From NCBI GenBank assembly GCA_001769035.1, contig MENF01000072.1, positions 1 to 39,495 on the forward strand: a stretch of 39,495 nucleotides of DNA, written 5' to 3'. How positions within the stretch are numbered: the stretch's first letter is position 1; every line of letters starts with the position of its first letter. The notes under the pieces were generated by a model that made no database searches, was not told the DNA's origin, and worked only from the letters and a program-made list of their open reading frames with translations. Positions 1 through 39,495 of the stretch are shown piece after piece. Source of the DNA: Bacteroidetes bacterium GWA2_32_17. GTDB lineage: Bacteria > Bacteroidota > Bacteroidia > Bacteroidales > GWA2-32-17. A program made the translations under genes and the position numbers.

Positions 1-330
1 TGTTTTGGTATTTGGAAATTTTTAGACGCTGATATACAATGAAACCGCTGATAATATTTTTACAGATAAGTTAATTAATAACTGTTTTACTTCTTAAATC
101 ATCATTCGTTAATCGATATTCGATATTCATCATTTTTTTTAGACTTATTTTTTTAGACGCTGATTGTTTATGATTTGTTGTTAGTTGGAAAGTTTAAAGT
201 TTTGGGTTTTGGGCAACCTCACCTAAATCCTCTCCAAAGGAGAGGACTTTAAAAATGTGAGGTGTTTTGATATTTGTGAATTTTTAGACGCTGATTGACG
301 CTGATTTGTTTTGTAAATTGTTTTTTTACG
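1..330. repeat. Dispersed GACGCTGAT-type intergenic repeats
   Basis: AT-rich non-coding sequence with several copies of a motif close to TTTTAGACGCTGAT (near 23, 151, 282 and 327). The same motif family returns at about 2457-2660 beyond the toxin-antitoxin genes, often as TTTTAGACACTGAT. I see no credible coding sequence. The first 50 bases resemble the sequence near 2525-2570, so the two flanks of the AbiE pair are built from the same repeat families. Confidence 0.6.
196..296. repeat. Left copy of ~100-bp direct repeat flanking AbiE
   Basis: This block contains the palindrome CTCTCCAAAGGAGAG and ends in a TTTTAGACGCTGATT motif. A similar block in the same orientation lies at 2371-2472, with scattered mismatches and small gaps. 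The two copies bracket the toxin-antitoxin genes about 2.2 kb apart. Confidence 0.65.
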
Positions 331-623
331 CTGATTTAATATGATTGAGTTTTGCTATTTATTTGTTTTTTGTAGTTTTGTTGCTACAGAGTTTGTAGGG
401 TATTGGGAATTGAGGAGATACTGAAACCAGTTCAGCATGACGGAGGGGGTCACGTTACTCAAGGACAAACAACAGATTTTGCTCCAATCCAAACCCCATC
501 TTCGTTGTAATGTTACCAACAATTAAATCAAAAGTTGATTTTTTGTAGTTATGGTTGCCACATAAAAGCATTTAATATAATTAGGTATATAAGTTATTAA
601 TAAAGAAGGTAAGTATTATTAAT
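331..623. other. Gene-free spacer downstream of AbiEii
   Basis: No coding sequence is recognisable. A small inverted repeat (CTGAA/TTCAG around 430-445) is the only structure I see. Such short hairpins are frequent dispersed repeats in Bacteroidota intergenic DNA (recalled, not checked). Confidence 0.4.
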
Positions 624-1411
624 TTATAGCTTATCTAATAAGGTTGATTTAACAAGTTCATAAGCTTTATGCGGATTATAATGTTCTATATTTCGCAATA
701 GCATATTAGTATCGCCAATAAATTCTTCATCTTTCATTTTTAGCTCCATATTTAGCAGAAACTCCTTTTTAGTTGGCGATTTACCTGCTGCAAATTCAAT
801 ATATTTACGATAACAAAGTAGTATATTGTTAACATTTATTTCTGAAATTGAAAGAGCTTTGTATATGTCGTATAAATCGCGTCCTTTGCGTCGCTGATAC
901 AACGCTCTTAATTTTGTACCAAGCAACTCGTCTAACTTGTAGGTATTAGTTTGGCATTTTCCGGAGAACCACTGATTTTTAACATTAAATTCAATTTTTG
1001 TTAAGCCCAAAACATCGAAATGTTCACGACAATTTGTTTCAACTTTTAACCGAATGGGAATTACGGGCGGTACTTCCGACTTAAAACGAAAAACTAAAGT
1101 ATTATTGTTGGCTTTTTGTTTTATAACCGGTTTACCAAAAATGAGAGAACTTTGCTAATTTGAATTATAGTTTTTTTTATTGGTTCAACTTTAATCTGCA
1201 CCAAATCAATATCTTCCGAATAACGTGATTGTGGGCTTAAATATAGTTTATGAAGTGCAGTACCACCTCTGAAAGCCAAGTGCGATGACAAAAATTCATC
1301 ATTAAATAATTTTACTAATGCACGGCAAATAACCAAGTCTTGCTCTATCTGCTCAATGTTATTCCAAGGAACTGTGTTTCTCCACTCATTTATTGCATAC
1401 TCGGGTATCAT
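624..1411 (-). pseudogene. abiEii: AbiEii-type nucleotidyltransferase toxin, frameshifted
   Basis: Toxin half of a type IV AbiE-like system; the family transfers nucleotides and arrests growth, and its antitoxin represses the operon. The N-terminal part (1121-1411) carries the nucleotidyltransferase signature: RGGTALHKL at residues 48-56, then SEDIDL at 65-70. The C-terminal part (from about 1140 down to 624) includes the family-typical KLRALYQRRKGRDLYDI stretch. The two parts are in different frames. Adding one base to the five-A run at 1137-1141 joins them into a smooth 262-residue protein, about the usual family length, running from SFF through GKPVIKQK to the end. The break is therefore a single-base deletion in a homopolymer, either a real inactivating mutation or a sequencing error. 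The start overlaps the antitoxin gene stop by four bases. Confidence 0.85.
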
Positions 1412-2226
1412 TCGTCAATTTCTATTTGCTCATTTACAATTACTTTCCATTTTTTATTTGTAATGCAACCAAAAGTTGATTTCCTGTTTTTTAATGGCGT
1501 TTTGCGCATTGGACATCCAAATTCTTTCATTTTTTGCAATAACTCATTAGCTAATGTGTTATATCCAAGCTCTATATCTAACAAATAACCTGACCTATAA
1601 ATAACCGGAGCGGGTACGTGTTCAAAAAATAGTTTAGGTATATTTTTAAATTTTATTTTATTAGCAAGTTCATTAAGAATAGTGGAAACTCTGTTTAATC
1701 CTCCTACTTCTCTTTCGTATTGTACTAAATCGGCAGCGGTTAGTTCAGGGCAAGATACATTAACGTATCCGGTTTTAGTTTTCTTTTTAACGATTAGCCC
1801 GATTGGTATTTCTTTCTTATTTGTAAAATTTATTTTAATTCCTTTTTTTATTGAGCTACGAAGTGAACCCGAAGTTGTAACTATGCAAAATTCTTGTGGT
1901 TGCTGATGCGTAGCTCCATAAAATACAGAGGCACTTAACAATGAAATGTAATACGGTCTGTTTAGATATTTCATTAAATTATCTATATATAAAACAGGCG
2001 GAACTATTCCTTTTACACTATATTCGATAGGAATAATAGCATAAAAACCTTGCCACACCGAGTAAATTCTACCCTTTAGAACTAAACGATTAAGGGCATT
2101 TTTTAACGCAACTTTATTGTTTAAAGGAAATTGATTGTATAATTCTTTTAAAGCAAAAGTAATTCGTCCACGCCTTTGAATATCGTCAATCCAATTTCTA
2201 ACTTTATATTTTTGCTCCGTTTGCAT
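1408..2226 (-). CDS. abiEi: AbiEi-type antitoxin / transcriptional repressor
   Basis: 272-residue protein with the architecture of type IV antitoxins. An N-terminal winged helix (about residues 8-65, ending in GRIYSVWQGFYAI) would bind the operon promoter. A larger C-terminal domain with the family-typical SLLSASVFYGATHQ (about 95-108) and PELTAADLVQYE (about 160-171) neutralises the toxin. The stop codon overlaps the toxin start (ATGA), the standard order antitoxin then toxin. A TATATTTG box lies about 20 bases upstream. The antitoxin is intact while its partner toxin is frameshifted, which is the tolerable direction of decay. Confidence 0.85.
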   Translation of the reverse strand: MQTEQKYKVRNWIDDIQRRGRITFALKELYNQFPLNNKVALKNALNRLVLKGRIYSVWQGFYAIIPIEYSVKGIVPPVLYIDNLMKYLNRPYYISLLSASVFYGATHQQPQEFCIVTTSGSLRSSIKKGIKINFTNKKEIPIGLIVKKKTKTGYVNVSCPELTAADLVQYEREVGGLNRVSTILNELANKIKFKNIPKLFFEHVPAPVIYRSGYLLDIELGYNTLANELLQKMKEFGCPMRKTPLKNRKSTFGCITNKKWKVIVNEQIEIDE

Positions 2227-2248
2227 TAATTATCTTACATTACAACTG

Positions 2249-2256
2249 CAAATATA
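2249..2256 (-). promoter_or_regulatory. Bacteroidota-type -7 box of the AbiE operon
   Basis: On the minus strand this reads TATATTTG followed by CAG, matching the TAnnTTTG -7 element of Bacteroidota promoters. It lies 23 bases before the AbiEi start codon. I do not see a clear TTG at the -33 position, so the call rests on the -7 box and its placement. Confidence 0.5.
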
Positions 2257-2370
2257 ATCATTATTTGATAATTTGTGCAGTTTGTATGTCGTTTATTTTA
2301 GACAATAATTTCAATTAGTCTATCTTTAATTTTAACTGCAGGATTACCAACATAAACCCCATAAGCTTCT

Positions 2371-2472
2371 AAAAGTTTTGGGTTTTGGGCAACCTCACCC
2401 AAACCCTCTCCAAAGGAGAGGGCTTAAAAAGGGGATGTGTTTTGATATTTGTTATTTTTTTAGACACTGATT
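2371..2472. repeat. Right copy of ~100-bp direct repeat flanking AbiE
   Basis: Matches 196-296 in the same orientation, including the CTCTCCAAAGGAGAG palindrome, the TGTTTTGATATTTG stretch and a terminal TTTTAGACACTGATT. Further copies of the GACACTGAT/GACGCTGAT motif follow to about 2660. No real gene is seen here; open frames over this stretch are repeat sequence. Confidence 0.65.
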
Positions 2473-2694
2473 TGTTATTAGTTGAAAAGTTTGAGGTTTC
2501 GGGTTTTTGGTTTTGGTATTTGTGTTTTGGTATTTGGAATTTTTTTAGACACTGATAAACGCTGATAACACGGATTGTTTTTTCAACTTCGTTATTCAAC
2601 ATTCTTTATTCAATATTCGATATTAGTTGTTTTTTTTGACGCTGATTTATGCTGATGGATTATGATTTGTTCGATGTTCGTTATAAATATACAA

Positions 2695-2830
2695 CCTGAC
2701 AGGAACTTCGTAACCTGTCAGGATGTGTACCATCTCCTTGGTTCGTGTCCTCACGAAACAAGAGGTTTTTGGTTTTGGTATTTGGAGCTTAGTCTTTGGT
2801 AGGAACTTCGTAACCTGTCAGGATGTGTAC
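2695..2830. repeat. CCTGACAGG hairpin and 30-bp duplicate 100 bp apart
   Basis: CCTGACAGG (2695-2703) and CCTGTCAGG (2714-2722) form a perfect 9-bp stem. The 30 bases at 2701-2730 recur exactly at 2801-2830. Next to each copy is a version of GGTTCGTG/CACGAACC (about 2739-2757 and 2836-2848), the same hairpin core that forms the tandem array at 3157. This looks like a nest of dispersed palindromic repeats. Confidence 0.65.
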
Positions 2831-3001
2831 TAATGAGGACACGAACCAAGTCGGAAGGTTTAATTTGTTGGAAATAATTCTAACAAAGATTTTAAAATGT
2901 AACCTTTTATTAATTTTATCGTATATAAAACAAAATTCTAATAATAATTAAGACAGATACTAAATTAATGTAAATTTTAATAATAAATGATTTTTTTTAT
3001 T

Positions 3002-3009
3002 TATATTTG
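3002..3009 (+). promoter_or_regulatory. Possible -7 box upstream of the tandem hairpin array
   Basis: TATATTTG followed by T matches the TAnnTTTG element. It is about 410 bases upstream of the next plus-strand gene, so if used it would give a long leader containing the five hairpins at 3157-3350. No -33 TTG is clear. Weak call. Confidence 0.25.
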
Positions 3010-3156
3010 TGAGTCCAGTCTAAAAAGGGTTCAAATCGGGAAAAGTTAAAAATCAGATTTACCCCTGCTCCCGCCTTAATTGCGGGACAAGCTCTAAAGG
3101 GAGTCTGATGTTCAACATTTTCTCCCGCTTATGCGGGAGAAAAAAATGGCAAAATT

Positions 3157-3368
3157 GGTTCGTGAGGACACGAACCAAGCAAGGTAAATTGGCAAAATTG
3201 GTTCGTGGGGACACAAACCAAGCAAGGTAAATTGGCAAAATTGGTTCGTGGGGACACAAACCAAGCAAGGTAAATTGGCAAAATTGGTTCGTGGGGACAC
3301 GAACCAAGCAAGGTAAAATGGCAAAATTGGTTCGTGAGGACACGAACCAAGGCGGACACGAACCAAGG
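3157..3368 (+). repeat. 43-bp tandem repeat with hairpin core, five units
   Basis: Five units start at 3157, 3200, 3243, 3286 and 3329, a constant period of 43. Each opens with GGTTCGTG, a four-base loop and CACGAACC, an 8-bp hairpin; units 2 and 3 have a one-base mismatch in the stem. A partial extra CACGAACC pair follows at about 3355. A separate perfect hairpin (TCTCCCGC, TTAT, GCGGGAGA) lies just before it at 3121-3140. The array ends about 50 bases before the start codon of the T9SS protein gene. Confidence 0.85.
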
Positions 3369-3418
3369 CATGTTGAACAAAAAACGTAATTTATTGTAAA
3401 ACAAAAAAATATAAAAAT

Positions 3419-6400
3419 ATGAAACACATTACACTGTTTATTCTGCTGGCAATTTCATCTTTATTAGTTAATGCACAAGGATGGATGTGGGCAAAACATT
3501 TTAACGGAACCGGGTCAAATCAGCCTGTTTCAATTAGCCAGGATAATGTTGGAAATTACTATGTTTATGGTAATTTTAAAAACCAGGTAACTCAGGATGC
3601 AATAACCCTTAATTCATATAGCGGTTCGCAGGATATATTTCTTGCAAAATATAACCCGCTGGGCGAAGTGCAATGGATAAAACAAATAGGCGGAACAGGC
3701 ACCGAAACGGCATATTCTTTATGTTTTAATTCCGATTATAGTTCCTTTTACATTACCGGTAATTTTAACAATACTTTTAATATTGAAGGGACTTACCTTA
3801 ATACTATAGGAGGATTAGATGTTTTTATGGCAAAATTTTCGGCTAACGGTACTTTAGATTGGGCAAAAAACGTTGCTTATGGTACTATCAACCAGACATC
3901 AAGCGGTATTTGCATAGATACTGACGGTAATATTGTTCTGGTTGGTATGTTTTTAGATAATGTAAGTTTTTATGGTGGTGTTTATACACTAACTTCCCCA
4001 ATTCCATCTGTTCGTCAGAATTTTATTGCTAAATTCAATAGCAGCGGCATACCTCTTTGGTCGAAAATGATTGATGGAGACAATGCTGCATCTTATATCC
4101 GCTCAGTTTCAACAAATAATAACGAATATTATTTTAGCGGACAATATATGGGAACTCTTGATTTTGGGACTTCATCTATTACCAACAGCAATTCAAACAG
4201 AGATGGTTTTGTTTATAAAACTAATACTAACGGCGATTTTCAGTGGGTACGTGAAATATCGGGTTCCAACTACGACGAATACATTATAAGACATGTTCAG
4301 GACGGAACCGGAAATGTATATACAGGTGGTTATTTTTACAGTTCATCTTTAGTTATTGACTCTACCGCAACAGTAACCTCCAATGTGGCTATAAATAACC
4401 ATTATTCCGGAAAAAGTGATATTGTTATTTTAAAGTATTCTTCGGATGGAACATTACAATGGGTAAAAGCTTATGGCTCGAACAAAGATGACGTAATATC
4501 CGATATTTATGCAACTCAAAATAATGTCTTGTTTACCGGCTCTTATTCCGATTCCATAAATTTTAATGGTTTCAATTTACTTAATTCCGGTGGAAGTGAT
4601 GCCTTTACTGCTGTATGCAGCAGCTATACGGGCATTGTTAGTTCGGCTTTAAAAGCTGCAGGACCCAATAACGATTATGGTAAAACTTGTTTTTATAACT
4701 CAAACGAAAGAAATTTTGTAACATCAGGCGATTTTTTCTCTACAAGTTTAACTATTGGTTCTTACGCACCATTTACTAACTCGGTTCAGGATTTAACTAC
4801 GCGTGATGCTTACATTGCACGCTATGGTTGTTTCGACAGCGTAGGTACTTCTTTTAATAATGTAACATGTAACGGTGCAAATAATGGTACAGCTACAGCC
4901 ACTCCTACCATAGGTTCGGCACCTTATTATTATACGTGGTCGAATGCTGAGACAACTGCAACCATTTCTAATTTAACACCGGGCACATATTCAGTTACTG
5001 TTACTACCGATATTTCATGTTCTGCTACTGCTTCTGTAACCATTACACAACCCAATGTATTAACTTCGGATTCTTCGCAAACCAACGTGAGTTGTTATGG
5101 AGGTAGTGATGGTACTGCTACAGTTATACCTTCCGGCGGAACTCCATCTTACTCATATTTATGGTCGAATAGCCAGACAACAGCAACCGCAATAGACTTA
5201 GTTGCAGGAATATACAATGTTACAGTTACTGATAATAACAGTTGTACAACAACCAATTCGGTTACAATTACCGAACCGGCAGTATTATCTGCAACAAATT
5301 CTACCACACAGGTATCATGCCCCGGTGGCAGTAACGGAACAGCTACCGTAACACCTACAGGAGGAACAACTCCATATACATATATATGGAACTCTTCACC
5401 TCAACAATATACAGCACAAGCAACAAATCTTACTGAAGGTACTTATACCTGTACTGTTACAGATGACTGTGGAACTACCTTAACAAAGGTTTGCAATGTA
5501 ACTACAGTACCACGGCCTACGACAAAACTAAGAACAGCCTATTGCGGAGCAACCATTTCAAGTTTAGGTGGTTATATTTTATGCGACCCTGTAACAAATG
5601 CTGTTGATTTTGAATACAATTTTGTTCATGCCGGAAGTGGCTATGATCAAACAGTTACAAAAGGAAGTGGCTCTACAGTATTATATATGAATACTATTCC
5701 GGGTTTAACTTATGGCAAAACATACGATGTAAAAGTCCGGGCACAGACGAATGACGCTTGTGGAGTAATATGGGGAGATTATAGTACAGTTTGTCAACTT
5801 ACTATAGACAATATTCCATTAACTAAACTCAGAGATGCATATTGTGGTGTAACAACCGGTGATTTAAACACCTACATTTTATGTGATCCTGTTGGAGGTG
5901 CAACTGATTATCAATACAATTTTGTAAATGTCGCACTCGGGTATAACCAGACAGTTACAAGGGGGAGTTCAACATCTTCCTTATATTTATATACTGTCCC
6001 TGGTCTTCAGTATGAAAAAACATACGATGTAAAAGTTAAAGCTTATATAAGTGGGGTCTGGGGAGAATATGGAACAATGTGCCAGATTACTTTACCTTCA
6101 TTTCCATTAACCAAACTTAATAGTACATCTTGTGGTGATACTGTTGACAATATTAATGCAATTGTATATTGCAATATAGTTGCAGGGGCATCCGATTATC
6201 AATATAATTTTGTTCATGTAGGGAGTGGATATGACCAAACAAAGATCAGGGGTGCAAGTACAATTGCCCTCACTCTTAATACAGTTCCAGGTATATCATC
6301 AGGGAAAACGTACGACGTAAAGGTAAAAGGTTATGTAAACGGAGTTTGGGGTGATTATGGTGTTGTTTGTCAACTTACTATAGACAATAATATTCCATTA

Positions 6401-7255
6401 ACTAAGCTCAGAGATGCATATTGTGGTGTAACAACCGGTAATTTAAACACCTACATTTTATGTGATCCTGTTGGAGATGCAACTGATTATCAATACAATT
6501 TTGTAAATGTCGCACTCGGGTATGACCAAACAGTTACCAGGGGTAGTTCAACAACATCTTTATATTTAAATACTATCCCTGGTCTTCGGTATGAAAAAAC
6601 ATACGATGTAAAAGTTAAAGCTTATGTAAGTGGTGTCTGGGGAGAATATGGAACAATGTGCCAGATTACTTTGCCTTCATTTCCCTTAACCAAACTTAAT
6701 AGTACATCTTGTGGTGTTACTGTTGCCAATATTAATGCAATTATATATTGCAATGTAGTTGCAGGGGCATCCGATTATCAATATAATTTTATACATGCAG
6801 CGAGCGGGTACGATCAAACAAAAATCAGAGGTGCAAGTACTACTGCTTTAACTCTAAATACTGTTCCAGGAATTACAACAGGCAAAACATACGATGTTAA
6901 GGTAAAAGGATATGTCAACGGAATCTGGGGAGATTATGGCGTGGTTTGTCAGCTCACCATTGGTGGTTCCAAATCACTAACAAATAATAATTCAGGTATC
7001 AATGAAGAATTTATTAATGTGGTTGCATACCCAAATCCTTTTACTGAAAACATTACAATAGCACTGAAATCTTCTACACAGGATATTGTTAATGTTAGTG
7101 TGTTTGATGTTTCCGGTCGAATTGTTTCAACCTATTCTGTTGAACCTAATTCAGAATTTGAAATGGGAAGCGAATTATATAAGGGGATGTACTTTATTCA
7201 AGCTGTTGATGGCACGGGACAGAAAGCTGTTGTTAAAGTTATTAAAACGGAATGA
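3419..7255 (+). CDS. T9SS-exported beta-propeller/SprB-repeat surface protein
   Basis: 1278-residue secreted protein. A signal peptide (residues 1-19, ending VNA) is followed by about seven beta-propeller-like blades (25-470) marked by recurring W-[AVIS]-[KR] and GG.D.F.AK motifs. Three SprB-type repeats follow, each with a VTCNG or VSC-GG opening (about 480, 555 and 630). Then come five copies of a ~96-residue domain (about 701-1183) with TKLR-AYCG, YILCDPV, YQYNFV, GKTYDVKV, WG-YG and a closing CQ-TI. A T9SS type A sorting domain (about 1190-1278, YPNPF opening, GMYFIQ) should direct export and surface attachment. It is probably an adhesin or matrix protein; the ligand is unknown. Domains 2-3 and 4-5 are nearly identical, from a recent duplication. 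The gene downstream shares the 96-residue domain. Confidence 0.85.
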   Translation: MKHITLFILLAISSLLVNAQGWMWAKHFNGTGSNQPVSISQDNVGNYYVYGNFKNQVTQDAITLNSYSGSQDIFLAKYNPLGEVQWIKQIGGTGTETAYSLCFNSDYSSFYITGNFNNTFNIEGTYLNTIGGLDVFMAKFSANGTLDWAKNVAYGTINQTSSGICIDTDGNIVLVGMFLDNVSFYGGVYTLTSPIPSVRQNFIAKFNSSGIPLWSKMIDGDNAASYIRSVSTNNNEYYFSGQYMGTLDFGTSSITNSNSNRDGFVYKTNTNGDFQWVREISGSNYDEYIIRHVQDGTGNVYTGGYFYSSSLVIDSTATVTSNVAINNHYSGKSDIVILKYSSDGTLQWVKAYGSNKDDVISDIYATQNNVLFTGSYSDSINFNGFNLLNSGGSDAFTAVCSSYTGIVSSALKAAGPNNDYGKTCFYNSNERNFVTSGDFFSTSLTIGSYAPFTNSVQDLTTRDAYIARYGCFDSVGTSFNNVTCNGANNGTATATPTIGSAPYYYTWSNAETTATISNLTPGTYSVTVTTDISCSATASVTITQPNVLTSDSSQTNVSCYGGSDGTATVIPSGGTPSYSYLWSNSQTTATAIDLVAGIYNVTVTDNNSCTTTNSVTITEPAVLSATNSTTQVSCPGGSNGTATVTPTGGTTPYTYIWNSSPQQYTAQATNLTEGTYTCTVTDDCGTTLTKVCNVTTVPRPTTKLRTAYCGATISSLGGYILCDPVTNAVDFEYNFVHAGSGYDQTVTKGSGSTVLYMNTIPGLTYGKTYDVKVRAQTNDACGVIWGDYSTVCQLTIDNIPLTKLRDAYCGVTTGDLNTYILCDPVGGATDYQYNFVNVALGYNQTVTRGSSTSSLYLYTVPGLQYEKTYDVKVKAYISGVWGEYGTMCQITLPSFPLTKLNSTSCGDTVDNINAIVYCNIVAGASDYQYNFVHVGSGYDQTKIRGASTIALTLNTVPGISSGKTYDVKVKGYVNGVWGDYGVVCQLTIDNNIPLTKLRDAYCGVTTGNLNTYILCDPVGDATDYQYNFVNVALGYDQTVTRGSSTTSLYLNTIPGLRYEKTYDVKVKAYVSGVWGEYGTMCQITLPSFPLTKLNSTSCGVTVANINAIIYCNVVAGASDYQYNFIHAASGYDQTKIRGASTTALTLNTVPGITTGKTYDVKVKGYVNGIWGDYGVVCQLTIGGSKSLTNNNSGINEEFINVVAYPNPFTENITIALKSSTQDIVNVSVFDVSGRIVSTYSVEPNSEFEMGSELYKGMYFIQAVDGTGQKAVVKVIKTE
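5789..6943 (+). repeat. In-frame ~576-bp tandem duplication within the T9SS gene
   Basis: Copy 1 (5789-6364) and copy 2 (6365-6943) begin with the same GTTTGTCAACTTACTATAGA and stay nearly identical through two 96-residue domains. The lengths are 576 and 579 bases, both multiples of three. Nucleotide similarity between the two copies is far higher than between neighbouring domains, so the two-domain unit was duplicated as a block. Confidence 0.85.
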
Positions 7256-7543
7256 CGGAGTTGAATGCTTGTAAAGTTAAAATATTAAAATAATTAATTA
7301 CGGATTACGAGGTTTTTGAGCAGTGGGGTTTCTTTCATGTGGAGTCACTTAGGAAATAGCTTTTGGGACTACGAAGTACTAAGCAAAGCTAAATCAGAAT
7401 GGGTGAAGTGTTTTTTTCAGAGCAAACATGGAAACCTTTTTATGTTTTATTTAGTCTATATAGAAAATAGTTTTTAATGGAACATTAATTTCATTACTTA
7501 CGTAAAAACAAAACATGAATAATAACCTTAAAATATATAAAAT
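7256..7543. other. Spacer between the two T9SS protein genes
   Basis: 288 bases without a recognisable gene. A weak inverted repeat (AGCTTT near 7350 and AAAGCT near 7387) is present. I find neither a convincing TAnnTTTG box nor a terminator with a T-run, so whether the second gene has its own promoter is open. Confidence 0.35.
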
Positions 7544-10465
7544 ATGAAATCAATAATTACAATTATCGCACTGGTTTTAGCTTTTACTTTTTCGTTGGAA
7601 GCGGCTAATTTTAAAAATCTACCTACTACTATTATACAACCTGATGGCATTACTATTCAGTGTTTAGCTTCGGGTGATGAATTTTTTAATTATATACACG
7701 ATGCTAACGGTTATACTATTATTCAGGGGCAAGATGGATGGTATTATTATGCTATACTCGACAATACTGCAAAAGTAGTTCCATCTCAGATAAAAGTGGG
7801 AACAGGAAATCCAGCCGAAGCAGGTATCCCAAAAGGTGTAAAGATCTCCGAAAAAGCGTATAAAGCAAAAGTAGAAAAGTATCTTTCTCCTTTAAAAGTA
7901 AAAAACACAAAAGCACCGGCAACCGGATCATTTAATAATGTTGTTATATATATCAGGTTTGCTGATGATGCCGGAATGACAAATACCCGTCAGACTTACC
8001 TGAATATGTTTACCGGAACAGGAGGAGCTACTTATAGTGTCCAAGAATATTTTGAAAGTGTGTCATATAACCAGCTAACTGTAAATGCCGTTCATTTTCC
8101 AGATTGTGCTCCTACCACCAATCTTTCGTACCAGGACGCTAACAACAGGAATTATTATCAACCTTATAACGCTACAACCAACCCAGGCGGTTATGTAGAT
8201 GATAACGATTCAAGGGTTCGCGAACATACTTTGCTTAAGAATGCTATAAATTCACTGAAAACAGTAATTGAAGCAGAATTGACTGCCGGAGAACTTGACA
8301 TGGATAATAACGGAGATGTGGACAATATTTCATTTATTGTAGCAGGAGACAATGACGAATGGAGTGATCTGTTATGGGCACACAGATGGGCATTATATTC
8401 ATTTACTGTTACTATAAACGGAAAACAAGTATGGGATTATAATTTTCAGCCCGAAGCACAAAGCAGCAGTAAAACAACATGTCACGAGTTATTTCATTGT
8501 ATAGGTTCTCCTGATTTATATCATTATTATGATTATACTGAAGTTTCTCCTGCTTCGTATTGGGATTTGATGGAATACGGTTCGGGTTCGATGACTGCCT
8601 ATATGAAAGAACAGATTGGTGGATGGCTTACCATTCCCGAAATTTCCACTTCTGGAACATACACATTAAATCCTCTTGCTTCTTCAACTAATAATGCTTA
8701 TAAAATTGCATTTCCTAATTCTACTACAGAATTTCTGGTACTAGAATTCAGGAAGAAAACAGGAGTAGTAGAATCAAAGCTTTCTGCTTCTGCTGATGAA
8801 GGACTTTTAATTTACAGAATTAACACTGCTGTTTCAATAAATGAAGGAAACCGCAATGGACCACCCGATATGCTTTGGGTTTATCGCCCAAATGGCGACA
8901 CATATAATGATGGCGATCCGTGGAATGCAACATTCAGTTCAACACAAGGCAGAACTACTTTTAATGCAGCGTCAAATCCAGAATGTCATTTGTCTGACGA
9001 TGCTACATGGGGCGAAGTTTCTATTACAAATGTTGGTGCAGTTGGTGCAACCATTTCTTTTGATGTAACACTCCCATCCAGTGGATATAATATTACATTT
9101 AATATAAGCGATGAAACAAATCCAATTAATGCTGCAACTGTTGTTTGCGATGGAGTAACACAAGGTACTAACAGTTCAGGACAAACCATTTTTACAAACA
9201 AAACAAATGGAACCTACAATTACAGTGTCTCCAAAACCGGCTATAATACCCTAACCGGCACTGTTACTGTATTAAATGCAGATGCAGTAAAAAACCTTGT
9301 GATGACACTTGTTATACCTACCACCAAGTTGAGGGATGCCTATTGCGGCATTACCGTAGCCAATTTGAATGCTTACATTTTATGTGACCCAGTAACAGGC
9401 GCTGATGATTTCCAATATAATTTTGTAAATACAGCAAGTGGTTATAACCAAACAATTGCCCGCGGAGCCGCTACCACTTCAATATATTTAAGTACGGTTC
9501 CTGGACTGATATATGGAAAAACTTATGATGTAAAAGTTAAAGCTCATGTTGGTGGAAACTGGGGTAATTATGGTGCAATGTGTCAACTATCAACACCCAG
9601 TATTCCCAATACAAAATTACGGGATTCATATTGCGGAATCTCTGTAACAAGTCTAACAGGTTATATTCTTTGCGATCCGGTAGCTGGAGCAACTGATTTT
9701 CAATATAATTTTGTCAATGCAGGAATAGGATATGATCAAACCGTCACACGAGGCACTGCCACTACATCATTATATTTAAATACTGTTCCTGGTCTTGGAT
9801 TTGGTAATACATATGATGTAAAAGTAAGGGCAAAGGTTGGAGGTACATGGGGAAATTATGGAAGTATTTGTCAAATAACAATTCAGGGAAGTATTCCAAC
9901 AACTAAGTTAAGAGATGCTTATTGTGGAGTTACTTTATATAATAAAAACACTTATATTTTATGTGACCCAGTCAGTGGAGCTACTGATTATCAGTATAAT
10001 TTCGTACATATAGCAAGTGGATTCGATCAGACAGTTGCTAGGGGTATGGCGTCATCAGCTTTTTATTTAAGTACTGTTCCTGGCCTGACCTATGGTAAAA
10101 CATATGATGTTGTTGTCAGAGCAAAAATTGGAGGAAACTGGGGAACTTATGGTACAATGTGCCAAATTACTTTAACATCCCCATCTAAAGGCAGTAAATT
10201 TGCTGACCCCATTTCATTATCTGTACCTGTTATCATATATCCAAACCCATTCAATGATGAATTCAGAATCCAATGGGAAAATCATTATCCAGGAATAGCT
10301 GAAATTTCAATTTTTGACATCACTGGGAAAAAAGTATTTTTTACTGAATTTGATATTACCGAGGATAAAGTTTTTGGAGAGAATTTAATTCCTGGAATCT
10401 ATTTTGTTCAGATCAAAGCACCAAATAATGAACTAAACGTTTTTAAACTAATAAAAACAAAATAA
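7544..10465 (+). CDS. T9SS-exported M6-family metalloprotease
   Basis: 973-residue secreted zinc protease. A signal peptide occupies residues 1-20 (ending LEA), followed by a pro-region. The catalytic domain has HELFH at 314-318, continuing CIGSPDLY, the HExxHxxGxxDLY pattern of M6 (immune-inhibitor-A-like) peptidases; both zinc histidines and the glutamate are present. Next is a carboxypeptidase-regulatory-like beta domain (about 512-590, opening YNITFNISDE). Three copies of the TKLR-AYCG/YILCDPV domain follow (about 594, 689 and 786), the same domain as in the preceding gene. The C-terminus is a T9SS type A sorting domain (about 890-973, YPNPFNDEF). It probably acts at the surface or in the medium on host or environmental proteins. 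The reading frame is complete, with a terminator right after the stop. Confidence 0.88.
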   Translation: MKSIITIIALVLAFTFSLEAANFKNLPTTIIQPDGITIQCLASGDEFFNYIHDANGYTIIQGQDGWYYYAILDNTAKVVPSQIKVGTGNPAEAGIPKGVKISEKAYKAKVEKYLSPLKVKNTKAPATGSFNNVVIYIRFADDAGMTNTRQTYLNMFTGTGGATYSVQEYFESVSYNQLTVNAVHFPDCAPTTNLSYQDANNRNYYQPYNATTNPGGYVDDNDSRVREHTLLKNAINSLKTVIEAELTAGELDMDNNGDVDNISFIVAGDNDEWSDLLWAHRWALYSFTVTINGKQVWDYNFQPEAQSSSKTTCHELFHCIGSPDLYHYYDYTEVSPASYWDLMEYGSGSMTAYMKEQIGGWLTIPEISTSGTYTLNPLASSTNNAYKIAFPNSTTEFLVLEFRKKTGVVESKLSASADEGLLIYRINTAVSINEGNRNGPPDMLWVYRPNGDTYNDGDPWNATFSSTQGRTTFNAASNPECHLSDDATWGEVSITNVGAVGATISFDVTLPSSGYNITFNISDETNPINAATVVCDGVTQGTNSSGQTIFTNKTNGTYNYSVSKTGYNTLTGTVTVLNADAVKNLVMTLVIPTTKLRDAYCGITVANLNAYILCDPVTGADDFQYNFVNTASGYNQTIARGAATTSIYLSTVPGLIYGKTYDVKVKAHVGGNWGNYGAMCQLSTPSIPNTKLRDSYCGISVTSLTGYILCDPVAGATDFQYNFVNAGIGYDQTVTRGTATTSLYLNTVPGLGFGNTYDVKVRAKVGGTWGNYGSICQITIQGSIPTTKLRDAYCGVTLYNKNTYILCDPVSGATDYQYNFVHIASGFDQTVARGMASSAFYLSTVPGLTYGKTYDVVVRAKIGGNWGTYGTMCQITLTSPSKGSKFADPISLSVPVIIYPNPFNDEFRIQWENHYPGIAEISIFDITGKKVFFTEFDITEDKVFGENLIPGIYFVQIKAPNNELNVFKLIKTK

Positions 10466-10506
10466 AAAAGAGAGGCTGCTTTGTAAGGCAGCCTCTCTTT
10501 TTTTTA
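10464..10506. terminator. Bidirectional intrinsic terminator
   Basis: A perfect 11-bp stem, AGAGAGGCTGC (10469-10479) and GCAGCCTCTCT (10488-10498), has an 8-base loop. A-run on the left and T-run on the right let it work on both strands. It sits between the protease stop (10465) and the end of the converging glycan operon (10519). Confidence 0.95.
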
Positions 10507-10518
10507 TTAATCTGGTTA

Positions 10519-11481
10519 CTATTTATATAAAATAAACACTAATCTTTGAGTCAGGTAATCTTTAAAATAATTAATTTTAATTAATGGTTTTAATAAAACA
10601 GTAAAATATCTTATAAAAGGATATTTGTACACGGTATTACTAACATATAATAAAGGAATACTGATAAATTTTACCTTTGAAAAACCCAATTCATTTACAA
10701 TTGATTTAAATTCTTTATATTTTATTCCGTTAATACCTATACCACTTTGAACAACAGACCAATCACACAACGTTTCATTAGTCGGTTTATACCAATCCAA
10801 ACTTTCATCCCATGTTTTAATAATTTCCTGATATGCCTCATTTATAGTTTCAGGAGAAAACAACCATTCTAAAAAAGGAGTTTTGGTAACTGAACCAACA
10901 TGAGCACCCCCAAAGGGAAAATTATAAGAGGGGAAAACGAGAAAAGCCATTCCTCCTTTTCTTAAAACTCTTTTACATTCCATCAAAGTTTCTTTTACTG
11001 ATCTAACATGCTCAATAGTATCATGAGAAACTATAGCATCAAAAGATTCGTTTTCAAAAGGTAATTTCTCAGCATATCCCTGAAAAAACTTAAATTTAAC
11101 CTTAGAATTATAATCTGATAAAAAAAAGTTTGCTGTTTCAACCGAACTTTTATTTACATCGATACCGTAAAACTCGTTTACTTCCCATTTTTCTCCATCT
11201 GCAATTGTTTTACCACCAATACCACATCCTAAATCAAGTACTTTTTTCCATATCAAATTTTCTTTAAGTGCTACCGAAGGAAAATAAAGATCATATGGCT
11301 TTCTATTACCTTCAATTATATTGTTCTTTACTAACTTATTTAATAGCACATTCTTTGAATCCTGAGATAATGAAGTAAATTTAGGATGACGAAATATCTC
11401 TGAAACAAAATGTTCTTCCTGATATTTAGGTTTATTAGGAAAAAGATTCATAAAGAATTTTGCAATAACAGCTTTTTTCAT
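10519..11481 (-). CDS. Class I SAM-dependent methyltransferase
   Basis: 320 residues. The SAM-binding motif I is VLDLGCGIGG at 81-90, followed by an acidic strand end (GIDVN, 106-110) and the motif around SHDTIEHV (152-159), typical of small-molecule methyltransferases of the Methyltransf_11/25 type. It probably methylates a sugar or lipid-linked glycan intermediate. It is the last gene of the glycan operon, six bases after the acyltransferase gene, with the shared terminator just beyond. The exact substrate cannot be read from sequence. Confidence 0.8.
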   Translation of the reverse strand: MKKAVIAKFFMNLFPNKPKYQEEHFVSEIFRHPKFTSLSQDSKNVLLNKLVKNNIIEGNRKPYDLYFPSVALKENLIWKKVLDLGCGIGGKTIADGEKWEVNEFYGIDVNKSSVETANFFLSDYNSKVKFKFFQGYAEKLPFENESFDAIVSHDTIEHVRSVKETLMECKRVLRKGGMAFLVFPSYNFPFGGAHVGSVTKTPFLEWLFSPETINEAYQEIIKTWDESLDWYKPTNETLCDWSVVQSGIGINGIKYKEFKSIVNELGFSKVKFISIPLLYVSNTVYKYPFIRYFTVLLKPLIKINYFKDYLTQRLVFILYK

Positions 11482-11487
11482 TTTTAT

Positions 11488-11913
11488 TTAATTTGAAATT
11501 ATTTTGCCATACTTACTTGTTTTCACGTTTTCACGTATCACTTTTGCGGGATTTCCTGCTGCTATACAATTTGAAGGAATATCCTTTGTAACAACAGATC
11601 CTGATCCAATGATTACCTCATCACCAATTTTTATACCTGCCATGATTATAGCATTAGCACCTATAAAGCATTTTTTACCGATATAGGTATCTGTCTTCAA
11701 ACTCCTGCTGAAATCATGAGAAAAAATTATTGCACCTGAAGCAATATAGGATTCTGCATCTATATGTATTCCTTTAGGAAAAGTTTTATCAAGTTTTGCC
11801 CCATACGAAATTCTTGCTTGTTTTGAAATATCCATCTTATACAACTTTGTTAAAAAAAAGTGCCTGATGGAAATCATTATAAATCGGATTAACTCACGAA
11901 TTTTAATAATCAT
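11488..11913 (-). CDS. Hexapeptide-repeat acyltransferase (WcaF/CatB-like)
   Basis: 141 residues forming a left-handed beta-helix. Hexapeptide-type repeats run through most of the chain (ISYGAKLD, IHIDAESYIASGAII, TYIGKKCFIGANAIIMAGI, VIIGSGSVVTKDIPS), ending in the typical NCIAAGNPAKVIREN cap. The family O- or N-acetylates sugars using acetyl-CoA. It is short for the family, which suggests a compact trimeric enzyme. It sits five bases after the alpha/alpha-barrel gene and probably acetylates the polymer repeat unit. Confidence 0.82.
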   Translation of the reverse strand: MIIKIRELIRFIMISIRHFFLTKLYKMDISKQARISYGAKLDKTFPKGIHIDAESYIASGAIIFSHDFSRSLKTDTYIGKKCFIGANAIIMAGIKIGDEVIIGSGSVVTKDIPSNCIAAGNPAKVIRENVKTSKYGKIISN

Positions 11914-11918
11914 ATAAA

Positions 11919-13088
11919 TTATTTATTGTTTTCAGATAACGAAAGAAAATAAAAAGACATTCCGTACATTACCCAAGCCTGTCCCCATCTCATATAGGGA
12001 ATTCTTGATACACGTCCTGGATTAATCTGGTAATAAAAATACGAGGATTTTTTATCCTGCATATTATTAATCATCCAGCCCATTACCTTATCTGCAATTT
12101 GTTTATTATCCTTAAACACTCCTAATCTGAATAAAGTAGTAAACAACTGAGCCGGACAGTGTATATCAATAGGATATGTTTTATTATCATAATATTTTGG
12201 TGTGCCGTCAGAAAGAAAAAAATTCTTCATGTAATAATCAAAACCTAACTTTACGTTTTCCTCAAAGGATCTGTCATTCGTATATTTCATATATTCAGAA
12301 ATACTTTCCAGTTTATAACCTGTGTGAAAACTGTCAACCCAGTTTTGAATCGGGTCTTCACCAAAAAGCCAGGATCCATTATCCCGCTGAGTACTTACAC
12401 AAGCAATAACCGAAGATTTTGCTGCTTCATATAAAGTTAAATCCTTATTATAGGAATATACTCTTGCAAGTAACTTACTACCGAGTAAAGATGCATTATA
12501 TACCCTCATATTATCCAACGGCGAATATGAAAAAATAAATCCATTGTTCCGATTTGTTCTGTTTAAATCATTTAAAATGAATTTACAACTGCTTTCAGCA
12601 GCTTCATAATATTGTTTTTCTCCCGTACAATCATATGCATCAAGCAAGGAACATGCAACAAATGAAGTGGCAACAATAGTAGGTGTATATTTAGGCATGT
12701 ATTCCAACCGGGATTGCCAGTCAAAATTATAACCCCAACACGAACCCGAATATCCTGTTGATTTAACTCCCAGAATTTTTTTTGCAAGCAAATGAATCAT
12801 CTTTAATGCTTCTGGATCTTTATTTGTTTTATATATATTGCAATATGCTGTTAAGAACAAACCCAATCCTTTTGGATTATATCCTTTATCAACCAAAGTT
12901 ATCTTTCTGAAATTTATATGACTTCTTTTAAAAAGCTGTATCCATGCTAGTCTTAAAATCCTGAAACGATGCATTTGAAAAAACCTGAAAACTCTACTAT
13001 TTAACCCATCATAAGGATCCCAACCCCGAAAATCCTCTTTTTCGCAGTAGTTCTTTAGTTTATTGAAAGATTGAATTATTGTATGCAT
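11919..13088 (-). CDS. Alpha/alpha-barrel (six-hairpin-like) protein, function unknown
   Basis: 389 residues, largely helical, with aromatic-rich helical-hairpin segments repeated along the chain (for example CWGYNFDWQSRLEYMPKY, GSWLFGEDPIQNWVDSFHTGY and RWGQAWVMYGMSF). This resembles alpha/alpha-toroid enzymes such as six-hairpin glycosidases or uronyl epimerases. Homologues in glycan clusters often carry an unsupported delta-aminolevulinic acid dehydratase label, which I do not endorse. No signal peptide is seen, so a cytoplasmic role on a glycan precursor is possible. I cannot name the activity. Confidence 0.55.
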   Translation of the reverse strand: MHTIIQSFNKLKNYCEKEDFRGWDPYDGLNSRVFRFFQMHRFRILRLAWIQLFKRSHINFRKITLVDKGYNPKGLGLFLTAYCNIYKTNKDPEALKMIHLLAKKILGVKSTGYSGSCWGYNFDWQSRLEYMPKYTPTIVATSFVACSLLDAYDCTGEKQYYEAAESSCKFILNDLNRTNRNNGFIFSYSPLDNMRVYNASLLGSKLLARVYSYNKDLTLYEAAKSSVIACVSTQRDNGSWLFGEDPIQNWVDSFHTGYKLESISEYMKYTNDRSFEENVKLGFDYYMKNFFLSDGTPKYYDNKTYPIDIHCPAQLFTTLFRLGVFKDNKQIADKVMGWMINNMQDKKSSYFYYQINPGRVSRIPYMRWGQAWVMYGMSFYFLSLSENNK

Positions 13089-13116
13089 ATATTATTATTC
13101 AATTATAATATGTCGG

Positions 13117-14205
13117 TTAGCCCGATATAATTTTTTCCCTGATGATTGAATTTAATAAGACATTATAATTACGAGCAACTACTGAGGCTTTAAAATGCTT
13201 ACTTGCGTATTCGTAATTTATTTTACCAAATGTTATACACATTTCAGGATTATCAAAAATTAACGATACCTTTTCGATAATTGAGGAAACTGATCTTTTA
13301 TCAATAAATAATCCCATTTTATTTTCAACAAAAAAATCAATGATGCCACCTACCTTAGTTGTAACAACAGGTAATTCGCATGCCATTGCTTCAATAACCG
13401 AGTTCGGCATTCCTTCGCTATAGCTTGGAAACACATAACAACTTGCTTTATTAAACACTATTCGTTTTTCATTTCCATCAACAAAACCTGCAATATTTAT
13501 ATCGTTAATATCTTCATCATGAATGATTTTTTTAATATTTTCCAGTTCTTTACCATCGCCTGCGATGGTCAGAGTAAGTTGTGCGTACTTCTTCTTTAAA
13601 TATTTATAAGCTTCTATTAGTTCGTAAACCCCTTTATATCTTTCAACTCTTGCTAAAAATAAGATATTAAAATAGTTATTGTCTTTCATTAAATTTTGCT
13701 TTTCAAACAAATAATCATCTGCTACTGTAGTACCATAAAATATTTTTCTGGTGTATCCGCTTTTTATCAGTGTGTTTTTAACAATACTATTAAGAACAAT
13801 CATAGCATCGGCTATCTTTATTGAAAATCTATAATAAAGTGAATATGGAAAACGAAGAATATATTTTTCTTTTTCAACGTTCCATCCTCTCCAATAAATA
13901 ACAACTATTAATTTTTTCTTTTTAGCCAACCAGCAAAATATTCCATCACGGATCAATGCTGAAAAACCTAATGAAGGATTCAAAACAATCAATTCATACT
14001 TACCTGTATTTAGTAGTTTTGTAAACTTTTTAAAGTCGTTAAATAACTTTAATAAACTTTTTATAACAGAGTTTTTAATTTCAATGTTCTTTCCATAATG
14101 AAAATAGTCAATATTATCAGGTAAATAAGTTTTGATAGTAGAATAGTACATAGAAACTCCACCCTGTAAACTGAAATCGGGAGTATTTATCAGTATCCTT
14201 TTCAC
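13117..14205 (-). CDS. GT4-family glycosyltransferase
   Basis: 362 residues with the GT-B fold of family 4. The N-terminal half has a GGVSMY loop (15-20). The C-terminal nucleotide-sugar domain begins near LARVERYKG (184-192), with the E-x7-E type motif SEGMPNSVIEAM at 263-274 and TTKVGG after it. It would add a sugar from a nucleotide donor in a retaining reaction at the cytoplasmic membrane face. The start overlaps the ATP-grasp gene stop by one base, so the two are probably translationally coupled. Confidence 0.88.
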   Translation of the reverse strand: MKRILINTPDFSLQGGVSMYYSTIKTYLPDNIDYFHYGKNIEIKNSVIKSLLKLFNDFKKFTKLLNTGKYELIVLNPSLGFSALIRDGIFCWLAKKKKLIVVIYWRGWNVEKEKYILRFPYSLYYRFSIKIADAMIVLNSIVKNTLIKSGYTRKIFYGTTVADDYLFEKQNLMKDNNYFNILFLARVERYKGVYELIEAYKYLKKKYAQLTLTIAGDGKELENIKKIIHDEDINDINIAGFVDGNEKRIVFNKASCYVFPSYSEGMPNSVIEAMACELPVVTTKVGGIIDFFVENKMGLFIDKRSVSSIIEKVSLIFDNPEMCITFGKINYEYASKHFKASVVARNYNVLLNSIIREKIISG

Positions 14206-15242
14206 TACAGGTTATTGGTATTAATATAATTAACAATACTTTCGACATAAACCTGTTCCAGTTCAAGTTTATCCTTTTTAATAATCCAATTATTATTATC
14301 CATAACAAAGTATTCATTTGCTTTACTTTGCCCCGAATTTCCAAACCCAACAAATTGAAATTCTAATAAATATAATTTTTTATCTTTAAATGCAATATCT
14401 AATGATATCATAGGCACATTAAAGGAATCGAACACTTTTTTTGCAAATGGAAAAATTTCATCAGGATAATTTGCATCAATACTCCATTTGTATTTCGCTT
14501 TACCGCTTCCACTCGCCCTGAAATCATTTTTTCTTGTCGGTCTTTCAAGTACATAATAGCGGTGTCCAAATACCAGCATTTTAAAATCATTTTGCAATCC
14601 TGTAATGAAATTCTGTACAATAAACTTTTGACGATTCAATGATACCGGTCTATATTCATTATATTTTTTAGTACGATATTTTTCTATCAATAATTCCTTC
14701 ATTGTTCCTGTATAACTTATCTTTTTTATTATTTTAGGTAGTTCATTGTTATTTCTGGATAAATATACCCCCAAGCTGGATGCACCATGTGATTTTTTTA
14801 TAACCCATTGATTCTCTTCAAAAGAATTATATTTTTCAAATTCTTCGAACGTGCCAAAAGCCTTGGATACTATATTTTTTATATCATCACATTTGCTCTG
14901 ATCTCTTAAAAACTCCATCATTACCTTATTGTGGTGAGCATGCAAAAATTGGTAGGAAGGAATAACTATGGCACCTGCCAGGCTTAAAGCTAACACAATA
15001 TCTTCGATATACGATTTATACAATAACCCTGTATCTTCAGTGGATGTATAAAGGAATAATTCGTTTTTAAAATCCCTGTTTCGAAAATTTATCTCTGCCG
15101 GAGAAATGAAGATTGGATTATAACCATTCTTTTTAAAATAATTCTCAGTAAGATTCTTATCAAAACCACTATGGTGAGGTTTGGCATTATATTTATTACC
15201 AAATGCCTCTCGGTAGTTCTTCAGCAAAAATATGTTTCTCAT
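14205..15242 (-). CDS. ATP-grasp ligase (RimK/YheC-like)
   Basis: 345 residues. The ATP-grasp core shows VIKKSHGASSLGV (147-159) as the glycine-rich ATP loop, LIEKY at the hinge (about 185-189), and RPTRKNDFRASGSGK with SLDIAFKDKKLYLLEFQF (about 280-297) as the Mg-ATP and catalytic region. Such enzymes activate a carboxylate as acyl-phosphate and join it to an amine. In a polysaccharide cluster this suggests amidation of a uronic or nonulosonic acid, or attachment of an amino acid. It sits directly beside a CapA-like gene. Substrates are not readable from the sequence. Confidence 0.75.
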   Translation of the reverse strand: MRNIFLLKNYREAFGNKYNAKPHHSGFDKNLTENYFKKNGYNPIFISPAEINFRNRDFKNELFLYTSTEDTGLLYKSYIEDIVLALSLAGAIVIPSYQFLHAHHNKVMMEFLRDQSKCDDIKNIVSKAFGTFEEFEKYNSFEENQWVIKKSHGASSLGVYLSRNNNELPKIIKKISYTGTMKELLIEKYRTKKYNEYRPVSLNRQKFIVQNFITGLQNDFKMLVFGHRYYVLERPTRKNDFRASGSGKAKYKWSIDANYPDEIFPFAKKVFDSFNVPMISLDIAFKDKKLYLLEFQFVGFGNSGQSKANEYFVMDNNNWIIKKDKLELEQVYVESIVNYINTNNL

Positions 15243-15247
15243 AATAT

Positions 15248-16309
15248 TTATCTTGTAAAATGTTTTATTATTTTTTTAATGCTAAACCGCTTTATCTTAC
15301 TTTTTAAACTTTCATTATTGTCGAATATGAAAAGATAAATAGGAGTAAAATACTTAAAATATACACTATAAATTTTCCTGATAAATGTTGATTGTTTATA
15401 TATTTTAAAAAAGCGATTTCTCCTCTTGTGTTTCTTCGATATTACTTTTTTATTTTTTCTGATAATTCCATGATCATTTTGAATATAGGTATAATTAACG
15501 GCATAATGTTTCTTTTCAAATTCCACGGTCAGTATTGCCGATTCTCTTTTCCTTTTTCTTCCAATTGAAAATATTCGTCCTTCACAAACTACATCATCAA
15601 AACAAAAGTTACCCAGTCCATATATTATATGTTTACCCTTATAATTTTCAAAGGGTTGTAATGTATGTGAATGACCCCCAACAATTAAATCGGCACCAGC
15701 ATCAATGAACTGATGCGCATCTTTTATCTGATAACTTACAGGATAGAAAGCTTCTTCATGTTTTCCTCCCCAATGAAATAAAAGGATAATATGATCAACC
15801 TGTCCTATTAATTTATTAATTTGGTCAAGTATTTTTTCTTTGTTATAAATATTCAGAAAGACCGGACAATCATCGGGCAACCATGGATTAGTATCTTTAT
15901 GAACATAATTGATCAGCCCAATACTTATATCGTTTTTTTTAAGAATAATTGTGTTTGATGCTTCTTCGTTATTTCTTCCTGCCCCTATTTGCTGAATATT
16001 GTTATTTTTTAAAAAGGCTAAAGTATTATTAAACCCATCCTCCAAATTGTCATAAGCATGATTATGTGCAAGCTGGGCAACAGATAACCTTATGGTGTTT
16101 AAAAAACTCAGTGTTGAAATCTCTGTAGATAGTCTTGGCATTTTTTTAACATTAATACCTTGGCTTCCTTCTGCCATACATTCTAAATTACCTATAACAA
16201 AGTCTCCATTTAACTCCTTTTCGATTTCCGAAAATGGATTAATGCTATTTTTCCAATAACTATTGTAACCATTATTTAAACTAATATCTCCTAAAAAACA
16301 GACTTCCAT
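15248..16309 (-). CDS. CapA-family (PGA_cap) metallophosphoesterase-like protein
   Basis: 353 residues with the metallophosphoesterase-like motifs of the CapA family in order: GDISL (7-11), GNLEC (40-44), AHNHAYD (81-87), FHWGG then EEAFYP (178-190), GGHSHTLQP (211-219) and GLGNF (231-235). In poly-gamma-glutamate systems CapA acts with ligase CapB. Here the neighbour is an ATP-grasp ligase, not CapB. There is no clear signal peptide, unlike classic CapA, and the C-terminal 90 residues are lysine-rich and unrecognised. A role in modifying or handling the exported polymer is inferred. Confidence 0.8.
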   Translation of the reverse strand: MEVCFLGDISLNNGYNSYWKNSINPFSEIEKELNGDFVIGNLECMAEGSQGINVKKMPRLSTEISTLSFLNTIRLSVAQLAHNHAYDNLEDGFNNTLAFLKNNNIQQIGAGRNNEEASNTIILKKNDISIGLINYVHKDTNPWLPDDCPVFLNIYNKEKILDQINKLIGQVDHIILLFHWGGKHEEAFYPVSYQIKDAHQFIDAGADLIVGGHSHTLQPFENYKGKHIIYGLGNFCFDDVVCEGRIFSIGRKRKRESAILTVEFEKKHYAVNYTYIQNDHGIIRKNKKVISKKHKRRNRFFKIYKQSTFIRKIYSVYFKYFTPIYLFIFDNNESLKSKIKRFSIKKIIKHFTR

Positions 16310-16318
16310 TTTATTATA

Positions 16319-17197
16319 TTAAAGCATTCCTAACAAACGCATCTTAGCTTCATTAAAAGACAGATTGTTGGGGATGCAAATTCTAGGGAGAATAAAGGGT
16401 GTATTATATTTATCGGGTCTTAACCAGACACTTTTTGTTGTGAAAGCCATTCGATATCCAGCTTTACTAACTAACTGTATGCTATCATCATTATAATCGC
16501 CATTAGGATATGCAAAGTAATTAATTTGCTTACCTATTATTTTTTCGAGGTGTTTTTTTGAATCATCTATTTCAAATTGCTGTTCTTTTAGAGTACAAAT
16601 ATTTAACATAGCATGATTAAACGTATGCCCTCCTATATAAATTAGTGGATTTTGAACTATTAATAGTAATTCCTCAATAGTAATAATATTTCTTTTTAAT
16701 GTTGTATTCTGTTTAAGCAAATTATAAATCTCAAGTCTTCTTTGTTCAGGAATCTTTTTATATTTCTTTTCCTCCTTTTTTATTAAATCGCTTTTCTGGG
16801 ATATTGCATTTTTAAATACTTGAGTCCAAAGATTACCATCATATACAGGAGCTATTGAAATAAATATAGTAACAGGTATTTTATATTTTTCAATTACCGG
16901 AAGTACATTGTTTAAATTATCCTTCCATCCATCATCTAATGTAATTACTGCTTTTCGCGTCTTAACTTTTTTTTTGGTTTCAACCAATACAGCCACTTCA
17001 TCGAGACTGATAAACTCAAATTTATTAAATACCAACCATTTTACACATTGTTCAAACAGGTGATAATTTGGATTATGGAAATACACCGAAAGTATACTTC
17101 CACTATTATCAAATAATTTTAATCGGTGTTTGTTAACCGGTTTTATAGTTAGTATAGAACCAATAATATTTCCTGCGATAAATCTTATTGATTTCAT
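16319..17197 (-). CDS. Polysaccharide deacetylase (NodB-like)
   Basis: 292 residues. The NodB fold is marked by AVITLDDGW (83-91, the metal-binding DD pair), GGHTFNHAML (189-198, the HxxxH metal ligands) and YFAYPNGDYND (227-237). It would remove N-acetyl groups from an amino sugar, using a divalent metal. The start overlaps the FemAB-like gene stop by one base. A second, distinct deacetylase is encoded at 22402-23379. Confidence 0.85.
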   Translation of the reverse strand: MKSIRFIAGNIIGSILTIKPVNKHRLKLFDNSGSILSVYFHNPNYHLFEQCVKWLVFNKFEFISLDEVAVLVETKKKVKTRKAVITLDDGWKDNLNNVLPVIEKYKIPVTIFISIAPVYDGNLWTQVFKNAISQKSDLIKKEEKKYKKIPEQRRLEIYNLLKQNTTLKRNIITIEELLLIVQNPLIYIGGHTFNHAMLNICTLKEQQFEIDDSKKHLEKIIGKQINYFAYPNGDYNDDSIQLVSKAGYRMAFTTKSVWLRPDKYNTPFILPRICIPNNLSFNEAKMRLLGML

Positions 17198-18165
17198 TAA
17201 TATAGCTCTTTTCTTAAATAAAGCATGTTGTATGCGTAATAAATTCCTTTTAATATTTTATTTCTAAAATAACTCCATTCTCCCATATATTGTATTATAG
17301 AACCGTTACTTGATAATTTAAACTGAATAACTCCCAATGCATTCTTTTTACCAAATGGGATTCTTGAAAAATCAAAAAAGTCGGATCCTTTTTCATGCAT
17401 TAGGTTAAAAATACTATCCATAAGTAAAAATGAAGCACCGGTATTTCTAGAAATATTCCCATTGGCAGCGTAAACGTCATAAGAAATATTTTTATTAAAA
17501 TAGATTATTCTTCCAGCAATTTTCCTGCCTTCAGAATCTTCAATAAAGCACATCATCATATTCTCATCTTTAAACATAGATTCAAGCTCTTTGGCGTTAA
17601 TTGAATGATGAAGATTTTTCTCTTTAGTATTTTCGTTAAAAAGCTTAATAAATTCAGAGATGTTGCTTTGTGTATAATTTGTTTCGCATTTAAAATGCAA
17701 TCCGTTTTTAATTGCTTTTGTTGAATTTCTTTTCCAATTCCTGTTAGGACTGTACTCTTTCACATTTAAAAGTATTGAAAGACTTGTATAATTAGAACCC
17801 AGAGGACGTTTAAAACCGGCCTCCCTTATGCCAGCTTCTACAATTGGATTGTATATCGTGTTAAGATTTAGAATTACAGAAGCTCTGGAAATCTTTATTA
17901 GATCAGAAAAAAAATTGCTTACCTCTTCAATTATTACTTCTGAGTTGTACGAAAATCCTTCGATTAATAAAAAAGACGTCCCTAGTGATTTCCGGAAAAA
18001 TCCGAAAGCAATAAATCTTGGCACATCTTTATTGTCAATAAAATACTTAACATTATTTCCGCTTACTGATCGGTATTCTGCCCACCCCATTGACAATGTG
18101 AAAGGGACTTCCTTAAATTGTTCAAGAACGGAATAATTAAAATGATATGAATCCTGAATTTGCAT
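17197..18165 (-). CDS. FemAB/GNAT-type aminoacyl- or acyltransferase
   Basis: 322 residues resembling the FemAB-like GNAT_acetyltransf_6 group. Visible features are the RNSTKAIKNGLHF segment (about 146-158), a second GNAT-type lobe with GRKIAGRIIYFNK, and YDVYAANGNISRNTGASFLL then DFFDFSRIPFGKK near the C-terminus. FemAB relatives transfer amino acids from aminoacyl-tRNA or acyl groups to amines. Next to a GNAT, a deacetylase and an ATP-grasp ligase it probably decorates a free amino group on the glycan. The exact donor is unknown. Confidence 0.65.
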   Translation of the reverse strand: MQIQDSYHFNYSVLEQFKEVPFTLSMGWAEYRSVSGNNVKYFIDNKDVPRFIAFGFFRKSLGTSFLLIEGFSYNSEVIIEEVSNFFSDLIKISRASVILNLNTIYNPIVEAGIREAGFKRPLGSNYTSLSILLNVKEYSPNRNWKRNSTKAIKNGLHFKCETNYTQSNISEFIKLFNENTKEKNLHHSINAKELESMFKDENMMMCFIEDSEGRKIAGRIIYFNKNISYDVYAANGNISRNTGASFLLMDSIFNLMHEKGSDFFDFSRIPFGKKNALGVIQFKLSSNGSIIQYMGEWSYFRNKILKGIYYAYNMLYLRKELY

Positions 18166-18169
18166 ATTG

Positions 18170-18808
18170 TTATAACTCTATCTTTTTCTTTATTCTCCGA
18201 ATTTTCTGTTTTCCAAATATTTTACTAACAATAATAATTTCGTTGCACGACATACCTATTTTTAACTGAGATTTCCTTGCAGGAATATTTTCTTTTAGCA
18301 CAAAACCGACACCGGCTTTTTTCCCATATTCTTTAATTTTAAGCAAGCGATATTGATTCATATATGTATGTATGCCATATTTTCTGTAATCGGGATGACA
18401 AAATGCATTTACTATTAACCCCTCATCATTGCTTATCAAATCATCATCGGTTACACCTGGTAAAACACCTTCGTTTATGGATATCCAGCCAAAATAGACC
18501 ATAACCTTGCTTGTTGTAAATACACCATACGCATGGTAACCTTCCTTTGAAAACAGAATATTGTATGCCGTAATTTTATGAGAACCTATTTTTAAAACGG
18601 ATGAATTAATAAAGTCCTCTGCAAAAATTTCTCTAGTGTGAAAATCCTTATGTAAAGTAATATTTGGAGAAAAATCATTCAGGTTTCTCTTACATATTAA
18701 AAACACTTCCCTTTGAATACCCAAATGCCTTAATATTTTTTTAAATAACCTGAAAAACGAGTTATATAAACCATACTGAATAATCCGCTGTTTTAAGCTA
18801 GCTTTCAT
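18170..18808 (-). CDS. GNAT-like N-acyltransferase
   Basis: 212 residues. The central acetyl-CoA-binding region reads EGLIVNAFCHPDYRKYGIH (about 140-158), the GNAT motif A pattern of a beta-strand followed by an R-x-x-G-[IV] loop, with a downstream GFVLKENIPARKSQLKIGM strand-helix. The N-terminal basic segment (residues 1-35) may contact membrane. It sits four bases from the FemAB-like gene and six from the polymerase gene, so it is clearly part of the operon. The acceptor is unknown, probably an amino sugar of the repeat unit. Confidence 0.65.
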   Translation of the reverse strand: MKASLKQRIIQYGLYNSFFRLFKKILRHLGIQREVFLICKRNLNDFSPNITLHKDFHTREIFAEDFINSSVLKIGSHKITAYNILFSKEGYHAYGVFTTSKVMVYFGWISINEGVLPGVTDDDLISNDEGLIVNAFCHPDYRKYGIHTYMNQYRLLKIKEYGKKAGVGFVLKENIPARKSQLKIGMSCNEIIIVSKIFGKQKIRRIKKKIEL

Positions 18809-18814
18809 TACTTT

Positions 18815-20011
18815 CTATGTTTCATTTTTCATCATTAAATTTCGTTGAATCTCACCATTAATAAACCCAATCGTGATCATTAAATATATTGTTTGCGGGT
18901 AAATAATACTTCCCGAGAAAATAGCTTTAACAAAAAATATTATTGCACAAAATAATAATGCCTGGAAATATGGTAATTCCAGTTTTGGTATATATTTTAA
19001 TGGCTTAAACAAGTGATACAAAAACCCTAAAAATATTATAATCCCTAACAAACCATAATCATGAATGATTAGAACCCAATCGCTATGAGAATAAAAATCT
19101 GTTCCAATTTTTTCTTCAAGATAGTGCGGTACACCATTAAAGCCATAACCAAAAGCAATATAATAAATATGGCTTGAATACCACCTTTCAATAGGTAACG
19201 AATATAATTTCCCTCTTCCTGATCCCATTCTCTCATAATCATCACCCTGTAAATCACTGAATCTTGATTCGTATATTGTGGCATTCTTTTCTACATAAAT
19301 ATATGCTGATACAATAATTGCCAAGACAAACAATATCTGGAATAGAGTGCCAAATTTAAGCTTTCTAATAAAACCAAATTTATTTGTAAATACCATGCTT
19401 AAAAAGCAAAAACCAATAGTAATCATAGCTCCTCTTTTCATAGAATACAATGTTATCATGAATATTAGAAAAAGAACGATGTATTTAAATTTAAATTTGA
19501 CAATTAATAACATGGGCATAAAAAAAAGCAAAAAGTAACTTTCATTAGAAATTGCAAAAGCTCTATTGGATTCATAATTCGCTGGGCTAGATAAATATAA
19601 AAATATTTTAATTGAATATATGATAATAAAGAATAGCGAAATATATGACAACATTTTTATTTTAAGAATACCTTTATAGGCAATAATATAGAAAAACAAA
19701 TAACCGAATATCCACATAGTAATTTTCATTATTTTGCTTAAATCAGCCACTAATGAATATGAAGAAACAGCATAATATATTATAAACATTATCCAAAGTA
19801 AGGAAATAACCATATTCAGTCTACTTTTATCTGTTTTTCTAATAATATTTAAATTTTGAATAATGTAAATTGACATCGCAATTAGCATTATACCCTGATT
19901 AATATAAGGCAGTATTCTTTCAGCATTTTCATAACTAGGATACAAAATGTCGAGGACAGGTATCATCAACAAATGAAATAAAACCCATATCAGAATAAAC
20001 TTGCTATTCAT
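18815..20011 (-). CDS. wzy: Wzy-like O-antigen/capsule polymerase
   Basis: 398 residues with about ten to eleven predicted membrane helices, and a large periplasmic loop (about 235-300) containing GSGRGKLYSLPIERWYSSH and GYGFNGVPH. The motif HSDWVLIIHDYGLLG after the loop is the usual Wzy/WaaL-type signature. It would join exported repeat units at the periplasmic face. Ligase and polymerase cannot be told apart by eye; position among Wzx and transferase genes favours polymerase. The gene start overlaps the preceding transferase by eight bases. Confidence 0.75.
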   Translation of the reverse strand: MNSKFILIWVLFHLLMIPVLDILYPSYENAERILPYINQGIMLIAMSIYIIQNLNIIRKTDKSRLNMVISLLWIMFIIYYAVSSYSLVADLSKIMKITMWIFGYLFFYIIAYKGILKIKMLSYISLFFIIIYSIKIFLYLSSPANYESNRAFAISNESYFLLFFMPMLLIVKFKFKYIVLFLIFMITLYSMKRGAMITIGFCFLSMVFTNKFGFIRKLKFGTLFQILFVLAIIVSAYIYVEKNATIYESRFSDLQGDDYERMGSGRGKLYSLPIERWYSSHIYYIAFGYGFNGVPHYLEEKIGTDFYSHSDWVLIIHDYGLLGIIIFLGFLYHLFKPLKYIPKLELPYFQALLFCAIIFFVKAIFSGSIIYPQTIYLMITIGFINGEIQRNLMMKNET

Positions 20012-21056
20012 TATTATCAGATAGTGTGCGATTTATTATTATGCCGTTTTCTTGGAAGAGAAAAATCAGATCATCCATCACGCTCAAACTTTTATTTATA
20101 ATAGGAGGTAAAAAGTATGATTCAACAATTACCAGGTGATTGAATATTTTTTTCAAGTTTAACAATGCTGATGAAGTGAACCCAATAATTCTTTTAGGCA
20201 GCATTTTCTCATTTGTTAGCGCTAGTTCGACAGGAACATTGAATTGTTTGATTGTACATAATTTATTAATCCTGTTCAGATTATTTTCATTTTCTCTTCG
20301 GTGAGGAATATAAAAAACAGTATTACTGTTGTAATTATCTGTAATTTTTCTCAAATAATTTAAATAACTATTAATGTCTATAATTCCGACTTCAACAACC
20401 GGTTGACCAATGATATATACATTATCTGATATCTCAAATTTCTGATCACTTTTTAAAAAATCAAATTTATTTAAAAGCAATGTGTCATTCACTGGTACCT
20501 TTATATTATAAATACTAAAAAAAGTAATGTTAGGGTGCACAATGTTTCTGATTCCAAACAACTTCCTTATAATTGGTTTATTTTTATCGTGAAACCAAAA
20601 ATGATTTATATTGGTTTGTATTTCACGTTTCCGATATTTAGCAATTTTTAATGTACCAAGCCCATCATCAACTACTATTACTTCTTTTGTTTTAAAATTC
20701 TGCAAAACATAATTTGTCAATAGACCTGTATAATTTCCAATTATCAGTGAACATATTTTTTTATTTTTAAGATAAATCTTTATCATGAGCTTATAGTATA
20801 ACAACCTGATAATATTAAATAATTTTTTCTCAAACAAGTTTGAAAATAATCTCGACCTGAATTTAACAGGATAAATAATATCATTCCATTCATCTTGTTG
20901 CAACAATAGCTCAAATTCATGAATGGATTTACAGAAAGGATTGGTAATAAAAATATTATTAACAGAATTGCTTAGTTGTGGCAGACAATTCTTAGCCTCC
21001 AATGCATTTAGCAACTGAAATGAAGTTCCAATAATGTACAGGTTTATTTCATTCAT
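20004..21056 (-). CDS. Sialyltransferase-like (GT52/polysialyltransferase-type) glycosyltransferase
   Basis: 350 residues. Three motifs of the bacterial sialyltransferase superfamily (GT38/GT52 type) are visible: the acidic-acidic-glycine motif in VVDDGLGT (DDG at 130-132), an HP-like motif FYIPHRRE (248-255, R in place of P) and GFTSSAL (292-298). PVEL lies between the last two. The family moves a nonulosonic acid from its CMP-sugar donor. The operon makes a CMP-legionaminic-type donor, so this is the best candidate for the enzyme that uses it. Starts and stops overlap both neighbours by eight bases. Confidence 0.65.
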   Translation of the reverse strand: MNEINLYIIGTSFQLLNALEAKNCLPQLSNSVNNIFITNPFCKSIHEFELLLQQDEWNDIIYPVKFRSRLFSNLFEKKLFNIIRLLYYKLMIKIYLKNKKICSLIIGNYTGLLTNYVLQNFKTKEVIVVDDGLGTLKIAKYRKREIQTNINHFWFHDKNKPIIRKLFGIRNIVHPNITFFSIYNIKVPVNDTLLLNKFDFLKSDQKFEISDNVYIIGQPVVEVGIIDINSYLNYLRKITDNYNSNTVFYIPHRRENENNLNRINKLCTIKQFNVPVELALTNEKMLPKRIIGFTSSALLNLKKIFNHLVIVESYFLPPIINKSLSVMDDLIFLFQENGIIINRTLSDNNE

Positions 21057-22332
21057 GTTTTATAGGCTTTGTTATTAAAACAAAGTAACAGATGTATAAC
21101 CCTCCTACAAAGTATATTATATCGGCTATTACCAGGCTGAATGCAACACCACAGATTGGATTTTTCATTATTTTAATAAAAATGATCATTAATATTAAAT
21201 TCAATATCAATTTTGAAATATATAAAACAGTAATATGCTTAAAAGCTTTTAAGCTGTTTAGTACATTAAACCCCACTATAGAGCCAGAAAACAATCCAGA
21301 AATTAATGTATACTTCATAATGTCAATACTTTCTATATATGCCGGGAAATAGCTTTGAATTATCCATTTTATTGAAAATATGCCTAATACTATAAATGGT
21401 AAAAAAATCAGAAATAAATAAACCGTAGATTTCCATGTCCATCCCCATAATTTCCGGTAATCGCCTGTTTTTCCTAATTCATAACTCATTTGAGGGTACA
21501 GATAAGTACCAAGGGCTTTAGGCAACATTCTCATTACAGCTAGAATAGCTAGCGAAGGAGAATACAATCCAACAGCACCCATTCCAACGAATTTTAAAAG
21601 CACAACCCTGTCCATTGTTGTTGTGATTCCATGCAGGTATCCGAGAGAAAATAACGGCAAACCTGTTTTAAGCAATTTTTTGAAATGTAATGTATTCCAA
21701 TTGGGATTTATTTTAAAGGGCCTGAAATAATGCATTATTATTATAGTAGTAAAGCCCAGGATCAGGTAACGTACTATCATTCCATTATAATTCCAATAAT
21801 ATACAAGAGGCAAAGAAATTAATGTAAATACTGTCTGAATAAAATAATTGGTCGCAAGTGAATTAAAGCTATTATTTGTGCGATATGTTACTGTTAAAAG
21901 ATTTTGATACAAAAACATTATAAGTATAAGACATACTACACAGAATGTTATAATAAAGTTATTGATGCCACTAGTAAAATAAAAATAAATTCCACATATT
22001 ACCGAAACAAAAAGTGTAACATATATACAAATACGGTTAAAATACAATGCAGTAGAAACGAGTTCAATTGCATTATTCTTGTTTCCTTTTCCCAAACTAT
22101 AGGGCAGCTCACGATTAAGTCCATTAGTAATACCAAGTTGTATAAAAATACCATATGTCTGGATCAGGTTAATTGTATTCCATAAACCCATCTCCTCTGG
22201 TTGTACCCACCTTAAAATCACAATGCCCGTAATCATCTGGGCAACAGACATCGTTAATGTAGCTGCTGAGAAATAAACAGCAATCTTATTTGTTTTCAAG
22301 ATATTATAATAACATTTATGGATTTTTTTCAA
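21049..22332 (-). CDS. wzx: Wzx-type oligosaccharide flippase
   Basis: 427 residues with about twelve hydrophobic helices spread evenly, and the MOP/PST-type opening (AATLTMSVAQMITGIVILRW, then PEEMGLWNTINL). A conserved-type segment, LGYLHGITTTMDRVVLLKF then GAVGLYSPSLAILAV (about 228-265), also fits flippases. It would flip the lipid-linked repeat unit to the periplasm for the polymerase. Its gene overlaps the sialyltransferase-like gene by eight bases, which ties export to the nonulosonate-adding step. Confidence 0.85.
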   Translation of the reverse strand: MKKIHKCYYNILKTNKIAVYFSAATLTMSVAQMITGIVILRWVQPEEMGLWNTINLIQTYGIFIQLGITNGLNRELPYSLGKGNKNNAIELVSTALYFNRICIYVTLFVSVICGIYFYFTSGINNFIITFCVVCLILIMFLYQNLLTVTYRTNNSFNSLATNYFIQTVFTLISLPLVYYWNYNGMIVRYLILGFTTIIIMHYFRPFKINPNWNTLHFKKLLKTGLPLFSLGYLHGITTTMDRVVLLKFVGMGAVGLYSPSLAILAVMRMLPKALGTYLYPQMSYELGKTGDYRKLWGWTWKSTVYLFLIFLPFIVLGIFSIKWIIQSYFPAYIESIDIMKYTLISGLFSGSIVGFNVLNSLKAFKHITVLYISKLILNLILMIIFIKIMKNPICGVAFSLVIADIIYFVGGLYICYFVLITKPIKHE

Positions 22333-22401
22333 ACAAAGCTAACATTTCAATGTAAGAACATATTCAATCCGGTTAGTTTTATTCGATATTTTTTAACTAT
22401 T

Positions 22402-23379
22402 CTACCCAATTGCATACCATCTATTTACTTCAGATTTGCTTTCTTTTGGAATATCGTTTGTATCTAATCGTGGCAACTCAAATCTGTTATTTTTAGATAT
22501 ATCAGCTATTTCAACATTTGTAGCTAATCCTAATTTGCAATTATATTCTTTTAAAATATTAATTAATGATTTATTATATGCACCATAAGGATATGACATT
22601 GTCCAATTATTCATATTAACACCCATTTCTTTTAGAAAATTATTTCCTTTTATAATTTCTTCTCGTTGTTTTTCTTCTGTCAATGAATTTAACCAATAAT
22701 GGTCAAAGCCATGATTACCTATGTGCATACCATTTTGTATCATGCACATTATTTGTTCTTTATTCATATATAATTCTCTGCTAAAAGCCTCTTCATCAAT
22801 GCCAACAAATTCTTCGAAAAGTTTATCGATAATTTTTTTTCTTAGACTCTCTGGTAATTCTTTTTGAAGTAATCTTTTAAAAAAGATGATTTCTTTTGAG
22901 TCCATCCGGTTTGCTATAGCAAGCTTTTCAAAATAAAATTCATTAATTTTTAGTTGATACTCCTTTCTGTATTTATTTAATTCATTAAAAGTTTTTTTAA
23001 TTAAAGTTGCTATATCAGAAACAGAAGCAATTATAAAATGAATTTTATTAACATCTAACACTAAATGATTTAAAATTGTTTTAGCCGGCACATAAAATGA
23101 TCCTTGAATTTTCCTATTATATAAAATAGGAAAAACAGTATTAAAATGATCTATATATGCGTCATCAAATGTTAATAAAGCAGATTTTAATGGTAGTTTT
23201 GCTTTACTTTCAATGGAATATATTAACTGTTCTATTGTTATAACATTATAATATTTTTGAAGATAATTTAATTGTTCAATAAATAAAGATAAGTCTAAAC
23301 CTTTAATACTAGGGTACCTAGAATTTTTCAAATCCCTCACATAATGATACATTATAATAGTAACTTTATAATTACCCAT
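22402..23379 (-). CDS. Polysaccharide deacetylase (NodB-like), larger form
   Basis: 325 residues. NodB-type motifs are YHYV (11-14), LLTFDDAYIDH (68-78, metal-binding DD), HIGNHGFDHYWL (219-230, metal-binding HxxxH) and MSYPYGAYNK (about 258-267). A ~100-residue helical insert (about 105-205) separates the first two motifs from the third, a layout also seen in other cluster-borne deacetylases. It differs strongly from the deacetylase at 16319-17197, so it is not a recent duplicate. It probably N-deacetylates a sugar before acylation. Confidence 0.85.
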   Translation of the reverse strand: MGNYKVTIIMYHYVRDLKNSRYPSIKGLDLSLFIEQLNYLQKYYNVITIEQLIYSIESKAKLPLKSALLTFDDAYIDHFNTVFPILYNRKIQGSFYVPAKTILNHLVLDVNKIHFIIASVSDIATLIKKTFNELNKYRKEYQLKINEFYFEKLAIANRMDSKEIIFFKRLLQKELPESLRKKIIDKLFEEFVGIDEEAFSRELYMNKEQIMCMIQNGMHIGNHGFDHYWLNSLTEEKQREEIIKGNNFLKEMGVNMNNWTMSYPYGAYNKSLINILKEYNCKLGLATNVEIADISKNNRFELPRLDTNDIPKESKSEVNRWYAIG

Positions 23380-23384
23380 ATTAA

Positions 23385-24533
23385 TTACTTGTAATTCAAA
23401 TTTATCTGAGATATTTTTGCTAACCTATCCCTATCTGAATCCATTCTTGTAAAATATACATTCTCTTTAGAAAGTTTTTCGATTTCTATATAATAAAATT
23501 TACTCTGAATTCCAATATATTCTCTATTGGGACGATTTTCAATAGGTGCTGTAACTTGTGGAAGAATGCAACATTCTTCATTTTCTAGTTTTAAAAATTT
23601 AGAAGAAATTAATTCCTTTTCATAAAGAGACCCATACATTGAAAAATCAATATAGAGATGTTTTTTTAATACTGAAATATGCAATGTCTTTTCAAGTAAT
23701 ATATTTATAACTTCCTTCTTACCATATAAATCAATAATTCTATTTACTTTATAGTTTAAAGGATTTAAAATTTCTTCACGCAATGCAATATATGCATATA
23801 CTTCTCTATTTTTTACAAAACCATAAATTTCATATTTTATAAAAGGATTTTCTAAAAACCTCCAAATTAAAAAATCTACTGTTCTATGAGTTGTTGTAAT
23901 TTCAGTTAACTCTTCATCTATATTTAGTTTAAAATTTCTAATATTTTCCTTTGTTAATTCAACTATTTTATCAAATTTCTGATGGTGAGTTTCTGAGGGT
24001 TGAATTTGTTTTAACTCTGTTATTTTATCTCTATCTTGTTTAATATATTCTATAACATCTAATGTCTTTTCAACATCTAAAATCAATATATATCTGGAAA
24101 ACCTATCAAAATTAAATATATTATAATTCAATTTTTTATAAAAGTTTGCTGTTTCTTTGGTAAAACCAATTACTCCATTAATTCCATTATTTTCAAGCAA
24201 ATAATCTACCATTTTAGAATTAATACCTTTGCCTCTCCATTCGGGCAAAGTATAAGCACTAACTCCCCAGATTATAGAATGAATTTCGTTATTTAGTTTC
24301 AGATTATAATAAAGTCCACCGTAATGTGACACAATTTCTCCTTCGTGATTAAGTCCAATTAAACATTTACTCATTGGATCCATACCATTAATTCTTGAAT
24401 CAAAGTAATGCATTAAAAACACGTCATTTTGAAAAATTGTCTGAGCACCATAAGCAGTGATGAAAAACTTTTTCAATTCTTCAATATCTGAGATTATTAC
24501 TGTTCTTATAGTAATTTCGTTGTTGTTAATCAT
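23385..24533 (-). CDS. GNAT-domain protein of nonulosonate clusters
   Basis: 382 residues. The N-terminal ~155 residues form a GNAT domain with the acetyl-CoA loop in YTLPEWRGKGINSKMVDYLL (about 94-113) and a following GVIGFTKETANFYKKLNY strand-helix. The C-terminal ~220 residues hold a second lobe (HRTVDFLIWRFLENPF, then YEIYGFVKNREVYAYIALRE) that may be a degenerate second GNAT fold. It follows legF by 34 bases and probably N-acylates a sugar in this pathway. The acceptor is not known. Confidence 0.7.
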   Translation of the reverse strand: MINNNEITIRTVIISDIEELKKFFITAYGAQTIFQNDVFLMHYFDSRINGMDPMSKCLIGLNHEGEIVSHYGGLYYNLKLNNEIHSIIWGVSAYTLPEWRGKGINSKMVDYLLENNGINGVIGFTKETANFYKKLNYNIFNFDRFSRYILILDVEKTLDVIEYIKQDRDKITELKQIQPSETHHQKFDKIVELTKENIRNFKLNIDEELTEITTTHRTVDFLIWRFLENPFIKYEIYGFVKNREVYAYIALREEILNPLNYKVNRIIDLYGKKEVINILLEKTLHISVLKKHLYIDFSMYGSLYEKELISSKFLKLENEECCILPQVTAPIENRPNREYIGIQSKFYYIEIEKLSKENVYFTRMDSDRDRLAKISQINLNYK

Positions 24534-24567
24534 AATAGAATTTAGTGAGTTTATTTATTACTAATAA

Positions 24568-25242
24568 TTACTTTTTTAGTATCTCTGCAAATTTAAAATC
24601 CATTTCAGAATCAATATCAAGCGAACTCAACTCGTCCATAACATATTTCTTAATTTTTTGAAATTTGCTTATTTGCAATTTTTTAAGCGACTCAACATTA
24701 ATAACATATATTGCTCCATTATATTCCCAAACTTTAGGACAATCCTGTCGTCGGGTATATTCACTTTCTTTTGATTTTTTCAAAAAACCTTTATAATCCT
24801 CCTCAAAAAGATTGAAATAAGGGTTAGATTTTGTTTCTTTTACAGAGACTACCATATCAATTTCAGGAGTATAAAGTTTTATTGCTTCTTTAATATGTTC
24901 TGCTGTTCTAAACGGAGAAGTAGGTTGCAGTAGAATTATTGTATCGGGGAAATATTCCAAATTCTCATAATAATTAAGAGCATGTAATAAAACCTCATAA
25001 GTGCCTGCTGTATCTGTTGCAAGTTCAGCAGGTCTTAAAAATGGAACTTTTAATCCTGTTTGTTCTACTATGTTTTTTATTTCAATATCATCGGTAGAAA
25101 CATAAATAAACTGATCTTCAAATACTGCTTTGGCAGCTTCAATGGTATAATTAATAAGGGGTTTGCCTCCAAGAATTTTTATATTTTTCTTAGGTACACC
25201 TTTTGAGCCTCCTCTTGCCGGGATTATTACAAGTGGTTTCAT
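24568..25242 (-). CDS. legF: CMP-legionaminic acid synthase (NeuA/LegF-type cytidylyltransferase)
   Basis: 224 residues, the normal size. The CTP-binding motif PARGGSKGVPKKN is at 8-20, followed by KPLINYTIEAA (27-37), VSTDD (48-52), LQPTSPFR (about 105-112) and a YEYNGAIYVINV-like segment (WEYNGAIYVIN). It activates the nonulosonic acid with CTP for the transferase. The 29 bases just upstream (25243-25271) match the 3-prime end of ptmE. This suggests the start codon once overlapped the ptmE stop as ATGA, before the RhuM insertion separated them. Confidence 0.88.
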   Translation of the reverse strand: MKPLVIIPARGGSKGVPKKNIKILGGKPLINYTIEAAKAVFEDQFIYVSTDDIEIKNIVEQTGLKVPFLRPAELATDTAGTYEVLLHALNYYENLEYFPDTIILLQPTSPFRTAEHIKEAIKLYTPEIDMVVSVKETKSNPYFNLFEEDYKGFLKKSKESEYTRRQDCPKVWEYNGAIYVINVESLKKLQISKFQKIKKYVMDELSSLDIDSEMDFKFAEILKK

Positions 25243-25271
25243 TCAAATTTAATTTGTTGGATATCTTTTTG
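25243..25271 (-). repeat. Duplicated ptmE 3-prime end (remnant next to legF)
   Basis: These 29 bases match 26423-26451 with one mismatch. On the minus strand they encode the ptmE C-terminus as KDIQQIKFE followed by TGA, and that TGA overlaps the legF start codon. The matching sequence at 26423 still forms the end of the present ptmE. The pair brackets the RhuM insert. Confidence 0.85.
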
Positions 25272-25322
25272 TTTTTTTTTATTAGTACTGAAGATTTGGG
25301 AAGAAGAAAGTTTAAAGAAAAA

Positions 25323-25360
25323 GGTTGAGGTTGAGGTTGAGGTTGAGGTTGAGGTTGAGG
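25323..25360. repeat. GGTTGA hexamer tract, about 6.3 copies
   Basis: A perfect six-base tandem repeat just inside the RhuM insert. Less regular tracts of the same hexamer occur at 31482-31537 and 32693-32707, all three in spacers of this operon and in the same orientation. Confidence 0.9.
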
Positions 25361-25492
25361 AGTCAATAGTCATTGGCGAAATAATTGTCCTTGATGGTCA
25401 GACGATTGTTGATTACTTCTACCTTTATGCCTTATACCTTTTTAACTGTTCATTGTTCTTTGTTCGTTTAAAAAGGTTATAAAGTTAATATG

Positions 25493-26371
25493 TTAATGGT
25501 TCTTTAGTTCATTGAGAATTAATTCTGGGTTTAATTCAATTTTAGAAAAAGCGAACCATTTCTTACCCAAGTCTTTTAATGAAGCACCTATATGATAAAT
25601 TATTTTTTCGTCGACTATTAAAAATCTATCGTGCGATTTATTAAATACTTTTACCTCGATTGATTCATATTGAGCATTGTGTTTATTAATATCTAATTCC
25701 AGTTGTTTAGAAATAGCTTTGGTAAATATTGTAGTCTTTACGCCTGTTTTTCGTTTTGTTAATAATGTCAATACTGTTTCATCAATATAATTATCAATTA
25801 AAATTATTGATGATTTAGCCTCTTTTATAAAGGAAGATACTTTATCATAGGCATCAAAAATTTGTCCATCGAAGAAAATACCTTCATGGGGTGGCAAACT
25901 TGTTTTGATATGAACATCAAATTCTGATGATTTTTGCTCTAATGAATAAACTTTGTTTTCGAGTTTTTCAATTCTTTGATTTATAGCGTATCCTTTTAAC
26001 AAATATTCTTTTAAAACTTTATTTGCCCAAATACGAAACTGAGTACCACGTAATGAATTCACTCTATATCCTACTGAAATAATTGCATCTAAATTATAAA
26101 GTAATAATTTTCGTTTTACTTCACGTTTACCTTCATTTTTAACTACCGAGTATTCCTCGGAAGTTGCTATCTCATCTAATTCCTGTTCTTTATATATGTT
26201 TTTCAGGTGCAAAGCAATATTATCGGTAGAGCAATCAAATAATTCAGACATTTGTTTTTGTGAAAGCCAAATAGTCTCATTTTCAACTCTTACTTCAATT
26301 TGAAAAGCATGGCTATTAGAAGTTTGATACAATATTATTTCACCCTGGTTGTTGTTTGAATTTTCTTTCAT
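25493..26371 (-). CDS. RhuM-family protein with C-terminal single-HKD-like domain
   Basis: 292 residues. The N-terminal half is a virulence RhuM family domain (about 12-130) with IWLSQKQMSELF (34-45) and the hallmark YNLDAIISVGYRVNS.RGTQFRIWA (92-116). A short coiled segment (about 131-150) follows. The C-terminal domain (165-280) has ILIDNYID (190-197) and HDRFLIVD (247-254), an H-x-[KR]-x4-D motif like one half of a phospholipase-D-type nuclease, with KFA-like strands after it. RhuM proteins occur in mobile and defence contexts with unclear function. It interrupts the sugar operon between ptmE and legF and is framed by a duplicated 29-bp gene end, so it is a late arrival. Confidence 0.75.
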   Translation of the reverse strand: MKENSNNNQGEIILYQTSNSHAFQIEVRVENETIWLSQKQMSELFDCSTDNIALHLKNIYKEQELDEIATSEEYSVVKNEGKREVKRKLLLYNLDAIISVGYRVNSLRGTQFRIWANKVLKEYLLKGYAINQRIEKLENKVYSLEQKSSEFDVHIKTSLPPHEGIFFDGQIFDAYDKVSSFIKEAKSSIILIDNYIDETVLTLLTKRKTGVKTTIFTKAISKQLELDINKHNAQYESIEVKVFNKSHDRFLIVDEKIIYHIGASLKDLGKKWFAFSKIELNPELILNELKNH

Positions 26372-26418
26372 ATTTTTACCTTTGGTGGTATTATTTTCGA
26401 TAAAAAAAGCTTTTATTG

Positions 26419-27468
26419 TTAATCAAATTTAATTTGTTGAATATCTTTTTGAGCTTTTTCGTATTCATCGTGCGAACCAATATCTAACCAATAGCCTGCT
26501 AATGGATAGGAAATTACTTTTTTGCCAACTTTAATGAGTTGTTCCATTAAATCGGTGGTATTGTAAAAGGTGTTTTCTGGTATATGTTTTATTACATCTC
26601 GCTTCATTAAATAAATGCCACCGTTTGAATAATACGTATAAGTTGGCTTTTCTTTAAAATCAATTATATGCCCATTGTTAGTTTCCAAAACTGCATAAGG
26701 AACATTTACCTGATAAGGTATAGTAACAACAGCAAAATCGGCTTCCTGTTTTATAAAATCAAGAAAAAAATGTTCATAATCTAAATTAGTAAGTAAATCA
26801 GAATTTGTAACAAGCACATATTCGTGTTCAAAATCATTTATTTTTGAAACAGAGCCAATTGTACCTAATGGTTTATTTTCCAAGACATATTTAATAGAAA
26901 TGTTTTTATCTTTTCCATTTCCAAAATATTTTTCAATTTGTTTTCCGAGATAATTAACAGTTATCCAAAAATCATCAATCCCATATAAAGCCAAGCGATT
27001 CAAATGATGTTCAAGTATTGGTTTATCACCAACTTTGAGCAATGGTTTTGGAGTAGAATCAGTTAATGGTTTAAGTCGTTCGCCTCTGCCTCCAGCCATA
27101 ATAACAGCATCAACCGGCAAGTACGATTTTATTTCACGAAAATTAATAACATTAACTACATGATTTGCTTTATCGAGAATTGGAATTATTCTAAAATTGT
27201 TTTCGCGATATTCAATTACTTTTGAAAGGTCATGCTCTCCTTTTCGGAGAAAACGTGGTTTGGGCTGTATTATGTCGTTTACTTTATTATCAATACTAAA
27301 TCCTTTTAATAAACCACGGCGAACATCTCCATCAGTAAGCGAACCAACTAATTTATTTTCATTGTCAACAATAAAAAGGATTGCATCTTTAGCAAGAATA
27401 TCCAATTGGGTTAATGCTTCTTTAACAGTGCTGCCTTTTTTTAATAAATGTTTAGTGAACGATATCAT
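26419..27468 (-). CDS. ptmE: PtmE-like sugar-1-phosphate nucleotidyltransferase with CBS domains
   Basis: 349 residues. Two N-terminal CBS motifs (1-118, with FIVDNENKLVGSLTDGDVRR at 32-51) precede a nucleotidyltransferase domain opening VIMAGGRGERLKPL (122-135) and continuing TPKPLLKVGDKPILEH. NSDLL (about 221-225) is the metal-binding loop region. This fusion matches PtmE of Campylobacter, which forms GDP-glucosamine for the GDP-linked legionaminic acid route; that assignment is from family knowledge. The CBS pair may sense a nucleotide. The last 29 bases are duplicated before legF. Confidence 0.85.
   Translation of the reverse strand: MISFTKHLLKKGSTVKEALTQLDILAKDAILFIVDNENKLVGSLTDGDVRRGLLKGFSIDNKVNDIIQPKPRFLRKGEHDLSKVIEYRENNFRIIPILDKANHVVNVINFREIKSYLPVDAVIMAGGRGERLKPLTDSTPKPLLKVGDKPILEHHLNRLALYGIDDFWITVNYLGKQIEKYFGNGKDKNISIKYVLENKPLGTIGSVSKINDFEHEYVLVTNSDLLTNLDYEHFFLDFIKQEADFAVVTIPYQVNVPYAVLETNNGHIIDFKEKPTYTYYSNGGIYLMKRDVIKHIPENTFYNTTDLMEQLIKVGKKVISYPLAGYWLDIGSHDEYEKAQKDIQQIKFD
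26423..26451 (-). repeat. Present ptmE 3-prime end, partner of the 25243 copy
   Basis: Encodes KDIQQIKFD followed by TAA within ptmE. It is the same sequence as 25243-25271 apart from one base, in direct orientation, 1180 bases away. Confidence 0.85.
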
Positions 27469-27544
27469 GTAATTTGTTTTTAATTAATATTTAACAAATC
27501 AAAAATAGATGTAAATTAATAATTTGTTTAAGAAATTAGTTAAA

Positions 27545-28547
27545 GTTTTGTTTATTTTCTAATCCGATAGTTATCGTATTAGTTTTCGATAAAATAAAAA
27601 ACAAAGGGCAGGTTTTGGTGCGGTAGTGTCCTTTAGGATTAAGGTGCGGGGTGGCAAAGTGCAAAAAAACAAAGGGTAAGTTGTGATGGGTGGGGAGTTG
27701 GGTGTTACCCACCCCTGCCCCTCCGTTGGAGGGGATAGTGGTGGGGCAAGTGTATAGAGTTGTGGGGGTATAATATTAGTAATAATGTGTAATAAATAAT
27801 AAAAGGCAAGTTGTGATGGGTGGGGAGTGGGGAGTTATCCACCCCTGCCCCTCCGTGGGAGGGGAATGTACTGGGATGTAATTCTGTATAATTAATATAA
27901 TAAAATGTAAATTACATAACAAATGTTGATAACTTGCAGTATGTTATTACTTCTTGTTCCCCTGCTTGGAGGGGTTGCTGTTTTAGTTCCCCTCCTTGGA
28001 GGGGTTAGGGGTGGGTTCCTCACGCCCCATTAACCCATTTTTACTCACCTCCGTTTTTATCCAATTCTCAATTACCAGTAACACATTACCCATATCTTTT
28101 TTTACTTCTAAATCATCAAAACGCAAAAAACTCACACCTTCGTTTTCTAATTCCTGCTGTCTTATTTTATCTTGTTCGTATTTATTGTTATGGCTACTAC
28201 CATCAACTTCAATTGCAAGCATTAAATCCTTACAATAAAAGTCAACTATATAATTTAATATAGGGCGTTGCCGGTCAAAATCCATATTAAGTATTTTCTT
28301 TTGTTTTAGCTCGTTCCATAGTAGGACTTCAGATAAAGTCATGTTATTTCTAAGTTTTTTAGCTAAATCTTTAAGTATTGGGTTATATGGAAGTATTTTA
28401 CGTTTAATAAAAATATGTGTAATAAATAATAAAAGGCAAGTTGTGATGGGTGGGGAGTGGGGAGTTACCCACCCCTGCCCCTCCGTTGGAGGGGATAGCG
28501 GTGGGGCAAGTGCTTAGAGTTGTTGGGGTATGATATGAGTAATAAAT
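27545..28547. repeat. Dispersed DUF559/palindrome element, copy A
   Basis: From about 27545 the sequence matches 38807 onward: TTTTGTTTAT, TCTAATCCGAT and a shared TTTTGGTGCGGTAGTGTCC block. The element then has GC-rich palindromes of CCCCTCCnnnGGAGGGG type at 27718-27734, 27848-27864, 27989-28004 and 28478-28494. Three are preceded by a GGGTGGG...CCCACCC stem. The DUF559 ORF lies inside. A ~110-bp unit beginning AAGGCAAGTTGTGATGGGTG occurs before and after the ORF (27805 and 28433). GC content is far above the surrounding DNA. The right boundary, near the legG stop, is not certain. Confidence 0.75.
27983..28342 (-). CDS. DUF559 endonuclease-domain protein (Vsr-like), copy A
   Basis: 119 residues from the first ATG. 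The PD-(D/E)xK-like core is visible as FDRQRPILNYIVDFYC (residues 22-37), then LAIEVDGSSH (42-51) with the usual D and E-x-D residues. The frame stays open upstream and encodes KRKILPYNPILKDLAKKLRN, the normal DUF559 N-terminus, but the expected ATG before KRK is ATT. Translation may begin inside the domain or at a non-standard start. The C-terminal EEPTPNPSKEG is encoded by the palindromic repeat itself. It splits ptmE from legG. A nearly identical copy lies at 39153-39479. Confidence 0.75.
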   Translation of the reverse strand: MTLSEVLLWNELKQKKILNMDFDRQRPILNYIVDFYCKDLMLAIEVDGSSHNNKYEQDKIRQQELENEGVSFLRFDDLEVKKDMGNVLLVIENWIKTEVSKNGLMGREEPTPNPSKEGN

Positions 28548-29648
28548 TTAAAGTTTTTTTAAGATGTGAATAATTTTATCTGCTGCATTGCCATCGCCAT
28601 AAATATTTACATTTTGTTGTGATGGTAATTGTTCAATATCATTTACTGTTTTAAGTATTATTTCTTTGGAAACATGTAATGAATAAATATTTGGTGTTAA
28701 TATTCTTCCTTTTTGCCTGTCGCCAATATTGATAACATATTTAGGAAAAAATGCAGCTTCAACAAAGCCACTTGAAGTGTTTCCAAGCAAAAAGCTACAG
28801 TATTTCATACAAGACAAATATCCTTTCATTCCAAAAGATTCTACCAAAATAACATGTTTTTTGTTTAAAGCAAAACGCTCTATTTTTTCTCTAATCATTA
28901 ATCCCATAGTATCTGAATTGGGCATTGTTATAACAATTTGATATTTTTCGATTAATTCATTAATGGTTACAAGTAATTCGGAAATATAACTCTCGTTTTT
29001 TTCTAGAGCAACAGTCTCTGGATGAAAAGTAGTAAGTATTGTGGGTTGATTTAAATCGATGTTAAATTGCTTTTTAAATTCATCAATAGAATATAATTCA
29101 ACGTTTTTTAAATTATCTATGCTTAGTGCTCCAACATTAAAAACCTTTTCCGGATTCTGATTTATTTTTATTGCTCTCTTTTTATATTCTTCGGTTGAAA
29201 CAAATAAATACTCAGACATTAATGAAATGCTATGCCTGTATGAATTATCAATTGCACCTAGTGTAGTTTCCCCTGCATGAAGGTGAGCAAATTTTACATT
29301 GTACGGTGAACCTGCTGTAACAGCCGCAAACATTTCATATCTATCACCCAAAGCAAAAACCAAATCGAATTTTTCTTTACTCCAGAATTTAGCAAACGCT
29401 TTTATGGTTTTACCGATACTAGTTGCAATATTCAAAGGAGTATCATTAGATGGTGTTGTGACAATTTGATGTTTAACCGGGAAATTATTGCTAATTATTT
29501 CATTAATTGTTTTGCCATGCAAGTCCGATAAATGTGTGCCAAATGCAATAATTTCTGTTTGAAAAAAAATATCTTCAAATATTTTTTTTAGTAATGGCAA
29601 ATAAATACCAAAATCAGCACGAGAACTAGTAAGAACTCCTATTTTCAT
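28548..29648 (-). CDS. legG: Hydrolysing NDP-sugar 2-epimerase (NeuC/LegG-type)
   Basis: 366 residues, the usual length. Family motifs include TSSRADFGIY (7-16), FALGDRYEM (98-106), HLHAGE (122-127), TFHPET (about 206-211) and LLGNTSSG (about 286-293), covering the UDP/GDP-binding C-terminal half. It converts the nucleotide-linked 2,4-diacetamido sugar to the free 2-epimer, the substrate of LegI. A GDP-linked substrate is inferred from the ptmE-like neighbour. The DUF559 element follows its stop. Confidence 0.88.
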   Translation of the reverse strand: MKIGVLTSSRADFGIYLPLLKKIFEDIFFQTEIIAFGTHLSDLHGKTINEIISNNFPVKHQIVTTPSNDTPLNIATSIGKTIKAFAKFWSKEKFDLVFALGDRYEMFAAVTAGSPYNVKFAHLHAGETTLGAIDNSYRHSISLMSEYLFVSTEEYKKRAIKINQNPEKVFNVGALSIDNLKNVELYSIDEFKKQFNIDLNQPTILTTFHPETVALEKNESYISELLVTINELIEKYQIVITMPNSDTMGLMIREKIERFALNKKHVILVESFGMKGYLSCMKYCSFLLGNTSSGFVEAAFFPKYVINIGDRQKGRILTPNIYSLHVSKEIILKTVNDIEQLPSQQNVNIYGDGNAADKIIHILKKL

Positions 29649-29739
29649 ATAGCAATACGGTTTGTTTAGATTGCTTCATCCCGTTTTGGTGGGATTCGCA
29701 ATGATGGTATTTGTTGTTATTGTTGCTATTACATAAACA
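29649..29739. repeat. Short spacer with ATCCC hairpin repeat
   Basis: The spacer between legI and legG holds the inverted repeat ATCCCG...GGGAT (about 29680-29697) of a kind common as dispersed Bacteroidota repeats. ATAGCAAT and ATTGTTGCTAT at the two ends form a loose inverted pair. No gene. Confidence 0.4.
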
Positions 29740-30747
29740 TTATAAAGAAATTAAATCATCAGGTTGAAAATCAGTTTGAGCTTTTTGTCCAATAACATTA
29801 TGCCACAACATTGGTGAGATTCCTGTTCCAGGTCTTTTTACTGTTAAATTATTTTCAGAAAATATTTCACCTTTTTTAATATTTGTTTTTGCCACTATAC
29901 TTTTTCGGGCAATGGGTATATTCTTTTTTTCAGAATTTGAAGGTTCTTTGTTGCCATTTCCACTCATTGCTTTTTCAATATTTCTGATGGCGGAAACCAT
30001 TGCTTTTAATTCAGGTGGTTCCAAACTGGCTTTATGGTCGGGACCTTCCATATTTCTGTCAAGAGTAAAATGTTTTTCAATAACACAAGCTCCTAATGCT
30101 ACTGCTGCTATTGGAACTTCAATTCCATTTGTATGGTCGGAATAACCAACTTTTACGTCAAATGTTCTTCCTATTGTTTGCATGGCTAAAAGATTTACAT
30201 CTTCGAATGGAGTTGGGTATTCGGTATTGGCATGTAAAACGGTTATGTTTTTTTTTGGAGTGCCAGCATCAATTAATATTTTTAATGCTGCACTAACTTC
30301 TTCTATATTTGCCATTCCAGTTGAAAGAATGACACTTTTGTTAAGTTTACCTATTTTTTTCAGATAGGGTAAATTTGTAATTTCGCCAGAAGGGATTTTA
30401 AAAGTCTGCATTCCAATTTTATTAAGAAAATCAATGCTTTTAAAATCAAAAGGCGTGGAGATAAAAACGATTCCTTTTTTGTTACAGTATGTGTTAATTA
30501 ATTCGAAATCGGCAAATGAAAACTCAAGTTTTTTAACCATTTCAAATTGTGAGACAACATTTCCAGTATTCTCTATTTGATAATCAGCTTTTGGTGCATT
30601 TATGGAAATATTTTCTTCAGTAATAAATGTCTGAAATTTTATAGCATCAGCACCAGCCATAATTGCAACATCAATCATTTTTTTTGCAATATTAATATCA
30701 CCGTTATGATTTACTCCTGCTTCGGCAATTATAAAAGTTTCACTCAT
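29740..30747 (-). CDS. legI: Legionaminic acid synthase (NeuB-type)
   Basis: 335 residues. The NeuB TIM-barrel domain begins AEAGVNHNGD (8-17), with DAIKFQTF (35-42), STPFD (98-102), KIPSGEITN (about 117-125), STGMA, GYSDHT and EKHFTLDR in order. A C-terminal SAF/antifreeze-like domain (about 282-335, RKSIVAK...LTVKRPGTGISP) completes it. It condenses the free diacetamido sugar with phosphoenolpyruvate to give the nine-carbon acid. The start overlaps the legH stop by four bases (ATGA). N,N-diacetyllegionaminate is favoured by the LegB/C/H/G neighbours over sialic or pseudaminic acid. Confidence 0.9.
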   Translation of the reverse strand: MSETFIIAEAGVNHNGDINIAKKMIDVAIMAGADAIKFQTFITEENISINAPKADYQIENTGNVVSQFEMVKKLEFSFADFELINTYCNKKGIVFISTPFDFKSIDFLNKIGMQTFKIPSGEITNLPYLKKIGKLNKSVILSTGMANIEEVSAALKILIDAGTPKKNITVLHANTEYPTPFEDVNLLAMQTIGRTFDVKVGYSDHTNGIEVPIAAVALGACVIEKHFTLDRNMEGPDHKASLEPPELKAMVSAIRNIEKAMSGNGNKEPSNSEKKNIPIARKSIVAKTNIKKGEIFSENNLTVKRPGTGISPMLWHNVIGQKAQTDFQPDDLISL

Positions 30748-31382
30748 TTTATTAATTTTTTTGCTGGTATTCCAAAAACAGTAGAGTTATCATCAATATC
30801 ATTTACAACAACAGCCCCAGCTGCAATTAAACAGTTTTTCCCTATAGTAACACCTGAAATTACTTTTGATCCTAGTGCACATAGTGTTCCTTCACCTACA
30901 ATAGTATTTGCACCTATTGTCGCTCCAGCAGAAATTAAAGAATTATTTTTAATTACAGATTCATGATCTATTGTTGCACTTGTTGCAATAATAACATTGT
31001 TTCCAATTTTAACTTCTGGATTTATTACAACTCCTGGAAAAATAGTTACACCATTTCCTATAATAACAGACTTTGATATTATTGTTTTTGGATGGATTGC
31101 ATTTATAATGTTAAATCCTAAATTTGCAAAATTATTATACAATTTTGTTCTAAGTTTATTGTCCTTAAAACCACCTATACCCATTGCAATATTATTCACA
31201 CCTTGTTTTAAATACTCCAATAAAATACTATCATCTCCTAAAATTGGATAACCACAAAATTCCTTTAAATTACAATTTAGTGATGTTACACCAATAATAT
31301 CATATTTCTGCATTTCATGTATTATGTCAATAACAACTTTAGCATGGCCGCCATCGCCTATAACTATAACTTTCTTTTTCAT
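30744..31382 (-). CDS. legH: PglD/LegH-type sugar N-acetyltransferase
   Basis: 212 residues. An N-terminal Rossmann-like part opens VIVIGDGGHAKVVIDI (5-20), the PglD signature for UDP/GDP-sugar binding. A C-terminal left-handed beta-helix has many hexapeptide-type repeats (VIIGNGVTIFPGVVI, VKIGNNVIIATSATIDH, TIGANTIVGEG, VTIGKNCLIAAGAVV) and the cap TVFGIPAKKLIK. IDHE contains the catalytic histidine. It acetylates the 4-amino group made by LegC. A remnant of the legC end lies just upstream of its start. Confidence 0.85.
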   Translation of the reverse strand: MKKKVIVIGDGGHAKVVIDIIHEMQKYDIIGVTSLNCNLKEFCGYPILGDDSILLEYLKQGVNNIAMGIGGFKDNKLRTKLYNNFANLGFNIINAIHPKTIISKSVIIGNGVTIFPGVVINPEVKIGNNVIIATSATIDHESVIKNNSLISAGATIGANTIVGEGTLCALGSKVISGVTIGKNCLIAAGAVVVNDIDDNSTVFGIPAKKLIK

Positions 31383-31385
31383 AAT

Positions 31386-31442
31386 CTTATACTGATAGGA
31401 ATATTTACTTATGTATTTTCAATTTTTTTTGCCACAAGAAAG
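31386..31442 (-). repeat. Degenerate duplicate of the legC 3-prime end
   Basis: Aligns with 31541-31597 over about 57 bases with roughly ten mismatches. In the legC frame it reads FLVAKKIENT, a stop, then VNIPISIRL and TGA, and that TGA overlaps the legH ATG. The sequence therefore looks like the original end of legC, now decayed, after a second copy was placed upstream. Confidence 0.75.
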
Positions 31443-31481
31443 TTTTTTACAAATTTAAGCATTATTTTGTTGAGGGCAATA

Positions 31482-31537
31482 TTGAGGTTAAGGTTGAGGT
31501 TGAGGTTGAGAGTTAAGGTTGAGGCTAAGGTTGAGAG
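31482..31537. repeat. Imperfect GGTTGA hexamer tract between legC copies
   Basis: Interrupted GGTTGA/GGTTAA/GGCTAA hexamers. The last few bases of legC (ISQP and stop, 31525-31540) are read from this tract, so the present C-terminus of LegC was supplied by the insert. Confidence 0.8.
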
Positions 31538-32676
31538 ATCCTTACACTACTAGGAATATTGACTAATGTGTTTTCGATTTTTTCTGCCACAGGAAAATGT
31601 TGTGTTGTTTGGTACATAGGCAGTTTATTCATAAGTACCCATGCAGGGCGAGCCATAACATTGTTGGAATTGGAAAATTCAAGAAATACGTTGCGGGTTT
31701 TGCGGTCGGGCATAAAAATGCAATTCAACCAATAGTTAGTTGTATTTCCCTGCTTTTCTTTAAAAAAGGGAATGCCTGCTTTTTTAAAAAACTCCTTATA
31801 AATCATTGCCAATTTTCTTTTATTTTCAAGAAACAAATACAAGTTTTCCATTTGAGCAACACCTACAGCTGCATTTACATTGGGCATACGGAAATTAAAC
31901 CCCGCATCGGTATGAAAAAATTCGTAAGGGTGTGGTTTTTTAGCTGTGGTTGTCAAATATTTTGCACGAGCAGCAAAAGTTTCATCATCAGTAATTATCA
32001 TACCACCACCACCGGTAGTTACAATTTTATTTCCATTAAAACTAAGAATTGCTGCTTTACCAAAAGTTCCGGTATGCTTTGTCCCCACAAAGGAACCAAG
32101 AGATTCGGCAGCATCTTCAATAACTGTTATTTTCCATTTGTCACAAATTTCAATAATCTTTTCTATTTGGCATGGGTGACCGAACACATGAACCGGGACA
32201 CACGCTGCAATTCGCTTTTGTGAGGTTTTATTAAAACAACTATTTTCACGTACCTCGCAATTATTATTTAAAAATTCTTCCAATTTAAATGGATCTAAAC
32301 CAAGGGTTTGTTCTTCACAATCGACAAATACGGGCGTTCCACCAGCATGTACAATAGCATTAGCGGTTGCCGCAAAAGTTAATGGTGATGTAATTACTTC
32401 TTCACTTTGTTTAAGGCCGGCAACAATAAGTGAAACTTGTAATGCAGTTGTTCCATTTACAGTTGCAACGACATACTTGGCTCCAGTATATTTTGAAATT
32501 TGTTCTTCAAAACGAGTTACAAATTCACCTACATACGACACAAAAGTGGAGTCGATACATTGGGCAAGGTATTTTTTTTCGTTTCCAGAGAAAACAGGAG
32601 CATGAAGAGGGATGAACTCTTTGGGCTCTTTAAAAGTTTCTCTAATGAAATTGATTATTTGTTGAAAATCTGGCAT
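31525..32676 (-). CDS. legC: LegC-type PLP-dependent aminotransferase
   Basis: 383 residues of the DegT/DnrJ/EryC1 family. PLP-site motifs are NGTTALQ (74-80), EDAAESLGS (187-195) and the Schiff-base lysine K217 in SFNGNKIVTTGGGGM. It transaminates the 4-keto sugar made by LegB using glutamate. The extreme C-terminus (ISQP) is encoded by the GGTTGA hexamer tract, whereas an older version of the end lies at 31386-31442. The catalytic part is unaffected. Confidence 0.88.
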   Translation of the reverse strand: MPDFQQIINFIRETFKEPKEFIPLHAPVFSGNEKKYLAQCIDSTFVSYVGEFVTRFEEQISKYTGAKYVVATVNGTTALQVSLIVAGLKQSEEVITSPLTFAATANAIVHAGGTPVFVDCEEQTLGLDPFKLEEFLNNNCEVRENSCFNKTSQKRIAACVPVHVFGHPCQIEKIIEICDKWKITVIEDAAESLGSFVGTKHTGTFGKAAILSFNGNKIVTTGGGGMIITDDETFAARAKYLTTTAKKPHPYEFFHTDAGFNFRMPNVNAAVGVAQMENLYLFLENKRKLAMIYKEFFKKAGIPFFKEKQGNTTNYWLNCIFMPDRKTRNVFLEFSNSNNVMARPAWVLMNKLPMYQTTQHFPVAEKIENTLVNIPSSVRISQP

Positions 32677-32753
32677 ATTATAAAAAATTTAAGGTTGAGG
32701 TTGAGGACTTGCTTTCTTCGCTTAGTCTTGACCTAAACCTTTGTTTTATTTTT
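32677..32753. other. legB-legC spacer with GGTTGA pair
   Basis: Non-coding, with two hexamer copies (GGTTGAGGTTGAGG at 32693-32706). No clear duplication of the legB end is seen here, unlike the other two hexamer sites. Confidence 0.45.
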
Positions 32754-33746
32754 TTACACGTTGTAGATTTCTGCTTTATATTTATTTAAGTTCTCAGGTT
32801 TAATAAACCAATCAATTGTTTCTTTTAATCCTTCATCTAAAGAATATCTAGGTTTGTAACCCGTAAGTTCAATTAGTTTTTTAGTGTTTCCAAATAACCT
32901 GAACACTTCCGATTTTTCTGGTCGTATACGTTTTTTGTCAATTTCCCATTTTATTTTAGTATTCATAATTCCTGAAATACGATGGGCAACATCGGCAATT
33001 GTACGTTCAGAATTAGTTGCAATATTAATTTCTTGTCCAATTGTTTTTTCAGTATTTGCAATAGAGATAAATCCGCTACATGTATCTTTTACAAAGTTGA
33101 AATCTCTGGTCGGTGTTGTATCTCCCAGTTTTATTGTTTTAAAACCATTTGCAATTTGTGTTATAATTGTTGGGATTACTGCTCGTGCGCTTTGCCTGGG
33201 TCCATACGTATTAAATGGTCGAACAATAGTTACAGGTAAGTTAAAAGCATTATAAAAACTCAATGCCATAGCATCGGCACCTATTTTTGATGCACTATAA
33301 GGAGATTGTGGTTGCTTTGGATGTTTTTCATCAATAGGCACATATTGAGCAGTTCCATAAACTTCAGAAGTTGAAGTGTTAATAACTCGAATATTTCCAT
33401 TTTCTTTTGCAGCCTGACAGATATTTAAAGTTCCTTTAATATTAGTATCAACATAAGAATCCGGTGCTACATATGAATATGGAATTGCAATAAGAGCTGC
33501 CAGATGAAATACAATATCAACATCTTTAACTAATATTTTACAAAAATGAGGGTCACGAATATCTCCGGTAATTACTTCAAGATTTTTATTTTTTGGAATA
33601 TCCTCAAGCCATCCCCAATTATTAAACGAATTATATAAAGCAAGTGCTTTTACTTTTACACCTTGTGCTAACAAAGTTTCAGTAAGATGTGAGCCTATAA
33701 ATCCATCGGCACCTGTAACTAAAGCAGTTTTAAATGAAAGAGACAT
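32754..33746 (-). CDS. legB: LegB-type NDP-GlcNAc 4,6-dehydratase
   Basis: 330 residues, an extended SDR enzyme. The NAD-binding motif TGADGFIGSH is at 11-20, TSTSEVYG at 124-131 and the catalytic YSASK at 150-154. RPFNTYGPRQS and the nucleotide-sugar segment TRDFNFVKDT follow. It removes water from the nucleotide-linked N-acetylglucosamine to give the 6-deoxy-4-keto sugar, the first committed step. It is 24 bases after the WecG-type gene and begins the run of leg genes in pathway order B, C, H, I, G. Confidence 0.86.
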   Translation of the reverse strand: MSLSFKTALVTGADGFIGSHLTETLLAQGVKVKALALYNSFNNWGWLEDIPKNKNLEVITGDIRDPHFCKILVKDVDIVFHLAALIAIPYSYVAPDSYVDTNIKGTLNICQAAKENGNIRVINTSTSEVYGTAQYVPIDEKHPKQPQSPYSASKIGADAMALSFYNAFNLPVTIVRPFNTYGPRQSARAVIPTIITQIANGFKTIKLGDTTPTRDFNFVKDTCSGFISIANTEKTIGQEINIATNSERTIADVAHRISGIMNTKIKWEIDKKRIRPEKSEVFRLFGNTKKLIELTGYKPRYSLDEGLKETIDWFIKPENLNKYKAEIYNV

Positions 33747-33770
33747 CTATTTATTATTATTTCGTATTTA

Positions 33771-34466
33771 TTACATTTTTCCAATCATCAGTTTCCAAAA
33801 GAACTTCATTAAAATAATTTGTCTGCCAACACGTGCAGGTTGTTTTGCCAGCCGATAAAACCATTCTAAACCAAATTTAACAAAAAAGACAGGTGCTCGT
33901 TTAACTTTCCCTGTATAAACATCAAAACTACCACCTAAACCTTGATAAATTGCTTCATGAGAAGCAAATAAATCCTGCATTAAATATTCTTGTTTTGGAG
34001 AACCCATAGCAACAAAAACGATTTCAGGTTTTAAATACTTTAAATCGGCCTTTAGTTTATCTAAGTCGCCATCTTTAAAAAAACCGTTTCTATACCCTTT
34101 AATGTTTATTTCCGGAAAATCTACCTTCAACTTTTTAACTGTTGTCTCAATAACTTCAGTTGTGCTACCTATTAAATAAAAACTATGAGAATGATTTAAA
34201 GTTTTCACAATTTCAAACCATAATTCTACGCCTGGAATTTTTATTGCTCCTTTAAATCCTTTTTTCTTTAAAGCCCAAACGGCACCAACTCCATCAGAAT
34301 AACCTGTATTTGCATTTATCAATGTCTTTAGCTTTTCATCGCTTCGCATTATTTTTTCTGCATTTACTGCAACAAGTATAGTGTTATGAGATTGAATATA
34401 TGAAACGACATCTTTCTTACTTGTAAAGGTGTAAGTTCGGAGGCCGTTGAGAAAATGATTGTTCAT
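33771..34466 (-). CDS. WecG/TagA/CpsF-family glycosyltransferase
   Basis: 231 residues, typical GT26 length. Conserved segments are VNAEKIM (34-40), GYSDGVGAVWALK (55-67, the catalytic-type DG pair), the GGSFDVYTGKVKRAP region (about 188-202) and VFVAMGSPKQE (150-160). The family adds the second sugar (for example ManNAc) to a lipid-linked first sugar at the membrane. It is the first gene of the glycan cluster on this strand. No initiating phosphoglycosyltransferase is present in the window. I see no clear TAnnTTTG box in the 98 bases upstream. Confidence 0.87.
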   Translation of the reverse strand: MNNHFLNGLRTYTFTSKKDVVSYIQSHNTILVAVNAEKIMRSDEKLKTLINANTGYSDGVGAVWALKKKGFKGAIKIPGVELWFEIVKTLNHSHSFYLIGSTTEVIETTVKKLKVDFPEINIKGYRNGFFKDGDLDKLKADLKYLKPEIVFVAMGSPKQEYLMQDLFASHEAIYQGLGGSFDVYTGKVKRAPVFFVKFGLEWFYRLAKQPARVGRQIILMKFFWKLMIGKM

Positions 34467-34564
34467 TTTGATAAGTCAATAAAGTCTGAAAGTCAATTTT
34501 GAGTTGTGTGTCCCTTCGAGTTTGCTTCGCACCTCGGGTGACAGGGGAGTGTGGGGAGTTGAGT
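34467..34564. other. Spacer between cassette array and glycan operon
   Basis: 98 bases with a GC-richer stretch (about 34510-34560, containing CACCTCGGGTG) that resembles dispersed Bacteroidota hairpin repeats. A promoter for the glycan operon would be expected here, but I cannot identify one. Confidence 0.4.
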
Positions 34565-34997
34565 TTATTTTATAACTTCCCAGTGTCCACCTTTGTCAGG
34601 GCCAATGCGTTTAATAAGTTTTTTTTCTTTTAATATTGCCAACCATTTCTCAATAGCTCTTGTTGACATATTCAACTGTATAGCCATTTCGGCAATAGTA
34701 ATCTCATATTGCTCTTTAATTAAAGAAATTATTTTCTCCGAACTTTTCTCCGAACTTTTCTCCGAACTTTTCTCCGAACTTTTCTCTACAGTTTCTCCCA
34801 CAGTTTTCTCTGATTTATCTATGGCTTTATCAAGAATATTATTACTTTCATTAACTTTTATTCTAATAAAATCGGTTGAATCTTTAATTTCAAAAGAAAT
34901 ATTTTTGTATTTGGAAAACCAATTTCTAAGTCGTTTAAAACCGGTTCCGTATTTTTCAATATCGCCTGTAAGATAAAAAACTTCGATAAGTAATTTA
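34565..34997 (-). pseudogene. Cassette B: start-less regulator tail, SSEK repeat + winged helix
   Basis: Open on the minus strand from the stop of cassette C to its own stop, without a plausible start at the 5-prime end. The 5-prime module (LLIEVFYLTGDIEKYGTGFK...DFIRIKVN) corresponds to the end of an HATPase_c_4-type domain and is almost identical in DNA to cassette C. Four 12-bp units (34732-34779) encode SSEK repeats. The tail is a winged helix (ITIAEMAIQLNMSTRAIEKW, then KRIGPDKGGHWEVIK) nearly identical to that of cassette D. It therefore shares its front with C and its back with D. An internal ATG could give a 78-residue tail peptide; expression is not shown. Confidence 0.75.
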
Positions 34998-35406
34998 ATT
35001 CTGAATTATTTTCCAATATCCGCCTTTTGCTTTTCCCTGTCGTATTATCACGCCTTTTGCTTTTAGTTTGTTTATGTTGTCCAGTACTTTTCGTTTTGAA
35101 ATGCCGATATTTTCAGCTATTTGTGACATTGAAATCATTTTGTTTTGCTCTATTAGTTTCAATATTTTTTGTTGATTTTCTGTCAGGCTATCGGGGACCT
35201 TATCGGGGACTTTATCGGGGACTTTATCGGTATCGTTATCAAGAATATTCTTAATTTTATTAACTTTTATTCTAATAAAATCAGTTGAATCTTTAATTTC
35301 AAAAGAAATATTTTTGTATTTGGAAAACCAATTTCTAAGTCGTTTAAAACCGGTTCCGTATTTTTCAATATCACCTGTAAGGTAAAAAGCTTCTGTAAGT
35401 AATTTA
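34995..35406 (-). pseudogene. Cassette C: start-less regulator tail, DKVP repeat + winged helix
   Basis: Open from the stop of cassette D to TAA at 34995-34997. The 5-prime module (LLTEAFYLTGDIEKYGTGFK, then DSTDFIRIKVN) is shared with cassette B. Three 12-bp units plus a degenerate one (35189-35236) encode DKVP repeats. The tail (MISMSQIAENIGISKRKV, then GKAKGGYWKIIQN) is found in no other cassette here. No start codon at the 5-prime end. Confidence 0.72.
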
Positions 35407-35810
35407 ATTCTGAATTATTTCCCAGTGTCCGCCTTTGTCAGGTCCAATGCGTTTAATGAGTTTTTTTTCTTTTAATATTGCCAACCATTTCTCAACAGCC
35501 CTTGTTGATATATTTAAATGTACCGCCATTTCTACAATAGTAATATCAGATTGCTCTTTAATTAAAGAAATTATTTTCTCCGAACTTTTCTCCGAACTTT
35601 TCTCCGAACTTTCTCCCACAGTTTTCTCTGATTTATCTCGCGATTTGTCAAAAACATTAATACTAACATGTGGTTCATTCAACCCCTCATTTTTTAATTT
35701 ATTAATGCCGGTTAACTCAAAAACAATTTTCACCACTCCATGTTCTTCATAAAAATTGGGTTCTGGAATATTGGCAGTTTTACATTCGTTAATAATATTA
35801 ATTGTGCTTA
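35404..35810 (-). pseudogene. Cassette D: start-less regulator tail, mosaic of two types
   Basis: Begins just after the stop of cassette E with NIINECKTANIPEPNFYEEH, the 5-prime module of cassettes E to H, and continues VVKIVFELTGINK. It then joins a linker with three 12-bp SSEK units (35574-35609) and the winged helix of cassette B (ITIVEMAVHLNISTRAVEKW, then GGHWEIIQN). Front and back thus belong to different families in this array. A GTG at 35736 could start a 110-residue product, but no start covers the full frame. Confidence 0.75.
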
Positions 35811-36145
35811 AATGGCATAGTATCCTCCTGTCTTTTTACTGCCACGACGCTCAATTATACTTAATTTAAGCAAAACTCTAATATGTTTATCAACTGTGCT
35901 AAACGGGATATTAAGTTTTTTTGAAATCAAACTGGCATTAATACCGGGTTTTAGTATTATTTCTTTAAAAACTTTCTGTTGTCCTTTATTTAATTCGCCA
36001 TTTAATTCGCCATTTAATCCGCCATTTTGAAATTTATTTACGCCGGTTAACTCAAAAACAATTTTCACCACTCCATGTTCTTCATAAAAATTAGGTTCAG
36101 GAATATTGGCAGTCTTACATTCATTAATAATATTAAGCGCACTTA
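35808..36145 (-). pseudogene. Cassette E: start-less regulator tail, LNGE repeat + winged helix
   Basis: Open from the stop of cassette F, beginning ALNIINECKTANIPEPN. Three 12-bp units (35989-36024) encode NGGL/NGEL repeats. The winged-helix tail (INASLISKKLNIPFSTVDKH, then RRGSKKTGGYYAI) is closely related to cassette G. No start codon at the 5-prime end; a GTG at 36071 gives an 87-residue internal frame. Confidence 0.72.
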
Positions 36146-36529
36146 AATGGCATAGTACCCCCCCGTTTTACTATTTCCTTTAAATTCAATTTTGTCACTT
36201 TCTTTTAATTTTTTAAGCCATCGTTCAATTGTTTTATTAGACTTGTTTATTTTTTTTGCTAAAAAAGGAACTCTTTGACCAGAGTGTTTTTTAATTATAA
36301 TTAGTAGCTCATTTACTCCCTCATTTACTCCCTCATTTACTCCCTCATTTACTCCCTCATTTACTCCCTCATTTTGAAATTTATTAATGCCGGTTAACTC
36401 AAAAACAATTTTCACCACTCCATGTTCTTCATAAAAATTAGGTTCAGGAATATTGGCAGTTTTACACTCATTAATAATATTAATTGTGCCTCTTCCCCAG
36501 CTTTCGATAAAACTTAAAGTATCTCCCAA
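36143..36529 (-). pseudogene. Cassette F: regulator tail, EGVN repeat + winged helix
   Basis: Follows the intact regulator gene directly: its conserved part (FIESWGRGTINIINECK) begins one base after that gene's stop, in another frame. A TTG at 36527-36529 would open a 128-residue frame overlapping the intact gene by 16 bases, so reinitiation is possible but unproven. Five 12-bp units (36311-36370) encode EGVN repeats. The tail (RVPFLAKKINKSNKTIERW, then GNSKTGGYYAI) is unique in the array. Confidence 0.72.
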
Positions 36530-37917
36530 TGTCCGCTTTTTTCTGTTCCAATTCTTTTAAGTTTACCATTTGCTTTTAAGTCTTTAATTTCTCTTAAAAT
36601 GGTACTTCTAGATACAATTAATTTTTTAGCTAATTGGCTTAACGTAATTCTTGAATCTTTTTTTATTAGATTCATTATTATTTGACCACGATCGGTGTCA
36701 TTATCGGTGTCATTATCGGTGTCATTATCGGTGTCATTATCGGTGTCATTATCGGTAACATTTTCAGTAACATTTTTATTGTCTTCTAATTTTTCTTTAT
36801 ATAAAGTTACCATAAAGCCGTTAAATACTTCTTCAAATTTTGGTTCTTTTATTCGATAGTCGTTACAAATTTTTTGTATTCGCATAATTCCCGAACCATA
36901 ACGTTCAATTAAGCCAATTTCTTTAAATGCCTTTGCAATTAAATTATTTCTGGTTTTAGAACTATATTTACCCGATAATAAATTTTTTATTGTTAGCCCT
37001 CCAAATAAATTTCCGGGATTATAAAATTCAATTCTATCGTCAAATATTTTTATAATACTGCCACTACTGTCTCTATAGTCGCGGTGTACAATCATATTTA
37101 CAACAATTTCTCTAATGGCATCAAGGGGGTAGTCAAAACGTTCTGTACGTTGCGGTTCGCCTGTAATAATAAATTCAACCATTAAATGCTTTTTAATAAA
37201 AGCAATAATTTCATCAGTTTCGCTAAACAAATCGGTATTTAATGAAATGCTATCAATAATTTTAGTTTCGCTTTTAAAACGCCCAACCTGCACGTCGCTT
37301 ATTAAGCAATAACCTTTAACAAACAACAAATAAGCACCAAAAGATAGCTGATTATTTCTGATAAACTCTAATTTGGATAGAAATACTAATCCTTTAAAAT
37401 CAGTTTTGTTTTGTGTACGTTGTTCTATTTTTTTAATAAAACCATTAACCTTTTCAATAGAAATATCTTTAACACTATGGTTTGGATCGGGATAAAAATC
37501 CCAGCTTGTATTAATTGTTCTTAAATGCTCGTTTGTAATTTCATTAATACTCATTAAATGGTTTGAATTAGCAACTCGTTTAAAAAATTTATTTTTAAAT
37601 GCAACTGGTTTTATTGGATATTCAATAACATCAAAAACAATAATATTTTTTTTATTTATCTCAACAGTAATCACTTCTGGAATAACTTGTGGTTCGGTAT
37701 TCTGTTTTATCTGATTGAGCCAGTTTTGAATGCTTTCGTCCGAAACATTTATTCCGGCAATTTTTTTATTATCACTTACGCCAACAATAACTTTTCCACC
37801 TTTTGTATTTGAAAATGCAACAATACTTTCAATAACTTCTTTACCAAATGAAGTTTTAAATTCAACGCACTCGTTTTCGCCATTATTAATAATATGTATA
37901 ATATCATTTTTATACAT
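36514..37917 (-). CDS. AlbA_2/HATPase-type DNA-binding regulator, intact member (A)
   Basis: 467 residues. An N-terminal AlbA_2 (Schlafen-type) domain has ECVEFKTSF (16-24) and SIVAFSNTKGGKVIVGVSD (31-49). The HATPase_c_4-type region shows EIVVNMIVHRDYR (270-282), FYNPGNLFGG (298-307), TRNNLIAKAFKEIGLIERYG (322-341) and GSGI. The linker (383-409) is VTEN/DNDT repeats from seven 12-bp units at 36691-36774. A C-terminal winged helix (about 410-467, ITLSQLAKKLIVSRSTILRE and SGHWEIL) ends it. Such proteins are usually called putative ATP-dependent transcriptional regulators; targets are unknown. It is the only complete gene in this array, with cassettes F to B directly downstream and G and H upstream. 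Confidence 0.82.
   Translation of the reverse strand: MYKNDIIHIINNGENECVEFKTSFGKEVIESIVAFSNTKGGKVIVGVSDNKKIAGINVSDESIQNWLNQIKQNTEPQVIPEVITVEINKKNIIVFDVIEYPIKPVAFKNKFFKRVANSNHLMSINEITNEHLRTINTSWDFYPDPNHSVKDISIEKVNGFIKKIEQRTQNKTDFKGLVFLSKLEFIRNNQLSFGAYLLFVKGYCLISDVQVGRFKSETKIIDSISLNTDLFSETDEIIAFIKKHLMVEFIITGEPQRTERFDYPLDAIREIVVNMIVHRDYRDSSGSIIKIFDDRIEFYNPGNLFGGLTIKNLLSGKYSSKTRNNLIAKAFKEIGLIERYGSGIMRIQKICNDYRIKEPKFEEVFNGFMVTLYKEKLEDNKNVTENVTDNDTDNDTDNDTDNDTDNDTDRGQIIMNLIKKDSRITLSQLAKKLIVSRSTILREIKDLKANGKLKRIGTEKSGHWEIL
36691..36774. repeat. 12-bp tandem repeat in the linker of regulator A
   Basis: Five perfect units of ATCGGTGTCATT followed by two degenerate ones. Unit length is a multiple of three, so changes in copy number would alter linker length without shifting the frame. 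Confidence 0.9.
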
Positions 37918-37936
37918 TGATAGTTTTATTAGAAAA

Positions 37937-38079
37937 TTAAAATTTTAATTTACCTATAAAATCATTATATTCTCTAAAATAATCATTCTCATTATATTTT
38001 TCAGAAGCAAACACTAAACAAATTGAACCAGATGAGAAATTTATTGTATTTTTTATTTTTGTTGAATAATTGTATAATA
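37937..38079 (-). pseudogene. Unidentified gene remnant between cassette G and regulator A
   Basis: An open frame without a start overlaps the end of cassette G in a different frame and ends at TAA (37937-37939). It encodes about 47 residues (STKIKNTINFSSG, then LVFASEKYNENDYFREYNDF) with codon use like a real gene. It looks like the 3-prime end of another gene left behind when cassette G was joined here. The family is not recognised. Confidence 0.35.
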
Positions 38080-38375
38080 CCCTCCTGTTTTTTTACTTCC
38101 ACGGCGTTCAATTAAATTTAATTTAAGCAAAACTCTAATATGCTTATCAATTGTGCTAAACTGGATATTAAGTTTTTTTGAAATCATGCTGGCATTCATA
38201 CCTTGTTTTAGTATTATTTCTTTAAAAATTTTTTGTTGCCCTTTATTTAACTCGCCATTTTGAAATTTATTAATGCCGGTTAACTCAAAAACAATTTTAA
38301 CTACTCCATGTTCTTCATAGAAATTTGGTTCAGGAATATTAGCAGTTTTACATTCATTAATAATATTAAGCGCAC
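38053..38375 (-). pseudogene. Cassette G: start-less regulator tail + winged helix
   Basis: Starts immediately after the stop of cassette H with ALNIINECKTANIPEPN and runs open to 38053. The linker is reduced to a single NGEL unit. The winged-helix tail (NASMISKKLNIQFSTIDKH, then RRGSKKTGGYYT) is about as close to cassette E as two alleles. It continues IIQQK into the neighbouring remnant sequence. Confidence 0.7.
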
Positions 38376-38795
38376 TTAAATGGCATAGTATCTTCCTGTT
38401 TTTTTACTGCCACGATGTTCTATTAATTGATTATCAATAAATATTTTCACATATTTATTTAAAGTAAAAATAGAAACACCTGTTTTTTCTGCAATAATCA
38501 TCAACTGAATACCGGGATTTTTGTTAATAATACTCAAAACATTTTTTTGCTTTTCATTTAATCTGCCATTTAATCTGCCATTTAATTCGCCATTTTGAAA
38601 TTTATTAATACCGGTTAACTCAAAAACAATTTTAACCACTCCATGTTCTTCATAGAAATTTGGTTCAGGAATATTACCAGTTTTACATTCATTAATAATA
38701 TTAATTGTACCTCTTTCCCAGCTTTCGATAAAACCTGCTTTATAAAAGATATCGGCCAACAATTTATTTCGTGGTTTTGATAGTTTTTTCTGCAA
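38376..38795 (-). pseudogene. Cassette H: regulator tail truncated by the DUF559 element
   Basis: 139 residues. It keeps more of the upstream domain than the other cassettes: LSKPRNKLLADIFYKAGFIE (about 5-24) is the typical C-terminal part of the HATPase region, so a full-length gene probably existed. Homology stops about ten bases before the DUF559 element (38807). Three 12-bp units (38557-38592) encode NGRL/NGEL repeats. The tail (MIIAEKTGVSIFTLNKYV, then GSKKTGRYYAI) is unique. The apparent start within a conserved region is unlikely to be native. Confidence 0.72.
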
Positions 38796-38806
38796 TGTGG
38801 GTTAAC

Positions 38807-39495
38807 GTTTTGTTTATATTCTAATCCGATTATATCGAATTAGTTTTTGATAAAAAAAACAAATGGCAAGTTTTGGTGCGGTAGTGTCCTTTAGGATTAA
38901 GGTGCGGGGTGGCAAAGTGCAAAAAAAATAAAAGGCAAGTTGTGATGGGTGGGGAGTTGGGGGTGAGGAGTTACCCACCCCTGCTCCTCCGTGGGAGGGG
39001 AGTGTATTGGGGGTATAATTCTGTATTATTAATATAATAAAATGTGAATAATATTACAAACGTTGTTAATTTGCAATATGTTATTACTTCTTGTTCACAT
39101 GCTTGTAGGGATTGCTGTTTTAGTTCCCCTCTTGGGATGGGTTAGGGGTGGGTTACTCTCGCCCAACACACCCATTTATTCTCACCTCCGTTTTTATCCA
39201 ATTCTCAATTACCAGTAACACATTACCCATATCTTTTTTTACTTCTAAATCATCGAAACGCAAAAAACTCACACCTTCGTTTTCTAATTCCTGCTGTCTT
39301 ATTTTATCTTGCTCGTATTTATTGTTATGGCTGCTACCATCAACTTCAATTGCAAGCATTAAATCCTTACAATAAAAGTCAACTATATAATTTAATATAG
39401 GCCGTTGCCGGTCAAAATCCATACCGAGTATTTTCTTTTGTTTTAGTTCGTTCCATAGTAGGACTTCAGATAAAGTCATGTTATTTCTAAGTTTT
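38807..39495. repeat. Dispersed DUF559/palindrome element, copy B (cut by window end)
   Basis: Same order as copy A: TTTTGTTTAT and TCTAATCCGAT at the left edge, the TTTTGGTGCGGTAGTGTCC block, a GATGGGTGGGGAG/CCACCCCTG stem, a CTCCTCC-GTG-GGAGGGG palindrome (38984-39000), an AT-rich spacer, then the DUF559 ORF. It has one palindrome unit fewer than copy A upstream of the ORF. It continues past the window. Confidence 0.78.
39153..39479 (-). CDS. DUF559 endonuclease-domain protein (Vsr-like), copy B, 5-prime end at window edge
   Basis: 108 residues from the ATG within the domain; the frame continues upstream past the window, as in copy A. The core motifs are the same (FDRQRPILNYIVDFYC and LAIEVDGSSH). 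It differs from copy A in only one residue of the core (G for N in KKILGMDF) and in the C-terminus, where the palindrome-encoded tail is replaced by INGCVGRE. Such similarity over protein and flanks means recent duplication. A nuclease function is inferred from the fold only. Confidence 0.75.
   Translation of the reverse strand: MTLSEVLLWNELKQKKILGMDFDRQRPILNYIVDFYCKDLMLAIEVDGSSHNNKYEQDKIRQQELENEGVSFLRFDDLEVKKDMGNVLLVIENWIKTEVRINGCVGRE

What the first reader, a model, noticed from the sequence alone, without database searches (positions are those of the whole stretch)
34565..38795. Array of seven start-less regulator tails around one intact AlbA_2/HATPase regulator: a possible C-terminal cassette-switching system
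Seen directly: one complete regulator gene (36514-37917) lies with seven partial copies of the C-terminal part of similar genes, all on the same strand. All seven frames are open to a stop with no frameshift, although none has a credible start at its 5-prime end. Most begin within a few bases of the previous stop codon. The tails carry at least six different winged-helix sequences. In CdiA and Rhs systems, rows of orphan C-terminal tips downstream of a full gene serve as donors that replace the tip by recombination; the layout here is similar but the swapped part would be a DNA-binding domain. Inference: the array is a reservoir that changes the target specificity of the regulator. I know of no description of this for this family.
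Basis: partly seen in the sequence, partly recalled or inferred. Interest (0 to 1): 0.88.

Follow-up and report, generated by a model that had tools for sequence, protein, structure and literature searches.

The report
Stack of displaced Schlafen-like gene tails
Seven headless tail ends of a Schlafen-like gene family are stacked around one intact member, and comparison with other genomes indicates that these genes trade their DNA-binding tails over evolution and leave old tails behind, which would make an immune-type gene family changeable at its tip in the way some bacterial toxins are.

Summary
On the minus strand lie T1, T2, an intact 467-aa gene, then T3-T7; all seven tails are open to a stop and six of seven start at the previous stop codon. 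Each unit is a stub of the HATPase domain, a linker (mostly 12-bp tandem repeats), a winged helix and a stop. Stubs of one type are 91-97% identical in DNA; winged helices are 42-62% identical except two pairs. The intact gene is SLFN_AlbA_2 + HATPase_c_4 + winged helix, an architecture that a 2026 paper calls Schlafen-family RNase. Across the order, tails vary independently of bodies, similar tails end Fic proteins, and smaller displaced-tail arrangements recur. Best reading: a record of past tail and gene replacement, laid out like CDI/Rhs orphan arrays; active switching is unproven. Extra surprise: linker repeats are conserved at DNA level (344 of 408 codons identical, 199 expected) with a sharp edge.

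The parts
36514..37917 (-). Intact gene I (467 aa): SLFN_AlbA_2 (res 14-122), HATPase_c_4 (289-372), repeat linker, winged helix (about 410-460); stub type C
   Evidence: Pfam PF04326 E 1.5e-21, PF13749 E 7e-25, HTH_11 E 2.5e-9; body, stub and WH profiles
38376..38801 (-). Orphan T1: stub A (longest, from KPRNKLL), linker, winged helix class 1
   Evidence: HATPase_c_4 E 2.7e-10 and HTH_24 E 1.6e-6
38053..38403 (-). Orphan T2: stub A, winged helix class 2 (88% DNA identity to T4)
37918..38052 (-). 3' end of an FdtA-type (WxcM-like) sugar gene between T2 and gene I
   Evidence: 76-81% DNA identity over 74-102 bp to loci in G003, G004, G007, G008; these lie at the ends of open frames; two of them tested are FdtA by Pfam
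36143..36529 (-). Orphan T3: stub A starting right after gene I's stop, GVNE linker, winged helix class 3
35808..36167 (-). Orphan T4: stub A, winged helix class 2
35404..35835 (-). Orphan T5: stub A joined to the SEKS linker and winged helix class 5 (89% DNA identity to T7)
34995..35414 (-). Orphan T6: stub B, PDKV linker, winged helix class 4
34565..35005 (-). Orphan T7: stub B (96% DNA identity to T6), SEKS linker, winged helix class 5
36691..36751 (-). 12-bp tandem repeats in the linker of gene I (NDTD); ends read by eye
   Evidence: sequence; repeat unit
36309..36373 (-). 12-bp tandem repeats in the linker of T3 (AATGAGGGAGTA)
   Evidence: four overlapping exact pattern matches
34736..34784 (-). 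12-bp tandem repeats in the linker of T7 (SEKS); ends read by eye
   Evidence: sequence; repeat unit
33771..34466 (-). WecG-family glycosyltransferase downstream of the array; 3' fragments of a relative lie on contig C21
   Evidence: Pfam PF03808 E 1.3e-44

Best explanation
The locus is a stack of 3' ends left by repeated replacement at a spot where genes of one exchangeable family keep landing. The family joins a Schlafen-type AlbA_2 domain and a minimal histidine-kinase ATPase domain to a swappable winged-helix tail. The tail (linker plus winged helix) is exchanged between family members near the linker, and whole single genes also move between genomes. When a new gene or tail arrives, the older one keeps only a piece of its body (the stub) and its tail, on the same strand just downstream; the stop codon of the newcomer often abuts the stub. 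T1-T7 are such leftovers from at least two former kinds of gene (stubs A and B); gene I is a separate occupant. Shown here: module structure, constant stub with variable tail, uncoupling of tails and bodies across the family, recurrence of displaced tails, and 5' truncation of one such gene beside an AAA_14/DUF4143 gene in a congeneric species. Inferred: the order of events, the recombination mechanism, and that the tail sets what the immune-type protein recognises.
For: Stub A: 91-97% DNA identity among T1-T5; stub B 96%; winged helices 42-62% except T2/T4 and T5/T7. T5 has stub A with the tail class that T7 has on stub B. Of 74 intact genes collected, 45 have repeat linkers; among these, pairs with bodies 70-80% identical have winged helices at median 32% (n=7), like the 33% for bodies under 30% (n=631), and winged helices 60-68% identical sit on bodies 17-26% identical. 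In the plain-linker group bodies 90-100% identical have winged helices at median 88% (n=19). DNA similarity of gene I to its relatives in G019 and G046 stops within about 40 bp of the stub end. Displaced tails elsewhere: G198, G155, G064, L173 and, beside a gene with an in-frame stop, G335. G064: intact gene and orphan share 156/168 nt of stub, with different tails. G332, same genus: the same gene is 5'-truncated next to an AAA_14/DUF4143 gene whose stop lies 20 bp before the homology. Own contig C21: an orphan tail and an AAA_14/DUF4143 gene are each followed by a wecG 3' fragment. G003, same genus, has wecB and wecG adjacent with no array between. Single-gene movement: L205 and L199, from different families of the order, are 90% identical in DNA over the gene, with no flank homology found.
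Against: No strain-level data; every species is one genome. The joint T1|T2 is identical to T3|T4 over 43 bp around the stop while the next 76 bp carry 8 differences, so part of the array may come from tandem duplication inside the array. Adjacent displaced tails are uncommon: 3 of 89 intact genes, one being this window and one a weak hit. Many orphans elsewhere look like internal deletions or frame breaks of one gene, with its N-terminal piece still beside it. The repeat-linker set has no pair with bodies above 80% identity, so the contrast with the plain-linker group rests on different divergence ranges, and in that group one gene (L156) also departs, with bodies 91-96% and winged helices 39-43% identical. 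Array tails match no collected intact tail above 63% in protein. The assembly is a draft of 234 contigs.
Confidence: 0.6

Rival explanations
1. Plain duplication debris: one or two genes were duplicated in tandem and decayed, and the tails differ only by drift.
For: Shared joints (T1|T2 = T3|T4; T5|T6 = T6|T7) look like tandem duplication. Internal deletions of this gene family occur elsewhere.
Against: Drift does not easily leave stubs at 91-97% and adjacent winged helices at 42-62%. Changes in stub A are 12 synonymous to 2 replacement; under neutrality P about 1e-6. Three units staying open by chance at 0.3-0.45 substitutions per site has P 0.001 to 0.00008. These two tests assume that divergence happened after the heads were lost, which the identical joint block puts in doubt.
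Confidence: 0.2
2. Functional reservoir: the tails are donors that are recombined onto an expressed gene to change its recognition.
For: All frames open; synonymous-biased changes in stubs and in the tail pairs T2/T4 and T5/T7; constant arms with different cores in T1, T3 and T4; orphan kept open in two congeneric species with dN/dS about 0.32.
Against: No recipient with a close match to stub A or B found in the genome; no switch in the congeneric pair and no concerted evolution of gene and orphan stubs there; gene I does not share the stubs.
Confidence: 0.12
3. The tails are expressed as small stand-alone DNA-binding proteins from internal start codons.
For: Internal ATG/GTG/TTG starts exist in the units; purifying-type change pattern.
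Against: Start codons differ between units and fall at different places; promoter-like (24 found, 28.8 in shuffles) and terminator-like sites (2 found, 2.8 in shuffles) are no more frequent than chance, though such scans fit this phylum poorly.
Confidence: 0.05
4. Assembly artefact joining repeats from several loci.
For: Draft genome; many orphan tails in other assemblies lie at contig ends.
Against: Every unit has its own tail or stub variants; the array lies within one contig; similar abutting joints occur in other assemblies.
Confidence: 0.03

Closest known systems
Orphan cdiA-CT / rhs-CT arrays of CDI and Rhs systems (PMC3150448, passages read)
   Same: Full gene followed by start-less C-terminal modules, some keeping a stretch of the gene upstream of the variable part; tails unrelated to each other but related to tails of full genes elsewhere; one module can extend exactly to the start of the next.
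   Different: The tail here is a DNA-binding fold, with no immunity gene; in this window the intact gene does not share the orphans' stub; no switch has been seen, whereas one fusion of an orphan onto the main gene is reported for cdi.
Schlafen-family RNase fused to minimal histidine kinase and wHTH (PMC12839542, passages read)
   Same: Same three-part architecture; E-x4-E-[F]-K and a downstream G..D found in 68 of 74 intact genes (that these are the Schlafen catalytic residues is recalled).
   Different: The passages read describe association with BREX loci and do not mention tail exchange or orphan tails; this locus lies beside polysaccharide genes.
hsdS target-recognition-domain switching in type I restriction (PMC7394358, search listing and start of abstract only)
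   Same: DNA-recognition part exchanged by recombination while the rest is kept; duplicated genes nearby.
   Different: No recombinase gene was noticed here, though none was searched for; the exchanged part is a C-terminal winged helix.
Polymorphic toxin systems (PMC3482391, search listing and start of abstract only)
   Same: C-terminal diversity from recombination with stand-alone cassettes.
   Different: Pfam shows winged helices, not toxin domains, in the tails.

Membership tests
SLFN_AlbA_2 / HATPase_c_4 / winged-helix proteins | AlbA_2, HATPase_c_4 and HTH domains in this order in one protein | tested here: met
   All above curated cut-offs in gene I
Schlafen-type RNase | Conserved acidic residues of the AlbA_2 core | tested here: met
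   Pattern in 68 of 74 intact genes, gene I's sequence shown; the pattern for the last residue was broad, and the catalytic role is recalled
Schlafen-type RNase | RNA cleavage and phage defence | not testable with these tools
   No assay; PADLOC gave partial matches to pAgo-type, CARF and WYL models only
CDI/Rhs-type orphan module arrays | Variable C-terminal modules on a conserved body across genomes | tested here: met
   Body and tail identities uncoupled in the repeat-linker set
CDI/Rhs-type orphan module arrays | Orphans share the pre-tail region with the resident full gene | tested here: not met
   Stubs A/B against C in this window; met in G064
CDI/Rhs-type orphan module arrays | Toxin tails with immunity genes | tested here: not met
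   Tails are winged helices and units abut, leaving no room for a second gene
Silent-cassette gene conversion (hsdS, pilS, vls type; pilS and vls recalled) | Expressed recipient in the same genome sharing both homology arms | tested here: not met
   No full-length gene closely matching stub A/B found; genome draft, 95% complete
Integron cassette array | attC sites and integrase | tested here: inconclusive
   No Rfam match up to E 1 in 33800-39495; attC and integrase were not searched for specifically

The most novel reading that the evidence does not exclude
The repeat linker plus winged helix is a mobile, self-addressed cassette: its 12-bp repeats act at DNA level as the exchange port, or as a site read by the winged helix that travels with it, so that immune-type effectors of different families (Schlafen and Fic) swap recognition tails, and arrays such as this one are stores of spare tails. 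Basis: repeat codons 344 of 408 identical against 199 expected from the same residues in winged helices, 20 of 21 repeat types in the same direction, an abrupt edge at the repeat end, and repeat type following winged-helix type (Mantel r 0.34) more than body type (0.14). Not excluded; but slow change through homogenisation of tandem repeats could also explain it, and the own repeat was not enriched upstream of the genes (8.7 of 12 against 9.0 for foreign repeats).
Probability: 0.12. Interest if true: 0.9.

Novelty: new variant of a known kind. Interest (0 to 1): 0.66.

Why it matters
Exchange of C-terminal tips with leftover orphans is known for contact-dependent toxins. Here it appears in proteins with a Schlafen-type domain, where the changing part is a DNA-binding fold, and similar tails occur on Fic proteins. 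If the tail decides what triggers or guides such a protein, these genes would be a family with changeable recognition whose history can be read from the leftovers. DNA-level conservation of coding repeats at the exchange point gives a concrete, testable handle on the mechanism.

Tried and rejected
Considered and set aside: integron-like cassettes (no Rfam match; attC and integrase not searched for specifically); phage carriage (no close relative of gene I in viral contigs); operator copies of the repeat upstream of genes; recent sharing of a whole block around the repeats (codon identity is 0.41-0.56 directly after the repeat, with no gradient); homogenisation between gene and orphan stubs in G064/G332 (gene-orphan differences 8-11 of 156, gene-gene 5, orphan-orphan 8). 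One scan of genome contigs with stub A units gave 41 loci; by profile only L173 among them had two winged helices on one strand, but winged-helix hits of 30 bits or more were present in only 7 of the 41, so other tail types are not covered. Order-wide searches (149 genomes; 393 genomes) list only the best matches, so short orphans may have been missed. The degenerate-repeat search had a reversed-pattern control that also matched in 9 genomes, five of them genomes with true matches; the repeat arrays themselves fit the reversed pattern, so I use only the codon choice in the matches, not their number.

Literature: six searches on the family and two on analogues. I saw listings and starts of abstracts, and passages of two papers (PMC3150448, PMC12839542). 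Nothing listed described tail exchange or orphan tails for AlbA_2/HATPase_c_4 genes; subscription papers and preprints are not held, and a preprint on bacterial Schlafens that PMC12839542 cites was not seen.

Rows dropped before counts: for the repeat test, near-duplicate tails were collapsed (332 to 152; 114 with exact tandem repeats); a few pairs from one genome remain (T5/T7; two tails of G098); an earlier version with some duplicate rows gave 338 of 404. For the body/tail comparison 75 intact genes became 74. Loci fetched by place were left out of the adjacency count. Five candidates for tails on other proteins: four were Fic by Pfam, the fifth (L278) had no match at E 1e-6.
Full report
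WHAT IS THERE. The minus strand from 38801 to 34565 holds, in order, T1, T2, a 135-bp gap, an intact gene of 467 codons (36514-37917), and T3 to T7. Each T unit has the end of HATPase_c_4 (the stub), then a linker, a winged helix and a stop; stub and winged-helix profiles, built partly from these units, hit all eight units, and Pfam finds HATPase_c_4 or HTH families in each, in some only below the curated cut-offs. All seven partial frames are open. Six begin at the stop codon before them. The joints come in three kinds: T1|T2, T3|T4 and T4|T5 share one position; T5|T6 and T6|T7 share another; gene I|T3 is a third. T4|T5 differs from T3|T4 in four of the first six bases after the stop. The gap between T2 and gene I is the 3' end of an FdtA-type sugar gene.

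CONSTANT STUB, CHANGING TAIL. Stub A (T1-T5) is 91-97% identical in DNA, stub B (T6, T7) 96%. The winged helices are 42-62% identical in DNA except T2/T4 (88%) and T5/T7 (89%). T5 has stub A but the tail class that T7 has on stub B, so tails and stubs have been reassorted. T1, T3 and T4 share the stub on the left and the last 15 bases with the stop on the right but differ in between. Gene I has a third stub, C.

SELECTION OR NOT. In 34 codons of stub A I count 12 synonymous and 2 replacement changes (codon list); the neutral share of replacement changes is 0.775, giving P of about 1e-6. Winged-helix pairs T2/T4 and T5/T7 have dN/dS of 0.17 and 0.19. At 0.3-0.45 substitutions per site between units, three units would all stay open with probability 0.001 to 0.00008, indels not counted. 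This speaks against long neutral decay, but it does not prove use as orphans: 43 bp around the joint are identical between T2 and T4 while the following 76 bp carry 8 differences, so the joint may have spread by recombination onto units that had diverged while still part of intact genes.

FAMILY-WIDE TAIL EXCHANGE. I collected 74 intact genes from the fetched loci. In 45 with tandem-repeat linkers, body identity says little about winged-helix identity: for bodies 70-80% identical the winged helices have median identity 32% (n=7), for bodies under 30% the median is 33% (n=631); a weak overall correlation remains (Mantel r 0.18 in 51 genes with repeats). Conversely winged helices 60-68% identical occur on bodies 17-26% identical. 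The plain-linker group behaves more like descent: bodies 90-100% identical give a median of 88% (n=19), with one gene, L156, departing. DNA similarity of gene I to its relatives in G019 and G046 stops at query positions 2031 and 2054; the stub profile ends at about 2018. The closest bodies to gene I (five at 63-69% identity) have winged helices 27-46% identical to its own. The best matches of the array tails to tails of collected intact genes are 48-63% in protein; for T2 and T4 one of the three best is L191, whose body is 64% identical to gene I. Similar tails end Fic-domain proteins in four genomes including this one (L133, L276, L277, L279), in L133, L277 and L279 with regular 4-residue repeats; a fifth candidate, L278, had no Pfam match at E 1e-6. 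The intact gene of G064 ends in Fic-like_C instead.

DISPLACED TAILS ELSEWHERE. G198: the stop of an intact gene is followed at once by a second linker and winged helix. G335: an orphan with a stop in its linker begins about 85-90 bp after a gene that itself has one in-frame stop; their stubs look alike in protein but only 24 bp align in DNA. G155: an orphan 85 bp after an intact gene, with a different stub type. L173: a truncated unit, an orphan 96 bp on, and a third repeat linker starting at the orphan's stop. G064: a truncated unit, an intact gene, then an orphan whose stub is 156/168 nt identical to the intact gene's while the tail differs. In an adjacency count over loci not fetched by place, 3 of 89 intact genes (83 with at least 300 bp available downstream) had a same-strand stub or winged helix within 600 bp downstream (this window, G198 and a weak hit in L140); 2 had one upstream (this window, and L191 at a contig edge); none on the other strand. 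So leftover tails are uncommon, and this window is the largest case I saw. Other orphans look like internal deletions or frame breaks with the N-terminal piece still present.

A NATURAL COMPARISON. G332, of the same genus as G064, has the same locus at 94% identity over 1256 aligned bases. The orphan is present and open in both (120 codons compared: 8.7 synonymous, 10.3 replacement changes, dN/dS about 0.32; one indel of whole codons in the linker and a different end). The tail on the main gene is the same in both, so no switch is seen since the split. In G332 the main gene has lost its 5' part; an AAA_14/DUF4143 gene ends 20 bp before the homology begins. This shows one way in which headless tails arise. 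In the window's genome, contig C21 shows the same pattern with another target: an orphan tail and an AAA_14/DUF4143 gene are each followed by a 3' fragment of wecG. G003, same genus, has wecB and wecG side by side without an array. Genes in G068 and G174, of different families of the order, are 90% identical in DNA over the gene, and that of G113 is 81-82% identical over the body; no flank homology was found beyond one 32-bp match. So single genes move.

WHAT THE GENE IS. Pfam gives SLFN_AlbA_2, HATPase_c_4 and HTH. [quoted passage not shown] The E-x4-E-[F]-K pattern and a later G..D are present in 68 of 74 intact genes (the last pattern was broad, and the catalytic role is recalled). I therefore think that the tail is a recognition or targeting part of an immune-type protein rather than of a plain transcription factor; this is inference.

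REPEATS AT DNA LEVEL. The linkers carry 12-bp tandem repeats of many types. Between non-redundant tails with the same tetrapeptide, repeat codons are identical in 344 of 408 cases; 199 would be expected from the codon identity of the same residues in the winged helices; 20 of 21 types go the same way. Identity is 0.41-0.56 directly after the repeats, with no gradient. A search of 393 genomes with a degenerate pattern matched in 10 genomes, and all matched units read AATGAGGGA[A/G/T]TA except in G055 (one of two loci) and one unit in G131 (the control is discussed under tried and rejected). Repeat type follows winged-helix type more than body type. Possible causes are a DNA-level role, slow change through homogenisation, or both.

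COMPARISON WITH THE KNOWN. The passages read of PMC3150448 describe cdi loci followed by up to eleven orphan modules, most lacking start signals, some with homology to the main gene only upstream of the variable part, one case in which a deletion fused an orphan onto the main gene, and an unknown mechanism. This locus resembles that in layout and in family-wide tail exchange, but it lacks toxins, immunity genes and a shared stub with its resident gene, so I do not file it as a member.

VERDICT. The best-supported reading is a stack of displaced 3' ends in a tail-swapping Schlafen-type family; an active reservoir is possible but unsupported.

Noticed in passing
L048 (G000 contig C21) 3450-12901: Between wecB and the last wecG fragment lie lone accessory genes (AAA_14/DUF4143 ATPases, a RhuM-like gene), two orphan tails and two wecG 3' fragments, all on one strand; it looks like a landing site for single genes.
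   Followed up: partly
window 25493-26371: RhuM-family gene among the polysaccharide genes, with a related stretch on contig C21 (73% DNA identity over 983 bp).
   Followed up: no
window 39153-39479: DUF559 gene upstream of the array, at the contig end.
   Followed up: no
L001, L055, L105, L297 and the window: Several family members and orphans sit beside polysaccharide-type genes (ABC-2 transporter, Wzy_C, WecG, others by eye); whether this is more than chance was not tested.
   Followed up: no
L061 (G002 contig C55) about 100-220: A 117-bp piece of stub A, 92% identical to T1 and starting at nearly the same base, lies alone in a congeneric genome, after a gene that by eye resembles the AAA_14 gene of contig C21.
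   Followed up: partly
L192 (G360): Near-copies of one winged helix lie on both sides of another member of the family.
   Followed up: no
L153 and L156: Genes with 90% DNA identity whose last stretch (about 120 bp) and downstream flank do not align: a possible tail change in a gene without repeats.
   Followed up: no
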